Shown here: one piece after another, positions 1-64,000 of the stretch
Layout: each line of letters starts with the position of its first letter
How positions within the stretch are numbered: the stretch's first letter is position 1
Assembly (NCBI RefSeq): GCF_019443285.1
Contig: NZ_CP080327.1
Span: 1-64,000 of the forward strand
DNA from: Aquisediminimonas profunda
GTDB taxonomy: Bacteria > Pseudomonadota > Alphaproteobacteria > Sphingomonadales > Sphingomonadaceae
Reading direction: 5' to 3'
DNA: 64,000 nt
The notes under the pieces: generated by a model
Told to the model about the DNA's origin: nothing
What the model saw: the letters and a program-made list of their open reading frames with translations, nothing else
Databases searched by the model: none
Made by a program: the position numbers and the translations under genes

Positions 1-49
1 CCGCTTTCGCGCCGACCTGAAGTCCCGCCCCTCGACCCGTGCGACCTAG
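1..49 (+). CDS. Possible C-terminal end of a gene entering from the left
   Basis: One plus-strand frame is open from base 2 to a TAG at 47-49 and would encode about 15 residues ending in STRAT. Arg-rich GC-rich sequence of this length is often open by chance, and I do not recognise the peptide. The minus strand of the same stretch is also partly open. Only the sequence to the left could decide whether this is a real gene end. Confidence 0.2.
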   Translation, partial: RFRADLKSRPSTRAT

Positions 50-91
50 AAACGCCGATCGAGTGACGGGGTTGGCATTTTCATGATATCT

Positions 92-112
92 CCTATTTGT
101 CAAGTAAATAGG
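92..112. promoter_or_regulatory. Inverted repeat CCTATTT-N7-AAATAGG, possible operator
   Basis: Perfect 7-bp arms (CCTATTT and AAATAGG) flank a 7-bp centre containing GTCAAGT. On the minus strand the right-hand part reads TTGACA and runs into AGGAGATATC followed by an ATG at 84-82. The site therefore looks like a repressor operator lying over a minus-strand promoter and ribosome binding site. The reading frame behind that ATG is only 12 codons long (stop at 48-46), so the controlled gene is unclear. Confidence 0.4.
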
Positions 113-138
113 AACATAAGGCGAATACTATCCCCACA

Positions 139-268
139 CGTCGCCCCTGCGAGAGGCAGGGGCCTGTTGGTAATTGTGGCACCCAGACGTCAGACAGGCC
201 CCTGCCTGCGCAGGGGCGACGGGTCGTGCCAGACTCACGCAAGGGCCCCTGCCTGCGCAGGGGCGACG
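139..268. repeat. Sphingomonad-type palindromic repeat unit, locus A (three arms)
   Basis: Three copies of a 25-26 bp arm lie at 139-164, 197-221 (inverted) and 244-268 (inverted). Each arm is itself a hairpin with stem GCCCCTGC/GCAGGGGC and a GTCGC end. The first two arms form an inverted pair spanning 83 bp, the same layout as at 1580-1662 and 7206-7287. The unit ends 3 bp from the stop codon of the minus-strand DUF2585 gene, so it could act as its terminator or mRNA-end hairpin. It has no coding capacity of its own. Confidence 0.85.
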
Positions 269-270
269 CG

Positions 271-834
271 CTAAATCCCTGCCTGCCAGACCTTGATCGC
301 ATCGCTCGGGTAGACCAGCATCAGGATGTTGAGCGTCAGATTGTCGCGGATCATGGTGAGCGTGAAGAGTTCAAAGGCGATGGCCAGCGCTGCCGTTACT
401 TTCCAGGGCAGGCGGCTGGCAACGAGAAAGCCCAGAACCATCATGCCGCCATCGCTCAGTGAATTGAGGATCGAGTCACCGGAATAACCGACGGCCATCG
501 TTGCAGCGCGATAGCGGTCGATGATTGCAGGAGAGTTTTCGGCAACTTCCCAAGCCAGCTCGAGCACCGAAGCGATCATGAGCCGCGCGCCCATCGGCAG
601 TCTTTTGAGGAACAGTGCTCCTCCGGCGTAAAAGAGAAAGCCGTGAATGACATGGCTGAAGCTGTACCAGTCTGACAGGTGCTGGCTGTTTCCCGGCCCG
701 TTCACCACGCCTTCCCACAGCTTGACATAGCCGCAGGTGCAAATGGGTGGCCGCTGCATTGCGACAAGGATCGTCGTCGCAACGGCAAAAATGGCCAGCG
801 TGCCGATCCAGTAACGGCGCTCGATTTTGTGCAT
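271..834 (-). CDS. DUF2585 (UPF0314) family membrane protein
   Basis: Integral inner-membrane protein of 187 residues with about four hydrophobic segments. The family is an alphaproteobacterial protein of unknown function. Recognisable parts are the N-terminal helix after HKIERRYW, the segment CTCGYVKLWEG, the SDWYSFSHVIHGFLFY region and ELAWEVAENSPAIIDRYR, with acidic and histidine residues at membrane boundaries. The ATG at 834 is chosen because GGGGAA lies just upstream on the minus strand and because a longer frame adds an unrelated N-terminus. It is divergent from gmk, with about 70 bp between the starts. Function cannot be assigned. Confidence 0.8.
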   Translation of the reverse strand: MHKIERRYWIGTLAIFAVATTILVAMQRPPICTCGYVKLWEGVVNGPGNSQHLSDWYSFSHVIHGFLFYAGGALFLKRLPMGARLMIASVLELAWEVAENSPAIIDRYRAATMAVGYSGDSILNSLSDGGMMVLGFLVASRLPWKVTAALAIAFELFTLTMIRDNLTLNILMLVYPSDAIKVWQAGI

Positions 835-906
835 GATGATTTCCCCGATGCCGAATGTCTGCCCCGAAACAATTGACGCCCGCAAGATCGCACGCCAAGA
901 GCGGCC

Positions 907-1548
907 ATGGCCGGATCGACTCCCTTCAAACGCCGCGGCGTGCTCTTCATCCTTTCGTCGCCATCGGGCGCGGGCAAGTCAACCATTGCGCGCAAGCTGC
1001 TGGCCTCGGACGACAATCTCGCAATGTCGGTGTCCGCCACGACGCGGCCGATCCGCCCAGGCGAAGTCGATGGCGTCGATTATCATTTTGTCGATCTGGA
1101 ACGGTTTCGCGAAATGGTTGCGGCAGGTGAATTCCTCGAATGGGCGCATGTGTTCGGCCACCGTTATGGCACGCCGCACGAGCCGGTTGAAAAGGCGCTG
1201 TCCGAAGGCCGGGACGTGCTGTTCGATATCGATTGGCAGGGTGCGCAGCAATTGTTTCAGCAGGCGGGCGGCGATGTTGTCCGCGTCTTCATCTTTCCCC
1301 CGTCACTGACGGAACTTGAGCGTCGCCTGCGCGAGCGTGGCACGGACTCGGATGAGGTCATCAGCGCACGCATGGACCGTGCGGCGGCCGAGATAAGCCA
1401 TTGGGACGGATATGAATATGTCCTCGTCAATGACGATGTCGATGCCTGCTTTGAATCGGTGAAAACCATTCTCCAGGCAGAACGGCTGAAGCGCAGTCGG
1501 CAGACCAGCCTGATCGGTTTTGTCCGGAGCCTGTCCAAGCAGGGTTGA
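907..1548 (+). CDS. gmk: Guanylate kinase
   Basis: Cytoplasmic enzyme that phosphorylates GMP to GDP with ATP, essential for GTP, dGTP and cyclic-di-GMP supply. The 213-residue length is normal. The P-loop SSPSGAGKST is at residues 17-26, followed by the GMP-binding stretch with TTRPIRPGEVDGVDYHF, the EWAHVFGHRYGTP lid segment and DIDWQGAQQ. The start ATG gives MAGSTPFKRRG directly before the first beta strand. It is transcribed alone, and its 3' end is followed 31 bp later by a palindromic repeat unit. It is functionally relevant to the two GGDEF-EAL proteins in this window only as the source of GTP. Confidence 0.97.
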   Translation: MAGSTPFKRRGVLFILSSPSGAGKSTIARKLLASDDNLAMSVSATTRPIRPGEVDGVDYHFVDLERFREMVAAGEFLEWAHVFGHRYGTPHEPVEKALSEGRDVLFDIDWQGAQQLFQQAGGDVVRVFIFPPSLTELERRLRERGTDSDEVISARMDRAAAEISHWDGYEYVLVNDDVDACFESVKTILQAERLKRSRQTSLIGFVRSLSKQG

Positions 1549-1579
1549 CGGCAGGGTTCCCAAGCCTAGGTTCACATGC

Positions 1580-1662
1580 CGTCGCCCCTGCGAGAGGCAG
1601 GGGCCTTTGGGTGAGTCTGACACTAAAGCGTCCGACAGGCCCTTGCCTGTGCCGGGGTGACG
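1580..1662. repeat. Palindromic repeat unit, locus B
   Basis: Two inverted 25-26 bp arms (1580-1605 and 1638-1662) are separated by 32 bp. The left arm is a perfect match to the locus A left arm, including the GAGA loop; the right arm has several substitutions (TTGCCTGTGCCGGGG). The spacer TTTGGGTGAGTC resembles the one at 7231 onwards. It lies between the gmk stop and the ribosome binding site of the next gene, so it may end gmk transcription. Confidence 0.85.
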
Positions 1663-1683
1663 ATCGGGAAAAGGAAACACCAA

Positions 1684-2259
1684 ATGTTCAAACTGGCACT
1701 CGGATCCTTCGCTGCAGCCGTTGCGATGTTCATCACCGGCTTTGTTTTCTTTGCCACGCCACTCGGCATGATTGCCTATACCACCGCCGATGAAGCCCAG
1801 ACGGCGGCGGTGCAGACGGCCCTGGCGGCAAATCTTCCAAAGACCGGCACCTATATGGTGCCCGACCCATCCACCCAGTCCGGCACGACACTCTACGGAA
1901 AGGGTCCGGTCGCGATGGTGCACTACAACAGCAACGGATTCCCTGTGGCGGACCCAAGCGCGCTCCTCAACGGATTCATCCATGAGCTCATTGTCTGCCT
2001 GATCATTGCCGGTGCGTTCTCCGGCATCGCGTCACGCGTCACGGACTTTGCGTCGCGGGCGCAACTGGTTGTGCTGTTCTCACTGGCGACGACCGCATTG
2101 CTGACCCTGGGCAATCCGATCTGGCTGCATCAGGACTGGGCCTATAATATCTATGGTTTCGTGGCCAACACGACGATGCTGAGCGTGGCGGGCGTCGTAA
2201 TTGCCAGATGGTTCCTGCCTTCAGCCGTGCAACAGCCTCAGGAAAGTGCAGGCAGCTAG
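1684..2259 (+). CDS. Membrane protein of unknown function
   Basis: Predicted inner-membrane protein of 191 residues. A hydrophobic N-terminal segment (residues about 4-29) is followed by a soluble, probably periplasmic loop of about 65 residues, and then three further hydrophobic segments (about 95-115, 125-145 and 157-177). The ATG at 1684 is preferred over an in-frame start 27 bp upstream because AAGGAA sits at the right distance. The upstream start would lie at the edge of the palindromic repeat. The last 39 bp overlap the 3' end of the convergent ATP12 gene. No family was recognised. Confidence 0.75.
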   Translation: MFKLALGSFAAAVAMFITGFVFFATPLGMIAYTTADEAQTAAVQTALAANLPKTGTYMVPDPSTQSGTTLYGKGPVAMVHYNSNGFPVADPSALLNGFIHELIVCLIIAGAFSGIASRVTDFASRAQLVVLFSLATTALLTLGNPIWLHQDWAYNIYGFVANTTMLSVAGVVIARWFLPSAVQQPQESAGS

Positions 2260-2907
2260 AAAATCGGTGCGGTGGGCTGCACGTTGGTCGAGGGCGAAAT
2301 CATCCTCGCCCCATTGTTCGGCCTGCCAAAGTTCGTCGAGATGGCCTGCATCGAACGCAGCCTCGGGCTCCAGCACACCTTCCAGCACTGCAAGGGCAAT
2401 GACCAGCGAGCCGGAAATGGTCACAATCGTTGAGAGCGCGGCGAGTTCAAAGGCCGTCCGCGCGGCCAGAGCTTCAGACAGGCGCGCAAGCATGGCTGGC
2501 GGCTGGGGCTGGTGCATGATCCCTTCGACCAGCACGAAGCCGACATCATAGCGCGCTCGCGCCCAGGCAAGGATTGGATCCCAGACGGCGGCCTGCCGCG
2601 CGACCAAGGGCTCCGGAGCGTCAGCGCGATAGCAGAGCAGTTCGGATTCGGCGTATGCCGCAAGCCCGGCCGCAAAACTTTCCAGATCGGGCGCAATCCG
2701 CTCGATTGCTGCATTGGCAAGACCGGTCAACCGCATCGCATGCGGCAGAATCTCCTCGCCCTGCTCCCGCCATTCATCGGCCACCGCTTCGGCCAGTGTC
2801 GCGTTCGGCAGGACAAGAGGCAGCCGCCCGGGCGTGCGCACTGGCCTGCCGTCGAGCGTAATTCCCAGATCGGGCGTGACAGAAACCTGCTTGTAGAAGC
2901 GCTTCAT
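2221..2907 (-). CDS. ATP12 family chaperone protein
   Basis: A 228-residue cytoplasmic protein of the ATP12 family. In mitochondria ATP12 binds the F1 alpha subunit and promotes F1-ATPase assembly; alphaproteobacteria carry the homologue. Typical features are the N-terminal MKRFYKQVSV with ITLDGRPVRTPGR, the segment ADEWREQGEEI with MRLTGLANAAI, and the C-terminal EAFDAGHLDELWQAEQWGEDD-like acidic region. It is the last gene of the operon starting with crcB. Its ATG overlaps the stop of the preceding small membrane gene (ATGA), and its 3' end overlaps the convergent gene at 2259 by 39 bp. Confidence 0.9.
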   Translation of the reverse strand: MKRFYKQVSVTPDLGITLDGRPVRTPGRLPLVLPNATLAEAVADEWREQGEEILPHAMRLTGLANAAIERIAPDLESFAAGLAAYAESELLCYRADAPEPLVARQAAVWDPILAWARARYDVGFVLVEGIMHQPQPPAMLARLSEALAARTAFELAALSTIVTISGSLVIALAVLEGVLEPEAAFDAGHLDELWQAEQWGEDDFALDQRAAHRTDFLAACTFLRLLHG

Positions 2908-3125
2908 GCGTCGGGATTGCGCCAGTTGCGTTTGAGAAGGACCGGCGCGAGGAAGAAATCGAGCACGCCGACAATCAGGAGGACATAACCCAATGCAGGG
3001 GAGAGATCGGGCAGCAATTTGCCCCCGACATTCGCTGCCCCTGCAAAGACGAACGCAATCGCGCCGAAGCGGACGAGATTGAGAATCATGAACCGCTGCC
3101 GCGCCAGGTCCTCGGGACTGTTCAT
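2904..3125 (-). CDS. Small two-helix membrane protein
   Basis: A 73-residue protein with two hydrophobic segments (about 14-33 and 42-62) and a basic C-terminus (LLKRNWRNPDA). The ATG at 3125 overlaps the HAD gene stop as ATGA, and its own stop overlaps the ATP12 start the same way, so it is almost certainly translated from the operon. Position and size are as expected for the small unnamed protein between the phosphatase and ATP12 in related genomes. No function can be given. Confidence 0.8.
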   Translation of the reverse strand: MNSPEDLARQRFMILNLVRFGAIAFVFAGAANVGGKLLPDLSPALGYVLLIVGVLDFFLAPVLLKRNWRNPDA

Positions 3126-3775
3126 AACATGGCCTCCCTGAGTTCGCGCGCGTGCGACACGATCTGGCTCGCGCCAGCCGCCAGCAATTCCTCGCCTGGA
3201 TGATAGCCCCAATCGACACCGATTGCGCGTGCGCCGGCGGCCACGCCCATGACCATGTCGAAGCTCGTATCGCCAATCATGACCGTTGTTTCAGGGCTTG
3301 CGCCTGCTTCGGCCATTGCCTGATGCGCCATGGACGGATGCGGCTTCGACGGGTGCCGGTCAGCGGTCTGCAGCGTGACGAACCGTTCGCGCAAACCATG
3401 GTGGCGCAGGCACAGATCAAGCCCCCGGTCGGATTTGCCGGTCGCCACGCCAAGGATCCAACCGTCGGCCTCGAGCGCATCAAGCGCGTCGACAATGCCG
3501 TCGAACAGGGGCTCATCGACCAGACCATCGCCGCGCATCTTCTGGAATGCCGCCTTGTAATCCTCGGTCAGCTGGACGTGCAGATCGGCGTGAACACCCG
3601 GCGCCAGCATCCGCATCGCGGGAAGCAGGCTCAGCCCTACGACCCGCCGTGCAGCGACACGGCCCGGCGACGGGAGCCCGGCGCGGGCAAAGGCAATCTC
3701 GACACACCGGAAAATCGTGTGCTGGCTGTCAACCAGTGTTCCGTCACAGTCGAATAGAGCGAGCCGGTTAGCCAT
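3122..3775 (-). CDS. HAD-superfamily phosphatase, phosphoglycolate phosphatase-like
   Basis: A 217-residue cytoplasmic haloacid-dehalogenase-type hydrolase. Motif I DCDGTLVDS is at residues 9-17 with nucleophile Asp9, motif II is in VATGKSDRG, motif III Lys lies in HPSKPHPSM and motif IV is IGDTSFDMVMG. A helical cap sits between motifs I and II. The ATG at 3775 gives MANRLALFDCD; a start four codons upstream is less natural. It overlaps the PaiB-like gene by 8 bp. The substrate is not evident; phosphoglycolate or a nucleotide sugar phosphate are the usual guesses for this subfamily. Confidence 0.88.
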   Translation of the reverse strand: MANRLALFDCDGTLVDSQHTIFRCVEIAFARAGLPSPGRVAARRVVGLSLLPAMRMLAPGVHADLHVQLTEDYKAAFQKMRGDGLVDEPLFDGIVDALDALEADGWILGVATGKSDRGLDLCLRHHGLRERFVTLQTADRHPSKPHPSMAHQAMAEAGASPETTVMIGDTSFDMVMGVAAGARAIGVDWGYHPGEELLAAGASQIVSHARELREAML

Positions 3776-4376
3776 TGGGCAATTCACGCATCAGGTGTGC
3801 GAGCGCGCGGTTTCCTGACGACTCTGCAGCGCGGGCGGCATTCAAACGCGCCGCTTCGGTCTTGTTCTGGCTAAGCTTAGCGGTGCCCCGCCAGCCGCTG
3901 ATGCGCAATTCGAAGCCATGTATGGCATCGAGCATTTTCTCGAAACGGCCGTCCTCCATCTTGCCCCGCGTCCAGACCGGCTTTGGCGAGAGCCGCGTTT
4001 CGTGCATGGCGGTCAGCCTGTCGATCTGGTCGACCAGCCCCGCGGTTTCCATGCGCGCCACGGGCCCCTCGAGTTCGACGGCGAGGTAATTCCAGGTCGG
4101 CACCTGATTGTTGTCAAGTTCGTACCAGTCGGGACTGACATAGCCATCCGGCCCGTTGACGACGAGCAAGGCATCCCGACCGTCGAGATGCTTCGTGATC
4201 CCGTTGCCACGGGCGACATGAAACCCGACCCGGTCCGCATCGAGAAAGACAAAGGGTATGTGCGCAACCCGCGGACCATCGGGCGTTGCGGCAAAGAGCA
4301 TTCCAAACCCGACCGCCTCGGCAAAGCTGCGCAACGCGGCGCGATCTTCCCAGCGAAAGGCCGAATTGGGATGCAC
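3768..4376 (-). CDS. PaiB-like FMN-binding protein
   Basis: A 202-residue protein of the PaiB / FMN-binding negative transcriptional regulator family, which has a split-barrel flavin-binding fold related to pyridoxamine phosphate oxidases. Supporting segments are the N-terminal MHPNSAFRWEDR, RVAHIPFVFL, HVARGNGITKHLDG, the VPTWNYLAVELEG strand and the C-terminal KLSQNK motif. The Bacillus PaiB regulates sporulation and protease genes, but most proteobacterial members are uncharacterised and may be flavin-dependent enzymes. It starts 2 bp after the pseudouridine synthase stop and is part of the crcB operon. Confidence 0.88.
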   Translation of the reverse strand: MHPNSAFRWEDRAALRSFAEAVGFGMLFAATPDGPRVAHIPFVFLDADRVGFHVARGNGITKHLDGRDALLVVNGPDGYVSPDWYELDNNQVPTWNYLAVELEGPVARMETAGLVDQIDRLTAMHETRLSPKPVWTRGKMEDGRFEKMLDAIHGFELRISGWRGTAKLSQNKTEAARLNAARAAESSGNRALAHLMRELPNG

Positions 4377-4378
4377 GA

Positions 4379-5503
4379 TCAGCGCTTTCCGCGCGGCGGG
4401 GGCGGTGCTCCCCTGCCCCGGCGTTCGCCCTTGCGCTCCTTGCGGGCAGCCTTGGCCTTGTTTGCGACGAGGCGGCGCTTGCCTTCGTCGGTATCCTTGA
4501 ATTTCACTTCGTCGAGCACCAGCGCATCGCCATCGGCCTCGGTAAAACCGAGTGCGACAAGCGTTTCGGCGAAATGCGGCGGCAGGTCCGCACGGACGTC
4601 GATCTGTCCGCCATCGGGATGATCGACGCGGATGCGACGGGCATGAAGATGCATCTTGCGGCTGATCGTTCCGGTCAGGAAGGCATCCCGCCCGCCATAT
4701 TTGCCGTCTCCCACAATCGGGTGGCCGATCGCAGCCATGTGGACGCGGAGCTGGTGTGTGCGCCCGGTAAAGGGCTGAAGCTCGACCCAGGCGGCGCTGT
4801 TCCCGGCGCGGTCGATGACGCGATAGCGGGTGCGCGCGGGCGAGCCCTCCTTTTCATCGACGTGCATCTTTTCGCCGCCAGTACCGGGTTGCTTGGCGAT
4901 CGGGAGTTCGATCATGCCATCCTCGATGCTCGGCACGCCGACGACAATCGCCCAATAGACCTTGCGGGCCGTGCGGCTCGAAAAGGCCTTGGCGAAGTGC
5001 CCGGCAGCCCGCGCCGTCCGCCCGACAAGCAAGGCCCCGGATGTATCCTTGTCGAGCCGGTGGACGAGCTTGGGGCGCCCATCCTCATCATACCAGAGCG
5101 CATCGAGCAGGCGGTCGACATGCTCGTCCGTCTTGGTGCCGCCCTGTGTCGCAAGGCCCGGCGGCTTGTTGAGCACCAGCGCCGCCGCGTCCTTGTGGAT
5201 CACGAGCGACTGGGCGAAAGCCGTTTCATCCTCGCCCAGGCTCGGCCGTTCGCGCTTCGGCCGCGGCGGACGCGTCTCCGTGACCTTGGCCAGGACTTCG
5301 GCCGGAGGCACGCGGATCTGCTGGCCGGCCTCAATCCTGTCTCCCGGGGTGGCGCGCTTGCCATCGACACGAAGCTGCCCGGTGCGCGCCCAGCGCGACA
5401 CAATGTTGAAACTGGCATCGGGCAAGTGCCGCTTGAACCAGCGATCGAGCCTGATGCCGTCGTCATCAGGGGCGACGGTAAATGTGCGAATGGCGTCGCT
5501 CAT
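4379..5503 (-). CDS. RluC/RluD-type 23S rRNA pseudouridine synthase
   Basis: A 374-residue enzyme that isomerises uridine to pseudouridine in RNA. An N-terminal S4 RNA-binding domain (about residues 8-70) is followed by the catalytic domain containing HRLDKDTSGALLVGRT with the catalytic Asp, and QPFTGRTHQLRVHMA. The C-terminal 40 residues are a basic tail rich in Lys, Arg and Pro, probably an RNA-binding extension. The ATG at 5503 overlaps the crcB stop (ATGA). The exact target uridines cannot be read from sequence; RluC-like is favoured by the S4 domain and by neighbours crcB and HAD, a frequent alphaproteobacterial arrangement. Confidence 0.92.
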   Translation of the reverse strand: MSDAIRTFTVAPDDDGIRLDRWFKRHLPDASFNIVSRWARTGQLRVDGKRATPGDRIEAGQQIRVPPAEVLAKVTETRPPRPKRERPSLGEDETAFAQSLVIHKDAAALVLNKPPGLATQGGTKTDEHVDRLLDALWYDEDGRPKLVHRLDKDTSGALLVGRTARAAGHFAKAFSSRTARKVYWAIVVGVPSIEDGMIELPIAKQPGTGGEKMHVDEKEGSPARTRYRVIDRAGNSAAWVELQPFTGRTHQLRVHMAAIGHPIVGDGKYGGRDAFLTGTISRKMHLHARRIRVDHPDGGQIDVRADLPPHFAETLVALGFTEADGDALVLDEVKFKDTDEGKRRLVANKAKAARKERKGERRGRGAPPPPRGKR

Positions 5504-5868
5504 AGCCGGGTCAGCCAAAGGCCGAGGCCGAGAGCAAGCACTGAGCCGATCAGGGAAGCGCCCGCATAGCCGGTCGCCACAGCCATCTGGCCGCGTTCGA
5601 TCATCATCCAGGTTTCGAGGCTGAACGCACTGAAGGTGGTGAAGCCACCCAGAACACCGACGCCCAGGAGCAGGCGGAGCTGTTCGCTCGCACCCGTCTT
5701 GACGAGGATGCCAACCAGAAGTCCCATCAGGAAGCCGCCGACGATGTTGACTGTAAGTGTCCACCACGGAAAGCCGGGCCCGAAACGCGCAAGCATCGTC
5801 GCGCCGACAAGGTGCCGCGCGCCCGCGCCGAGCGCGCCGCCGATCATCACAGGGATCAAGGGATTCAT
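5500..5868 (-). CDS. crcB: Fluoride exporter CrcB/FluC
   Basis: A 122-residue inner-membrane protein with four helices, of the family that exports fluoride as a dual-topology dimeric channel. Signature segments are GGALGAGARHL near the N-terminus, TLTVNIVGGFLMG, and GVLGGFTTFSAFSLE. It is the first gene of a six-gene minus-strand operon reaching to ATP12. No fluoride riboswitch was recognised in the 89 bp upstream, which instead hold a truncated palindromic repeat and a purine/pyrimidine-biased stretch. Confidence 0.95.
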   Translation of the reverse strand: MNPLIPVMIGGALGAGARHLVGATMLARFGPGFPWWTLTVNIVGGFLMGLLVGILVKTGASEQLRLLLGVGVLGGFTTFSAFSLETWMMIERGQMAVATGYAGASLIGSVLALGLGLWLTRL

Positions 5869-5915
5869 TGGCCCCCCTTAGCGGTGTTGGAGGGAGGGGG
5901 GAAGGGGACGACACA

Positions 5916-5943
5916 CGCGTCGCCCCTGCGCAGGTGCGACGCG
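5916..5943. repeat. Truncated palindromic repeat arm, locus C
   Basis: A single degraded arm with outer ends CGCGTCGC and GCGACGCG, and the internal CCCTGCGCAGG. It lacks the partner arm seen at the other loci. It lies between the phzF stop codon and the crcB start, both on the minus strand, so the hairpin could end phzF transcription or form the leader of the crcB operon. Confidence 0.7.
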
Positions 5944-5957
5944 CAATTCTTCCAGAG

Positions 5958-6794
5958 CTAGATCAGAATCTGACCCTGCACCACAGTCACGCAGCTTCCG
6001 CCCACATGGACGACGCCCTGTTCGACCCGCACGCGGATTTCGCCGTCGCGGCCGATCTGGCGGCCCTGCCGGGCAAACCAGGCGTCACTGTCTCCAGCCG
6101 TGCCAGCCCGGATGCGGTGCGCTGCCACGGCTGCATTGCCACTCCCGCAGACCGGGTCTTCCACAAGTCCGTCCGTGAAGAAGAAGGATCGGACAGCGAG
6201 TTCGCCCGGTGCCGTTTCCGAATAAGCCGTAACCCCGTTCGACGCATCGCGCGCCAAATGGCCCTTGAGGCGCACAGCATCAGGCGACAGCATGGCAACA
6301 TCGTCAACGCGCGCGACCAGCCAGTGCGGCCCGGTATCGATGACTTCAGCGTCACCGATCAGCCGTTCGGCCCCGAGGATGCCGGCCAGGTCTTCGGCAT
6401 TGCTTGCCGCACGCGGCACGAAGCGCGGCAGCCGAAACGAAAGGCCTGCGCCATCCACCGAAACATCCACCAATCCTGCACCGCATTGCATGACCAGCTT
6501 CCCGTCCCTCGGCGCGGCTATGCCTGCCTCGATCACGGCATGCGCCGTGCCAAGGGTCGGGTGACCCGCAAAAGGCAGTTCTTCGGTCGGGGTGAAAATC
6601 CGGGTGTGATAGTCGGCGCCCGGTTCGGTGGCCGGCAGGACAAAGGTCGTTTCGGAGAGGTTGGTCCAGAGCGCCACCTGTTGCATCTGTTCGCTGGTCA
6701 ATCCCTCGGCATCGAGGATCACGGCCACCGGATTGCCAAAAAGCGGCTTGCTGGTGAACACATCGACTTGCGCGAAGCGACGCTGGACAGGCAT
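5958..6794 (-). CDS. PhzF family isomerase/epimerase
   Basis: A 278-residue protein of the PhzF/diaminopimelate-epimerase fold. The catalytic-region motif NLSETTFV, the FAGHPTLGTAHA motif and the C-terminal DPVCGSGNAAVAAH motif are all present. PhzF itself isomerises an intermediate of phenazine synthesis, but no phenazine genes are near, and most homologues have unknown substrates. The ATG at 6794 is chosen because AAGGAG lies 8 bp upstream; an ATG 42 bp further out lacks one. It is divergent from an ArsR-type regulator with a 24-bp palindrome between them, which suggests repression by that regulator. Confidence 0.9.
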   Translation of the reverse strand: MPVQRRFAQVDVFTSKPLFGNPVAVILDAEGLTSEQMQQVALWTNLSETTFVLPATEPGADYHTRIFTPTEELPFAGHPTLGTAHAVIEAGIAAPRDGKLVMQCGAGLVDVSVDGAGLSFRLPRFVPRAASNAEDLAGILGAERLIGDAEVIDTGPHWLVARVDDVAMLSPDAVRLKGHLARDASNGVTAYSETAPGELAVRSFFFTDGLVEDPVCGSGNAAVAAHRIRAGTAGDSDAWFARQGRQIGRDGEIRVRVEQGVVHVGGSCVTVVQGQILI

Positions 6795-6837
6795 TTGCGA
6801 ATCTCCTTGAGGAACTGGAGCCGTTGATATATCCATC

Positions 6838-6861
6838 ATCGTAATATTGCAATAATACGAT
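6838..6861. promoter_or_regulatory. Near-perfect 24-bp palindrome, probable ArsR-family operator
   Basis: The site starts ATCGTA and ends TACGAT around a central TATTGCAATA. Only one base pair in each half (positions 7 and 18 of 24) breaks the symmetry. It abuts the ATG of the ArsR-type gene at 6862 and lies 44 bp upstream of the phzF start on the other strand. Position between a divergent regulator and target, with AT-rich symmetric sequence, is typical of an ArsR/SmtB winged-helix operator. Binding is inferred. Confidence 0.75.
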
Positions 6862-7182
6862 ATGAAAATCATGCCAAAGCCGAATCTGGACAAGCAACTC
6901 AAGGCCATCGCCAATGCCCAGCGCCTGATGATCCTGGACTGGCTCAAGGACCCAACCGCGCATTTCCGCCCGCAAATTGACGGCGACCTGGTGACGGACG
7001 GCGTGTGTGCGCTGCTGATCGGCGAAAAGATCGGCCTCGCCCAGCCGACAACGGCGCAGCATCTGAAGTTGCTGGTCGATGCAGGGTTCCTGATCCCGAA
7101 GCGGATCAAGAAATGGACATTCTACAGGCGCGACGAAGCGGCTATCGCCACCTTCAAGGCGGCGGTGGCCCACCAAGTCTAG
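6862..7182 (+). CDS. ArsR-family winged-helix transcriptional regulator
   Basis: A 106-residue DNA-binding protein. The N-terminal helix DKQLKAIANAQRLMILDWLKDP is followed by GEKIGLAQPTTAQHLKLLVDAGFLI, the recognition-helix region, and the wing KKWTFYRRDE. No cysteine cluster for metal sensing is seen in the usual alpha-3 position (one Cys lies in GVCALL), so the ligand is unknown. The start abuts the palindrome, so the mRNA may be leaderless or start inside the operator; an ATG three codons downstream is an alternative. It probably controls phzF and itself. Confidence 0.85.
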   Translation: MKIMPKPNLDKQLKAIANAQRLMILDWLKDPTAHFRPQIDGDLVTDGVCALLIGEKIGLAQPTTAQHLKLLVDAGFLIPKRIKKWTFYRRDEAAIATFKAAVAHQV

Positions 7183-7205
7183 AGTTTGTCCCGCTGTGCC
7201 AGAAC

Positions 7206-7287
7206 CGTCGCCCCTGCGCAGGCAGGGGCCTTTGGTTGAGTCGGGCGCCTAAGCTTCAAACAGGCCCCTGCCTGCGCAGGGGCGACG
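7206..7287. repeat. Palindromic repeat unit, locus D
   Basis: Two near-perfect inverted 25-bp arms at 7206-7230 and 7263-7287, separated by 32 bp. Both arms are the cleanest copies in the window. The unit sits between the 3' ends of two convergent genes (ArsR regulator and EVE protein), the classic place for a bidirectional terminator or REP-like element. Confidence 0.88.
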
Positions 7288-7320
7288 GTTTTACTTAAAC
7301 AGGACAAGCTCCCCACGGCG

Positions 7321-7728
7321 TTATTCCCCGGCCAGTTTCAGGATAATGTCCCAATGCTCATCACTGACCGGCACGACGGAAAGCCGTGACTGCCGGATAA
7401 GCGCAAGATCCGCCAACCGCGGATCGGCTTTCATCTGAGCCAATGTCACGAAGGATTTCACGGGTCTGACGGGCGCGACATCGACCATGACAAACCGCCC
7501 CGCCGGATCGCCCGGATCGGGATAAGCCGTCTTTACGATCTTCACGATCCCGACAATCTCCTTGCCTTCATTGCTGTGATAGAAAAAGGCCGTGTCGCCG
7601 ACCTTCATGGCCTTCAGGTTGATCGCAGCCTGATGGTTGCGGACCCCATCCCAATGCGTGCGGCCGTCGCTGACCATCATGTCCCAACTATATTTGTGCG
7701 GCTCGGACTTGAGCAGCCAATGGGCCAT
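7321..7728 (-). CDS. EVE domain-containing protein
   Basis: A 135-residue protein consisting of a single EVE domain, a PUA-like fold that binds modified bases in nucleic acids. Diagnostic segments are WLLKSEPHKYSWDMM at the N-terminus, HWDGVRNHQA, MKVGDTAFFYHSNEGKEIVG and the C-terminal LSVVPVSDEHWDIIL. It starts 3 bp after the MFS gene stop and is probably the last gene of that transcript. The biological target is not known for this subfamily. Confidence 0.93.
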   Translation of the reverse strand: MAHWLLKSEPHKYSWDMMVSDGRTHWDGVRNHQAAINLKAMKVGDTAFFYHSNEGKEIVGIVKIVKTAYPDPGDPAGRFVMVDVAPVRPVKSFVTLAQMKADPRLADLALIRQSRLSVVPVSDEHWDIILKLAGE

Positions 7729-7731
7729 GAT

Positions 7732-8979
7732 TCAGTCTCCTGTTCTTGTTGGTGGCGCATGATGCGCAACGAAGAATTTTCCGCGCTCTGTCACAAAGAC
7801 AATGATCAATGCAACGGTCCCGCATGCGCAATAGCCGAGATAGAGCGGAACGGTCGTTCCATCGAACGACCCGCCAATGATGGCGCCAATGACGGAGGCC
7901 GCAATGCTCGATACCGAACCCTGGAGCGAGCTTGCCATTCCGGCGACATGCCCCATGTTTTCCATCGCCATGGCGCCAAAATTCCCTGCGATGAGGGAAA
8001 ATCCCATCATCATGGCCGTCTGGAGCACGATGAAGCTGGTCAGCGTCTCATGGCCTGACAGGGCGACCAGCGCATGGAGCCCGGCGACTGTTGTAAAGAA
8101 GAAGAGCGCGGCATGGCCAATCTTGCGCATCCCGAAACGCCTGACGATTGCGGCATTCACCAGCGATGCACCTGCCATTCCGCTGGCCATGACCGCAAAT
8201 CCCACCGGCAGAAGATCGGGGCGCTCGAAGACATGCTGGAAAATGGGCTGAACCGACATCAGGAAGCCGAACAGGCCACAGGAAATGACGGCAATCGCCA
8301 GGCCATAGCCCAGGGACATCCGATCCGTGACGACGATCCGGGCGCTTCCGATGGCCGACGCGACCGAGATTGCCGTCCTGTTTTCGGGTGCGAGCGTTTC
8401 CGGCATGCGCACCATGACCCAAATCCAGACCGCCACGCCGATCATCGCCAGAACCGCAAAAATCCACCTCCATGTCGCGAAGGCCAGGACGATTTGGCCC
8501 ATTGTCGGCGCGAGGATCGGGGCGGCCATGAACACCATGCTGGCGAGACTCATGACCTGCGCCATTTCGCGTCCCTCATATCTGTCGCGGACGATGGACG
8601 TCACGATGACACGCGCGCCTGCACAGCCGATGCCCTGAACAAATCGTGCAACAAGGAGATGCTCAAACGTTGGCGCAAGCGATGCAGCCAGGCTGGTCAC
8701 GCCAAAAAAGAAGATCGCCCAGAGAATCGGGCTTCTGCGGCCATAGCGATCGGACAGCATGCCGACGAAAAGCTGGGAAACGCCGAATCCGGCCAGAAAT
8801 GCAGAGATCACCAGTGGCCAGCGGGATTCGTCGGCAACACCAAGCGAACTGCCGATTGCCGGCAAGGCCGGAAGCATGGAATCGATCGCGAAGGCGACGA
8901 TCATCATCACGACTGAAACGAGCAGCACGAACTCGATGCGGCCGGGGCCGACGGGCGAAGCAGAATTAACGGAGGACAT
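7732..8979 (-). CDS. MFS transporter, Bcr/CflA-type multidrug efflux family
   Basis: A 415-residue inner-membrane transporter with about 12 predicted helices. The N-terminal half includes FAIDSMLPALPAIG, the GMLSDRYGRRSPILWA loop (the MFS motif A between helices 2 and 3), and GIGCAGARVIVTSIVRDRY, which match the Bcr/CflA drug-resistance group. It follows the branched-chain dehydrogenase E2 gene by 34 bp on the same strand and may share its transcript. The substrate cannot be predicted. The ATG at 8979 has GGAG-like sequence in the preceding spacer only weakly. Confidence 0.88.
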   Translation of the reverse strand: MSSVNSASPVGPGRIEFVLLVSVVMMIVAFAIDSMLPALPAIGSSLGVADESRWPLVISAFLAGFGVSQLFVGMLSDRYGRRSPILWAIFFFGVTSLAASLAPTFEHLLVARFVQGIGCAGARVIVTSIVRDRYEGREMAQVMSLASMVFMAAPILAPTMGQIVLAFATWRWIFAVLAMIGVAVWIWVMVRMPETLAPENRTAISVASAIGSARIVVTDRMSLGYGLAIAVISCGLFGFLMSVQPIFQHVFERPDLLPVGFAVMASGMAGASLVNAAIVRRFGMRKIGHAALFFFTTVAGLHALVALSGHETLTSFIVLQTAMMMGFSLIAGNFGAMAMENMGHVAGMASSLQGSVSSIAASVIGAIIGGSFDGTTVPLYLGYCACGTVALIIVFVTERGKFFVAHHAPPTRTGD

Positions 8980-9013
8980 GGAACGAGCCTATGCGCAAGA
9001 TTGCGCGGTAAGA

Positions 9014-10309
9014 TCAATCCGCGAAAAGGAGAACAGGCGTTTCAAGCAGTTTGCGCACGGCCTGGACATAGCTCGCAGCGTCCCAGCCATCGACAACACG
9101 GTGGTCGCAACTGATCGACAGGTTCATCAGCTTTGCCGCAACAATCTCGCCATTGCGGATGACCGGCCTTTCAATGACGCGATTGGGTCCAATGATGGCG
9201 ACTTCCGGCCGGTTGATGACGGGTGTCGTCGCAATGCCGCCCAGTGGCCCGAGTGACGTAACGGTCAAGGTAGAGCCCGACAACTCTTCGCTTTTCGCCT
9301 TGCCCGAGCGCGCGGCCTCTGCAAGCCGGGCAATTTCGGAGGCAAGCTGCCAGACATTCATCGACTGAGCGTTGCGGATGACCGGGACCATAAGGCCCGC
9401 GTCCGTCTGTGTGGCCATGCCAAGATGCACGGCGCCGTGCCGCGTCACCACACCGGCTTCATCATCGAAGCGAGCATTGATCATCGGAAACTCCGGGAGC
9501 GCCTTGCAAATCGCGACAATCAGCAAGGGAAGCAATGTCAGCTTCGGTCTCGCGCCGCGGTTGGCATTCAGATCGGCGCGCATATCCTCCAGCTGCGTCA
9601 CGTCGATTTCCTCGACATAGGTGAAGTGCGGGATGTGGCGCTTTGATGCGGCCATGTTTTCGGCGATGCGGCGGCGCATGCCGATGACCTTGATGTCTTC
9701 ATCCGCGCGCGTGACACCCGCCGGGCGATAACCCTGCCCGGCAGAATAGGTAATGAAGGCATCGAGATCGGCATGCCGGATACGACCGTCCTCGCGGGCC
9801 CGGACCTGGCTCAGGTCTATGCCAAGCTCCTTTGCACGAGCCCGAACTGCGGGCGACGCCAAAGCCGCAGCAGCAGGCTGCGGTACGCGAATTTCGACTG
9901 CTTCAGGATGCGGTTCGGGAATGAAGTGCACAGGCGTTGAAGGCATGTGTTGCTCAACGGCATCCTCGTCGCCCCGGCGCAGGCCGGGGCCTGCCTGGGC
10001 ATCGGGCTCGGCATCAGCATCCTCAGAGGCCCCTGCCTTCGCAGGGGCGACGTCTTCCTCAATCTCCCCCTCGGTTTCGATGACCAGCAGGGTGGATCCG
10101 ATTGGAATCATGTCGCCTTCCTTGCCGGCAAGAGCGACGACCGTCCCGGCGACAGGGCTTTCCATTTCAACCGTGGCCTTGTCCGTCATCATGTCGGCGA
10201 CGCCCTGGTCTTCGGCGACGGTATCGCCCACCTTGACGTGCCAGGCGACAATTTCTGCCTCTGCGATACCTTCGCCAATGTCGGGCAGGCGGAATTCAAA
10301 GCGCGCCAT
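9014..10309 (-). CDS. Branched-chain 2-oxoacid dehydrogenase E2, dihydrolipoyl acyltransferase
   Basis: A 431-residue E2 core subunit that moves the acyl group from E1 to CoA. The lipoyl domain (residues 1-80) carries Lys44 in MTDKATVEM. A peripheral subunit-binding domain (about 150-185) contains ASPAVRARAKELGIDL, and the catalytic domain ends with SCDHRVVDGWDAA containing the HxxxDG active site. The linker at residues 86-115 is encoded by a palindromic repeat unit (APAKAGA and GPGLRRGD). It starts 3 bp after the E1-beta stop. Specificity for branched-chain oxoacids is inferred from the separate E1 alpha and beta subunits and overall similarity. Confidence 0.93.
   Translation of the reverse strand: MARFEFRLPDIGEGIAEAEIVAWHVKVGDTVAEDQGVADMMTDKATVEMESPVAGTVVALAGKEGDMIPIGSTLLVIETEGEIEEDVAPAKAGASEDADAEPDAQAGPGLRRGDEDAVEQHMPSTPVHFIPEPHPEAVEIRVPQPAAAALASPAVRARAKELGIDLSQVRAREDGRIRHADLDAFITYSAGQGYRPAGVTRADEDIKVIGMRRRIAENMAASKRHIPHFTYVEEIDVTQLEDMRADLNANRGARPKLTLLPLLIVAICKALPEFPMINARFDDEAGVVTRHGAVHLGMATQTDAGLMVPVIRNAQSMNVWQLASEIARLAEAARSGKAKSEELSGSTLTVTSLGPLGGIATTPVINRPEVAIIGPNRVIERPVIRNGEIVAAKLMNLSISCDHRVVDGWDAASYVQAVRKLLETPVLLFAD
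9967..10052. repeat. Palindromic repeat unit, locus E, inside the E2 coding sequence
   Basis: Two inverted 25-bp arms (9967-9991 and 10028-10052) with a 36-bp spacer, total 86 bp, match the intergenic units at loci A, B and D. Here the unit lies within an open frame and is translated as the linker between lipoyl and subunit-binding domains. The left arm is GC-shifted (GCCCCGGCGCAGGCCGGGGC), the right arm is close to consensus. Confidence 0.85.
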
Positions 10310-10312
10310 CGA

Positions 10313-11340
10313 TCAGTCCTTCATCACTTTTTCAATCGCCATGCCGATCCGGATCGGCCCCGGGAAATAGGCCCATTCGAGGCTGTGCGGATAGGGCGTG
10401 TCAAACCCCGTCACGCGTTCCACAGGGGCTTCGAGGTGGTAAAAGCACCGCTCCTGGACGAGTGCAGAGAGTTCAGCGCCAAAGCCGCCAGTGCGGGTCG
10501 CTTCATGAATGACGAGGCAGCGGCCGGTCTTCCGGACAGAAGCCTCAATCGTTTCGATGTCGAGCGGCATCAGCGTCCGCAGGTCAACCACATCGGCGTC
10601 CACGCCAAGTTCCTCGACAACCGAGAGCGCCACATGAACCATTGTGCCATAGGCAAGCAGGGTCAGGTCCTGCCCCTCACGGACAAGGGCCGCCTTGCCG
10701 AGCGGGATCGTATAATGGCCGCTCGGCACAAGGCTCGCCGGATGCTTGGCCCAGGGCTGGACAGGGCGATCATAATGCCCGTCAAACGGGCCGTTGTAGA
10801 TGCGCTTGGGTTCAAAGAAGATGACCGGATCATTGTCCTCGATGGCCGCCAGCAAAAGCCCTTTGGCATCATAGGGCGTCGAAGGAATGACGGTCTTCAG
10901 GCCGCAGACATGCGTGAAAATGGCCTCCGGGCTCTGGCTGTGGGTCTGCCCCCCGAAGATGCCGCCGCCAAAGGGCGAGCGTACCGTGATGGGCATCGGG
11001 AATTCGCCTGCTGACCGATAGCGCAGTCGCGCCGCTTCGCTGACCAGCTGATCGAGCGCAGGATAGATATAGTCGGCAAACTGGATTTCCGGCACGGGCC
11101 TGAGACCATAGGCCGCCATCCCGACAGCGACGCCGACAATCCCGCATTCCGTGATCGGCGTGTCGAACACGCGGGTCTTGCCATATTTCTTCTGCAAGCC
11201 AGCCGTTGCGCGAAACACGCCGCCGAAATAGCCGACATCTTCGCCGAGCACTGTGACATCGCCATCGCGTTCCATTGCGACTGACAAGGCATCGTTGATG
11301 GCCTCGATCATGTTCATGTTCGTTGCGGGTGCGTCGGGCA

Positions 11341-11341
<1 letters not shown>
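10313..11341 (-). CDS. Branched-chain 2-oxoacid dehydrogenase E1 beta subunit
   Basis: A 342-residue beta subunit of the thiamine-diphosphate-dependent E1 component, which together with E1 alpha decarboxylates branched-chain 2-oxoacids. Conserved segments are NMIEAINDAL, VLGEDVGYFGGVFRAT, DTPITECGIVGVAVGMA, EIQFADYIYPALDQLVSEAA and RSPFGGGIFGG. The ATG at 11341 shares one base with the E1-alpha stop (TGATG), indicating translational coupling and roughly equal expression. An in-frame start 30 bp upstream would extend into the alpha gene without family support. Confidence 0.94.
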
Positions 11342-12621
<1,280 letters not shown>

Positions 12622-12787
12622 TCACCACGCAATAAAATTACGCGCAGCAATAATCCACCTGAATCTTGCCGCGAGCGAAAAGCAATTGCAAAGCCCGCAT
12701 CCGAGGAGGCAAAAGGCTGAATTGCCTTGGAGCGTCAGGTGCCATATCTGGACACCCCTTTTTCACAGCAGGCGGCAGACCGGATTC

Positions 12788-13657
12788 ATGTCCACGACCT
12801 TCACACTCGACACTTCGACGTCGCGCGCAAACCCGACACCCACGCCCATGAAGCGCCTGACGGTGCCGTTGATCCAGGGCCGCAAGTTCGAGGGGCGGAC
12901 AGACGAGCCGCTGGTCATGTTGACAGCCTATACGGCGCGCATGGCGCAACTTCTTGACCCACATTGCGACATGTTGCTGGTCGGCGACTCCCTTGGCCAG
13001 GTCATCTATGGCTTGCCATCAACCTTGGCCGTGACACTGGACATGATGTGCGCCCATGGCGCTGCTGTCGTGCGGGGCAGCTTCCACAGCGTCGTCATCG
13101 TCGACATGCCTTTTGGCAGTTATGAGGCATCGCCGGCGCAGGCCTTTCACTCGGCGAGTCGCATTCTCTCCGAAACCGGATGTTCCGGCGTGAAGCTTGA
13201 AGGCGGTGAGGCCATGGCGCCGACAATCCGTTTCCTGACAGAGCGCGGGATACCGGTCATGGCGCATATCGGGCTGACACCGCAGGCTGTGAATGCGCTG
13301 GGCGGATATGGCGCCAGGGGCCAATCGCAGGAAGAGCACGCAAAGATACTGGCGGATGCCAAGGCTGTTACGGACGCAGGCGCATTCTCAATGGTTCTTG
13401 AAGGCGTGCTCGAAAACATAGCGGGCGCCGTAACCCGGGCAGTGGACATCCCGGTCATCGGGATTGGCGCATCGGCAGATTGCGACGGGCAGGTTCTGGT
13501 GACAGACGATATGCTGGGCATGTTCGACCGCGTCCCCAGGTTCGTCAAACGCTATCATGAAGTGGCAAATGAAATTGTGGATGCAGCATCGCAATATGCC
13601 GCCGATGTGCGATCCCGATCCTTCCCGACGCCGGACCAGACATACCAGCCGAAATAG
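12788..13657 (+). CDS. panB: 3-methyl-2-oxobutanoate hydroxymethyltransferase (PanB)
   Basis: A 289-residue enzyme that transfers a hydroxymethyl group from methylene-tetrahydrofolate to 2-oxoisovalerate to form ketopantoate, the first step of pantothenate synthesis. Recognised segments are [26 protein letters not shown] with the metal-binding Asp, [33 protein letters not shown] and [15 protein letters not shown]. The ATG at 12788 gives a 22-residue low-complexity lead before the conserved KRLTVPLIQ. Its substrate is also the oxoacid consumed by the divergent branched-chain dehydrogenase operon, so the two units compete for 2-oxoisovalerate. panC is not in the window. Confidence 0.95.
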
Positions 13658-13720
13658 GGCGCTTCCCCTCGGGCGATGCCATCGCTAAGGAGGGCCAAAT
13701 TTCGTTTCCGGAGACCAGTC

Positions 13721-14422
13721 TTGGCGTCCACGCCTCCTACCCAAGAAGCCTTTTTGCGCGAAGTCGATGAAGAGCTGCGCCGGGATGAGCTGCAATCGCT
13801 GTGGCAGCGTTATGGCCGCCTTGGGATTGCGATCATCGTTCTTCTCCTGGCATCCTGGGGCGGCTGGCTTTATTGGCAAGCGCGTGAAGTCAAGGCTTCA
13901 GGCGTTGAAGGCGAACAGCTCTCTCAGGCGCTTGACGATTTGCAAGCCGCCAATCCGGACGCCGCGCTGAAGAAACTGGCTCCGCTCGCCACCTCGAAAA
14001 ATGTCGGATACCGCGCATCGGCGAAAATGGCTGAAGCCGGTGTGGCGTTAGGCAAGAATGATTTCGCCGAGGCTGCCCGGATTTATGGAGAAGTGGCAAG
14101 CGATACAAAGGTGCCCCAGCCATGGCGCGACCTTGCCCTGATCCGCCAGACTGCTGCCGAGTTTGATTCGATCAAGCCGGAAACTGTCGTCACTCGGCTT
14201 GGACCGCTCGCCGCAAAGGGAAACCCGTGGTTCGGAAGCGCCGGCGAGATGGTTGCAGTTGCCTATCTCAAGATGGGCAAGCCTGAGCTGGCCGGAAAAT
14301 TGTTTGCCGACATTGGCAAGGATGAGAATGTGCCCGAAACCATCCGTTCACGTGCTGTGCAGATGGCCGGGAGTTTAGGGGTCGACGCGGTCAAACCCCC
14401 AACCAAGGAAGTCACCAAATGA
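13721..14422 (+). CDS. YfgM-like TPR membrane protein
   Basis: A 233-residue protein with an N-terminal cytoplasmic helix (EAFLREVDEELRRDEL), one transmembrane segment (about residues 32-52), and a periplasmic TPR-like domain with alternating Ala-rich helices. This is the arrangement of YfgM, which works with periplasmic chaperones and the Sec translocon. The TTG at 13721 is preferred: GGAG lies 7 bp upstream and the family begins shortly before QEAFLREVDEE. An ATG at 13676 would add 15 basic residues not expected in the family. It overlaps bamB by ATGA. Confidence 0.83.
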   Translation: MASTPPTQEAFLREVDEELRRDELQSLWQRYGRLGIAIIVLLLASWGGWLYWQAREVKASGVEGEQLSQALDDLQAANPDAALKKLAPLATSKNVGYRASAKMAEAGVALGKNDFAEAARIYGEVASDTKVPQPWRDLALIRQTAAEFDSIKPETVVTRLGPLAAKGNPWFGSAGEMVAVAYLKMGKPELAGKLFADIGKDENVPETIRSRAVQMAGSLGVDAVKPPTKEVTK

Positions 14423-15765
14423 AGACGTTTCGCACCGGTTTGATACTCGGCACGATGGCGCTCGCGCTAGCCGGGTGCGGCGTGTTTGGCGGTGGCGGCA
14501 ACAAGCGGCCCAAGACGCCGACGATCGGTCAGCGGGTTGCCATCCTGACGTCGGAATCGAACGCCGAAGTCGATCCGGCTTTGACTGATGTCGCAATCCT
14601 CCTTCCGCCTGCGGAGACCAATACGGAATGGACGCAGCCGGGTGGCAATGGCCCGAAAATGATGGGCCACGTCGGCCTTGGAACGTCGCTTGGCGTGGCG
14701 TGGACCGCAAAGATCGACGGCACCACCAAATCTGCACGGCTCGCGGCTTCGCCGATTGTGGCAGAAGGAAAGATTTTTGTCGTTGACGTGCGCGCCAGGC
14801 TTCATGCGTTTGACGCGAACTCCGGCGCGACGCTCTGGGTCAGCCAGATTGGTGATGCAAATTCCAAGGAATTCTCCAAGGACAAGGCGTCCTTGTTTGG
14901 CGGCGGCGTCAGCTATGACGATGGCAAGCTCTTCGCCACGTCGGGTCTGGGCGATGTTGCCGCGTTCAATGCAGCTGACGGCAAGCAGATCTGGAAGGTG
15001 CGCCCTGGCGGGCCGTTGCGCGGCGCCCCGTCCATTTCAAATGGCCAGATTTACGTCATGAGCCAGGACAACCAGATCTTTGCGCTCAAGGAATCGAATG
15101 GCGATCAGGTCTGGAGCGAAGCGGCATCGCTCGAAGTTTCCGGTGTTTTCGGCGTTGGTGCACCGGCGGTCGCGCAGGGTAGCGTTGTCGCCGGCTTTTC
15201 ATCGGGCGAGCTCAATGCCTATCGTTATGAAAACGGGCGATCGCTGTGGGCCGATGCGCTTTCGCGCACCAGCATATCGACGTCCGTAGCCAGCCTTTCA
15301 GACGTGGATGCAAGCCCCGTCATCGATCGCGGCCGCATTTTCGCGATCGGGCAAGGCGGGCGCATGGTCAGCATGGAACTCGTCACCGGCCAGCGCTTGT
15401 GGGAAATCAACGTTGCCGGAATTGCAACGCCCTGGGTGGCTGGCGAATGGGTTTTCGTCGTTGATGATCAAGCGCGCCTGCTCTGCCTGTCACGGGCGAC
15501 GGGCAAGGTCCGGTGGGTGTCGCAGTTGCCGCGCTACCGCAAGGAAAAGAAGAAGAACGGGCCGATCATCTGGACTGGTCCGATTCTGGCAGGCGACCGC
15601 CTGATCGTTGCAAGTTCGGAAGGGCAGCTGGCCAACATCAATCCGGCAAATGGCGCACTCCAGAGCCAGACCAAGGCCGGAGCACCCGTTTTTCTGCCGC
15701 CCATTGTTGCCAACAACACATTGTATGTCTTGACCAATGACGGTCATCTGACGGCCTGGCGTTAA
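14419..15765 (+). CDS. bamB: Outer membrane assembly factor BamB
   Basis: A 448-residue lipoprotein of the BAM complex that helps insert beta-barrel proteins. The signal peptide ends in a lipobox LAGC at about residues 17-20, so Cys20 would be lipidated. The mature part is an eight-bladed PQQ-type beta propeller; repeating blade sequences such as DANSGATLWVSQIG, NAADGKQIWKV and RATGKVRWVSQL are visible. The order YfgM-like, bamB, der is conserved from gammaproteobacteria, which supports the assignment over a PQQ dehydrogenase. Confidence 0.93.
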   Translation: MKTFRTGLILGTMALALAGCGVFGGGGNKRPKTPTIGQRVAILTSESNAEVDPALTDVAILLPPAETNTEWTQPGGNGPKMMGHVGLGTSLGVAWTAKIDGTTKSARLAASPIVAEGKIFVVDVRARLHAFDANSGATLWVSQIGDANSKEFSKDKASLFGGGVSYDDGKLFATSGLGDVAAFNAADGKQIWKVRPGGPLRGAPSISNGQIYVMSQDNQIFALKESNGDQVWSEAASLEVSGVFGVGAPAVAQGSVVAGFSSGELNAYRYENGRSLWADALSRTSISTSVASLSDVDASPVIDRGRIFAIGQGGRMVSMELVTGQRLWEINVAGIATPWVAGEWVFVVDDQARLLCLSRATGKVRWVSQLPRYRKEKKKNGPIIWTGPILAGDRLIVASSEGQLANINPANGALQSQTKAGAPVFLPPIVANNTLYVLTNDGHLTAWR

Positions 15766-15781
15766 GGCAGAGGGGGCAAAG

Positions 15782-17158
15782 ATGGCCGCCACCCTCCCCG
15801 TGGTCGCCATCATCGGGCGACCCAATGTCGGGAAGTCGACACTTTTCAACCGGCTGGTCGGAAAGAAGCTGGCGCTTGTCGATGACCGGCCTGGTGTCAC
15901 GCGTGACAGGCGGGAAGGCGATGCGGAACTTCTCGGGCTCAACTTCCGGATCATCGACACTGCTGGCTTCGAGGAAGACGATCCGCAGAGCCTGCCGGGC
16001 CGCATGCGCGCCCAGACCGAAGCTGCCGTCAACAGTGCCGATGTTTCACTTTTCGTGATTGACGCGCGGGCGGGCGTGGTTCCGCTCGACGAGGAAATCG
16101 GGCGATGGCTGAGGGGATCGAAGACGCCGGTCATTCTGCTTGCGAACAAGGCCGAAGGACGGGCGAGCGAGAATGGCATTCTGGAATCCTATGCGCTGGG
16201 CTTTGGCGATCCGATTGCGTTCAGCGCCGAGCATGGTGAAGGTCTTTCCGAGCTGTTTTCGGCGCTGCTGCCGCATCTGGAACGCGAGCAGCCGGACGAA
16301 GAAGAATTTGATGACGAGAGCCCGGATGCTCCGTTGAAACTTGCCATTGTCGGGCGCCCGAATGCTGGCAAATCGACGCTGGTCAACAAGATGCTGGGCG
16401 AAGACCGGATGATCACCGGACCCGAAGCCGGCATCACGCGAGACTCCATCTCGATCGACTGGAGCTGGCGAGACAGCGAAGGACGGGACCGGCAGGTTCG
16501 GTTGATCGATACAGCGGGCCTGCGCAAGAAATCCAAGGTAGACGACAAGCTCGAGCGCCTGTCGGCGGCCGACACGCGCCATGCCATCGATTTTGCCGAA
16601 GTTGTCGTGCTGCTGCTTGATGCGACGCGAGGGCTCGAAGCGCAGGACCTGCGCATTGCCGACCAGATTTTTTCCGAAGGCCGCGCAATGATCATTGCGC
16701 TCAACAAATGGGATACGGTGGAAAATGGCGCCCCGCTCTATCAGGGCGTGCGCGCGGCACTGGATGAGGGCTTTGCCCAGGTCAAAGGCGTACCGTTGCT
16801 GACCCTTTCAGCTGCGACCGGCAAGGGAATTGATACGCTGCTCCAGGTGGCTTTCGAAACGCGCGAGGCGTGGAGCCGTCGCGTGACGACCGGCCAGCTC
16901 AATCGGTGGTTCGAAACAGCCATCGAGAAGAACCCGCCGCCCGCGCCCGGCGGCAAGCGGATCAAGCTGCGCTATGTGACGCAGATCAAGACACGCCCGC
17001 CCAGTTTCGTGATCTTTGGCACACGCGTGGACGAATTGCCCGAGAGCTATCGCCGCTATCTTGTGAACGGCATTCGGCGCGAGCTTGGCTTTGGCGCTGT
17101 GCCTGTTCGCCTGACCTTGCGCGCACCGAAGAACCCGTTTGGAAAGCAGTCGAGCTGA
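15782..17158 (+). CDS. der: Ribosome-associated GTPase Der (EngA)
   Basis: A 458-residue essential GTPase for 50S subunit maturation with two tandem G domains. The first P-loop is GRPNVGKST (about residues 12-20) with DTAGFEEDD and NKAEG; the second is GRPNAGKST (about 192-200) with DTAGLRKKSK and NKWD. A C-terminal KH-like domain follows, ending with the typical PVRLTLRAPKNPF. The RBS AGGGGG lies a few bases before the ATG. It starts 16 bp after bamB. Confidence 0.97.
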   Translation: MAATLPVVAIIGRPNVGKSTLFNRLVGKKLALVDDRPGVTRDRREGDAELLGLNFRIIDTAGFEEDDPQSLPGRMRAQTEAAVNSADVSLFVIDARAGVVPLDEEIGRWLRGSKTPVILLANKAEGRASENGILESYALGFGDPIAFSAEHGEGLSELFSALLPHLEREQPDEEEFDDESPDAPLKLAIVGRPNAGKSTLVNKMLGEDRMITGPEAGITRDSISIDWSWRDSEGRDRQVRLIDTAGLRKKSKVDDKLERLSAADTRHAIDFAEVVVLLLDATRGLEAQDLRIADQIFSEGRAMIIALNKWDTVENGAPLYQGVRAALDEGFAQVKGVPLLTLSAATGKGIDTLLQVAFETREAWSRRVTTGQLNRWFETAIEKNPPPAPGGKRIKLRYVTQIKTRPPSFVIFGTRVDELPESYRRYLVNGIRRELGFGAVPVRLTLRAPKNPFGKQSS

Positions 17159-17223
17159 GGGGCGCTGGACGCCCGGCGGAACAGGCGATACCCTCTGCCC
17201 ATTCACCCTATCGAGGCAATGAC

Positions 17224-17979
17224 ATGAAGCTTTTGCACACAGTCGCTATCTGCGCTCTTCTGATTTCCGGTCCTGCCAACGCTGGTAGCGCGGCCCGCGC
17301 CAAGAAGGCCGTCGCTGCCGCCATTTCCGACCCGGCTCGACCCGCTGACGATGTGAAGCGCGATGAAGCCCGAAAGCCCGGCGCCATCCTTGAATTCGCC
17401 CAGGTGAAGCCTGGGGACACCGTCATCGATTTCATCATGGGCGGAGGCTATTTCTCGCGTCTGCTGGCCAGAACTGTCGGCCCCAAAGGCAAGGTCTATG
17501 CATATCAGCCGGCGGAATTCATTGCCTTTCGTGCACAATATGGAACAGAGCAAAAGACCGTTGCGGATGCATATCCCAATGTTGCACCGCTCAATGGGCC
17601 GCTTTCCGCGCTCGCCTTCCCGGAATCTGTGGACCTGATCTTCACGGCACAGAATTATCACGACCTGCACCTTGCGGCCTTCCCGGAAAATCTGGCGGCC
17701 ACCGTTGATGCCGCGCTTTTCAAGGCACTGAAGCCGGGCGGGGTGCTGGTGGTGATCGACCATGCTGCTGTCGCGGGCTCTGGCACAAAGGACGCCAACA
17801 CACTGCACCGCATCGATCCGGCGGTTGTGCGTTCAGAGCTGGAAAAGGCCGGTTTCAAGTTCGAGAGCGAGTCTTCGCTGCTCAGAAATGCAAGCGATCC
17901 GCATACTCTGCTCGTCTTCGATCCTGCGATCCGCGGCCGGACTGACCAGTTCATCTATCGTTTTCGCAAGCCTCGCTAA
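17224..17979 (+). CDS. Exported class I methyltransferase-like protein
   Basis: A 251-residue protein with an N-terminal signal peptide (MKLLHTVAICALLISGPANAG, cleavage after ANA) followed by a Rossmann-type methyltransferase domain. The glycine-rich motif I is DFIMGGGYFSRLLA and a later strand contains LKPGGVLVVIDHAAV. It resembles the predicted methyltransferases of COG4798. S-adenosylmethionine is not known to be available in the periplasm, so either the domain has another role or the leader is a membrane anchor. A second protein of the same plan is at 48328-49215. GAGGCA precedes the ATG. It follows der by 65 bp. Confidence 0.82.
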   Translation: MKLLHTVAICALLISGPANAGSAARAKKAVAAAISDPARPADDVKRDEARKPGAILEFAQVKPGDTVIDFIMGGGYFSRLLARTVGPKGKVYAYQPAEFIAFRAQYGTEQKTVADAYPNVAPLNGPLSALAFPESVDLIFTAQNYHDLHLAAFPENLAATVDAALFKALKPGGVLVVIDHAAVAGSGTKDANTLHRIDPAVVRSELEKAGFKFESESSLLRNASDPHTLLVFDPAIRGRTDQFIYRFRKPR

Positions 17980-18015
17980 AGCAGAGGTTCTTCAGGCCGT
18001 TTCTCTTTTCGATGT

Positions 18016-18032
18016 GCGACTTTTCGTCGCAG
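18016..18032. terminator. Small hairpin after the methyltransferase-like gene
   Basis: TGCGAC and GTCGCA pair around a 5-base loop, 37 bp after the stop codon of the exported methyltransferase-like gene. No T-run follows, so a Rho-independent terminator is not convincing; it might be a processed 3' end or the leader of the PilZ gene. Confidence 0.25.
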
Positions 18033-18060
18033 TCGAAGCGCAAGGAACGGATGTCCGAGG

Positions 18061-18528
18061 ATGGGCGAACAGTCCCCGATAAGACCCAGTTTGCCGCGCA
18101 AGCGCGACGGGAGGCAGAAGCGGTTCCTGGTCGGGCTGATGACATCCGAGACGTGCAAGCCTCAGCGCATCGTTATCATGAACCTGTCTGCCTTTGGCCT
18201 TGCATGTCGGGCTGTGCATCCGCCGGAAGTGGACGAAAGGGTGACCATTTCGCTCGGTGCCTTTGGCGAGGTTGACGGCCAAATCCGGTGGCGACTGGGA
18301 CGCCGCTTTGGAGTCAAGCTGGATCAGGAGATCGACGTCATTGCAATCGGCCTCGCAAAGCACGGCTTTCGGTCTGCCGACTATGATCTGCCGCTGGATC
18401 CCAAATTCGAAAACATGATGGTGTTCGAATTCTTTCGCGATGCCGAATATCATGAGATTGAAAGCCTGCCGACAGACGCGATTCAAAAGCCTTCGGGAAG
18501 CGCAATGTCACCGACCAGCCGCCGATAA
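18061..18528 (+). CDS. PilZ domain-containing protein
   Basis: A 155-residue protein with a PilZ-like core, a cyclic-di-GMP receptor fold. The second binding motif is present as NLSAFG (residues 41-46; consensus D/NxSxxG), followed by strands ending in [20 protein letters not shown]. The first motif RxxxR is not exact: the basic cluster RKRDGRQKR at 13-21 has related spacing only. The start is uncertain because no clear ribosome binding site fits. The last 46 bp overlap the 3' end of the convergent dgt gene. It could be an effector for the diguanylate cyclases encoded later in the window. Confidence 0.72.
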
Positions 18529-19649
18529 CATCCAATCGCATAGCGATCCGTCATGCCCGCGATGAAGTCGGCAATGTGACGGGCACGCCCATCCGGACTG
18601 TCAGGCAGATCCTGCTGCCATTCGGTCGGCAAGCCACCGGGATCCGCATCATAGGCCGCAAAAAGTCCGGAAATGATCTGCCGTGCCAAGGCCGCTGCCT
18701 CAAGCTGGCGGGGATGATGATACAGGCGAGCGTACATGAAGGATTTGAGCTCATGTTCCTGCGACGCGAGTGCGCCTGAAAAACTGGCAAGCGTCCGCCC
18801 CGCCGCCCGCACATCGGCAACGGTGGACACCCCTGACTCCCTGATGTTCCTGCGCGTCTCTTCGATCACGTCGTTGACCATTTTGCCAATCTGCTGCCGG
18901 ATGAGTTCGGCACGCAGCCGTCCGGTTTCAACATCGGGGTAACGACGCAGCACCTCTTCCCAGCCAGCCCTTACGAGCGGAACAGTCAGGAGCTCGTCAA
19001 AGTCGATCAGCCCGGCGCGCAAGCCATCGTCGATGTCGTGATTGTCATAGGCAATATCATCCGAGACGGCAGCCACCTGCGCCTCCAGTGACGCATGACT
19101 GGACAGTTGCAGCGGATAGCCTTGATCCACCATTGCCATTTCCCACCCGGGCCGGGTCACAGGTCCATTGTGCTTGGCAAGGCCTTCAAGGGTTTCCCAT
19201 GTGAGGTTGAGCCCGCGCCACCGAGGATAGGGCGCCTCAAGATAGGTCAGCACCCGAAGCGTGTGGCCATTGTGATCGAAGCCTCCGGCATGGGCCAGCG
19301 CTTCTGTCAGGGCATCCTCGCCGGCATGGCCGAAGGGCGGATGCCCGATGTCATGCGCGAGGCAAAGGGCCTCCGTCAGGTCTTCATCAAGACCGAGCGC
19401 GCGCGCAATTGTCCGCCCGATCTGGGCCACTTCAAGGCTGTGCGTGAGGCGCACCCGGAAATGATCGCCATCGGGCGCAACAAAGACCTGCGTCTTGTGG
19501 CGCAATCGCCGGAACGCAATGGAATGAATGATCCTGTCGCGGTCGCGCTGGAAGGCGGTCCGGGGGCCACGTGTTTCGCCAACTGCTTCCAGATGTTGCC
19601 GCCCTTTGCTGGCAGCGGGATCACTTGCGCACGGCGATCGTGCCCTCAT
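18483..19649 (-). CDS. dgt: Deoxyguanosinetriphosphate triphosphohydrolase-like protein (dGTPase)
   Basis: A 388-residue HD-domain phosphohydrolase of the Dgt type 2 subfamily that splits dNTPs to deoxynucleosides and triphosphate. The metal-binding residues appear in [12 protein letters not shown] and [16 protein letters not shown], with a further Asp in [16 protein letters not shown]. The N-terminal [26 protein letters not shown] is diagnostic. Its ATG overlaps the stop of the SPOR-domain gene (ATGA), so it is coupled to the division locus. Its 3' end overlaps the PilZ gene by 46 bp. Confidence 0.94.
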
Positions 19650-21436
19650 TTTCCGGAGACTTTGGTCACAACCTGACCTGGGTCGCTCGAGAAGGTTGAC
19701 CCCTGCAGCCCGGCCTTGTTCATCGCGTTCACCATCGCGCGGGCCTCGGCCTGGCTCTTGAACGGGCCAATCAGCAAACGATTGGTCGCCTTGAACGGAA
19801 CGGAAGAGGCGCTCTGACCCTTGAAGACTGCCGGAGATTTTTCCTTCATCTTCTTCCAGGTCCCGGGCAGGCCGGCATCATTGGCGCCTGTCGCAATCTG
19901 GACCCAGATTCGCGCCGGATTCTTGGCCGCAGCGAGCCTTTCAGCCTCTTTCGCTTCCTTGGCGGCCTTTGCTTCGGCATCCGCCTTGGCTTCAGCCGCC
20001 GCCTCGCGCTGAGCAGCGATCCGAGCGGCCTTGAGTTCCGCCGCAGTTGGCAACGGCCCGGCGACGCTTTCCTGTTCAACTTCAAGCCCGGCAAGAACCG
20101 CACCCAGGCCTGCACTGGTTCTGGAAGGCGACACCGCGGGGTTTGCGGGCCGGGCCGATTGTGTCGTGACTTCGGAAGATGTGCTGACAGCCGGCGCGCG
20201 CACCGGCGTGTCCGAAACCTCAAAGAGTGGCGCTGGCGTTTCGTTCGCCTTTTCTGCGCTGGCGAGTGTCGTGGAGGTCATTGGCGCGCTGCTTGATGGC
20301 GCCGGACTGGGGACAACGGGGACAACTGCCTGCGGTGCCCTTTCAGCCGAGGCGACAACGGGCGGCCCCATGCTGGGCCGTGTTGTCACGGTTGGACGAT
20401 CTGCAGCACGTGTCGCCACAACCGAACCGGCCGGGGCACGCGGAGCGGGAGGAGATGGCTTGCTCTCCTCACGAACCGGGACAAGTGTCACAGTCTCGCG
20501 CCCCGGTATTCGCCGGGGCTCTTTAGACGCCAAAGCGGCGGGCTTTGCAGCGGAGACATCCGACGGTCTTGGACCAAGCGGATCGCCCGCGGGAATCAAA
20601 CCGTCCGAAGCGCCACCGGAACCCGAGGGATGATAAAGATCGCCAGCGGCTGCAACGGCCATTGCCGATCCATCGCTCGGCATGATCCCATAATTGACCG
20701 CAAGCGCCCGATCGGCCGCATTCAACGTCGCAAGTCGCTTCAGAAACGGGGCCATTGATGCGCCTGCCCCACCCGGCATGACCGAACTGGCCACATCCTC
20801 TGCAGCCGCCACATCGCCGTTCATTGCCAAGACAAAGGCGCGCGCGCGCCAGGCTGAACGATTCTTCTGGCGCAGCAGGGGATCGAGCAGTTCCATTGCA
20901 CCCTGGTCGTCGCCGGAGATTCCGAGCGACAAGGCATAGCGGATCGTCAAATCGTCATCTGGTCCGGATCGTAGCGCCAGTGCATAGTCGTGCTGGGCCC
21001 GCTTCGGCTCTCCCCGAAGGTCGTAAGCAAGCCCCCGGTCGCGAGCAACGACCTGTTCCGGCATGCCGAGGGCCACGGCCTCGCCGAAGAGGCGCAGGGC
21101 ATCCGTCGGCTTTTGCTTGAGAATGAGAGCAGAGCCAATGGCAGCCTTGATTTTGGCACTGCCGGGAGAAATGTCCTCCGCCCGGGCAAGAAAGGCCAGG
21201 GCTGCATCGCCGTCGCCTACCGCTATCGCACTCAGCCCCGCCTCTGTGAGAGCCGTCACGTCTCTCGGGTTCTGGGACAATATTACGAGGTTTGCAGCAA
21301 GGCGGTCGGAAGGATCGGCTGACTGGGTCGTCTGAGAAGTTGCGGTTGAAGCGGGTTGAGCCAAAGCACCCTGCGCCAGCAACGCCAGACCCATCGCCAA
21401 CCCACGACCCCAGTTGGCCTGATTCAAGATTCTCAT
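19646..21436 (-). CDS. Secreted TPR/SPOR-domain protein
   Basis: A 596-residue protein with a signal peptide (cleavage near GALAQPA), a TPR-like helical half (about residues 40-240), a long Pro/Ala/Thr/Ser-rich linker, an Ala/Lys/Glu helical stretch (about 470-510) and a C-terminal SPOR domain (about 515-590, containing WVQIATGA and [20 protein letters not shown]). SPOR domains bind denuded septal peptidoglycan, so this protein probably localises to the division site. It lies 114 bp downstream of ftsZ on the same strand. A link to cell separation is inferred from domain and position. Confidence 0.85.
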
Positions 21437-21480
21437 GAAAACAGACCTAAACCCACTCGGCCCTTGCCGCGCAAGAGCAC

Positions 21481-21502
21481 ATCCCGGGAATCACGCCGGG
21501 AT
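21481..21502. terminator. Hairpin between ftsZ and the SPOR gene
   Basis: ATCCCGG and CCGGGAT pair over 7 bp with an 8-base loop. A second short stem (CCATC/GATGG) lies at about 21533-21545 next to the ftsZ stop. Neither has a T-run. They may attenuate read-through from the dcw cluster into the SPOR-dgt pair, but a true terminator is not proven. Confidence 0.35.
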
Positions 21503-21550
21503 GGTAGCAGCCGAGGACAAACCGGCCTGCACCATCCCGGATGGGATTGA

Positions 21551-23035
21551 TTACTGATTATTCTGGCGATTGAGGAACCGCGGAATATCGAGAGGGTCTG
21601 ACGCCTCGGTTGGCGCGACGTCTGCCTTTGCAGAGCCACGCGCAATGTTCGACATGCGTTCAAACAAGGTGCCCCCCGCAGCAGGAGCGGCACGCGGCGT
21701 TTCTTCTGCATCGCCAACAAGCCAGCGACGACGCGGCGGTTCCGGATTGTCCACGGTGTCGTCAAACATTGGCGGGACCGGATTCGACGTCACTTCGGTA
21801 TCAAGCATCGATTGAGGCTCGAGCATCAATTCATCGGGTTGGACCGAGCCGGCCTCTTCGGCGAGCGGAGCCTCCAGGACGAGCGGCGCCTCTTCCTCAA
21901 TCACCGGCTCTGGAGTGGCTTCCATTGTGTCGGGCATGTCTGCATCGACAGAGGCGGTCTCGACAATCGGCGCCGGCGCAATCACTGGCTCTGGCGTGCG
22001 AATGATTTCCTCGCTCTTGCGGGCGGTCGGGAAGGAGAAGACCCGGGCAGGCTCCGGCGCGACAACCGAGTCAGCCTCGATGCCCGTGGCAACCACAGAA
22101 ACGCGGATGCGGCCTTCCAGTTCATTGTTGAAGGCCGAACCCCAGATGATGTTTGCATCGGGATCGACCAGCTCCTTGATGTGGCTGGCCGCTTCGTCGA
22201 CTTCCATCAGGCGCATGTCCTCGCCACCGACGATCGAGACGATGACACCCTTCGCGCCCTTCATCGACACGCCGTCGAGCAGCGGATTGGCGATAGCCTT
22301 TTCAGCAGCATCGATCGCGCGATTGTCGCCAGAGGCTTCGCCCGTACCCATCATGGCCTTGCCCATTTCGCCCATCACCGAACGAACGTCTGCAAAGTCG
22401 AGGTTGATCAGGCCCGGCATGACCATCAGGTCGGTTATGCCGCGGACGCCCTGCTGGAGAACCTCATCGGCCATCTGGAAGGCTTCCTTGAAGGTCGTCG
22501 AGGGATTGGCAATCAGGAACAAATTCTGGTTGGGGATGACAATCAGCGTATCGACATGCTTCTGCAGTTCGGCGATGCCCGCTTCGGCGGCCTTCATGCG
22601 ACGCGATCCTTCAAAGCTGAAAGGTTTGGTGACGACACCAACAGTCAGGATGCCACGATCGCGCGCGGCCTTTGCAATGACAGGAGCAGCTCCCGTTCCC
22701 GTACCGCCGCCCATGCCGGCTGCGATGAAGCACATGTGCGCGCCGTCGAGCGCCTTTTCGACTGTCTCGATTGTTTCCTCGGCAGCAGCACGGCCAATCT
22801 CGGGCCGCGAGCCAGCGCCAAGACCTTGCGTGATCTTGAGGCCAAGCTGGAGGCGGCGCTCTGCCGGGCTGGTGTTGAGTGCCTGGGCATCAGTGTTGGC
22901 GACGATGAAATCGACCCCCTGGACCTGAGCGGCGATCATGTTGGCGATGGCGTTTCCGCCCGCTCCGCCAACGCCAATCACGCTGATCCGCGGCCGCAAC
23001 TCGTCCACCTCGGGTGCCATGAATTCAATGCTCAT
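21551..23035 (-). CDS. ftsZ: Cell division protein FtsZ
   Basis: A 494-residue tubulin-like GTPase that forms the Z ring. The globular domain starts with [18 protein letters not shown], carries the tubulin signature [10 protein letters not shown] at about residues 110-119, and the T7-loop region [12 protein letters not shown] long acidic, Pro/Glu-rich linker (about 320-475) leads to the conserved C-terminal peptide DIPRFLNRQ, which binds FtsA and other partners. The linker makes it longer than the 380-residue enterobacterial protein, as is usual in alphaproteobacteria. GGGGAG precedes the ATG. It is separated from ftsA by 144 bp, the only real gap in the cluster. Confidence 0.98.
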
Positions 23036-23179
23036 CTCGCTGTCTCCCCATCTGATGCCAAGGGCGAAGCACCTGCCCTCTTGACTCTTTGCCTGAACTG
23101 ATTCGCCGAATCACCAAAAAAGTTAACGACTCGGAAAATTTCTGCAATTTGTGCATTCATTACAGAATCCTTACAATAT
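23036..23179 (-). promoter_or_regulatory. ftsA-ftsZ spacer, probable ftsZ promoter region
   Basis: This 144-bp spacer is the only sizeable non-coding gap within the dcw cluster. It contains GTTAAC, a half-site type element of the CtrA kind (TTAA), and a perfect inverted repeat GATTCG-N-CGAATC at 23100-23112, as well as an AT-rich stretch near 23140-23180. A dedicated ftsZ promoter here is common in alphaproteobacteria. No -35/-10 pair can be assigned with confidence. Confidence 0.45.
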
Positions 23180-24442
23180 CTAGTAGGCGCTTTGGAGCGC
23201 CGTCATCAACTTTTTAATGATCCCGGTGCCCAAAACCGGGCTGACCCGTGCAGGTTCCGGCATGATCACCCGCAAATCGATTGGATCCGAAGCGGCATAG
23301 TGAATGAGCCCGGCCAAAGTCGTGAATCCCGACCCGCTGTGCGCCTCCGGCAAGCCCGACAATCCGCGTGGCCGACCGATACGGACCGACCGACCGAGGG
23401 CGCCTTGCATATAGTCTGCCATGCCCTTCAGTTCGGCGCCGCCGCCCGTCAAAACGACTTGCCTGCCGACCGGTCCAGAGAAGCCCAGTTCCTTCAGCGC
23501 CTTTGAAACCTCGCCTGCCAGATGCTCGAGCCGCTGACGAATGACGGCGATAAGCTGTGCGCGCGTGATGCGAGACGTCTCCGACGCATCGTCCTCAGCC
23601 GATAATGGCGCCACTTCGATCATGTCGTGATTGTCGCGCGGGCTTGCGGTTGCCGAGCCGTAAAAGCACTTCATCCGTTCGGCCTGATCGCGCCGCGTCC
23701 CGAACGCGGAGGCAATGTCATCGGTGATGTCCGCTGCGCCAAACGGGATGGACGTCAAGCCGACAAGCATCCCGCCAGCAAAGAGCGAGACATTGGTCAC
23801 GCCCGCCCCAAGCTCGACCAGCGCAACGCCGAGCTCTCGTTCTTCGTCGGAAAGGCACGCCATGCCTGTTGCGACCGGCGACGCGATGATCGACTTCACT
23901 TCGAGGTGGGCCTTCCTGACGCACAGGTCGAGATTGCGGACCGGCGAACCATCGGCGCACACGACGTGGATATCGACACCCAGTGTATCAGCGTGAAGCC
24001 CAAGTGGCTTTTTGACACCTTGCAGTCCGTCGAGCGTATAAAGCGTGGGCTGGGCATGGAGGATCATGCGGCCATCGGGGTCGAGCGTATTGCGTCCGGC
24101 GGCGAGAAGCTCGTCAATATCCTCCTGCTCGATCCGGTGGCCGCCGAGTTCGACCTCGACTGACGCAATGTCGCTGACCAGCCCCCCTGCTGAAAAACCG
24201 ACCCAGACATTCTCGATATTTGTTCCAGCGATACGTTCGGCCTGTTCCACCGCATCGCGGACTGCGGATTCCGTCGCATCCATGTCGGCAATATATCCGC
24301 GCTTCACGCCGCGGCTTTCCCGCTGCCCCGTGCCAAGGACCTGAATGTCACCAGATGGGAGCCGCTCTGCAATGAGCGCAGACACCTTCCATGAGCCGAT
24401 ATCCAGCGCCGTGATCAACTGATCGCTTCTAGGCTGTGCCAC
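23180..24442 (-). CDS. ftsA: Cell division protein FtsA
   Basis: A 420-residue actin-like ATPase that tethers FtsZ to the membrane. The N-terminal LITALDIGSWKVSALIAE is the phosphate-1 region, ELGAGVTNVSLFAGG the phosphate-2 region, and VVLTGGGAELKGM the adenosine motif; the end LMTALQSAY belongs to the amphipathic membrane-targeting helix. The start is GTG at 24442 (VAQPRSDQ), supported by GGGGGAGG a few bases upstream and by family alignment. It overlaps ftsQ by 14 bp. Confidence 0.95.
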   Translation of the reverse strand: MAQPRSDQLITALDIGSWKVSALIAERLPSGDIQVLGTGQRESRGVKRGYIADMDATESAVRDAVEQAERIAGTNIENVWVGFSAGGLVSDIASVEVELGGHRIEQEDIDELLAAGRNTLDPDGRMILHAQPTLYTLDGLQGVKKPLGLHADTLGVDIHVVCADGSPVRNLDLCVRKAHLEVKSIIASPVATGMACLSDEERELGVALVELGAGVTNVSLFAGGMLVGLTSIPFGAADITDDIASAFGTRRDQAERMKCFYGSATASPRDNHDMIEVAPLSAEDDASETSRITRAQLIAVIRQRLEHLAGEVSKALKELGFSGPVGRQVVLTGGGAELKGMADYMQGALGRSVRIGRPRGLSGLPEAHSGSGFTTLAGLIHYAASDPIDLRVIMPEPARVSPVLGTGIIKKLMTALQSAY

Positions 24443-25358
24443 CCGTTTCCTCCCCCTTGGTTTCGCCGACCGATTCCTTTGGCGCGTCGATTGCCGGTTT
24501 CGATTTGTCGATCTTCGCAACGAACTTGGTCGGATCGCGCATGTCAAAGCGCGCATATCCGCGGCCCAAAAGCCTTTGCACGCCGTCCATCCTGGCGAAT
24601 TTCACCAGCGACTTGCCCGCGAGTTCGTCCCCTTCGGGCAAGGCCAATGTTTCGCCGGACTGGAAGCGCAAATCCCAGCGTCGGCCGCCGACCCAGGTCG
24701 CAGCCGCCAGCATTGGCTTCAGGGCCGGGGCGCGCTCCATCAATTCCGAGAGCGCGGTCGCCTTTTCATTGGCATCGCTCCCGATCAGCAAAGGCAGGTC
24801 AGGCATGGCATCGAGCGAAACGGGTTCAAGAACAACACCGTGAGCGTCGATCAGGGAGAGCTGCTGGTTGTGCTGCCAGATGGCAGCGGGCTTGCGCTCG
24901 ACAATGTCGACCACCAGCGTATCCGGCAGGCGGCGCGAGACCCGTGCATCCGCGATCCAGCCAAAGCCGAGCAATTGATTGCGAACCTTGTCGAGATCGA
25001 CAAGCGGCATGGCCATCGAATGCTGGTCAAGTGCAATGGCATAGACGGTAAGCCGTTCCATCCGGTCGATCCCGGTGACTTCGACCCGCTTGACAGCGAA
25101 ACCGGCCCTGCCGATCGACCCTGCGACTGCCGTTCCGACATAGCCCGGCAAACCGGCCATCATTGCGCCAGCCACGACAGCAATTCCGACCATGCCGGCC
25201 ATGGACCAGATCACGAAACGATCGATCGAATCCTGCTTGAAGGGCATGGCCTTGCGGGCCTTTGACCAGGCCGATGTTGCCTTCTGCGCAGGCTTGCGAG
25301 ACCGTGCTTTCACAACAGGCCGCTTTCCGCCGCGCTTTACGGTTGTTGTGCGGCTCAT
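24429..25358 (-). CDS. ftsQ: Cell division protein FtsQ
   Basis: A 309-residue divisome protein with a basic cytoplasmic tail of about 45 residues, one transmembrane helix (about 48-72), a POTRA domain (KRVEVTGIDRMERLTV) and the FtsQ beta domain (DARVSRRLPDTLVVDIVERKP). It links FtsB/FtsL to the early divisome. The ATG at 25358 overlaps the ddl stop as ATGA. The C-terminal 30 residues are charged and probably disordered. Confidence 0.95.
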   Translation of the reverse strand: MSRTTTVKRGGKRPVVKARSRKPAQKATSAWSKARKAMPFKQDSIDRFVIWSMAGMVGIAVVAGAMMAGLPGYVGTAVAGSIGRAGFAVKRVEVTGIDRMERLTVYAIALDQHSMAMPLVDLDKVRNQLLGFGWIADARVSRRLPDTLVVDIVERKPAAIWQHNQQLSLIDAHGVVLEPVSLDAMPDLPLLIGSDANEKATALSELMERAPALKPMLAAATWVGGRRWDLRFQSGETLALPEGDELAGKSLVKFARMDGVQRLLGRGYARFDMRDPTKFVAKIDKSKPAIDAPKESVGETKGEETGGTA

Positions 25359-26272
25359 AATGCTTCCCTCACAATCCGGTCCACAAGGTCATCATAGGAA
25401 ATGCCTGCATGCTTTGCCTGTTCCGGCACGAGGCTCAAGGGCGTCATGCCCGGTTGCGTGTTGATTTCGAGCAGGAAGATGCCTTCCACGCCCTTTTGAT
25501 CATCCCAGCGGAAATCGGAGCGCGACGCGCCCTTGCATCCCAGCACACGATGCGCCTTCAAGGCATAGCCCATCATCGCATCGCTGATGTCTTCCGGAAT
25601 CTGCGCCGGGCAGATATGGGTCGTCAGGCCGTCGGTATATTTGGCATCATAGTCGTAGAAGCCGCTCTTGGGCTGGAGTTCCGTAACGCCCAAGGCACGA
25701 TCATCAAGGACCGCGACTGTAAGTTCACGCCCCCGGATGAAAGGTTCGGCAAGAAGTTCGTCAAATTCCTGCCAGGGGCCATTTACGTCGCGCCCGATCG
25801 GGTTGCCGTAATTGCCTTCGCTGGTGACGATCGCAACGCCAACGGACGAGCCCTCGTTGACAGGCTTCAGGACATAGGGCCGCTCAAGCGGATCGCGCTG
25901 ATAGAGTGTTTCGCTCTTCACGATCAGGCCGCCGGGCATCGGGATGCCATAGGGAACGAGCGCCTGCTTGGTCAGCACCTTGTCGATTGCGATCACGGAT
26001 GTGACCATTCCCGAATGGGTATATTTGAGGCCCATCAGATCCATCATGCCCTGAACCGACCCATCTTCACCGGGCGTTCCGTGGAGCGCGTTGAAGACGA
26101 CATCGGGCGCAGCTTCCGCAAGGCGCGCCGCCACGTCGCGGCCCATGTCGATGCGCGTCACGCGATAGCCCTTGCGTTCAAGCGCATCCGCGACGCCCGC
26201 GCCGCTTGTCAGCGACACTTCGCGCTCGGCGGACCAACCGCCCATCAATACCGCGACATGCACTGCACTCAC
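25355..26272 (-). CDS. ddl: D-alanine--D-alanine ligase
   Basis: A 305-residue ATP-grasp enzyme that makes D-Ala-D-Ala for the peptidoglycan stem peptide. Recognised segments are VLMGGWSAEREVSL at the N-terminus, NALHGTPGEDGSVQG, KPVNEGSSVGV, and the C-terminal EINTQPGMTPLSL. The start is GTG at 26272, overlapping the murB stop as GTGA, with GGGAG upstream; longer in-frame starts would lie inside murB. Confidence 0.95.
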   Translation of the reverse strand: MSAVHVAVLMGGWSAEREVSLTSGAGVADALERKGYRVTRIDMGRDVAARLAEAAPDVVFNALHGTPGEDGSVQGMMDLMGLKYTHSGMVTSVIAIDKVLTKQALVPYGIPMPGGLIVKSETLYQRDPLERPYVLKPVNEGSSVGVAIVTSEGNYGNPIGRDVNGPWQEFDELLAEPFIRGRELTVAVLDDRALGVTELQPKSGFYDYDAKYTDGLTTHICPAQIPEDISDAMMGYALKAHRVLGCKGASRSDFRWDDQKGVEGIFLLEINTQPGMTPLSLVPEQAKHAGISYDDLVDRIVREAL

Positions 26273-27204
26273 TGCGACACTCCCACGCGCTCTTTGCTGG
26301 CGTCGTCGGCCAACACGCCGACACGCTGTATTTCCCATTCCAGCTCAATGCCGGACTTGGCCTTGACCCGCTTGCGCACCTCTTCTCCCAGCGCTTCGAT
26401 GTCGGCGCTTGTTGCGTCTCCGAGATTGAGCAGGAAGTTGGTGTGCTTTTCGGAAACTTGCGCGCCGCCGACTTTCAGTCCCCGGCACCCGGCCTCGTCC
26501 ACCAGTTGCCAGGCCTTGTGGCCCGCCGGATTCTTGAAGGTCGACCCGCCGGTCTTGGACCGCAGTGGCTGGGACGATTCCCGCTCGGCAGCGATGCGGT
26601 CCATTTCCTTGCCAATGCTGGCAGGCTCACCCGGCGTGCCCCTGAAGGTTGCACCGACAACGATGCAGGACTCCGGCAAGGTGGAATGGCGATAGGTGTA
26701 GCCAAGCTCGGCCAGCGGCAGCGTCACTCGCTCGCCGGACCGCAGTACGACATCGGCCTCGACAAGGATATCCCGCACTTCGCGGCCATAGGCGCCGCCA
26801 TTCATCTTCACGAAGCCGCCGACGGTGCCCGGAATGCCGCGCAGGAATTCGAGACCCGCAATCCCGGCGTCGCGTGCCGTCGAGGACACAAGAATTCCTG
26901 AAGCACCGCCGCCGCAGCGCAGCGTGACGGCGTCGACTTTTTCGACTTTGGCAAATGGCTTTCCGAGCCGGACCGTGACGCCGGGAACACCGCCATCGCG
27001 GACGATCAGGTTCGATCCCAACCCCAGCGGCCAAAGCGGCATCGCTGGGTCGAGGTCCCGGACGAAGGCCTGCAAATCATCTACATCCGCCGGTTCAAAC
27101 AGAAATTCTGCCAGTCCACCCGATTTGAACCAGACAAGGGGGGCCAGTGGCGCATTGGCCGACAGCTTGCCGCGCACCGGGGCAAGAGTTTCGATCCCGC
27201 TCAT
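26269..27204 (-). CDS. murB: UDP-N-acetylenolpyruvoylglucosamine reductase (MurB)
   Basis: A 311-residue FAD-dependent enzyme that reduces the enolpyruvyl ether to give UDP-MurNAc. Conserved segments are [27 protein letters not shown] (FAD binding), [21 protein letters not shown], the catalytic serine region GSTFKNP and the final ELEWEI. The type I arrangement is consistent with proteobacteria. The ATG at 27204 overlaps the murC stop (ATGA). Confidence 0.96.
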
Positions 27205-28610
27205 GCCCGCGCTGCCCGGATGGCATCGGCAAGGCCGGCTGCCCATTTTGTAATGTCCCCCGCACCCAGGCAGATCACCTGGTCCAACGGCTGGGCGACT
27301 TCAGCCAGTTCGGCTGCGAGGCTGGCCGCATCGGCAATCTCGGCCGCCGAGCGATGTCCGCGCTGTTTCAGTCCCTTGACCAGCGTGGCAGCATTCACCC
27401 CTTCAATCGGCGCTTCACCAGCAGCATAAACCGGAGCGACATAGACGATATCTGCATCATTGAACGCCTGCTGGAATTCATCCATCAAATTGCCGAGACG
27501 CGAAAAGCGATGCGGCTGGACAACCGCGATGACGCGACCGCGCGCGCCTTCGCGGGCAGCGGCAAGTACGGCGCGGATCTCGACCGGATGATGGCCATAG
27601 TCATCGATGATCGTCACGCCATCGACCTCGCCGACCTTGGTAAAGCGGCGCTTGACCCCGCCAAATTTTGCAAAGCCGGACTGGATGGTCGCATCCGCGA
27701 TACCCATTTCCAGGGCGACGCCTACGGCGGCAAGCGCGTTCTGCACATTGTGACGACCGGGCATCGGAAGTTCTATGCCTTCGATCGTCCGTGTCGAACC
27801 ATCCCGGGACCGCACAACCGCATCGAAACGGTTCCCTCCGGAAACGGGCGTCACATTCTCGCCACGGACGTCCGCTTGCGCCGAAAAGCCATAGGTCATG
27901 ATCCGCCGATCACGAATGCGCGGCAGGATGGCCTGCACTTCCGGATGGTCGAGGCACAGAATGGCGACACCGTAAAACGGGACATTCTCGATGAATTCCA
28001 CATAGGCCGCCTTGGCGCCGTCAAAATCGCCATAGTGATCGAGATGTTCCGGATCGATGTTGGTCACGACGGCAATCGTGCCGTCAAGACGCAGGAATGA
28101 CCCATCGCTCTCGTCTGCCTCGACAACCATCCACTCGCTGTCGCCAAGCCGCGCGTTCGACCCATAGCTGTTGATGATTCCGCCATTGATGACGGTGGGA
28201 TCAATGCCACCTGCGTCAAGAAGTGCCGCAATCATTGAGGTCGTCGTCGTCTTTCCGTGGGTACCGGCGACAGCGACGGTCGATTTCAGGCGCATCAGTT
28301 CGGCGAGCATCTCGGCCCGACGAACCACAGGAATGCGGCGCTCATAGGCAGCTTCGACTTCGGGATTGGTCTGACGGCTGACGGCTGTCGAAGTAACAAC
28401 CACGGCGGCATCGCCAAGGTTTTCGGCATCGTGGCCGATCATGACCTTGATCCCGCGCGCGCGGAGCCCCTCGACAACATAGCCTTCGGCAATGTCCGAG
28501 CCCTGCACCTTGTAGCCGAGGTTGTGCATCACTTCGGCGATACCCGACATGCCGATGCCGCCAATGCCGATGAAATGGATGGTGCCAATATCGGTTGCGA
28601 CGCCCTTCAT
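27201..28610 (-). CDS. murC: UDP-N-acetylmuramate--L-alanine ligase (MurC)
   Basis: A 469-residue Mur ligase that adds L-Ala to UDP-MurNAc. The N-terminal Rossmann motif [17 protein letters not shown] binds UDP, the ATP-binding motif is [13 protein letters not shown], and the later [10 protein letters not shown] plus VQPHRFSR segments are MurC-specific. The ATG at 28610 overlaps the murG stop (ATGA). Confidence 0.97.
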
Positions 28611-29770
28611 GCCGTCGCCCCAGCCAGGCGCGGCGAGGGCGCCCAATCATTGGCGCGCAGGCCATCCACGACGGGCGTGCGACCGAGGCTTTCGACAAGG
28701 TCGGCAAGATCCGCAGTCGCCCGCGGGCGCCCGCAATTGCGCGCCGCCCGCGCAGCATTAGTCAGGCCCTGGGGATCAAGGCCCAGTTTCTGCATCTGCT
28801 TGGCCAGTTCAACCGGGGTGAAGCGGTCTTGCCGGATTGCGCGCGCGCCTCCGGCTGCCACCATTTCGCGGACATTCTCGGTCTGGTGATCGTCCGTGGC
28901 GCTTGGCAAAGGAATCAGGATTGCCGGGCGGCCTGCGGCTGTCAGCTCAGCAATTGTCGACGCTCCGGCGCGCCCGATGACAAGATGCGTCCAGGCCAGC
29001 CGTTCGGGAATGTCTGTCATATAGGTCGCAAGGTCCGCCGGGATACCGAGCTTCTGGTAGCGGGCACGGACAGCATCAATATCTTCCACCCGGCACTGCT
29101 GCGTCACCTGCAGGCGACGGCGAAGTGCTTCCGGCAGCATGGCAAGCCCGTCCGGCACGACATCCGACAGGATCGTTGCACCCTGGCTGCCGCCGATGAC
29201 CAGAACGCGAAACACGCCGTCCGCATCGAGAAGCGGGTAAGGCCGCTCGCGCAATGCCAGCACGTCCTCGCGCACAGGATTCCCGACGAGGTGCACCTTC
29301 ACGAGATTGCGGGCAGCGATCCTCTTGATATCCGGATAGGCCGTCGCAATCGCCTGGACCCGATTGGCTACGAGCCTGTTGACGCGACCGAGCACCGCAT
29401 TCTGTTCATGCACTGCCGTCGGAATGCCGGCCGCATGCGCAGCGGACAGTGCCGGGAATGCCGGATAACCGCCGAAGCCGATGACGGCCGCCGGTTCAAA
29501 TGCATCGTACAGCCGCAGCGCCATGCGCCTGCCGGACCAGATGGCGCGAAGGCCGCTCGGCCAGCTCAAGGGATTGCCCGTGATCCGTCCGGCGGGAAGA
29601 ATGTGCACCGGCACATCCTCAAACAACCCGGGTATCCGGGCGCCGCGTTCATCCGTAACCAGCGCGACATGATGCCCGCGCGCCACAAGCTCCGCCGCGA
29701 GCGCGTGCGCAGGCATCATGTGCCCGCCAGTGCCGCCTGCAGCGAGAACGAAGTGGCGTGAAACGCTCAT
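28607..29770 (-). CDS. murG: MurG N-acetylglucosaminyltransferase
   Basis: A 387-residue peripheral membrane glycosyltransferase (family GT28) that converts lipid I to lipid II. Motifs are [13 protein letters not shown] near the N-terminus, [13 protein letters not shown], and [15 protein letters not shown] with the UDP-GlcNAc-binding region [19 protein letters not shown]. The ATG at 29770 overlaps the ftsW stop (ATGA). Confidence 0.97.
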
Positions 29771-30969
29771 CTGCTGCTCCATTTGACCACATAGGGTGAA
29801 CGCAACAGATAGGGATTCTTCCGCGTGAAGGCGAGAAGAAGTCCAAAGCCGATCGACAAGGCAATCATCGATGAGCCGCCATAGCTGATAAAGGGAAGCG
29901 TCATCCCCTTGGATGGCGCAAGGCCCACATTGACGGCGATATTGATGAAAGCCTGAACCGTGAACTGGGTCGCGAGGCCCGCCGATGCATAGACGAGGAA
30001 GGCGTCCTCTTCGTCAAGCAGCTTTACGAAGACGCGAACTGCAATGGCAAGGAACAACGCCGCTATGGCCATGCAGGCAATCAGGCCGAACTCCTCCCCG
30101 ATCACGGAAAAGATGTAGTCGGTGTGCGCTTCGGGCAAATGGAATTTCTTTTCGCCGCCGCCGGGCCCGGTGCCGAACAGGCCGCCTGCGGTCAGCGTAG
30201 CATGCGCCTGATCGACCTGATAGGTGTCACCATCGGCAAAGAGGAAATTGTTGATGCGGGTCTTTGCGACCGGATAGAGGAAATAGGCTGCCACGATCCC
30301 GAGCGACCCCATGCCGCCAAGCGCGCCCATGGTGCGCATCGACATTCCGGACACCAGCATCAGCGCCATCCAGACCGATACAAAAACGACCGTCTGGCCG
30401 AAATCAGGCTGCATCATGAGCAACGCCGAAACAATCGCGGTCAGCAGGAAGGTGATCGGTACAACCGGCAGCGCGCGATCATGGACCCGGAGCGACAGGA
30501 TCCAGGCAATCGCGACAATGAAGAGCGGCTTCAGGAACTCCGAAGGCTGAAACTGTGCAAAGCCATAGCCGATCCAGCGGGTCGCGCCATTGCGTTCGTT
30601 GCCAATGATCGGGACGAGCGCCAGGATCACGCTGAAAAAGGATGCGCCGGCGAGCGCCAGCCTGCGCGCAACCTGCTGCGGCAACATCGAAATGCCGATC
30701 ATCACGGGCAATCCCAGCAGGACCCAGACCAGTTGCTTCCAGAAATAGGCAAGCGGCGAAATTGTCAGGCCCGCACCGGAATATCGTGCTGCGGCGGCTG
30801 GCGATCCAGCGGCGACCGCAACAAGTCCAATCGAGAGAAGAACCGTCACCAGCAACAGAAGGACGCGGTCAATTTCCCAGAACCAGAGGCCCAGCGGAGA
30901 ACGATCCCCCCGCCCAAGCCGCGCGACCACCCTGCCAGTTCCCCGTTTGCGGGCTGAAACCGCCGTCAT
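29767..30969 (-). CDS. ftsW: SEDS peptidoglycan glycosyltransferase FtsW
   Basis: A 400-residue SEDS-family membrane protein with about ten helices, the septal peptidoglycan polymerase that acts with FtsI. Diagnostic segments are FAQFQPSEFLKPLFIVAIAW, MMQPDFGQTVVF, EAHTDYIFSVIGEEFG and KGMTLPFISYGGSSM. The ATG at 30969 overlaps the murD stop (ATGA), which excludes the longer in-frame extension inside murD. Confidence 0.96.
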   Translation of the reverse strand: MTAVSARKRGTGRVVARLGRGDRSPLGLWFWEIDRVLLLLVTVLLSIGLVAVAAGSPAAAARYSGAGLTISPLAYFWKQLVWVLLGLPVMIGISMLPQQVARRLALAGASFFSVILALVPIIGNERNGATRWIGYGFAQFQPSEFLKPLFIVAIAWILSLRVHDRALPVVPITFLLTAIVSALLMMQPDFGQTVVFVSVWMALMLVSGMSMRTMGALGGMGSLGIVAAYFLYPVAKTRINNFLFADGDTYQVDQAHATLTAGGLFGTGPGGGEKKFHLPEAHTDYIFSVIGEEFGLIACMAIAALFLAIAVRVFVKLLDEEDAFLVYASAGLATQFTVQAFINIAVNVGLAPSKGMTLPFISYGGSSMIALSIGFGLLLAFTRKNPYLLRSPYVVKWSSR

Positions 30970-32243
30970 GCCAAAGCCTCCACAGCCGCGCGAAAGGCAT
31001 CGCCCCGCGCTTCGAAATCCGTGAACTGATCGAAGGATGCGCAAGCCGGGGACAGGAGAACCGTTTCTCCGGCAACAGCCGCCTTGCTTGCGGCAAGCAC
31101 GGCGACATCCAGCGAACCGCATTCGGATACGGGCATGCTGCCCTTCAGCAGCGATGCAAACATTCCGGCCGATTCCCCAATTGTATAGGCTGCGCGAACA
31201 TGGCTGAAATGCGGTTCGCACGCGTCGAGATCCTCGGTCTTCGCCCGTCCGCCAAGGATCCAGTGAATTGCCGGGTAGGCTGCCAGAGCAGGCGCCGTCG
31301 ATGTGGGGTTCGTCGCCTTGCTGTCATTGACGTAAAGGACACCACCAAGTTCACGCACCCGCTCCATGCGGTGGGGCAGACCCGGATAGGTGTGCAGCGC
31401 TTCCTCGATTGTGCTCGCCTTGATCCCCAGCACTTCGGCAACTGCCCTGGCAGCCGCCACATTCTGGGCATTATGTGGCCCCTGGAGCGATGGCCAGCGG
31501 GACTGGTCGCCAACCTGTTTGGACGAGACACGCATCAGCCGATGATTGATCCGGCTGGCGATCATCTTCGTCCGGTCATCTTCGGTCGCGATGACGGCGA
31601 CCTTGTCGACATGCTGCATTGTAAAGAGGCGTTCCTTGGCAGCAGCATAGTCAGTAAATCCGTCGTACCGATCAAGATGGTCCGGCGTGATGTTGAGCAG
31701 GACCGCGATATCACAATCGAGCGCGTGGCAGAGGTCGATCTGATAGCTCGACAGTTCGAGGACATAGACGCCGCCTTCCGGCAATGGCTCCTGCCCGAGG
31801 ATCGGCAAGCCGATATTGCCACCCAGACGCGCCGGAATGCCTGCAGTTTCGACGATATGATGGATCAATGCCGTAGTCGTCGATTTGCCATTGGTCCCCG
31901 TGATGCCAATGACCTTGTGCGGCGGCAGGCTGGGGCGAGCCTGAGAGAAGAGTTCGATATCGCCGATCAGCGGGACATTGGCTGCATGGGCCTTGTCGGC
32001 AATCGGGTGTCGATTGATCGGGACGCCCGGCGAGACAACGACGCCGTCAAATCCCGCCAGATCAATCTCGAGCGGATCGGACAGGACCACGCCATCGCCG
32101 ACAGCGGCCCGGGCATCTTCCTTGCTGTCCCAGGCAACGACATGAGCCCCGCTCGCGACCAGCGCCCGCACGGTCGCAAGGCCGGAGCGCGCCAGCCCAA
32201 GCACCGCATAGCGTTTGCCGCGAAAGGCAGGAGAGACAATCAC
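30966..32243 (-). CDS. murD: UDP-N-acetylmuramoylalanine--D-glutamate ligase (MurD)
   Basis: A 425-residue cytoplasmic Mur ligase that adds D-Glu. The N-terminal [15 protein letters not shown] is the UDP-binding region, [15 protein letters not shown] the ATP-binding loop, and LELSSYQID plus [11 protein letters not shown] follow as in the family. The start is GTG (VIVSPAF), overlapping the mraY stop as GTGA. Confidence 0.96.
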
Positions 32244-33310
32244 CGCAGCTTCAACGTTGATAGTCCGGCCAGCGCCAGCACGAACGAGACGATCCAGAAG
32301 CGGATGACCACCGTTGGCTCTGACCAGCCAAGCTGTTCGAAATGATGATGGATGGGCGCCATGCGGAAGATGCGCCGCCCGGTGCGCTTGAACCAGAAAA
32401 CCTGGATGATCACCGAAAGCGCTTCGACGACAAACAGTCCGCCGATGACGGCCAACGCAAATTCATGATCGGAAACGACTGCAATCGTGCCCAGAGTGCC
32501 CCCAAGCGCGAGGCTTCCGGTATCGCCCATGAAGACGGCTGCCGGAGGTGCGTTGAACCAGAGAAAGGCGAGCCCCGCGCCGACGATCGCTCCGCACAGG
32601 ACCGTCAGGTCACCCGCGCCCTTGACGTAGGGGATGCCAAGATATTCCGCATATTTGAAATTGCCTACCAGATAGGCAATCAGCATGAACGCAAGGCAGG
32701 CAATGATGACCGGCATCGTGGCAAGCCCGTCAAGCCCGTCGGTCAGGTTGACCGAATTGCCGAAAGCCACAATCACGAAAGCCCCGAAGACAATATAGAA
32801 ATAGCCAAGGTCGGCGACCGGCCCCTTGACGAATGGCAGATAGAGCTCGGTCCCGGACTGCCAGGTGATCAGGCCGACCGCGACGCCCGCGATCAGGAAC
32901 TCGAAGAGCAGCCGGACGCGGCCCGAAAGTCCCTTGTGGCTGCGCTTCTTCACCTTGTCATAATCGTCCTTGAACCCGACGAGGCCAAAGCCAGCCATCA
33001 CAAGGAGGCACGACCAGACATAGATGTTGCGCAGGTCCATCCAGAGCAGGATCGAAATGCCGACCGCAGTCAGGATCATCAACCCGCCCATTGTCGGCGT
33101 GCCGACCTTCGCCAGATGCGACTGGGGGCCATCGTCCCTGATCGGCTGACCTTTGCCCTGACGAACGCGCAGCCAGCCAATGAACTTCGGTCCGATCAGC
33201 AGACCGATGACAAGCGCCGTCGCGACCGCGCCGCCCGTGCGGAACGAAAGATAGCGGATCAGGTTCAGGATGCCGGGAAAATGGAGATATTCGGCAATAA
33301 GGTACAGCAT
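32240..33310 (-). CDS. mraY: Phospho-N-acetylmuramoyl-pentapeptide-transferase (MraY)
   Basis: A 356-residue membrane enzyme with about ten helices that transfers phospho-MurNAc-pentapeptide to undecaprenyl phosphate to make lipid I. Catalytic motifs are [21 protein letters not shown], and [11 protein letters not shown], followed by the [16 protein letters not shown] loop. The ATG at 33310 shares one base with the murF stop (TGATG). Confidence 0.97.
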
Positions 33311-34683
33311 CAGTTTTGCCCGCCGGTCAGAGTTGTGACGATCCGGCCCAGGCCGATTGCGTTCGAACCCTTGATGAGAATGGCATCGCCGGGACGGATG
33401 AGCTTCTGGAGCGACTCCCCAGCCGACGACGCATCGGGCCAATGTGCGGAGTCGATCTTGCCTTCAAGAGCCTTTGCAAGAGGCTCCATGCCCGATCCGA
33501 CGAGAAGTGCATAATCGACGTTCGCCGCAATGACCGACCCGGCAAGACCAGCGTGAAGCGCATCGCTGTCCTGCCCGAGTTCCCGCATAGCGCCGAGAAC
33601 GGCGATGCGGCGCGCGGCTGCAGTGTTGCCGAGAACCTCAAGCGTCGCTGCCATCGACGTGGGATTGGCATTGTAGCTTTCATCGATGACCAGCGCTTCA
33701 CCATCGCCGATACGAATACGGTGATGTGCGCCGCGACCCTCAAGGCCGCCAAAATCTGCAAGCGCCAATCCTGCAGCCGCAAGATCGCCGCCAAGTGCGT
33801 CGACAGCGGCCAACACGGCGAGCGCATTGGAAACCCAGTGTGCGCCGGGCTGCGACAGGGTGAAGGCCAGCTCCGCCTCGGGCAACCGCGCCGTCACCAT
33901 TGTCCCGTTTGCGCTCGGGATTGCGTCGAGCGCCCGGACATCGGCCCCCTCGCCGCTTCCGAACGTGAGAATATTCGCTGCATAGGGCTTTGCATGGCCG
34001 ATCAGACGGTCCCGATGCGGACTGTCAAATGGAATGACGGCCGTCCCGCCGGGTTCAAGGCCCTGGAAGATCTCGCCCTTGGCATCGGCGATGCCTTCGA
34101 TCGAGTCGAAAAATTCGATATGGGCCGGTGCAATCGCCGTGATCACGGCAACATGCGGCCTGACCAGCCTCGTCAGCGCGGCGATTTCACCGGCGTGGTT
34201 CATTCCCATTTCAAAAACACCAAAGGCGCTGCCTGCCGCCATGCGCGACAGGCTGAGCGGCACGCCGGTATGATTGTTATAGCTTTTGACCGATCGATGT
34301 ACCGCGCCTCTCTTGCCCCGCGCGAGCGCGGCAGACAGCGCCTCTTTGGTGCCGGTCTTGCCGACCGACCCCGTTACGCCCGCGATCTTCGCCGCGGTAC
34401 GCTCCCTGGCTGCGACCCCAAGGGCATCCAGTGCAGCGGTCGTATCCGCCACCTGGACATGCGGATGGGCCACCGGTTGCGACACGATCGCGCCGGCGGC
34501 ACCTTGTTCGAATGCGCCATCAACAAAGCGATGGCCGTCTGTGGTTTCTCCCTTCAGCGCAATGAAAAGGTCTCCGTGACCAACTTCGCGCGAATCGAAG
34601 GCAACACCCGTCACGGCGAACGGCACCGAAGCCGTGCCACCTGTCGCGGCTTCGATTTCAACAGAGGTCCAAAGGGCACTCAT
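33310..34683 (-). CDS. murF: UDP-MurNAc-tripeptide--D-alanyl-D-alanine ligase (MurF)
   Basis: A 457-residue Mur ligase that attaches D-Ala-D-Ala, completing the pentapeptide. The ATP-binding loop is [15 protein letters not shown] (GKTGTKE is MurF-typical), with [24 protein letters not shown] and the [11 protein letters not shown] segment downstream. The ATG at 34683 overlaps the murE stop (ATGA). Its product step depends on the ddl gene in the same cluster. Confidence 0.97.
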
Positions 34684-36095
34684 GCTGCGCATTCCCGTGC
34701 GACGGTCACATCGTCGAAGGGCAGGACCCTGTCGCCGACGATCTGGCCTTGCTCATGACCCTTGCCTGCAAGGAGGACGATATCAGCCGGTCCTGCTCCC
34801 GCAATCGCGCTCGCGATAGCCTCGCGTCGTCCGCCGATTTCAGTCGCCTGCGGAGCGCCTTCGAGGATCATGCGGCGAATTGAGGCCGGGTCCTCGCTTC
34901 TCGGATTGTCGTCCGTGACGATCACCAGGTCGGCGTCGCGCGCAGCAATCTTGCCCATGTCCTTGCGCTTTCCCGTATCGCGATCGCCGCCCGCGCCGAA
35001 GACGAGGACGAGCTTGCCCTTTGCATGCGGCCTCAGAGCTGCAATCGCGGCTTCCAGAGCATCGGGTGTGTGGGCATAGTCGACATAGACCGGAGCGCCC
35101 GTGCGCGTGATGCAGGCGCGCTCGAGCCGCCCCCTGACTGGCTGCAGCCGGGCAAGATTTGCAAGTGTCGTTGCAACATCGCCGCCCGTTGCAATGACAA
35201 GGGCTGCGGATGTCAACGCATTCGCCGCCTGATAAGCCCCGATCAGGGGCAGGTTGACCTTATGCTTCGATCCTTCCCACTCGACCGTCAGCGTCTGGCC
35301 GAGTTGGGTTGGCGCCCTCTCGATGATGCGCAATTCCTCTCCGGCTTCTCCGACGCGGATCAGCTTCAGCCCGCGTTCGCGCGCAAGATCGACCACGCGA
35401 TGGGCATGATCGTCATCGGCCCAGATTACGGCGGTCCCGTCATCGGCGATGACTTCCGAAAAAAGACGCAGCTTGGCCGTGAAATAGGCCGCCATGTCCC
35501 CGTGATAGTCGAGATGATCGCGGCTGAGATTGGTGAATGCTCCGGCCACAACGCGAGGGCCTTCCGCCCTGTATTGGTGCAATCCATGGCTGGAGGCTTC
35601 ATAGGCTACGTGCGAGACGCCTTCGCGTTTCAGCCCGGCCATGTTCGACAGGAAGGTCACGATGTCTGGCGTCGTCAACCCTGTCACGACACGTTCGTCA
35701 GGTGTGGTCACGCCCAATGTGCCGATCGAGGCAGCGCTCAGGCCCGCCATGCGCCAGAGTTGCCGCGTGAGTTCTACCGTCGATGTTTTCCCGTTGGTCC
35801 CGGTCACGGCGACAATGGTTTCGGGGAACGGCGCAAAATATCGCGCGGCCAACAACGCGAAGGCACGACGGGGATCTGAATCGCGTATATGAACGGCACC
35901 GTCCACGCTGGCCTGAGGATCTGCAACGACCGCAATGGCACCGGCAGAGATTGCCGCGGGAATGAAGTCCTCTCCGTTGACAACACTTCCCCTGAACGCG
36001 CCAAAGATATTGCCGGGCGCAACCTTGCGATGATCAATGGCAAAGCCCGTAACCGGAGTTGCGTCATCGCTGCCAAGAAGCGTGCCAAGCCGCAT
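34680..36095 (-). CDS. murE: UDP-MurNAc-dipeptide--meso-diaminopimelate ligase (MurE)
   Basis: A 471-residue Mur ligase. The ATP loop is VAVTGTNGKTSTVEL, followed by the TTPD segment and the carbamylated-lysine region; the DNPRSEDP motif near the C-terminus indicates meso-diaminopimelate specificity rather than lysine. The start is ATG at 36095, sharing one base with the ftsI stop (TGATG). A TTG one codon upstream is less likely. Confidence 0.97.
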   Translation of the reverse strand: MRLGTLLGSDDATPVTGFAIDHRKVAPGNIFGAFRGSVVNGEDFIPAAISAGAIAVVADPQASVDGAVHIRDSDPRRAFALLAARYFAPFPETIVAVTGTNGKTSTVELTRQLWRMAGLSAASIGTLGVTTPDERVVTGLTTPDIVTFLSNMAGLKREGVSHVAYEASSHGLHQYRAEGPRVVAGAFTNLSRDHLDYHGDMAAYFTAKLRLFSEVIADDGTAVIWADDDHAHRVVDLARERGLKLIRVGEAGEELRIIERAPTQLGQTLTVEWEGSKHKVNLPLIGAYQAANALTSAALVIATGGDVATTLANLARLQPVRGRLERACITRTGAPVYVDYAHTPDALEAAIAALRPHAKGKLVLVFGAGGDRDTGKRKDMGKIAARDADLVIVTDDNPRSEDPASIRRMILEGAPQATEIGGRREAIASAIAGAGPADIVLLAGKGHEQGQIVGDRVLPFDDVTVARECAA

Positions 36096-37789
36096 CAATG
36101 CTCCTCCTTGCCCTTCCAGAGCAGTGGCATCATGTCTGCGAGATCGACTTCACGGCTGGTGTCCGGGAATACGCCGAGCATCGGACCAGTGCGGGCGATA
36201 ACCTTCGCCACCACCGGAGCAGCGGTATAAGCCGCAGTTGTTTGCCCGAAGGACGTTGCACTTCCTTTGGGTGAATCGAGCATGGCGATCACGACATAGC
36301 GCGGTGCATCCATCGGGAAGGCTGCTGCGAATGTCGAAACATTCTTTGTCTTGGAATATCCGCCAACGCCGGCCTTTTCGGCGGTCCCTGTCTTGCCGCC
36401 GATCCTGAACCCGGGGACATCGGCATTCTTGCCGGTTCCTTCAGTCACAACGAGGCGAAACATCTTGCGCATGATCATGCTGGTACGGGCTGAAATGATG
36501 CGACGTCCCTTAGCCTCTTGCCCTGGTTGCACTTTCATCAATGTCGCCGGGCGCCAGATTCCGCCATTGACGAGTGCGGCATAGGCGCTGGCCAGATGCA
36601 GCGGCGAAACGGCAATGCCGTGTCCATAAGCGACCGTCATTGTGGTAAGGCGACCCCAGCTTTGCGGCCAGAGCGGATGACCGCGCTCCCTGAGTTCAAC
36701 GTGCGGCGAGGAATCGAAGCCGAGCTTGCGGAAGAAAGCCTCGGTGCGTTCGGCGCCAAGCTCATCCGCAAAACGTGCAGTCGCAATGTTGGACGAGTGG
36801 ACCAGCGTTTCCGGCACGTTGAGCCAGCGCCGTTGCGGGTGATCATCGCTTATCTTGAAGCGACCGATTTCAATGGGTGCGGTCGCATCGACACGGCGGC
36901 CAAGGTCAGTAATGACGCCTGTGTCGATCGCATTCGCCATCGTCAGCATCTTGAAGGTGCTGCCCAGTTCGTAGACGCTTTGCGTGACATTGTTCCGCAT
37001 GGCTTCGGGATCAGCTTCGCCGCTGCGATTTGGGTTGAAGACCGGCAGCGAGACCATGGCAATGATTTCGCCGGTGTTCACATCGAGAACGAGGCCCGTG
37101 GCGCCAATGGCCTGCAGGTCGATCATGGCAGCCGAAAGTTCGCTTTCCATCGCAGCCTGCACACGCTTGTCGATCGAAAGCGCAACAGGTTTTCCCCGTG
37201 TGAGCGGATCGGCAAAGCTGTCATTCAGGACGCGCTCCATCCCCATCACGCCGCGACCGTCAAAGTCGGTATAGCCGATCACATGGGCGGCCAGGGTTGT
37301 TTGCGGATACAGCCGCTCCGGCTCTCGAGCATAGGCCATGGCGGGCTCACCCAGAGCATTTACCGCCGCAACCAGTTCGGGCATAGCGCGAGGGCGCAGA
37401 TAGGCAAAGTTCTTGCCGGATTTCAGGATCGCAAGATATTCGGCCTCGGTTCGCTCGGGCATCAGCCGCGCAAGTTGCGGCGCAAGGTCTTCCGGCCGCC
37501 CCAGAAGCTTGTTCGGATGAACGCCAATCGACCACGCTTCAATCGTGCGCGCAAGAACTTCGCCATTGCGATCAACAATGTCGCCCCGCGCCGCCAAGCC
37601 AAACGCATCAGCCGAGGCGCGACCGTTGCCCGTGTCAAAGTTGAGCCAGATCAGACGTGTGGCAATGACCAACGCACCAACAATGAACAGCAGCATCAGC
37701 AACATCAACCGCTGATGCGCGACGAGAATATTGGTCTGGCGCGCGCCAGCGTGGCGAGTTCGTTGCGGCCGGGCGACGAGGGTTGTCAC
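36095..37789 (-). CDS. ftsI: Septal penicillin-binding protein FtsI (PBP3)
   Basis: A 564-residue class B transpeptidase that cross-links septal peptidoglycan. One N-terminal transmembrane helix (about 28-49) is followed by the pedestal domain starting ARGDIVDRNGEVLA and by the transpeptidase domain with the active-site STFK at 277-280, SSN and KTGTAEK. The start is GTG at 37789, overlapping the ftsL stop as GTGA. FtsW, encoded four genes downstream, is its polymerase partner. Confidence 0.96.
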   Translation of the reverse strand: MTTLVARPQRTRHAGARQTNILVAHQRLMLLMLLFIVGALVIATRLIWLNFDTGNGRASADAFGLAARGDIVDRNGEVLARTIEAWSIGVHPNKLLGRPEDLAPQLARLMPERTEAEYLAILKSGKNFAYLRPRAMPELVAAVNALGEPAMAYAREPERLYPQTTLAAHVIGYTDFDGRGVMGMERVLNDSFADPLTRGKPVALSIDKRVQAAMESELSAAMIDLQAIGATGLVLDVNTGEIIAMVSLPVFNPNRSGEADPEAMRNNVTQSVYELGSTFKMLTMANAIDTGVITDLGRRVDATAPIEIGRFKISDDHPQRRWLNVPETLVHSSNIATARFADELGAERTEAFFRKLGFDSSPHVELRERGHPLWPQSWGRLTTMTVAYGHGIAVSPLHLASAYAALVNGGIWRPATLMKVQPGQEAKGRRIISARTSMIMRKMFRLVVTEGTGKNADVPGFRIGGKTGTAEKAGVGGYSKTKNVSTFAAAFPMDAPRYVVIAMLDSPKGSATSFGQTTAAYTAAPVVAKVIARTGPMLGVFPDTSREVDLADMMPLLWKGKEEH

Positions 37790-38388
37790 GGGTGTGTTCT
37801 ATCCGCTTCCTTCGTTTCGGAAACTGCCGTCCGGGACAGCGCACTCAGGGTTGAGCGATCAAGCAGGGACTGATCCAGCAAGGCAACCTTCTGGAACCGC
37901 GCTGCGGCAGCCTGAGCGGTCTGGCGCGGTGCGATTGCCTGCTGCACGGCCTTGTCCGTTGCGGTCAGGGGCTTTGGTGCCGATGCTGGCGATGTCAACC
38001 TGGTGAGCAGCGACTGCGAAGAGGCTGCTTCGGCAGGCCGCTGCGTCATGACGGCCATCATGACTGGCGGCGGAGCGGAGGGCGCGTCGCCAAGGCCCGA
38101 ACGATCCAGCGTCGCAAGCGCAGCTTCATCGCGCAGATACTGATTGGCCTTTGGCGCGCTGAGCGACAGGACATCACTGTTCCAGCGTTCAAGCTGACGC
38201 AGGCTCGCCCTCGTGCCAAGTTCGGTTTGCAGCTGGCGGATGTCCCGCTTGGTCATCGCAATCTTGCGATCGATTTCTTCGAGGCGACCGCGCTGCGTCG
38301 CGACCTGCAGCGAGATCATGTAAAGGATGCAGGCGGCAGCAGCGATGCCGATCACCCATCCAACCGGACGAAAGCGTTGGGCAATCAT
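37786..38388 (-). CDS. ftsL: FtsL-like cell division protein with long C-terminal tail
   Basis: A 200-residue protein with a short cytoplasmic N-terminus, one transmembrane helix (about 10-28), and a leucine-zipper-like coiled coil ([20 protein letters not shown], about 35-75). These features and the place between rsmH and ftsI identify FtsL. The remaining 100 residues are Ala/Pro/Gln-rich and probably disordered, so the protein is about twice the usual length. Both ends overlap neighbours (ATGA with rsmH, GTGA with ftsI). Confidence 0.8.
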
Positions 38389-39326
38389 GACGTTCCTTTC
38401 CTTTCTTTGGGCCAGGGTGCGGCATCAGTACGATGTGCGACCCGGAGAGTTGCTGAGCGGGCACGGGGATTGCGGGCAAGTTCAGCTGCGCTCGCCCGGA
38501 CGGGCTTTCCGACCTTTGCAAAGGTCGGCTTGGGGCCTGACTTGGCCGTTTCCGGCAAATGGCGTGAACCTGAGGGAGAGGCGCCGCTTCGCGACTTCAA
38601 AAAGCGCTTCACCAGTCGATCTTCAAGGCTATGAAAGGTCACGACAGCAAGCCTGCCGCCAGGCTTCAAAACCTGCTCCGCCGCAGCCAGTCCGTCTTCA
38701 AGTTCCTCGAGTTCGCGGTTGACGTGGATGCGGATGGCCTGAAACGTCCGGGTTGCCGGATCCTTCTTGTCGCCGTTCTTGTAGCCGGACGCACGACGCA
38801 CAATGCTTGCCAGTTCAGTGGTACGGGAAAGCGGCCGCGCCGCAACAATGCTCCGCGCGATACGCCGGGACTTCGGCTCTTCGCCATATTCGTAAATGAC
38901 CCGTGCAATTTCCTCTTCGTCCGCCGTGTTGACGAAATCCGCAGCACTCTCGCCTGCTTGTTCCATCCGCATGTCCAGCGGACCGTCGGCCTGAAATGAA
39001 AAGCCCCGGTCTGCCCGGTCAAGCTGCATGGACGACACACCGATATCGAGGGTCACGCCATCGACCGGCTGATCAACATGATCGGCCATGCGCGAAAAGC
39101 GATCCTCGACCAGCGTCAAAAGCTTGGATTTGTCTGTCTTGCCCGCTGCAATCGCGTCCGGGTCGCGATCGAATGCGATGACTTCGGCACCTTTTGCGAG
39201 GATGGCCCGTGTGTAGCCGCCGGCACCATAAGTGCCATCGACGTGCCGCTCACCGGGGCATGGAGAGAGGGCGGCGATCACTTCGTCCAGAAGGACCGGA
39301 ACGTGCGGCGCGGCGGCGGGGTTCAT
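38385..39326 (-). CDS. rsmH: 16S rRNA (cytosine(1402)-N4)-methyltransferase RsmH
   Basis: A 313-residue S-adenosylmethionine-dependent enzyme that methylates N4 of C1402 in 16S rRNA. Typical segments are [27 protein letters not shown] (motif I), [39 protein letters not shown] and [15 protein letters not shown]. The ATG overlaps the mraZ stop (ATGA). Formerly mraW. Confidence 0.97.
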
Positions 39327-39808
39327 GCCGCACCTCGGGTTTTCAGGAGATACGCGACGACTTCCTTCAGTTCTTCGTCAATTCCAGGCGTTTCGATCAG
39401 GAGGCGGGGATTCCAGATTTCGAACGTGTCACCTGTACCGATGAAGAAGGCCAGATCGGCTATCCTCGCGCGATCGCGAAGCATCGCCGGCATGATGAAG
39501 CGTCCACTCGCATCGAATGGTACGTCTTCGACAAGGCCGAATGCACGGCGGTTTGGATTGTGGCGGCTATAGTCGCGACCGGCATCCGCTTCGCGATCTT
39601 CCATCCGATTGAGCCGTGCATGCAGCAGCGAAGACCAGCCATGATCATAGCCGATCAGGCACGGATCACTCTCATGTTTCGCAATAATGAGGTTGCGGCC
39701 ATCTCCATTGGCCTCGACAGCTTGGCGGAGTCCGGCGGGGATCGCGACGCGACCTTTCGCGTCAACCGCGTTGAGCGCGCTCCCCCTGAACAATGCCCGT
39801 TCGCTCAC
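39323..39808 (-). CDS. mraZ: Transcriptional regulator MraZ
   Basis: A 161-residue AbrB-like DNA-binding protein with two MraZ domains. The repeats contain [17 protein letters not shown] and [17 protein letters not shown], matching the conserved DxKGR and DxxGR signatures. It is the first gene of the dcw cluster and in other bacteria represses the cluster by binding GGG-containing repeats. The start is GTG at 39808 with GGGGCGGGA upstream. Four GGG repeats with 10-bp period lie 133-172 bp upstream. Confidence 0.96.
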
Positions 39809-39940
39809 TGCAAATCCCGCCCCAAATTTCCGCGGGCAAACGTCTCCTGGCTTCGAAAACAGCGCAGAACCGTTTCCGAATCAATTTTTGACTCCAGGAC
39901 AACCCCGCCCTTTGATCTTGCAGGGTTATCAGCCGGAGAT

Positions 39941-39980
39941 TGGGGATACAACGGGTTTTTACGGGTGAAACGGGGATATT
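39941..39980. promoter_or_regulatory. Four tandem 10-bp GGG repeats upstream of mraZ, candidate MraZ box
   Basis: Four consecutive 10-bp units start at 39941, 39951, 39961 and 39971. Each has GGG at its third to fifth base, preceded by C or G and followed by A or T. MraZ of other bacteria binds TGGGN direct repeats separated by 5 bp, the same 10-bp period. Here the G-rich strand is the plus strand, opposite to mraZ transcription. A TAATAT (-10-like) lies at 39981-39976 on the minus strand, so the boxes would fall at the transcription start. Confidence 0.55.
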
Positions 39981-40051
39981 ATGCAAAAAACGCGCTTATT
40001 ACTCTCTTATGAGGTCACGTGTTTTTGTTATGTTCCATTTATCCGCATCTT

Positions 40052-40798
40052 TCAATGATGTCCGGAGCGCGCGACTCGACTGACCATGTCCAAAACAGCG
40101 GACTCATTGTCTGAGCCGCTGGACTGCCAAAGTCGTTCGTCCAGCATGTCTGCGTCTGCAACAAGCACAACCTGGCCTTTGCCGATCCGACACGCGGCGA
40201 TAAACGCATCGCTCTCAATCTTGCAGTCGGGATTGTCTGTTCGCCATTTTCCAGCCCAGGCAACGGCCACCACAAACTTTCCAACGCCAATCCTTTTCAC
40301 GGGACCATCGTCATTCATGGCCGGCGAAACCAACTCCAGCCCCCAATGGGAAAGTAGCGGGTCGAGCAGACCGATCGGCGGTGCGCGGCGCGGGTCGCCG
40401 AAGGGCAGTTCGCTAGGCCAGACCAGTTCGGGATCCGAGAAGATCAGAGCCTTGCCGCCTTGACGCACCCAGGCGTCCAGCGCGACGAGTTCCTCCCCGG
40501 CAAGTCCTCGTGGCTGGGCAACGATCAGCATGGAGCCCACGAGGGCCTTTTCGTCCAAGCGGGCAATCGGAATGATATGGTGGCGCGCTGCCAAGGCACG
40601 TATGATTGCAGCGCGCTGGTCCGGGCCGTTCAGGATTTCGGCAGGGGCGGCGCTGGCGGGGAACAATGGCAAAGCCGTCATGAAGACAATCCGGCTGCCA
40701 ACTGGTTCTGCCGCCCCCTGCCGGCAGGCAGCAAGAAAGAGAGCGGCGGCCAGGACACTCAGCCCCGACAGCACATGATCAATTGTCCTATTTTCCAA
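40052..40798 (-). CDS. Putative lipoprotein of unknown function
   Basis: A 248-residue protein with a hydrophobic leader and lipobox LAAC (FLAACRQG), so probably an anchored lipoprotein. The mature part has a Rossmann-like pattern (ALVGSMLIVAQPR, WVRQGGKALIFSDPEL, GKGQVVLVADADML), reminiscent of GldG/DUF4350-type class I amidotransferase-like domains without catalytic residues. The start is uncertain: TTG at 40798 gives a charged N-terminus and overlaps the upstream stop by 11 bp; GTG at 40774 is the alternative. It follows the small membrane gene and ends 243 bp before mraZ on the same strand. Confidence 0.6.
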   Translation of the reverse strand: MENRTIDHVLSGLSVLAAALFLAACRQGAAEPVGSRIVFMTALPLFPASAAPAEILNGPDQRAAIIRALAARHHIIPIARLDEKALVGSMLIVAQPRGLAGEELVALDAWVRQGGKALIFSDPELVWPSELPFGDPRRAPPIGLLDPLLSHWGLELVSPAMNDDGPVKRIGVGKFVVAVAWAGKWRTDNPDCKIESDAFIAACRIGKGQVVLVADADMLDERLWQSSGSDNESAVLDMVSRVARSGHH

Positions 40799-41033
40799 CC
40801 GGCTTCGCTGCGTTTTCCGCCGGAGCGCCCGGGGCAACACCCAGATCAGCCAAGGGTTCATCCTTCGATTTGTCCGCATTGTCCACATTCGGCGGCGCGA
40901 CATTCCCCACGGCTTGCTGGTCAACTGTTCTGAGCACCGCTGTTGCAAGCGTGACAATCAGCAACACGACGGCAAGTCCGGTCAGGCCCACGCGCACGCG
41001 TTGCATTCCATCGCGACGCTTTTCGTCTGCCAT
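40788..41033 (-). CDS. Small single-pass membrane protein
   Basis: An 81-residue protein with a basic N-terminus (MADEKRRDGMQR), one transmembrane helix (about 16-36) and an acidic, Pro/Ala-rich periplasmic tail. GGAG lies about 10 bp before the ATG. It is 52 bp downstream of cysK and overlaps the lipoprotein gene. Topology and coupling suggest the two products act together at the envelope, but no family was recognised. Confidence 0.65.
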   Translation of the reverse strand: MADEKRRDGMQRVRVGLTGLAVVLLIVTLATAVLRTVDQQAVGNVAPPNVDNADKSKDEPLADLGVAPGAPAENAAKPVGK

Positions 41034-41085
41034 GCGCAATTCTCTCCAAGGCCGCTGTCCAGGGAACACGCGGCCGTTTTGCAAA

Positions 41086-42075
41086 TTACCCCGTTGGGGG
41101 AGAGAATAGGCTCAAGCCCTTGGATTGCAACCATTCCGGATTGTAGAGCGTGGAAAGATAGCGAAATCCCGTATCGCACAGGATCGTCACGATGGTGCTG
41201 CCGGGGCCCATCTGCCGGGCCAGCGCAACTGCACCAGCCACATTGATGCCTGAGGAAAGGCCAAGGCACAGCCCTTCTTCGTGGAGAAGGCGCCGCATCC
41301 AGAAAAGTCCCTCTTCATCGGAGATGCGAAACTGCGTGTCGACCGGGGCGCCATCGAGATTGGCCGTTATCCGCCCCTGCCCGATCCCTTCTGCAACCGA
41401 CGTGCCCTCTGCCTTCAGTTCGCCACAGGCATAATAGCTATAGAGCGCCGCGCCATGCGGATCGGTCAGCGCGATGGTGATGTCCGGGTTCTTGGCTTTC
41501 AGCCCGAGGCCGACCCCTGCAAGCGTACCCCCCGTCCCGACTGCGCAGGTGAATCCGTTGACCTTGCCGCCGGTCTGTTCCCAGATTTCCTCCGCCGTTC
41601 CGTGAATATGGGCCTTGCGGTTTGCGGTATTGTCAAACTGGTTCGCCCAGAGAGCACCAGGTGTTTCCTCTGCAATCCGCCGCGAGGTATGAACGAAATG
41701 CCCGGGATTGGAGAAAGGCGCTGCCGGAACAAGGACCAGCTCCGCACCCAGCGCGCGCAGCGTATCCATTTTCTCGCGGCTTTGGGTTTCAGGCATCACG
41801 ATCGTCGTGCGATACCCTTTTGCATTGGCCACAAGGGCAAGACCAATACCGGTATTGCCCGCCGTGCCTTCGACAATCATCGCTCCGGGTGCGAGCACAC
41901 CGCGCGCTTCGGCATCCTCGATGATGTACAGCGCCGCGCGATCCTTAACCGAGGCCCCCGGGTTCGCATATTCGCATTTGGCGAGGATCTCGCACCCCGT
42001 TTCGGCCGATGGGCCTTCAAGCCGGACAAGCGGTGTATTGCCGATCAGGGCAAGCGGATTCGGAACGATAGCCAT
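41086..42075 (-). CDS. cysK: Cysteine synthase A
   Basis: A 329-residue PLP-dependent O-acetylserine sulfhydrylase. The PLP lysine is in NPGASVKDRAA (Lys44), the substrate loop is VEGTAGNTGIGLAL, and the phosphate-binding loop is GTGGTLAGVGLGLK. The C-terminal LCDTGFRYLSTLYNPEWL is characteristic of the cysteine synthase A group of this type. It forms L-cysteine from O-acetylserine and sulfide in the cytoplasm. It has no SAT (cysE) neighbour here. No regulatory site was recognised in the 76 bp upstream. Confidence 0.94.
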   Translation of the reverse strand: MAIVPNPLALIGNTPLVRLEGPSAETGCEILAKCEYANPGASVKDRAALYIIEDAEARGVLAPGAMIVEGTAGNTGIGLALVANAKGYRTTIVMPETQSREKMDTLRALGAELVLVPAAPFSNPGHFVHTSRRIAEETPGALWANQFDNTANRKAHIHGTAEEIWEQTGGKVNGFTCAVGTGGTLAGVGLGLKAKNPDITIALTDPHGAALYSYYACGELKAEGTSVAEGIGQGRITANLDGAPVDTQFRISDEEGLFWMRRLLHEEGLCLGLSSGINVAGAVALARQMGPGSTIVTILCDTGFRYLSTLYNPEWLQSKGLSLFSPPTG

Positions 42076-42151
42076 ATCGACTGACTAGCCCGCCTTTTGG
42101 GCCATGCGCAAGCAAGTGATCCTATTCACCTGCCTCACAGGGCTTGATCAC

Positions 42152-43471
42152 TCATCGCGTGCTGGAGACAAGCAGCTTGTCGATCTTGCGACCGTCCATG
42201 TCGATCACTTCAAAGCGCCAGCCCTGCGCCTCGAACCATTCCCCGGTTTCCGGAATGTGCTTGAGCGTTTCGAGCACGAACCCCGCGGCTGTTGCATAGT
42301 CCCGGTCTTCCGGCAGCGTCAGGCCAAGGCGCTCGGCAAGCGAGTCTGCCGCCATCCACCCGGCAACCAGCAAGCTGCCATCCTCGCGTTCCACCAGCGC
42401 GGGTTCGCCATCGTCATCGGCGTCAGAGGCAAAGCCCCCCGCAATGGCGACCAGAAGGTCAACCGGCGTCACGATGCCTTCAAAATGGCCATATTCATCA
42501 TGGACCAGGGCCATGGGCACTTCCGCACCACGCAGCACGCCCAATGCGTCCATTGCATCGACCTGATCCGGAACAATCGGCGCTGTCCGCATGAGTGCCC
42601 GCATGTCGAGCGGCAAGCGATTGAGCAGCGCTGCGACAATGTCGCGTGACTGGACCACACCGATCACCTTGTCGACGGACCCTTCTGCAATGAGCAGGCG
42701 GCTATGGCCGGACTCGAGGATGGCATCGTGCAGGTCCTGCGGGCTCGCATCGACATCGACCCAGGCCACTTCGGTGCGCGGCGTCATGACTTCGCGCACA
42801 GGCCGGTCGGCAAGGCGGACGACGCCGGATATGATGGCGCGCTCACTCTCTTCGATCACGCCTGACTTGCTCGCCTCGGCGACGATCAGGTGAAGCTCTT
42901 CGGCCGTCACATGGCTTTGAGTTTCGCGCTTGAGGCGGAGGATTCGGAAGATCAGCGCGCTTGTATTGTCCAGCAGCCAGACAAAGGGGGCGGTGATGCG
43001 GGCCAGCCATTGCATCGGCAACGCCATGACCGCTGCAATCGGTTCCGGCGCACGCAAGGCGAACTGCTTCGGCACCAGTTCGCCGATGACCAGCGAAACA
43101 AAGGTCGTGATGCCGATCACGATCGCAAACCCGAGCGTTTCGGCCCAATCCTCACGGACGCCGAGCACGGCAAGCCGCTCCCCCGTCGGTCCGCCAAGGC
43201 TGGCCCCGGAATAGGCGCCCGCAATGATCCCAATCAGGGTGATTCCGATCTGCACGGTGGAAAGAAATCGCCCCGGGTCAGCGCCCAGCGCCATTGCACG
43301 GGCCGCACCCTTGCTGCCCTTGCGGGCCATCGCATCCAGCCTTGGCCGACGCGCCGAAACGATCGCCAGTTCGGACATGGCAAAAACGCCGTTGAGCGCA
43401 ACCAGCCCGAAAATGATGACGCAATCAATCCAGGGAAAGGGATGAAGCACGGGTGAGAGGGATGCAGCCAT
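42152..43471 (-). CDS. CNNM/CorC (hemolysin family) transporter-like protein
   Basis: A 439-residue protein with an N-terminal DUF21/CNNM membrane domain (about residues 10-190, three to four helices, including GEVLVPKQFALR-like GELVPKQFAL), two CBS domains (about 215-340, with REVMTPRTEV and MALVHDEYGHFEGIVTPVDLL), and a C-terminal CorC_HlyC domain. Members are implicated in magnesium/cobalt resistance or magnesium transport, despite the old hemolysin name. It is transcribed alone. The CBS pair suggests nucleotide-regulated activity. Confidence 0.92.
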   Translation of the reverse strand: MAASLSPVLHPFPWIDCVIIFGLVALNGVFAMSELAIVSARRPRLDAMARKGSKGAARAMALGADPGRFLSTVQIGITLIGIIAGAYSGASLGGPTGERLAVLGVREDWAETLGFAIVIGITTFVSLVIGELVPKQFALRAPEPIAAVMALPMQWLARITAPFVWLLDNTSALIFRILRLKRETQSHVTAEELHLIVAEASKSGVIEESERAIISGVVRLADRPVREVMTPRTEVAWVDVDASPQDLHDAILESGHSRLLIAEGSVDKVIGVVQSRDIVAALLNRLPLDMRALMRTAPIVPDQVDAMDALGVLRGAEVPMALVHDEYGHFEGIVTPVDLLVAIAGGFASDADDDGEPALVEREDGSLLVAGWMAADSLAERLGLTLPEDRDYATAAGFVLETLKHIPETGEWFEAQGWRFEVIDMDGRKIDKLLVSSTR

Positions 43472-43695
43472 AGCCTTGCCCCCTTATTGCAGGGGAATGG
43501 CCAGCGCTGCAAGGCCCCTGCCAATGCCGGGCAGCGCCCGACCCGTCTGGGCCTTGTCCTGCGTGTCACTCAGCAGCGGTAAAAAGATACCGGCGGCAGG
43601 GTTCGGCCGGACGGGTGCGAGGGCCCGATGTGCGATTTGGGCTGGAAAGCGATCATCAATACAGGCATTTGGAAAGGAATGGCTTGGGGCGGCAA

Positions 43696-44091
43696 ATGAG
43701 AGAAGTGCGAGCGTTCCTGTTGGCGCCGGTGCCGGCAGCCATTCTCGGTGCCATTGTTTACAAGGCAAGCGGCGACTTCACGCGGCTCCTATGGGTTGCC
43801 ATCGGTTATGTGTGGCTCCTCTATGCTGTCCAACTGCTGTTCGGACTCGCCGTTCGTGCCTTCCTGCTGCGAACAGGGCGACGCGCCGCCTTTCACTTTG
43901 CAATCGGGGGCATGGTAATGACCGGCATCCCGTCACTCCCCTTTCTGGCATGGGATGTCGCCCAAAATTCGATCTCCTTGTCGAACGCCCTGGCCGTGCT
44001 GGTCATATGGCTGATGCTGGGAGCACTGACCGGCCTAGCCTATGGCTCGCTTGCCCTTGCCGTCATCGATCCGTCTGCGACTGGCTCATAG
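43696..44091 (+). CDS. Membrane protein of unknown function
   Basis: A 131-residue protein with four predicted helices (about 5-23, 30-52, 67-87 and 95-122). It has no recognised signature. The ATG at 43696 gives MREVRAFLLAPV, with GGGGCGG a few bases upstream; a longer in-frame extension is charged and unlike a membrane leader. It is divergent from the CNNM gene and stands alone. Confidence 0.6.
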   Translation: MREVRAFLLAPVPAAILGAIVYKASGDFTRLLWVAIGYVWLLYAVQLLFGLAVRAFLLRTGRRAAFHFAIGGMVMTGIPSLPFLAWDVAQNSISLSNALAVLVIWLMLGALTGLAYGSLALAVIDPSATGS

Positions 44092-44385
44092 GGCGCTATG
44101 GGGTGGATTGCGGACATTTACAGCGTGCAATGTGACGTCGGCACACGTTCCATTTCAAGCCGTTCCCCGGTCGGTGCGCAAACGGCAGCTTTTGACGGAA
44201 CCAGCCTTTCGCACGTAGTTTAGCGGCCTGGCAGCAATGCGCCCCAAGTTTGGTCGTTCCGGCTCTCTCAGGCCATTCACGAAAGCCGCCGTTCAAATCG
44301 AGCAAGGGAATTTGCGAATGGCGTCATCCAGCCTGCGCGAACCAACAGGTTCGGGAATAAACCCGCCCCAAGTTTCTTGGGACTA
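44092..44385. other. Non-coding stretch without recognised content
   Basis: The 294 bp between the membrane protein and the convergent MAPEG gene hold no convincing reading frame. Fragments such as GCGGACATTTACAGC look like the decayed short repeats that often fill sphingomonad spacers. No terminator with a T-run was seen. Confidence 0.5.
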
Positions 44386-44775
44386 TCAGAAAATCTGCGC
44401 GAGAATGATCGCGCCACCAACCCACGAACCAAACCATGCCAGCGTGCGCAAATAAGCAATACCGGCGACATAAATCGCCAGGTGCGCGACCCGGCCCCAA
44501 AAGAAGATTTCTGCTCCCAGCGCTGTCGCGGCGTTTGCCCGGGCCGACACATGCGCAACGAGCACCAGAATCGCAAATGGCGCAAGGCTCTCGATCAGAT
44601 TGGCATGGGCCTTGACCGCGCGCTCGGTCCAAGCCGGTACTGCCAAGGCTTGCTCGCGGTTGCCTGCTGCCCAAGCCGCGCCACCAGGCTGTTTGAATCG
44701 GCCAAACCCATAAATGAACGGAATGCCGAGGCACAACAGCGCAGTTGCCACCAGCATTGTCAGATCGGTCGTCAT
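44386..44775 (-). CDS. MAPEG family membrane protein
   Basis: A 129-residue integral membrane protein with four helices of the MAPEG superfamily (membrane-associated eicosanoid and glutathione metabolism). The central segment GNREQALAVPAWTERAVKAHANLIESLAPFAILVLVA contains the family's RxxRAhxNxxE-like pattern. Bacterial members may be glutathione transferases, but the activity is unproven here. The ATG at 44775 has AAGGG upstream; a more distal in-frame start lacks support. Confidence 0.85.
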   Translation of the reverse strand: MTTDLTMLVATALLCLGIPFIYGFGRFKQPGGAAWAAGNREQALAVPAWTERAVKAHANLIESLAPFAILVLVAHVSARANAATALGAEIFFWGRVAHLAIYVAGIAYLRTLAWFGSWVGGAIILAQIF

Positions 44776-45103
44776 AGTCCCTTGCCCTCCCAATTTGAAA
44801 ATCGCGGTCACTATGTTGGTCAATTTGGCTGGGTCAATTGAATTACGACTATGCAGCCGACACCTACCTTAAACTATGCGCATCTTTGCGTGCGTGGGCC
44901 AGGAATTCCGGGGCCAGTCCACTCATTAGCCAAGCATTGGGAACCGCGGAACTCAAAACGGCCGACCGAAACCCGCCGGTCCGTTCCCGGCCCAGTCTTG
45001 CCCGTTCACCGACCAGCCCCAACGACAGGATTGGGGTCGATCCCGGACAGTCCGCTTTCGGGACCTTGGATCCCCGTTTCAGCCATGGCTTTTCAGACAC
45101 CCC
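44776..45103. other. 328-bp gap without a recognised gene
   Basis: This stretch between the MAPEG start and the tadA stop should carry the MAPEG promoter. Short open frames exist on both strands but none has a ribosome binding site or family resemblance. Sequence such as GGACAGTCCGCTTTCGGGAC resembles decayed repeat debris common between sphingomonad genes. A short symmetric element CAGTCCGCTTTCGGGACC could fold weakly. Confidence 0.5.
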
Positions 45104-45568
45104 TCACCGCCGCTCTGCAAAGAAGGCGCGCAGCATGGTCGAGGATTCGGCTTCGCCCATGCCGGAATAGACTTCGGGACGGTGGTGGCAGGTGTCCTGA
45201 GCAAAGACGCGCGCGCCGTGTTCGACGGCACCGCCCTTGGGATCGGAGGCTGCATAATAGAGCCGTGCGATCCGCGCGTGGGATATCGCGCCCGCGCACA
45301 TGGCGCAGGGTTCCAGCGTGACCCACAGGTCGCACCCGTCGAGCCGCTGGTTCCCAAGCGTTTCTGCCGCGTTCCGGATGGCGAGCATTTCGGCGTGCGC
45401 CGTCGGATCATGGCCGTTGCACATGGCATTGGTTGCCGTCGCAATCACCCGGCCCTCCCGCACGATCAGGGCGCCAACCGGCACTTCACCGCGCTCGGCG
45501 GCACTGGCGGCCAGTTCGAGTGCCTGACTCATGAAGGGTGACAGGAGAATGTTCATCGGCGATGCCAT
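45104..45568 (-). CDS. tadA: tRNA adenosine(34) deaminase TadA
   Basis: A 154-residue zinc-dependent deaminase that converts wobble adenosine to inosine in tRNA-Arg(ACG). The zinc and catalytic motif HAEMLAI (His-Ala-Glu) and the PCAMC motif with two zinc cysteines are present, as is NAMCNGHDPTAHAE. The start is uncertain among three nearby in-frame codons (45577 GTG, 45568 ATG, 45556 ATG); none has a strong ribosome binding site. It is divergent from rpmB, with about 90 bp between. Confidence 0.93.
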   Translation of the reverse strand: MASPMNILLSPFMSQALELAASAAERGEVPVGALIVREGRVIATATNAMCNGHDPTAHAEMLAIRNAAETLGNQRLDGCDLWVTLEPCAMCAGAISHARIARLYYAASDPKGGAVEHGARVFAQDTCHHRPEVYSGMGEAESSTMLRAFFAERR

Positions 45569-45657
45569 AGCCGCCACTTGGTGTTGACGAAAGCCGCCCC
45601 AGCCGTTAGGGGCGCGGGCTTTCCGGAATAATCCGATTCACATTCAGGACGATTGAT

Positions 45658-45954
45658 ATGTCGCGTATTTGCGAGCTGACTGGCAAGGGCCGCCAGGTGG
45701 GACACAATGTTTCTCACGCCAACAACAAGACCAAGCGCACCTTTCTGCCCAATTTGCAGAATGTGACCTTGCTGTCGGAAAGCCTCGGCAAGGGCGTCAG
45801 CCTGAAAGTGTCGACGCATGGCCTTCGTTCGGTCGAACATGTCGGCGGCCTCGACAACTGGCTTGCCAAGACGGCTGACGAAAAGCTCAGCACCAAGGCA
45901 CGCCGCCTGAAGCGCGAGATCGCCAAGAAGGCTTCAGCGACCGCCGCTGCCTGA
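45658..45954 (+). CDS. rpmB: 50S ribosomal protein L28
   Basis: A 98-residue ribosomal protein. It starts [27 protein letters not shown], followed by [18 protein letters not shown], as in alphaproteobacterial L28, and ends in a basic tail. The last 21 bp overlap the 3' end of the convergent phytase-like gene. High expression would be expected, so antisense effects on the neighbour are possible. Confidence 0.97.
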
Positions 45955-46911
45955 TCTGGGCGTCACCAGCTCGAATTCCAGAAGATAGGTTCGCTGCTCG
46001 GGCAAGAAGTTGTTGTCCGAGGTCAGCCATATGAACGTGCGTGCGCCGCGCCTGTCGACCGAAAGTCCCTCGAAATTGTCGGCGATATGCGGGGGTGCCA
46101 GCAGGATGACGGGGCGCCCGCGCACGACTGCCCCTTCGCGAATGTCGAACGGCTCGACCAGAGTCACGATCGCCGAGAAATTCAGCGGAAATGCATAGCG
46201 GCGATTGACGACCAGCATGCGCCCGTCCGGCAGCATGGCCGCATCGACCGGGTGATATTGCGGGGGCGCTTCATAGCGCATCTCGGTGACCACGGCATGG
46301 GCATCCACCGGATCGCGATCGAAATGGAGCAGCGGCGCCACTGATCCGCCCGATCGGGACCGCTCGGCAAAGACAAGAAAACTGCCGTCGGCGCGTCGCA
46401 GCATGGCTTCGGCGCCGCCGAGCTTGGGCCAGAGCGCCATGGCCGGCGGGGCATAGGCCTGCGCCCGACCTGAACCGTCGATCCTGCAGATCAGATTGCG
46501 ATATTCAAAGCCGATCCAGACTGTCCCCGTGCGAGCATCGCGCGCGAGGGATTCGGAATCACGTTCCCGCTTCAGCTGGTGCGGCACGCAGGCTCTCGGC
46601 ATGGATTTCACATCCGCGCGTATCAGACTGGGGTTGAGATCGACAAAAAGCCCGGTGTCGGAAATCGCCTCAAATCCCCGCGGGCCTACCGCAAGCGCTG
46701 AAAGGCCGCCAAAATCGCCGTCATCGCTGGTCAGCGTCCAGCCCCGTGCCGGCCGCACCAGGCCCGAGTGCGGAATGCCGGACATATCCACCGGCTTTGC
46801 CGTCACCCTGACCGTCTTGGCCCCGGCGAACGGAGTCGTCTGTTCTTCCGCGGAACCAGAGAGCGCGACCAGCAACAGGAGGGCGGCAAGGTTCAAGGCA
46901 CGAAAGGACAT
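45934..46911 (-). CDS. Phytase-like esterase domain protein
   Basis: A 325-residue exported protein with a hydrophobic leader ([14 protein letters not shown]) and one esterase-like phytase domain (Pfam PF13449 type). Repeating beta-strand motifs such as [43 protein letters not shown] and [25 protein letters not shown] match the family's propeller-like pattern with NFEGL. The substrate is unknown; phytate is not proven for bacterial members. It is transcribed alone and overlaps rpmB at its 3' end. Confidence 0.87.
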
Positions 46912-47070
46912 CGCATGGTCTTTACTGCTTCGCGTGCCCGGCGCCAGCCGTGATCACTGACGAAGAGGGGGTGGCTGATTACCCAGCCGCGTGTAGTGTC
47001 GGCAGGGTCGCACCGGATTCGCTTCCACGAAATCGGGGCCGGGCTGGTTTGACTGGGGGAGTTGCGTGGA

Positions 47071-48306
47071 ATGAACCGCTTGCTGATCGGTACCGCCGGT
47101 ATTGCCCTGATCCTGCTGATCGCCTTTGCCCTGTCATCAAATCGAAAGCACATCCGGCCAAGAGTCGTCGGCGCGGCCTTTGCCATGCAAGCAGCGATTG
47201 CAGCGCTGGTCCTTTATGTGCCGGCAGGCAAGGCAGTCATTGCGGCCATGTCCCAAGGCGTTGCGAACTTGCTTGGCTATGCCCACGCCGGGATCGATTT
47301 CATCTTCGGGCCGCTCGCAACGCCCGAGATCGGCGGCAAGAGCTTTGCCATTGCCGCTTTGCCGACCATCATCTTCTTCGCATCGCTGATTTCCATCCTC
47401 TACCATGTCGGCATCATGCAACTGATCGTCCGCTGGGTCGGCGGGGCGATCCAGAAGGTCACCGGCATTTCAAAGGTCGAATCGTTGTGCGCCGCGGCCA
47501 ACATCTTTGTCGGACAGAGCGAGAGTCCGCTTGTCATCCGGCCCTATCTGGCGAGCCTGACCCCGGCCCAGCTCTTTCTCGTGATGACATCGGGCATGGC
47601 GGGCGTCGCCGGGACGATCCTTGCCGCCTATGCATCGATGGGAATCAAGATCGACTATCTCCTCGCAGCGAGTTTCATGTCCGCACCCGGCGGTATCCTC
47701 ATGGCCAAGATGATGATGCCTGACGATCCCAAGGATGCGGACATCGAACCGGTCATCCTCGCCGAAGCAAGCCATGCCGAGGAAAAACCCGCCAACATCA
47801 TCATGGCCGCGGCGCAGGGCGCGCAGACCGGCGTCAAGCTTGCGGTTGCCGTCGGCGCCATGGTTCTGGCCTTTGTCGCGCTCGTTGCGCTTGCCAACGG
47901 TGTATTGGGCGGGATCGGCAGCTGGTTCGGATATCCGAACCTGAGCTTCCAGCAACTGCTTGGCTGGATTTTCCAGCCGCTCATGGTCCTGCTCAACGTG
48001 CCCTGGAATGAGGCGGGTATCGCAGGCGGACTGTTCGGGACCAAGGTCGTCCTCAACGAATTCGTCGCCTTCATCAGCCTTGGCCAGACCCAGGCATCCC
48101 TCTCCCCGCTCACGGTCGGTGTCGTGACCTTTGCCCTCTGCGGATTCGCGAATTTCAGCTCGATCGCGATTCAGATGGCGGTCACTGGCGGGCTTGCCCC
48201 CAACCAGCGGCCTGTCATTGCACGACTTGGGCTGAAGGCCCTTGTCGCCGGCAGCCTCGCCAACCTGATGAGCGCAGCCTTGGCCGGACTGCTGCTCAGC
48301 ATGTAG
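47071..48306 (+). CDS. Concentrative nucleoside transporter (CNT/NupC family)
   Basis: A 411-residue inner-membrane symporter with about ten helices. The N-terminal NupC domain, the gate domain with GVGIMQLIVRWVGG-like YHVGIMQLIVRWVGG, the substrate-binding QSESPLVIRPYL, and the C-terminal GLFGTKVVLNEFVAF and CGFANFSSIAIQM match the family. It imports nucleosides with H+ or Na+. The ATG at 47071 follows GGGGGAG; a TTG three codons earlier is less likely. It stands alone on the plus strand. Confidence 0.93.
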   Translation: MNRLLIGTAGIALILLIAFALSSNRKHIRPRVVGAAFAMQAAIAALVLYVPAGKAVIAAMSQGVANLLGYAHAGIDFIFGPLATPEIGGKSFAIAALPTIIFFASLISILYHVGIMQLIVRWVGGAIQKVTGISKVESLCAAANIFVGQSESPLVIRPYLASLTPAQLFLVMTSGMAGVAGTILAAYASMGIKIDYLLAASFMSAPGGILMAKMMMPDDPKDADIEPVILAEASHAEEKPANIIMAAAQGAQTGVKLAVAVGAMVLAFVALVALANGVLGGIGSWFGYPNLSFQQLLGWIFQPLMVLLNVPWNEAGIAGGLFGTKVVLNEFVAFISLGQTQASLSPLTVGVVTFALCGFANFSSIAIQMAVTGGLAPNQRPVIARLGLKALVAGSLANLMSAALAGLLLSM

Positions 48307-48327
48307 CGATCAGCGAGAGGTGGCCGT

Positions 48328-49215
48328 TCAGGCGGTCGGCTTCACGAATTTGAGCGTCATCCGGTCAGATTCGCCAATCGCCAGATATTTATCCCTGTCG
48401 ACATCGCCGTCACGCAGAACGGGCGGCAGATTCCAGACGCCGCGGGGATGATCCCGCGTATCCTTCGGATTCGCGTTGACTTCGCTCTTCCCGACCAGCT
48501 TGAACCCTGCGGCAGTCGCCAGCGCAATCACATCGGCTTCCTTGATATAACCGCTATTGACGCCTTCCCAACCTGGCTTCCTGTCCGGATAGGGCTGGGC
48601 ATCAGGCCAACGGTGTTGCTCAATCGCCAGAATGCCGCCGGGCTTCAAAGCATCGAAGTAAAGCTTGAGCGCCTGTGGCGCCAGATTGCTGCCAATCAAT
48701 CCGTGCATGTGCCGGAAGACAAGGACCATGTCCGCGTTGCCGTCGACGCCAAGCTTTGTCCCCTGCGCCGGCGCATAGTTGATGAGTTCGACCTTGTCGT
48801 AAATCTTCGGCGCCGCTGCATAGCGGGAGAGCGTTTCGCCCAGGCCACGCCGGCTGCCGCCGTTGACGTTGGTATTCATGGCGACCTGCAGCTTCCCGCC
48901 ATCCCGCAACAGCGGCGCAAGGAGCTCGGTCCACCAACCCGCCCCCGGGGACACTTCGATCACGGTCATTGTGGATGTGATGCCGTAAAACGCCAATGAC
49001 TCTCTTGGATGACGATAGACATCGCGCGCCCTTTCCTCGGCCGAGCGATGTCCGCCCGCAATCGCGGCGTCCAGCAATTGTGAGGTGACAGGATCAAGGA
49101 CCGGGGTCTGCGCAACCGTCGCGCTTGCAGCCTTCCGCGCGGCCAAGGCAGGGACAGTCGTAAGGCCCATGGCTGCCAACACAATGGCACTGATGGCATT
49201 CCTGGCAAAATTCAT
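48328..49215 (-). CDS. Second exported class I methyltransferase-like protein
   Basis: A 295-residue protein with a signal peptide ending VPALAA-RK and a methyltransferase domain. Motif I is VIEVSPGAGWWTELLAP, with DALKPGGILAIEQHRW later. The plan and family (COG4798-like) are shared with the protein at 17224-17979, although sequence identity between the two is limited. RBS AGGAGAG lies a good distance before the ATG, which supports the start and the signal peptide. It is convergent with the nucleoside transporter, 21 bp apart. A role in the periplasm is unexplained. Confidence 0.85.
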   Translation of the reverse strand: MNFARNAISAIVLAAMGLTTVPALAARKAASATVAQTPVLDPVTSQLLDAAIAGGHRSAEERARDVYRHPRESLAFYGITSTMTVIEVSPGAGWWTELLAPLLRDGGKLQVAMNTNVNGGSRRGLGETLSRYAAAPKIYDKVELINYAPAQGTKLGVDGNADMVLVFRHMHGLIGSNLAPQALKLYFDALKPGGILAIEQHRWPDAQPYPDRKPGWEGVNSGYIKEADVIALATAAGFKLVGKSEVNANPKDTRDHPRGVWNLPPVLRDGDVDRDKYLAIGESDRMTLKFVKPTA

Positions 49216-49490
49216 GAACTACTCTCCTGAAAACTGGCAGCGGGAACATAGAATGCAGAATGCAGAACTCAAGCTTCTGTCTCGAGACACTCAAGGCAAG
49301 GGCAAGGCAACACAGGGTGTTGCCGGGCCGACTTTCAAAAAAAGCCTGCGCGGCAGCTTGAGGAATTGCCAATTTGCATCCAAGGCAGCCCCAACAGCCT
49401 TTGGCGAAGGGGCCGCCGATCGTCTGTAGCCGGCATGAGGGCGTCAATGCTCGAAGCCGACTTCGTGGAACAACGCAGAAGGAGAAAAGA
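49216..49490. other. 275-bp divergent promoter region
   Basis: This spacer separates the minus-strand methyltransferase-like gene from the plus-strand VOC gene and must contain both promoters. A strong ribosome binding site AGAAGGAG lies at its right end before the VOC start. No palindrome or riboswitch was recognised. Confidence 0.5.
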
Positions 49491-49871
49491 ATGTATAGTC
49501 ACATCATGGTGGGTGCCAATGACATCGAGGCGTCCAAGAAGTTCTATGACGCCGTGCTTGGCACGCTGGGTGTCCCGCCGGGCAACGCGGACGACAAGGG
49601 TCGCGTATTCTATATGACCAAGACGGGCATCTTCGCGATCACCAAGCCGATCAATGGCGAGCCCGCATGTGGCGCGAACGGCGGAACCATCGGCTTTGCA
49701 GTCGAAAGCCCTGAACAGGGCAATGCCTGGCACGCCGCAGGCATCGCCAATGGCGGCACGACCTGTGAAGATCCGCCAGGGGTTCGCGAAGGCGCCATGG
49801 GCGCACTGTTCCTTGCCTATCTGCGCGATCCGGCAGGCAACAAGATCTGCGCCTTGCACCGGATGGGCTGA
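49491..49871 (+). CDS. VOC family (glyoxalase-like) protein
   Basis: A 126-residue protein with the vicinal-oxygen-chelate fold. The first module includes YSHIMVGANDIEASKKFYDAVLG, with the metal-ligand His in SHIMVG, and the second ends in YLRDPAGNKICALHRM. AGAAGGAG lies 6 bp before the ATG, fixing the start. It is 5 bp upstream of fghA. In alphaproteobacteria a VOC gene often accompanies the glutathione-dependent formaldehyde pathway, so a role with S-formylglutathione or S-hydroxymethylglutathione is plausible but unproven. Confidence 0.88.
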   Translation: MYSHIMVGANDIEASKKFYDAVLGTLGVPPGNADDKGRVFYMTKTGIFAITKPINGEPACGANGGTIGFAVESPEQGNAWHAAGIANGGTTCEDPPGVREGAMGALFLAYLRDPAGNKICALHRMG

Positions 49872-49876
49872 TACCA

Positions 49877-50719
49877 ATGACCCTGGACACTGTCTCGACC
49901 AACAAAAGCCATGGCGGTGTCCAGGGCGTTTACCGGCATCAGTCGCGCGCCACGGGGACGGAGATGACATTTTCCGTCTTCGTGCCACCGCATGCGGACG
50001 GTGCGAAACTGCCCGTCATCTGGTATCTTTCAGGCCTCACCTGCACGCATGCCAATGTGACGGACAAAGGGGAATTCCGGAAAGCCTGCGCAGAACTGGG
50101 CCTGATCTTTGTGGCCCCCGACACGTCTCCGCGTGGCGAAGGAGTCCCGGACGATCCCGACGGCGCCTATGACTTCGGCCTTGGCGCGGGCTTCTATGTC
50201 AATGCCACACAAGAGCCCTTCGCCCGCAACTATCGCATGCGGGACTATATCGAAAACGAACTGCCTGAGATCCTCGCAGGGAATTTTCCCGCCGACATGG
50301 CACGTCAGGGCATTACGGGGCACTCGATGGGTGGCCATGGGGCACTGACCATAGCTTTGCGCAACCCGGAACGCTTCCGCTCAACCTCGGCCTTCGCGCC
50401 CATCGTCGCGCCGACACAATGTCCCTGGGGTGAAAAGGCGCTCGGTGGCTATCTGGGAGACGACAGGGCTGCGTGGAAGGAATATGACGCCTGTGCCCTG
50501 ATCAAAAACGGTGCGCGTTTGGCCGACCTTCTGATCGACCAGGGTGACGCCGACACAAATCTTGAAACACAACTCAAGACCGATCTGCTGCGGCAGGCCT
50601 GCGCCTCAGCAGGGATGCAGGCAACGATCCGCATGCAACCCGGTTATGATCATTCCTATCTGTTTGTATCCACGTTCATGGCAGATCATTTGCGCTGGCA
50701 CGCAGATCGGCTTGGGTAA
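49877..50719 (+). CDS. fghA: S-formylglutathione hydrolase
   Basis: A 280-residue alpha/beta hydrolase that splits S-formylglutathione to formate and glutathione. The nucleophile is in GHSMGGHGAL, the oxyanion region is WYLSGLTCTHAN, and the Asp and His of the triad are in LLIDQGDAD and YDHSYLFVS. The typical length is 276-282. It is 5 bp after the VOC gene. The S-hydroxymethylglutathione dehydrogenase partner is not in the window. Its stop is 9 bp from the 3' end of the convergent SET gene. Confidence 0.96.
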   Translation: MTLDTVSTNKSHGGVQGVYRHQSRATGTEMTFSVFVPPHADGAKLPVIWYLSGLTCTHANVTDKGEFRKACAELGLIFVAPDTSPRGEGVPDDPDGAYDFGLGAGFYVNATQEPFARNYRMRDYIENELPEILAGNFPADMARQGITGHSMGGHGALTIALRNPERFRSTSAFAPIVAPTQCPWGEKALGGYLGDDRAAWKEYDACALIKNGARLADLLIDQGDADTNLETQLKTDLLRQACASAGMQATIRMQPGYDHSYLFVSTFMADHLRWHADRLG

Positions 50720-50728
50720 GCGCCAAGC

Positions 50729-51958
50729 CTAACGCGCGCCAATGCGGTTGCGTGACGGAGCGGCGCCGGATCGCCGTAACGCCTGTGGCGAGCGACGCGC
50801 AGGCGGCCTGTCGATGCCGCCGGGAACAACTGGCCGAGCCGGCTGACCAAGTTGTGGAAAGGCCGTGTCCTGCGTGGGCTTGACCCGCCGGGTCTTCCAG
50901 AGAAGCTGCATGAGCGGACTTGCAGGGGGTGGCTCATCACGATCCGCGAAACTGATCTGAATCGCATGAAGGCCGCGGCGACACCCCTTTGCGCGACAAT
51001 CGCAAGCCATAGTCCATTGGGGGTCAACCTCCGACGTTGAATAGTCGAACGTAATTTCCTCCCCCTTGGCAATAGGCCGAAGAGCAAAGAGTTGGCGCTT
51101 CGGACCAAAACAGGCGTTGGGCTCACAACTGTGGTTGAGCTTGTTGAGCGGAGGATCGGGATCCATCCAGAGCCCGGGACCTAGGCCGACAAAATCGGGG
51201 TCCTGCCCGGTCCGTGAATTGCCATAGACCGTGCCGGTCATCGTCCAGATTTTTTCGCCAGCCGCAAACGGCCGCCCTGCAAAAACGCCTTCCCCAGCGA
51301 TCGGACTCGTATCGTGATAGATGAACGAGCCACCACCCCCGAAATAGCGTCCGGCGAGCGTCTTGCGCAAAGAAAACAATGCCATGGCAACATGGAGGAC
51401 CACGTTTGCAACCGGGTACATCAGCAGTACGGGCTGATCGAGGCCGGTCGTGACAAGCGTTGCGGCAGTCAGGAAGATATAGGCCAGCGACCAGACGATC
51501 CACGGCAATGGCTGTTCGCGTCTTGGATCCCGCCAGGTCGAACGCAGGATCGGCATGAACGATGTCAGCGTGGTGACATTGCCAAGAAACAGAAAGACGG
51601 CCGCATAGGCAGCTTTATCGACGTCGGCGAAGACCATCACCGCAAATCCGATCGTCAGCCACAAGTCCGCGGAAAAAATGATTGCTTCAAACCGGTCTAC
51701 AGGCTCTGTCGCATTCTTCCTCAGGCACATAAGGGCAACAATCACGCTCATCCCGGCGCAGGCAAACAACAGCAATAATTCAGCCAAAACCGCGCCATTC
51801 TGCCATGCAAGAAAGGCAACGAGCGACGTGCCGTAAGCAAACATCAAGTAACTGGCGGCATTGGGGCGAATTGATCGCCTGAGGAAGTTGCGGATGTAAA
51901 GGAGGTATCCAGAAATCTGGAATACCGCCGCCAATACACCCAGAACGCTACCGATCAC
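50729..51958 (-). CDS. Seven-helix membrane protein fused to a SET domain
   Basis: A 409-residue protein with an unusual plan. Residues 1-196 contain about seven hydrophobic helices (near 1-22, 35-53, 56-78, 90-112, 118-138, 151-171, 175-196); the first three and last three look like a repeat around a single linker helix, each ending in LRK. Residues about 213-331 form a SET domain: SPIAGEGVFA (218-227), NHSCEPN (275-281), GEEITFDY (299-306) and post-SET cysteines C319, C321, C326, which together with the NHSC cysteine could bind zinc. A basic, Pro-rich tail follows. The GTG at 51958 is chosen because GGGAGG lies 5-6 bp upstream; GTG at 51985 is an alternative. The methylated target is unknown. 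Confidence 0.87.
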   Translation of the reverse strand: MIGSVLGVLAAVFQISGYLLYIRNFLRRSIRPNAASYLMFAYGTSLVAFLAWQNGAVLAELLLLFACAGMSVIVALMCLRKNATEPVDRFEAIIFSADLWLTIGFAVMVFADVDKAAYAAVFLFLGNVTTLTSFMPILRSTWRDPRREQPLPWIVWSLAYIFLTAATLVTTGLDQPVLLMYPVANVVLHVAMALFSLRKTLAGRYFGGGGSFIYHDTSPIAGEGVFAGRPFAAGEKIWTMTGTVYGNSRTGQDPDFVGLGPGLWMDPDPPLNKLNHSCEPNACFGPKRQLFALRPIAKGEEITFDYSTSEVDPQWTMACDCRAKGCRRGLHAIQISFADRDEPPPASPLMQLLWKTRRVKPTQDTAFPQLGQPARPVVPGGIDRPPARRSPQALRRSGAAPSRNRIGAR

Positions 51959-51987
51959 GCCAACCTCCCACAATTGGCAATTCACAC

Positions 51988-52013
51988 GCGTTAACCATGA
52001 TCATGGTTAACGC
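51988..52013. promoter_or_regulatory. Perfect 26-bp palindrome in a divergent promoter region
   Basis: Each half reads GCGTTAACCATGA outward-in, symmetrical around the 52000/52001 axis without mismatch. It lies 30 bp upstream of the SET gene start on one side and 158 bp upstream of the GGDEF-EAL gene on the other. It is better read as an operator for a dimeric regulator than as a terminator because there is no loop or T-run. It contains TTAACC, but not the TTAA-N7-TTAA spacing of a full CtrA site. Confidence 0.8.
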
Positions 52014-52171
52014 ATTGTAATTCCATTATCTCATCGGGATTCCGCGGTCAAACGCTATTGCAATTGGTATATTTTTCACCGGTTTGACGATCTGAACGAG
52101 CGCGGGCTGACGGGCGCTCCTTTACGGTCTTTTAACGACGCTCCTTTAGATTGCCAGTCTGGGGCACCCGA

Positions 52172-54457
52172 ATGGCAATATTCTTGAAACGACCAGATTT
52201 CGCATCGACATCACCGGTGAAGAGGCTTGTCCTGCCGATGGTGCTTGTGATGCTTGGCCTTGCCATGCTGCTCCTCGGGGTCACGGTCTATTCCGGCAGG
52301 ACAATGGATCAGGACGCCATCGCACGCCAGCAAGCGCTGATCGACAATGCGTTCACGACACGTCTGAACAGTGCGGTCGGAGAATTGCGGAGCGTCGCCT
52401 GGTGGGATGATACGGTAAAATATACCGCGCCCGAAACGTTTGACCGGGACTGGCTGGACCGGGAAATCGGCAGCTACATGAATGAATCCTATCATCACGA
52501 CCGGCTGATCATCTTCGATGAACGCAACCGGCCGATCTATGTGCACGGCGAAGGCACTGGCCTTGGCAGCCGGCAACTTGCCATTGATGTTGCAGCAACA
52601 GTGCCCCTGTTGCGCCAAGCCCGTGGCGGTCCTGACGTGTCACCAAGGATCGAAACGAACGCGGGCAAAGGCGAACTTTATGAATATGGCGGCACGGACA
52701 ATCGCAAGTTCGGCCGCGGCATTGGTGCGATCATCAGAATTGAGGGCAAGCCGGCTCTCGCCACTGCTTTGCTGATTACACCGTCTTATGACATTGCCAA
52801 AACCTCGCCCACACGTCGTGTGGTGCTTTCGATTATTGACGTGACCCAGCCTGTGCTGACCGAAATCGGACGCAGCGCGTTGATGCCCGATCTTTCGTTC
52901 AGGCTCGCAAATGACAAGCGTCTGGGCAGTTTCGACCTGAAGACCGATGACGGGCAACTGCTTGCCAAATTGAACTGGACACCCAAACAGCCCGGCAGCG
53001 AAATGGTGCAACGGGTGCTCCCCGGCATCTTGTCAGTCATCGGCGCGGCTCTTGTCTTTCTTGTCATTCTGATGGGCCGATTGGTCACCTCGACAAAGCA
53101 GCTTGCCGCGCGAGAAGCCGATGCACGCTTTCTCGCCGACCATGACGCCTTGACCGGCCTGGCGAACAGGCGGCGGCTGGAAAGCCTGTTCGTGGACTTC
53201 TTCACAAAGCCGCAGCAGGTCCATCAAAGGGTCGCTGTTGCCTGTGTCGATCTTGATCGCTTCAAGGACATCAATGACACGCTGGGTCACAATGCAGGCG
53301 ACGAGCTCATCAAGGCAGTCGGCGAACGGCTGAAATCGAAGCTGAATCCGGATGACACGCTCGCTCGACTGGGCGGGGACGAATTTGCAATCATGCGACC
53401 GGTGCATTCCGAACAGGACGCAGACATTCTCTCTGACCTGATTGCAGACTGTTTTTCAGAGTCCTTCCTGGTCATGGGCCATTTGATCGAGGCCAATGCA
53501 TCGACAGGACTCGCCTTTGCGAGCAGCCAGAACAGCTTTGGCGATACGATCAAGCGCGCGGACATTGCGCTCTATAATGCGAAGGCAAACGGACGCGGAC
53601 GCCTGACCCGATTTACGAAGGCCATGGCGGACGAGATCGAACATCGCCATGCGATTCAGGTTGATCTGCGGCGCGCGCTGACCGAGCGGGAGTTGACGCT
53701 CAATTACCAACCGATTGTCGAAGCGGCATCGGGCGCCATCACTTCGGTTGAGGCTCTGCTGCGCTGGAACAGCCCGACGCATGGTTTCGTCCCGCCTGAC
53801 CTGTTCGTCTCAATTGCCGAAGAAGTCGGGCTGATGGCCGAACTCGGACGGTTCGTTATCGAACAGGCCATCGAGGACGCGCGACGCTGGCCGGAACTCA
53901 CGACGGCCATCAATATTTCGCCTGCGCAGCTGCGGTCTGCGACCATCCTGCATGACCTCCTCGAGCCCGCGAAGAGATTTGGCGTTTCACCGAGCCGGAT
54001 CACGATCGAGATCACGGAATCCGTCCTGATGTCGAGCGACGACCGCACGCTGCGTGTGCTCAACGAACTCAAGCGGCATGGCTTCACGCTCGCGCTTGAC
54101 GATTTCGGGACGGGCTATTCAAGTCTGGCCTATATTCGCGATTTCCCCTTCGACAAGCTCAAGATCGACCGCAGTTTCGTCCAAGGCCTGTCCGAGAGCG
54201 AGCGTTCTCTCGCGATCGTCGAAGGCGTCGTGAAATTCGGCAAGATCCTGGGCCGCGAAATTGTCGCAGAGGGAATCGAAACCGAAGCGGAAATGGCCGC
54301 GATGCAAAAGGCTGGCGCGACGCATCTTCAAGGCTACCTCTTCTCGCGCGCCCTTCCAGCTGATCATATCGAAGCGATCGCAGCGACATTCGGCACGACA
54401 AGCACGGCGACACCATCGCGCAAGACAGCCGCTCGACGGGCCCGCGCACTGAGCTAG
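52172..54457 (+). CDS. CHASE4-GGDEF-EAL cyclic-di-GMP signalling protein
   Basis: A 761-residue membrane protein. Helix 1 (about 20-40) and helix 2 (about 284-306) flank a periplasmic CHASE4 sensory domain. The diguanylate cyclase domain has an intact GGDEF at 401-405, and the phosphodiesterase domain has EALLRW (EAL at 527-529), the NISPAQL segment and DDFGTGYSSL at about 642, with KIDRSFV. Both catalytic signatures look intact, so the direction of activity cannot be predicted. The ATG at 52172 is chosen over TTG at 52151. It is divergent from the SET gene. Confidence 0.93.
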   Translation: MAIFLKRPDFASTSPVKRLVLPMVLVMLGLAMLLLGVTVYSGRTMDQDAIARQQALIDNAFTTRLNSAVGELRSVAWWDDTVKYTAPETFDRDWLDREIGSYMNESYHHDRLIIFDERNRPIYVHGEGTGLGSRQLAIDVAATVPLLRQARGGPDVSPRIETNAGKGELYEYGGTDNRKFGRGIGAIIRIEGKPALATALLITPSYDIAKTSPTRRVVLSIIDVTQPVLTEIGRSALMPDLSFRLANDKRLGSFDLKTDDGQLLAKLNWTPKQPGSEMVQRVLPGILSVIGAALVFLVILMGRLVTSTKQLAAREADARFLADHDALTGLANRRRLESLFVDFFTKPQQVHQRVAVACVDLDRFKDINDTLGHNAGDELIKAVGERLKSKLNPDDTLARLGGDEFAIMRPVHSEQDADILSDLIADCFSESFLVMGHLIEANASTGLAFASSQNSFGDTIKRADIALYNAKANGRGRLTRFTKAMADEIEHRHAIQVDLRRALTERELTLNYQPIVEAASGAITSVEALLRWNSPTHGFVPPDLFVSIAEEVGLMAELGRFVIEQAIEDARRWPELTTAINISPAQLRSATILHDLLEPAKRFGVSPSRITIEITESVLMSSDDRTLRVLNELKRHGFTLALDDFGTGYSSLAYIRDFPFDKLKIDRSFVQGLSESERSLAIVEGVVKFGKILGREIVAEGIETEAEMAAMQKAGATHLQGYLFSRALPADHIEAIAATFGTTSTATPSRKTAARRARALS

Positions 54458-54490
54458 GTGCAGCGGCTGACTGCCATGGCCGGACAGGGC

Positions 54491-55192
54491 CTAAGTGGCG
54501 AGCACGATGGCCCAAATACTGGCAAACCAAAGCAGCGCTCCGCCCGTGACTGCTTGGATGCGGCGCGCAAACGCCCAGTCATAGGCGAACAGAGCGAGGA
54601 AAAAGGAAACCCACACCGCAAACAAAGTCGGAAGGAAGACCGCATCGATCTGCGCCTCTGTCAAACCGGTCATGAACGGGACGAGGAGTTGATCATAGGC
54701 TCTTGCCAATATGGGCTCGAGCATGAAGAGCGTGCCTGTATACATGAAGCGCTTGTGCCGTTCCGGCGTTCGCCGGAAGCGGTAACCCAATCCGACGAAC
54801 AGGGCATAGCTCGGCAGCAAGAGCCGATTGGCTCTCACTTCGGGTGTCATTAAAGCCCAGCCCTTCCAGACAACGACAAAAACCCAGATTGTGCTGAGCG
54901 TAACCCCGATTGCAGCCACAAGCGCAAACATCCCAAGCTTGCGGTGCAGCCTGACGTTGCCTCGACTGACGAGCAGGCTTTGGGCCAGAAACGCAATCAT
55001 CCAACTCCCGCAAAAGAGGCCGTGGACAATGAATTTGGGATCACTGTTGCTGGGTTGCCCGACGTCGGTGAACAAATTGTCCGAAAAACCCGCTATGGTC
55101 AGGAAAAGCAGCAAAAGGCTGGCAATCGGGAAGAACCAGTTGCGACGACCGGACGCCTGAAAGCCGGTCCTGCCAAGTGTCTGCTCCGCCAT
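54491..55192 (-). CDS. Membrane protein of unknown function
   Basis: A 233-residue integral membrane protein with six to seven hydrophobic segments. Conserved-looking parts are KFIVHGLFCGSWMIAFLAQSLLV, NVRLHRKLGM (a charged His-containing loop) and RRTPERHKRFMYTGTLFML. The histidine pairs recall DUF2306/cytochrome-like membrane proteins, but no firm family is claimed. The ATG at 55192 gives MAEQTLGRTG. It is 33 bp convergent with the CHASE4 protein gene and 105 bp after the start of the next minus-strand gene's stop. Confidence 0.65.
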   Translation of the reverse strand: MAEQTLGRTGFQASGRRNWFFPIASLLLLFLTIAGFSDNLFTDVGQPSNSDPKFIVHGLFCGSWMIAFLAQSLLVSRGNVRLHRKLGMFALVAAIGVTLSTIWVFVVVWKGWALMTPEVRANRLLLPSYALFVGLGYRFRRTPERHKRFMYTGTLFMLEPILARAYDQLLVPFMTGLTEAQIDAVFLPTLFAVWVSFFLALFAYDWAFARRIQAVTGGALLWFASIWAIVLAT

Positions 55193-55297
55193 GTCGCTTG
55201 CTGACCCCCCACCCATGGAGGCCAAGCGTTGCACTTTTCAAATGCAAAGCCAATGCGAATCTGAACGCGCCGCAGCGTCTCGGTGCGACGGGTCCGA

Positions 55298-57649
55298 TCA
55301 GGCGACGGCGCGCTCCGGTTCAGCGCCAAGCAATGCGCGAGCTTCGGCGGCAGGCATTGGCCGACCGTAGAGATAGCCCTGAATCTTGCGGCAACCCAGG
55401 CGGTTTACCATGCGGCATTCTTCTTCGGTCTCAACACCTTCGGCCGTTGTCGTCATGCCCAGACTATCGGCCAAGGCAACGACGGCCCGAATGATGGCCA
55501 GACTTTCTGGCGCATTCTTTGCCGCACCTTGCACAAAGCTGCGATCCACCTTGATGGTCGAGAAGCGGGTCTTCGAGAGATAGCCAAGCGACGAATAGCC
55601 GGTGCCAAAGTCGTCAAGCGCAAGCCTGACGCCCATGGCCAGAATCTTGTCCAGCACGGCCACGGCATGCGTACCTTCGTGCATGAACACACTTTCGGTC
55701 ACTTCGACTTCGAGGCGATTTGGATCAAGCCCGGCCTGGGCCAATGCCGAAACGACCGTCGAGGCGAAACTGTTGTCGTGCAGCTGTTCTGCGGACACGT
55801 TGACGGCCACACGGACCGTCGCGGGCCATTTGGCGGCTTCCTTGCAGGCTGTCCGCAAGACCCACTCACCAATCGGTCCGATCAGACGGGCATCCTCCGC
55901 AATCGGGATGAATTTGGCTGGCGAGACGGTCCCCAGCTCCGGATTGGTCCAGCGAAGCAATGCCTCAAAGCTCTCGATCGTCCCGGACTGTGCATTCACG
56001 ACCGGCTGGTAGTGAACCTCGAACTCATTCCGTTCGAGCGCCTTGCGCAGCGCAATCTCTATGACACGGCGTTCTTCTGCATGAACGTGCAACTGCGGCT
56101 CGTAGCAGTGAAACACGCCGCCGCCTTCATCCTTGGAACGATAGAGCGCAAGGTCGGCCGACCGGATCAGTGTTTCGACCGTACGTCCGTCTCTTGGCCC
56201 AATCGCGGTTCCGATGCTTGCCCCGATATAAAGCGTGTACTGATCAACCTCATAGGGCTGCGACAAGGTGTCGATGATAGACTGTGCAAGCTTGGCCATC
56301 TTTGCAGGATCGTTCGCGTCTTTCACGACAACGGCAAACTCATCCCCGCCAAGGCGGCCGCAAAGTTCGTTCTCGCTCATGATCGAGCGGAGCCGCTCAG
56401 AGACGCGGGTCAGCAGGCGGTCTCCAATTGGATGCCCAAGCGTGTCATTCACGGCCTTGAAGCGGTCAAGGTCAATCATCATGAAGCCACAGCGGCTGCG
56501 CCAACGTTCGGCCTCGGACATTGCAATTGCGAGAGTCTCGTTGACAAGAAGCCGGTTGGGCATGCCCGTCAGCGTGTCATAACGGGCCATGCGGTTGATC
56601 TTGTCCGCACTGCGGCGTTGTTCCGTCACGTCAGAGCCGACACCGCGGAATCCAAGAAATGCTCCACTTTCGTCGTAGCGGGGAGACGCGGACAGCTCCC
56701 ACCAGCGCGTGACACCGTCGATCTGTACGGGCAGAACAAGATCGCTGAAGCTTTCCCTGTTCTTGAGCTTGTCGGCAAGTTCACGCAGGCCTGCAGGGAA
56801 ATTGCCCGCCTCCCAGGTGTCACCCGCTATGATCTGCAAAAGCGGCTTTGTTTCGAGCGCCGTAGGCTCGACCCCAAGCGCAACAGCAAGGCGCGGCGAA
56901 ACATGCGTCAGGCAGCGCGATGCATCCGTCTGCCACATCCAGTCGCCGCCTGAATCTTCATATTCGCGAAGCAGGAGGCTGACGACCTCGGTTTTCTCCC
57001 TCAGAACGAGCTGATTGAGCTTGTGCAGAATGATTGTGCGGCCATTGACGAGGCAGGCGGCAGTCAGGGCAACCGAATAGGCAATGGCTGTCACGGCAAT
57101 CAGCGGCATGCCAAGCCGGTACATCATGAAGGCCAGTCCGGACCCGACAGTCATCAGGAAGCATGCAGTGGCAGCCGGCACGGCAGACAAGGCAAAGGCA
57201 GCGCAACCCATCATCGCGGTCGCAACCGACCAGACGGTCAGAACCTGGTCGCGGCCGCCATCAATGCCAAGCGTGATCGGCAAGGCTGTCCAGCAGAGGG
57301 CCGCGGCAACAAGGCTCAATGTTTCCCGGTGCAGTTCCAGTCGCGTTGCCATCACCGCATAACCACGATTACTGCGGATATGTGGCCAGGCAAGCAGCGA
57401 CGATACGACAACGACACCGGCAAACCAGCCGAGAAGAACCGGCGGAGACGCAGTTGGTCCGAGTGTCGCCACGACCACACAGCCTGCCATGATGCTCACC
57501 GCCAAGCGGAGCAAGGCAAAGTTCTGCACGAGATTGATCTGTTCTGCGCGCACGCGCGCCCACTCCTCCGTCCCCGGGTCCTTGATGCCGAGGAGGGTCA
57601 GCCAGTCATGGCTGGTATCAGTCTGGGTCGACTTGTTACGCTTTTTCAC
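55298..57649 (-). CDS. Membrane PAS-GGDEF-EAL cyclic-di-GMP signalling protein
   Basis: A 783-residue protein. About six transmembrane helices (residues 45-205) form an integral membrane sensor, followed by a PAS domain (about 240-345, with CLTHVSPRLAVALGVEP and GFRGVGSDVTEQR), a GGDEF domain with intact GGDEF near 433-437, and an EAL domain with FEALLRW (EAL 562-564) and DDFGTGYSSLGYL. The start is GTG at 57649. It has no clear operon partners. With the CHASE4 protein it gives two complete hybrid cyclase/phosphodiesterases within 6 kb. Confidence 0.93.
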   Translation of the reverse strand: MKKRNKSTQTDTSHDWLTLLGIKDPGTEEWARVRAEQINLVQNFALLRLAVSIMAGCVVVATLGPTASPPVLLGWFAGVVVVSSLLAWPHIRSNRGYAVMATRLELHRETLSLVAAALCWTALPITLGIDGGRDQVLTVWSVATAMMGCAAFALSAVPAATACFLMTVGSGLAFMMYRLGMPLIAVTAIAYSVALTAACLVNGRTIILHKLNQLVLREKTEVVSLLLREYEDSGGDWMWQTDASRCLTHVSPRLAVALGVEPTALETKPLLQIIAGDTWEAGNFPAGLRELADKLKNRESFSDLVLPVQIDGVTRWWELSASPRYDESGAFLGFRGVGSDVTEQRRSADKINRMARYDTLTGMPNRLLVNETLAIAMSEAERWRSRCGFMMIDLDRFKAVNDTLGHPIGDRLLTRVSERLRSIMSENELCGRLGGDEFAVVVKDANDPAKMAKLAQSIIDTLSQPYEVDQYTLYIGASIGTAIGPRDGRTVETLIRSADLALYRSKDEGGGVFHCYEPQLHVHAEERRVIEIALRKALERNEFEVHYQPVVNAQSGTIESFEALLRWTNPELGTVSPAKFIPIAEDARLIGPIGEWVLRTACKEAAKWPATVRVAVNVSAEQLHDNSFASTVVSALAQAGLDPNRLEVEVTESVFMHEGTHAVAVLDKILAMGVRLALDDFGTGYSSLGYLSKTRFSTIKVDRSFVQGAAKNAPESLAIIRAVVALADSLGMTTTAEGVETEEECRMVNRLGCRKIQGYLYGRPMPAAEARALLGAEPERAVA

Positions 57650-57705
57650 ACCGCATCATATAGGCGGCGGGAGTTAGCAAATGGTAAGCAGTTCGTGTAC
57701 GATCT

Positions 57706-59478
57706 TCAGGCCGCGAGCTCGAAAGGCTGAATTTCGCCTGAAAGATACAGGTTCCTCGCTTTTGCGCGGCTGAGCTTGCCCGAACTGGTTCGCGGCAATG
57801 TCCGCGGTGGCACCAGTTCGACAATGCAATTCATTCCCGTGATCGAGCGCACTTTCTCGCGAATGGCGTCGCGCAAAGCCATCCTTTCCGCGGGATCTGT
57901 TGTCCGGCACTGGACCAGCACAGCGGGGGACTCCTCACCATTGGGTGCAGTCACGGAGAATGCGGCGATATCACCAGCCTTGAAGCCGGGCAGTTGTTCC
58001 ACGGCCCATTCAATATCTTGCGGCCAATAATTCTTGCCGTTGATGATGATCATGTCCTTGGCGCGGCCAACGACAAAGACATAGCCTTCCGACATATATC
58101 CCATATCGCCCGTATCGAGCCAGCCGTCCTTCAGGCAGGCTGCGGTCGAAATATCGTCCCGGAAATAGCTGTGCATGATCGAAGGTCCGGACGCCCAGAC
58201 CTTGCCGATGGCGCGTTCAGGCAATGGCTTGCCGTCTGCATCGCGAATTTCGACCGCCATGTCGCGACAGGGCTTCCCACAGTTCACAATAGCCCTGAAA
58301 CGCTGGGGCTTTCCGGCCGGCTGCGGATCCCCTGAGAGTTCACCTTCGTCGACCAGCTCGACAATCAAGCCTTCGCCTGGCGGCATGATCGTGACGGCCA
58401 GGGTCGCTTCGGCAAGGCCATAGCTCGGCAGGAAAGCCGACGCCTTGAATCCAGCATCATGAAAGGCGTCGACAAAGGACTGCATGACGTCAGGCCGGAT
58501 CATGTCGGCACCGTTGCCGGCAACCCGCCAGCGAGAAAGATCGAAGCGTTCCGAAGCCTTTGTCTGGCTCGAAATGCGGCGCGCGCAAATATCATAGCCG
58601 AACGTCGGCGAATAACTGAGCGTGGTGCCGGGATTGCGGCTGATCAAATCAAGCCACGCAAGCGGACGACGCGCAAAATCCTCTGTTTTCAGATAGTCGG
58701 CGCTGACCTGATTGGCCACGGGCGAGAGCAGGCAGCCAACCAAGCCCATGTCATGATACCATGGCAACCAGGAAACACAGCGATCGCTGTCGCATATGTG
58801 CATTCCGTGACTGTGCGCCGCCAGGTTGTTCAGCAGTGCGTGATGGGTAACGGCCACTCCATGGGGAAACCGCGTCGAACCGCTTGAATATTGAAGATAG
58901 GCAATATCTTCGGGCTTGGCCGAAGGCAGCGGCACCGCAATGGCAGACAAAGCCGCGAAACTCTCCCAATCAATGCCCTCCACCCCACAGTTGCGCGCAG
59001 CATCGCCGGCCATCCCGTCAAGTTCGGGCGGATAGAAAAGCAACTTGGGATCGGCGCTTTTCAGCTGAACAGAAAGCTGTTCAACATAAGAATCGCGTCC
59101 CCCAAACGATGTCGGCAACGGCAGCGGCACCGGCCAGGCGCCGGCATAGACGCATCCGAAGAAGAGCGCGGCAAAGTCCGGCCCGGTTTCGGCGATGAGC
59201 GCTACGCGATCCTGCGGGCGCACACCCTTGGCAATCAGGCGAAAGGCGGTTGCAAGGGCATCATCACGCAGTTCGGAATAGGGATAAGGCCGCGCAAGGG
59301 CACCACGCGGATCATGAAAATTGAGACCCCTGCGGCCACGTGCTGCATAATCGAGCGCATCGCCCAGCGTTTCGAAATCCGAAAAGCGGCGGGGCAAGTC
59401 GTCGTATGTTTCAGTTGGATTCAAATGCGTCGCCCATCCCAAATTTCTGCTTAAGGCAGACTTATCGATCTGTTCCAT
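57706..59478 (-). CDS. Fatty acyl-AMP ligase (FAAL-type)
   Basis: A 590-residue adenylate-forming enzyme that activates fatty acids as acyl-AMP. The ATP loop is YLQYSSGSTRFPHGVAVTH, followed by SWLPWYHDMGLVG, the FAAL-typical LSRWRVAGNGADMIRP, the adenylation core SYGLAEATLAV, and TGDMGYM...GRAKDMIIINGKNYWPQDIE. In FAALs the acyl-AMP is passed to an acyl carrier protein of a PKS/NRPS or lipid pathway; no such partner is near. In sphingomonads a role in sphingolipid or outer-membrane lipid synthesis is possible but inferred. It is divergent from recX with only 30 bp between starts. Confidence 0.88.
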   Translation of the reverse strand: MEQIDKSALSRNLGWATHLNPTETYDDLPRRFSDFETLGDALDYAARGRRGLNFHDPRGALARPYPYSELRDDALATAFRLIAKGVRPQDRVALIAETGPDFAALFFGCVYAGAWPVPLPLPTSFGGRDSYVEQLSVQLKSADPKLLFYPPELDGMAGDAARNCGVEGIDWESFAALSAIAVPLPSAKPEDIAYLQYSSGSTRFPHGVAVTHHALLNNLAAHSHGMHICDSDRCVSWLPWYHDMGLVGCLLSPVANQVSADYLKTEDFARRPLAWLDLISRNPGTTLSYSPTFGYDICARRISSQTKASERFDLSRWRVAGNGADMIRPDVMQSFVDAFHDAGFKASAFLPSYGLAEATLAVTIMPPGEGLIVELVDEGELSGDPQPAGKPQRFRAIVNCGKPCRDMAVEIRDADGKPLPERAIGKVWASGPSIMHSYFRDDISTAACLKDGWLDTGDMGYMSEGYVFVVGRAKDMIIINGKNYWPQDIEWAVEQLPGFKAGDIAAFSVTAPNGEESPAVLVQCRTTDPAERMALRDAIREKVRSITGMNCIVELVPPRTLPRTSSGKLSRAKARNLYLSGEIQPFELAA

Positions 59479-59508
59479 CAGTGCCGACTATGGCACAATT
59501 TTGACAGC

Positions 59509-60063
59509 ATGTGCGCACAACAGCAAGCCTCAAGGCCCAAGCGGCCCCGCCTACCCCTCGATCCGGCGACAATTCGGGCACTCGCGCTGCATTATGTTGG
59601 CCGGTATTCGACAACAGCGGCCAGGCTCAAGAACTATCTCGAACGCAAAATGCGCGAGCGGGGCTGGTCGGAATCGGGGCCTCCTCCTGATCTGGACCGG
59701 CTCGTGGAAGATTTCGCGCGGCTTGGATATGTCAATGACGACGCCTTTGCTGCAGCTCGCGTCTCTTCGCTCTTGCGCCGAGGATATGGCGCAAGACGGG
59801 TCAATGCGGACCTAAGGCATGCAGGCATCGCTGCCGACAAGGCCGAAATCGCGACGCGCCTCGATGCCGAATCGCTGGAAGAAGCTGCAATGACATTTGC
59901 GCGACGCAAGCGATTGGGGCCGTTTGGCGAACGAATTACCGATCAAAAAGCAAGAAACCGCGCAATGGCCGCATTTCTGCGGGCGGGGCATGGAGTCGAA
60001 ATCGCGAGGAGAATCCTTGCGATTGCGCCGGATGATGAGAATTTGGATGATATTTTTGGTTAA
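59509..60063 (+). CDS. recX: Regulatory protein RecX
   Basis: A 184-residue RecX-family protein, a modulator that binds RecA filaments and limits recombination. The three-helix repeat pattern is visible (ALALHYVGRYSTTAARLKNYLERKMRERGW, then RLVEDFARLGYVNDDAFAAARVSSLLRRGYGARRV). The ATG at 59509 is preceded by TTGACA only 3 bp away, so that hexamer is not its -35 box. recA is not adjacent. Its promoter must lie within the FAAL gene or its 30-bp spacer. Confidence 0.93.
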   Translation: MCAQQQASRPKRPRLPLDPATIRALALHYVGRYSTTAARLKNYLERKMRERGWSESGPPPDLDRLVEDFARLGYVNDDAFAAARVSSLLRRGYGARRVNADLRHAGIAADKAEIATRLDAESLEEAAMTFARRKRLGPFGERITDQKARNRAMAAFLRAGHGVEIARRILAIAPDDENLDDIFG

Positions 60064-60142
60064 CCAAACCTTCTCAAATCCTTGTTTTTTCACGACATGG
60101 GGTTCATACCGATAGAGCAGTTGGAATGAGGGGCAGAGTAGA

Positions 60143-60760
60143 ATGGAAGGAGCGCAGCACGCTGGCGCGCCTTGGGTCGAGGATAGTGAGTCAGGGGCAA
60201 AAGAAACCGGCCACACACAGTCAACAGCAGCGGACAGTGCAACCGGAACACAGTCCGCACGCGTGTTTCATGGCCGCATCAAGTGGTTCGATGCGACGCG
60301 CGGCTTTGGATTCATCATTCCCGACGATGGCACAGCAGACATCTTGATCCATTTTTCGGTTCTACGTGAACACGGACGACGAATGTTGCCCGAGGGTGCC
60401 ACAGTTGTTTGCGAAGCAGTCGACCGCAATCGTGGGCTTCAGGCGACGCATGTCATCAGCTTCGATCTTTCGACGGCGACTGGCGTCGATTTCGACTTGC
60501 GCCCCGCGCAACGCAGCGACCGCGCGAATCCTGCTGGCATGGAAGATGCCGGACCCATGGAACCGGTCGTCGTCAAATGGTTCAATCGGCTGAAGGGTTA
60601 TGGCTTCCTCAATCGTGTCGGCAATGACGCGGACATCTTTGTTCATATGGAAACTCTGCGCCGAGCCGGGATCATTGACATAGAGCCCGAGGATCGGTTG
60701 ACTGCGCGCATAACGGAAAGCGGCAAGGGATTGCTTGCAGTGGAGGTTGCCAAACCATGA
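60143..60760 (+). CDS. Double cold-shock-domain protein
   Basis: A 205-residue cytoplasmic protein with two CspA-like domains. The first (about 42-110) contains GRIKWFDATRGFGFIIPDDG, the second (about 140-205) contains VKWFNRLKGYGFLNRVGNDADIFVH, each with RNP-1 and RNP-2 like aromatic motifs. The first 40 residues are acidic and Ser/Thr-rich, probably disordered. It resembles sphingomonad cold-shock proteins of about 200 residues that bind single-stranded nucleic acid. Its stop overlaps the DUF192 start as ATGA. Confidence 0.92.
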   Translation: MEGAQHAGAPWVEDSESGAKETGHTQSTAADSATGTQSARVFHGRIKWFDATRGFGFIIPDDGTADILIHFSVLREHGRRMLPEGATVVCEAVDRNRGLQATHVISFDLSTATGVDFDLRPAQRSDRANPAGMEDAGPMEPVVVKWFNRLKGYGFLNRVGNDADIFVHMETLRRAGIIDIEPEDRLTARITESGKGLLAVEVAKP

Positions 60761-61227
60761 AGAAGCTGGCCCGGTTGGGCTGTGTTGCGTTGCTCCTGAC
60801 AGTCGTTCCGTCGTGCAAGAACTTGCCCATGATGGGAGAGGCGCAAGCACAGGCAAGCCTTATTCCCCTTACGATCAAGACGTCGACGGCCGTGCGCAAA
60901 TTCCGGGTGGAAGTCGCGCGGACCGAGGACGAGCAGGCCCGCGGACTCATGTTTCGCCAATCGCTGCCGGAAGATGGCGGCATGATATTTCCGATGAGCC
61001 CGCCGCGCTTTGCCAGTTTCTGGATGAAGAATACTGTCATCCCGCTCGACATGATCTTCATCCGCACCGACGGAACCATCGCGCGCATAGCAGCGGACAC
61101 GATTCCCTATTCGCTTGAGCCCGTCACTTCAGGCGAACCGGTTGCGGCAGTTCTGGAGCTTGCAGGCGGCAAGGCCGCGGCTCTTGGCATTGCCGAAGAC
61201 GATGTCGTGACGTGGGAAGACAAATAG
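60757..61227 (+). CDS. DUF192 family exported protein
   Basis: A 156-residue protein with a basic and hydrophobic leader (MKKLARLGCVALLLTVVPSC), possibly a lipoprotein cysteine but with a non-standard lipobox. The mature domain has the DUF192 hallmark RTEDEQARGLMFRQSLPEDGGMIF and FWMKNTVIPLDMIFI. Function in the family is unknown. It is translationally coupled to the cold-shock gene. Confidence 0.9.
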   Translation: MKKLARLGCVALLLTVVPSCKNLPMMGEAQAQASLIPLTIKTSTAVRKFRVEVARTEDEQARGLMFRQSLPEDGGMIFPMSPPRFASFWMKNTVIPLDMIFIRTDGTIARIAADTIPYSLEPVTSGEPVAAVLELAGGKAAALGIAEDDVVTWEDK

Positions 61228-61277
61228 TCGTATCAGAGCCTCTGGACAGGTGCGCGGGCCGACACTAACGGCTTGCC

Positions 61278-62837
61278 ATGTCGATCCAGCCTACAGACTC
61301 AATCCTCATCGTCGATTTCGGGAGCCAGGTAACGCAGCTCATCGCGCGCCGCGTGCGAGAAGCTGGTGTCTATAGCGAAATTGCGCCCTTCAACAGCGCC
61401 GCAGAGGCCTTTGAACGGATGAAGCCAAAAGGCGTCATTCTGTCGGGTGGACCCGCATCGGTGACCGATGAAGGGTCACCGCGCGCGCCACAGGCAGTGC
61501 TCGATTCCGGCTTGCCGATCCTTGCCATTTGTTATGGCCAGCAGAGCCTGTGCGTCCAGCTCGGCGGAACCGTTGAAGGCGGGCATGCAGCCGAATTCGG
61601 ACGTGCCGATGTTGAAATTCTCAAGCCGAGTCCATTGTTCGACGGCTTCTGGGAAGTCGGACAAAAATACCCGGTGTGGATGAGCCACGGCGACCGGGTG
61701 ACTGAAGCGCCCGAAGGCTTCGAGATTATTGGCACCTCTCCCAATGCGCCCTTCGCCATCTGCGTCAACGAAGCGCGACGCTACTATACCACAATGTTCC
61801 ACCCGGAAGTTGTCCACACGCCTGACGGCGCCAAACTGCTTTCGAATTTCGTCCACAAGATCTGCGGCCTAGCAGGCGACTGGACAATGGCCGAATTCCG
61901 TTCAACCAAGATTGCGGACATTCGCGCCCAGGTTGGAGATGGCCGCGTCATTTGCGGGCTGTCGGGCGGTGTCGACTCTGCAGTTGCGGCCGTGCTGATC
62001 CACGAAGCGATTGGCGATCAGCTCACATGCGTCTTCGTCGATCATGGCCTGATGCGGCTGGGCGAAGCCGAACAGGTCGTCAGTCTGTTCCGCGAACATT
62101 ACGGCATCAAGCTTGTCCATGTGGACGCCGAAGCCCGATTCATGATGGGCCTTGCCGGGCTCACAGACCCCGAAGCGAAACGCAAGTTCATCGGCGGCGA
62201 GTTCATCAAGGTCTTTGAAGAAGAAGCTGCCAAAATTGGCGGGGCCGATTTTCTAGCCCAGGGAACGCTCTACCCCGATGTGATTGAAAGCGTGAGCTTC
62301 ACCGGCGGGCCATCGGTGACGATCAAGAGCCACCACAATGTTGGCGGACTGCCCGAGCGGATGAACATGCAATTGGTGGAGCCGCTTCGCGAGCTCTTCA
62401 AGGATGAGGTCCGCGCATTGGGCCGTGAACTGGGCCTGCCCGATATTTTTGTCGGCAGGCATCCCTTCCCCGGCCCCGGCCTCGCCATTCGCATCCCCGG
62501 CGAGGTGACCAAGGATCGCTGCGATATTCTCCGACTCGCTGATGCCGTCTATCTCGACGAAATCCGCAAGGCAGGACTCTACGACGAAATCTGGCAAGCC
62601 TTCGCAGTGCTTCTGCCGGTGCGCACCGTCGGCGTGATGGGCGACTATCGGACTTATGATTATGTCTGCGCACTGCGCGCCGTTACCTCGACTGACGGAA
62701 TGACGGCGGACGTCTATCCGTTCGAAAGCGCCTTCCTTTCGCGCGTAGCCACGCGGATTGTGAACGAAGTCAAGGGCATCAACCGGGTTGTCTATGATTA
62801 TACGTCCAAGCCGCCCGGCACCATCGAATGGGAATAA
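61278..62837 (+). CDS. guaA: GMP synthase (glutamine-hydrolysing)
   Basis: A 519-residue enzyme that converts XMP to GMP. The N-terminal class I glutamine amidotransferase has the nucleophile in LAICYGQQ and the His/Glu in HPEVVHTP; the ATP-pyrophosphatase domain has the P-loop [10 protein letters not shown], and the C-terminal domain ends [11 protein letters not shown] as usual. The start [10 protein letters not shown] is standard. It sits 50 bp after the DUF192 gene and may start its own transcript. Confidence 0.98.
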
Positions 62838-62848
62838 TAGGGTAAGCT

Positions 62849-63232
62849 ATGGCGCGCGCACTCATTTCCTCAGGTTCTCCTTTCGAGACACTGGCCGGAT
62901 ATTCAAGAGCAGTGGTCGACGGCGACTGGTGCTGGGTCGCCGGTTCGACGGGGTATGATCCCGTCACGCGGGTCATGCCTGACGATGTTGCAACTCAGGC
63001 CGCGAATGCCCTCAAGACCATCGAAGCGGCGCTTGCTGAAGGCGGCTTCGCTCTGGCGGACACGGTGCGCGTCACCTACTATATCACTGACCCAGCCTTC
63101 TGGGACGAAATGGTGCCAGTGATCGGTTCCGCTTTCGGCCCCATCAGGCCCGCTGCAACCTGCCTTGTGTGCCAGCTCATAAAGCCTGAAATGAAAATAG
63201 AAATCGAAGTCACTGCAAAGAGGCGCCGATGA
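62849..63232 (+). CDS. RidA family protein
   Basis: A 127-residue protein of the YjgF/RidA superfamily, in which archetypal members hydrolyse reactive enamines/imines. The typical region is GYSRAVVDGDWCWVAGSTGYDP followed by GFALADTVRVTYYITDP and the C-terminal CLVCQLIKPEMKIEIEV. The arginine of the RidA active site (usually in an RxxR-like Pro-Ala-Arg context) is replaced by PAATC, so the deaminase activity of this member is uncertain. It is 11 bp after guaA and overlaps the next gene by ATGA. Confidence 0.85.
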   Translation: MARALISSGSPFETLAGYSRAVVDGDWCWVAGSTGYDPVTRVMPDDVATQAANALKTIEAALAEGGFALADTVRVTYYITDPAFWDEMVPVIGSAFGPIRPAATCLVCQLIKPEMKIEIEVTAKRRR

Positions 63233-63576
63233 GCATTGCATTTTATGGCATTCCCAATTGCGATACCGTCAAAAAGGCGCGGAATTGGCTTGATGCGAAA
63301 GGGCTTGCTTACAGTTTCCATGACTACAAGAAGGAGGGTGCTGACGCCACAAAACTTGCTGCCTGGTCGAGGCAGGCAGGCTGGGACGTGCTCCTCAATC
63401 GCGTAGGCACGACGTTCAAGAAATTGCCGGAGAGCGACAAGACCGGCCTCGATGAAGCCAAGGCCATCGCACTGATGCTGGCATCCCCATCGATGATCAA
63501 AAGACCAGTCGTCGAACATCCTGGCGGTTTGCTTGTTGGCTTCAAGCCCGAGCAATGGGAGGCTGTTCTTGGCTGA
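63229..63576 (+). CDS. ArsC/Spx-family (YffB-like) protein
   Basis: A 115-residue thioredoxin-fold protein of the ArsC family. The N-terminal YGIPNCDTVKKARNWLDAKG has the single active-site Cys with the family context seen in YffB rather than in true arsenate reductases, and the C-terminal RPVVEHPGGLLVGFKPEQW is typical. Its usual role is unknown; glutathione-dependent thiol reduction has been suggested for YffB. The start overlaps the RidA stop by ATGA. Confidence 0.88.
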   Translation: MSIAFYGIPNCDTVKKARNWLDAKGLAYSFHDYKKEGADATKLAAWSRQAGWDVLLNRVGTTFKKLPESDKTGLDEAKAIALMLASPSMIKRPVVEHPGGLLVGFKPEQWEAVLG

Positions 63577-64000
63577 CCACCCGATCCTCATCGCGCACCG
63601 CGGCGCATCGGGGGAGCGGCCAGAACACACGATTGCATCCTACACGCTTGCCATCGAGCAAGGCGCCGATTTCATCGAGCCGGACCTGGTGCTGACAAAA
63701 GACGGCATATTGGTCGCGCGGCATGAGAACGAGATTTCGACCACCACCGATGTTGCAGACCACCCCGAGTTCGCATCGCGCAAGGCAACAAAAGTGATTG
63801 ACGGGCACAGCGTCAAAGGCTGGTTCACTGAAGACTTCACGCTTGCCGAGTTGAAGACACTGCGCGCCAGAGAAAGGCTGCCCAAGCTTCGTCCCGCAAA
63901 TACCGCCTACGACGGCCAGTTCACGATCCCGACGTTCGATGAAATCATCGCGCTCGCCTTGGCGAAATCGAAAGAGACCGGACGGGATATCGGCCTTTAT
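63569..64000 (+). CDS. Glycerophosphodiester phosphodiesterase, cut by window end
   Basis: The first 144 codons of a GDPD-family enzyme that releases sn-glycerol 3-phosphate from glycerophosphodiesters. The catalytic HRGASGERPEHT begins at about residue 10, followed by EPDLVLTKDG and VARHENEIS with conserved His and Asp/Glu metal ligands. The start is probably TTG at 63569, overlapping the ArsC-like stop by 8 bp, with GGGAGG 7 bp upstream. No signal peptide is seen, which fits a cytoplasmic UgpQ-like enzyme, but the insertion after VID suggests the larger GlpQ type. The stop lies beyond base 64000. Confidence 0.9.
   Translation, partial: MADHPILIAHRGASGERPEHTIASYTLAIEQGADFIEPDLVLTKDGILVARHENEISTTTDVADHPEFASRKATKVIDGHSVKGWFTEDFTLAELKTLRARERLPKLRPANTAYDGQFTIPTFDEIIALALAKSKETGRDIGLY

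Follow-up and report, generated by a model that had tools for sequence, protein, structure and literature searches.

A predicted seven-helix membrane domain fused to a SET domain recurs beside sensor genes in sphingomonads

Introduction

SWEET proteins and cystinosin are transporters, the latter carrying an amino acid, and the KDEL receptor is a receptor with a PQ-loop-type fold. CheR, the enzyme of chemoreceptor methylation, methylates glutamate and is not a SET enzyme, and among histone SET enzymes the F/Y switch is a position of known role. Bacterial SET proteins have been reported as host-directed effectors, as chromatin modifiers and as a methionine enzyme (for instance PMC3980110 and PMC12542666). 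The methionine enzyme, BurB, methylates free methionine to S-methylmethionine and holds Met through main-chain atoms (PMC12542666). The building blocks of the protein described here are known already; what appears to be new is the pairing of a seven-helix membrane domain (7TM) with a SET domain and the link of this pair to sensors. Among the matches listed in a search of the open-access literature (titles and abstract starts; subscription papers lie mostly outside it), neither this pairing nor any membrane-bound or sensor-linked bacterial SET protein was found.

Results

A single gene encodes both domains

The DNA analyzed is a stretch of 64,000 nt from Aquisediminimonas profunda (GCF_019443285.1, NZ_CP080327.1, positions 1-64,000 of the forward strand), referred to here as the window. 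The fusion gene lies on its minus strand as a single uninterrupted open reading frame (ORF). Of two candidate start codons, GTG 51958 is more likely the true start than GTG 51985, because GGGAGG lies just upstream of it and trimmed close relatives begin at about this position; residues are numbered throughout from GTG 51985, that is, in the 418-aa form. NCBIfam gave no family for the fusion protein, and residues 1-224 were unmatched there too. The features of the locus are as follows.

50729-51958, minus strand: 7TM-SET fusion gene, encoding 409 aa when started at GTG 51958 (418 aa from the alternative GTG 51985)
51350-51958, minus strand: seven-helix membrane domain, predicted to have the SWEET/cystinosin/KDEL-receptor fold, with the N-terminus out and the C-terminus in
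50966-51322, minus strand: SET and post-SET domain, residues 222-340, with Pfam, PDB and fold matches; predicted cytoplasmic
51125-51136, minus strand: NHSC motif (N284 H285 S286 C287), of which N, H and C are invariant in 13 fusions
51041-51043, minus strand: Tyr315, predicted catalytic, aligned with the DY of KMT2A and invariant in 13 fusions
50981-51004, minus strand: post-SET CxCx4C (C328 C330 C335), invariant in 13 fusions
52151-54457, plus strand: CHASE4-GGDEF-EAL gene, divergent neighbor and proposed partner, from Pfam and context comparison
51988-52013, no strand assigned: perfect 26-bp palindrome between the two divergent genes, a possible operator that is given no weight

The SET domain keeps its active-site residues

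An earlier note on this DNA had assigned all SET signatures to the C-terminal half, and the motifs it quoted, SPIAGEGVFA, NHSCEPN, GEEITFDY and CxCx4C, all occur in the window protein. The match to Pfam SET (PF00856) scored 43 bits (E 6.4e-11), above the curated cut-off of 22.4. Structures of both KMT2 type and BurB were matched. Single-sequence searches of the PDB returned KMT2A at 8.8e-11 and BurB at 4.4e-6, and profile searches returned the same two at 1.2e-24 and 9.1e-14, favoring KMT2 entries. By fold the comparison was a near-tie, with BurB at Z 14.6 (rmsd 6.4, 143 residues aligned), ASH1L at Z 14.5, MLL4 at Z 14.4 (rmsd 2.6, 123 aligned) and MLL1 at Z 14.2 (rmsd 2.5, 119 aligned).

N284, H285, C287, Y315, C328, C330 and C335, together with D314, are invariant in an alignment of 13 fusions, and in a larger alignment the first seven of these are unchanged in 3/3 fusions of type A and in all 25 rows of type B that carry a letter (the two types are described below). 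In rows from Patescibacteria, where the two domains are encoded by separate genes, N284, H285, C287, C328, C330 and C335 are kept in 8/8, and the position of Y315 holds eight Y and one F; the SET rows number eight, so the ninth letter must come from a membrane-domain row. Tyr315 of the DY pair is presumably the catalytic tyrosine, and we take C328, C330 and C335, with C287, to be zinc ligands. The F/Y switch position is variable, with F in the window protein, I in one close relative and L in another, W in 25/25 type B rows and I (five), V, M, F and R (one each) in Patescibacteria; by reading of an alignment, BurB has M there. This variability counts against the reading preferred below, in which lysines of a partner sensor are methylated. 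Because BurB grips Met by its main chain, sequence does not decide whether a methionine pocket is present.

The membrane domain is predicted to adopt a SWEET-like fold

AlphaFold2, given 45 sequences (the window protein and relatives), produced a model of mean pLDDT 81 in which seven helices (residues 2-35, 43-62, 67-89, 98-119, 124-152, 159-180 and 186-211) are followed by the SET beta fold, and residues 369-418 have pLDDT <50; the model agrees with the integral membrane N-terminal half that had been proposed. The membrane part modeled alone reached pLDDT 91 and pTM 0.87. With a structure aligner, the top 16 entries for this part were without exception structures of SWEET, cystinosin or the KDEL receptor (Z 11.0-13.7 and rmsd 3.8-4.8 over 180-208 aligned residues, at 6-10% identity), and the next entry had Z 6.6. 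Since unrelated helical bundles can reach Z 13, the case for the fold rests on the drop after row 16 and on the near-full coverage. Foldseek gave weak E-values, the best being 1.3e-3 for cystinosin. In sequence searches, Pfam matched nothing above cut-off in residues 1-224 (best Ceramidase, E 0.17), its SWEET and PQ-loop models matched neither the window's domain up to E 10 nor 10 relatives up to E 1, and a profile search of the domain against PDB sequences found nothing credible (best E 0.45). The likeness to SWEET/PQ-loop proteins claimed earlier is thus borne out by the predicted fold and not by Pfam; as these models gave no match, the domain is credited with the fold, and family membership is not assigned.

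The same note had seen a duplicated unit in a 3-1-3 arrangement. Local profile comparison of helices 1-3 with helices 5-7 scored 31.8 (P 1.2e-5, probability 81%); none of 40 column shuffles exceeded 19.3, and the reversed control reached 17.7. These scores argue for the duplication; global mode was weaker (probability 30%). Other triplets scored 26.3 (2-4 with 5-7) and 21.0 (1-3 with 4-6), and their printed ranges are in the same register. The LRK said to end each unit does so in the window (88-90 and 206-208), but is only partly kept in type A and absent from type B rows. Lysine and arginine number 4, 3, 4 and 3 in loops 1-2, 3-4 and 5-6 and the C-terminus, and 0, 0, 1 and 0 in the N-terminus and loops 2-3, 4-5 and 6-7. 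By the positive-inside rule, this distribution predicts that the N-terminus is outside and the SET domain cytoplasmic. Stand-alone proteins of the 7TM family were also seen at L100 (1492-2758, in tandem), L091, L095, L098, L104, L105 and L004, and the six of these loci that were scanned (all but L104) had no Pfam family above cut-off.

These matches bear on a reading in which a small-molecule methyltransferase is joined to a transporter, so that the 7TM domain moves an amino acid or kin, the SET domain methylates the cargo, and the sensors control this process or react to it. Transport is the known function of cystinosin and SWEET proteins, and the F/Y switch position is non-aromatic in 2/3 type A proteins and in the Patescibacteria rows bar one F. 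BurB ranks near the top of the structures matched by the full model, and it methylates methionine (PMC12542666). However, the SET profiles favor KMT2 over BurB by the values given above, the recurring neighbors are sensors, and a SAM synthetase gene was recognized near the module in one locus only (L170), a count from no systematic search. We think this reading unlikely, and prefer one in which a membrane SET methyltransferase modifies a partner sensor.

The fusion recurs in Sphingomonadales

Matches spanning both halves were found in 13/397 genomes of the family, four of them type A (the window's genome G000, G071, G085 and G211) and nine type B, so that the fusion is not absent from relatives; together with the SET match and the predicted helices, this goes against each outcome that the earlier note would have taken as refutation. 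A draw from the order, which overlaps the family draw, contained the fusion in 15/296 genomes; in a draw of 385 genomes from the class it occurred only in the window's own genome, and the other matches at E 1e-12 covered only SET or only 7TM. Scanning a single genome for each species recovered at least 52 fused ORFs among the best 80 of 459 relatives, all with Sphingomonadales titles except L124 (uncultured bacterium) and L145 (Arthrobacter). Carriers include Aquisediminimonas sediminicola, Sphingomonas leidyi, S. echinoides, S. mali and Stakelama sediminis. The L145 contig, titled Arthrobacter sp. TPD3018, bears a sphingomonad-type locus and is placed by the tree inside Sphingomonas; it is probably misnamed. 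A genome scan with the lone window protein returned no relatives, and an alignment-based scan found them. Plasmid records gave five matches, every one to the SET part alone.

This recurrence of the architecture is more than chance. Its patchy occurrence, and one metagenome-assembled genome (MAG; L182) in which the 7TM and SET parts lie in different overlapping frames, are what a chance fusion, a frameshift or a pseudogene might leave behind; against this, the frame is open in many genomes and the active-site residues are conserved, and such an artifact is extremely improbable. Additional SET genes were seen at some loci: a SET-only gene lies directly upstream of the type B 7TM-SET gene in L037 (414-998; 44% identical to the window SET) and in L182 (9076-9687). 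In L112, an additional fusion and an additional CHASE4 kinase are present as fragments (7363-7668 and 8230-8799) beside the intact copies.

A split form occurs in Patescibacteria

Among the best 80 of 459 relatives were eight loci at which 7TM and SET are adjacent genes on the same strand, 7TM first. Their titles (Paceibacterota, Zambryskibacteria, Kaiserbacteria, Paceibacter, Harrisonbacteria and Nomurabacteria) are ones we take to denote Patescibacteria. In 8/8, the next gene on the same strand encodes a histidine kinase of 547-566 aa, with Pfam matches to HATPase_c in 8/8, HisKA in 5/8 and HisKA_7TM in 2/8. These loci ranked high because both halves match, so their number is no measure of frequency; in Patescibacteria draws of 286 and 132 genomes the triad was rare, being found only in the centre genome, and these draws also held lone SET and lone 7TM genes. 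In two of 20 loci examined (L154 and L178), such a kinase follows a SET gene and there is no 7TM gene, the kinase of L154 being split over two overlapping ORFs. A protein that matches the kinase half only is encoded next to a lone SET gene in both L197 and L198.

Two further observations were made in these sets. The SAM synthetase gene of L170 (1575-2648, Candidatus Nomurabacteria) lies two genes upstream of the 7TM-SET-kinase operon. Proteins with two SET stretches, of 315 and 329 aa, are encoded at L166 (8971-9915) and L187 (8923-9909), from Candidatus Peribacteria and Magasanikbacteria.

Trees suggest at least two fusions

In a tree of the 7TM domain, type B stood apart, and type A joined the domains of two Patescibacteria triads with support of 100/99; in a tree of the SET domain, a set of 18 supported at 98/95 united type A with the SETs of all eight triads and with seven lone ones. 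A single clade of A and B fusions was rejected for the 7TM domain (p 0.013) and for the SET domain (p 0.011), in tests whose clade groups were named after the trees were viewed and whose rows include long branches. Type A was represented by three rows (window, L116 and L117), the G211 row being left out, and type B by 21/62 fusions in the 7TM tree and by 21/62, then 10/62, in the SET trees; the later SET tree dropped 29 loci as long-branched or redundant, nine of them apparently BurB-like, and BurB itself was not among the tree sequences. Because one shared fusion clade is rejected, at least two separate fusions and one gene pair would be the simplest reading of these sequences. With two fusion lineages, and a split operon in another phylum-level group, the pairing of 7TM and SET is hard to call an accident.

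Sensor genes neighbor both forms

Sensor genes recur beside the fusion and the split form, which the earlier note did not mention. In the window, the fusion gene is head to head with the CHASE4-GGDEF-EAL gene, and this divergent pairing is present in 3/3 type A fusions with context (window, G211 and G071). In G085, the fusion occupies the start of one contig, and a CHASE4-sensor relative is near the end of another, of 5540 bases; as these parts sit at the ends of different contigs, adjacency cannot be judged there. The G085 fusion contig opens with what is presumably a transposase end. The palindrome between the divergent window genes, which we regard as reminiscent of CtrA half-sites, has a 22-bp core with no second copy in the genome at up to 3 mismatches, and its half-site is absent from the other type A intergenic stretches examined. 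A second GGDEF-EAL gene, with PAS (55298-57649, minus strand), lies about 0.8 kb past the CHASE4-GGDEF-EAL gene, from which it is separated by one ORF (54491-55234).

At type B loci, relatives of a CHASE4 kinase and of a REC-GGDEF-EAL protein are adjacent to the fusion or within about 6 kb in 15/18, and this pair was not found nearby in L043, L108 and L114; neighbor domains were checked with Pfam in L037, L039, L047 and the window, and elsewhere by BLAST. At the type B locus L191, from Sphingomonas leidyi DSM 4733, 77 bp separate the fusion from a CHASE4-kinase ORF. In a wider type B set, drawn from the best 80 of 459 relatives, the kinase was present in 35/49 loci, some of the 14 without it being on short contigs. 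Added to the 15 earlier positives, this gives a kinase in 50 of 64 type B loci, a count that leaves out the three earlier negatives (one recurs as L126) and combines sets that overlap in genomes. When 13 neighborhoods were clustered without supervision, a GGDEF/EAL cluster appeared in 11 and a kinase cluster in 7, and, besides the fusion, only these two were found in more than two of the 13.

The partners also co-occur with the fusion across genomes. Of 109 genomes, only G000, G071 and G085, three of the four with a type A fusion, matched the N-terminal 321 residues of the window partner below 1e-69, the next best being 2.0e-30; G211 also has a CHASE4-GGDEF-EAL gene and evidently lies outside that draw. 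The CHASE4 kinase was found at 1e-90 in 7/298 genomes, six times near a type B fusion (once about 6 kb away), and the weakest match (G319, 1.7e-96, 35% identity) is in a genome without the fusion. Over its 3.4 Mb the window's genome encodes 10 GGDEF domains, which makes chance adjacency to the fusion unlikely. These data indicate that both fusion lineages share the theme of a CHASE4 sensor with GGDEF-EAL output, present as one protein in type A and as a two-component pair in type B.

Two other readings are affected by this linkage. The 7TM domain might be a mere anchor, with the SET domain methylating assorted membrane-proximal proteins and the sensors adjoining through shared regulation or inheritance. 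Stand-alone 7TM proteins and stand-alone SET genes exist, so the parts can act apart, and some fusions have no sensors nearby; yet both phylum-level groups and both fusion lineages show the linkage, with sensors of different types, and sensor orthologues co-occur with the fusion, so that an anchor has, in our judgment, only a small chance of being the right account. Alternatively, the 7TM domain could be a sensor whose SET output acts on a soluble or DNA-associated target, with the kinase and GGDEF-EAL proteins as parallel branches. The KDEL receptor, which is among the fold matches, illustrates that the fold can be a receptor, but no such target gene is common to more than two of the 13 clustered neighborhoods, and we regard this possibility as very unlikely. 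From gene linkage alone it does not follow that the substrate is the sensor. A target lysine was sought among conserved residues of the partner kinases, which have a few near-invariant lysines but offered no clear candidate.

Discussion

The reading preferred here, that a membrane SET methyltransferase modifies a partner sensor and thereby tunes two-component or c-di-GMP signaling, has in our estimation an even chance of being correct. The fusion protein would sit in the inner membrane, where its seven-helix domain of predicted SWEET/PQ-loop fold would keep the SET domain at the cytoplasmic side and may itself be ligand-binding, like the KDEL receptor. Using SAM, the SET domain would methylate one or more lysines on the cytoplasmic side of the partner, which we infer to be the divergent CHASE4-GGDEF-EAL protein in the window and, elsewhere, either a CHASE4 kinase or a membrane kinase with multiple helices. 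Methylation may then change kinase or c-di-GMP output, with an effect like that of chemoreceptor methylation. More tentatively, the protein could represent a new kind of bacterial signal transduction, in which a ligand-binding seven-helix receptor has a SET output that lysine-methylates c-di-GMP enzymes or sensor kinases. Fusion in sphingomonads would have produced it at least two times, and some Patescibacteria would have kept it as a three-gene operon; we hold this fuller version to be rather doubtful.

If the preferred reading is true, a sensor-tied membrane SET enzyme would be a lysine-methylation arm in bacterial membrane signaling, and the linkage to sensors suggests that bacteria may tune such signaling with SET enzymes. 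The partner that co-occurs with the fusion can be named as a candidate substrate, which makes the proposal directly testable.

Compared with known systems, the membrane domain is similar to SWEET, cystinosin and the KDEL receptor in its seven predicted helices, duplicated 3-1-3 arrangement and fold score; the window protein differs from them in its low identity, in lacking a Pfam sequence match and in carrying a SET domain. Chemoreceptor methylation by CheR would be alike in the SAM-dependent modification of a membrane sensor, if the function inferred here is right. BurB (9l4t, 9l4v), a SET methionine S-methyltransferase, is likewise a bacterial SET enzyme of similar fold, but is a weaker profile match than KMT2, and the available part of its description mentions no membrane domain (PMC12542666). 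The KMT2/MLL lysine methyltransferases (PF00856), the best PDB sequence matches of the window SET domain, share with it the SET fold, NHSC, the DY tyrosine and the post-SET CxCx4C, whereas the window protein is bacterial, is fused to a 7TM domain and belongs to a family in which the F/Y switch position varies.
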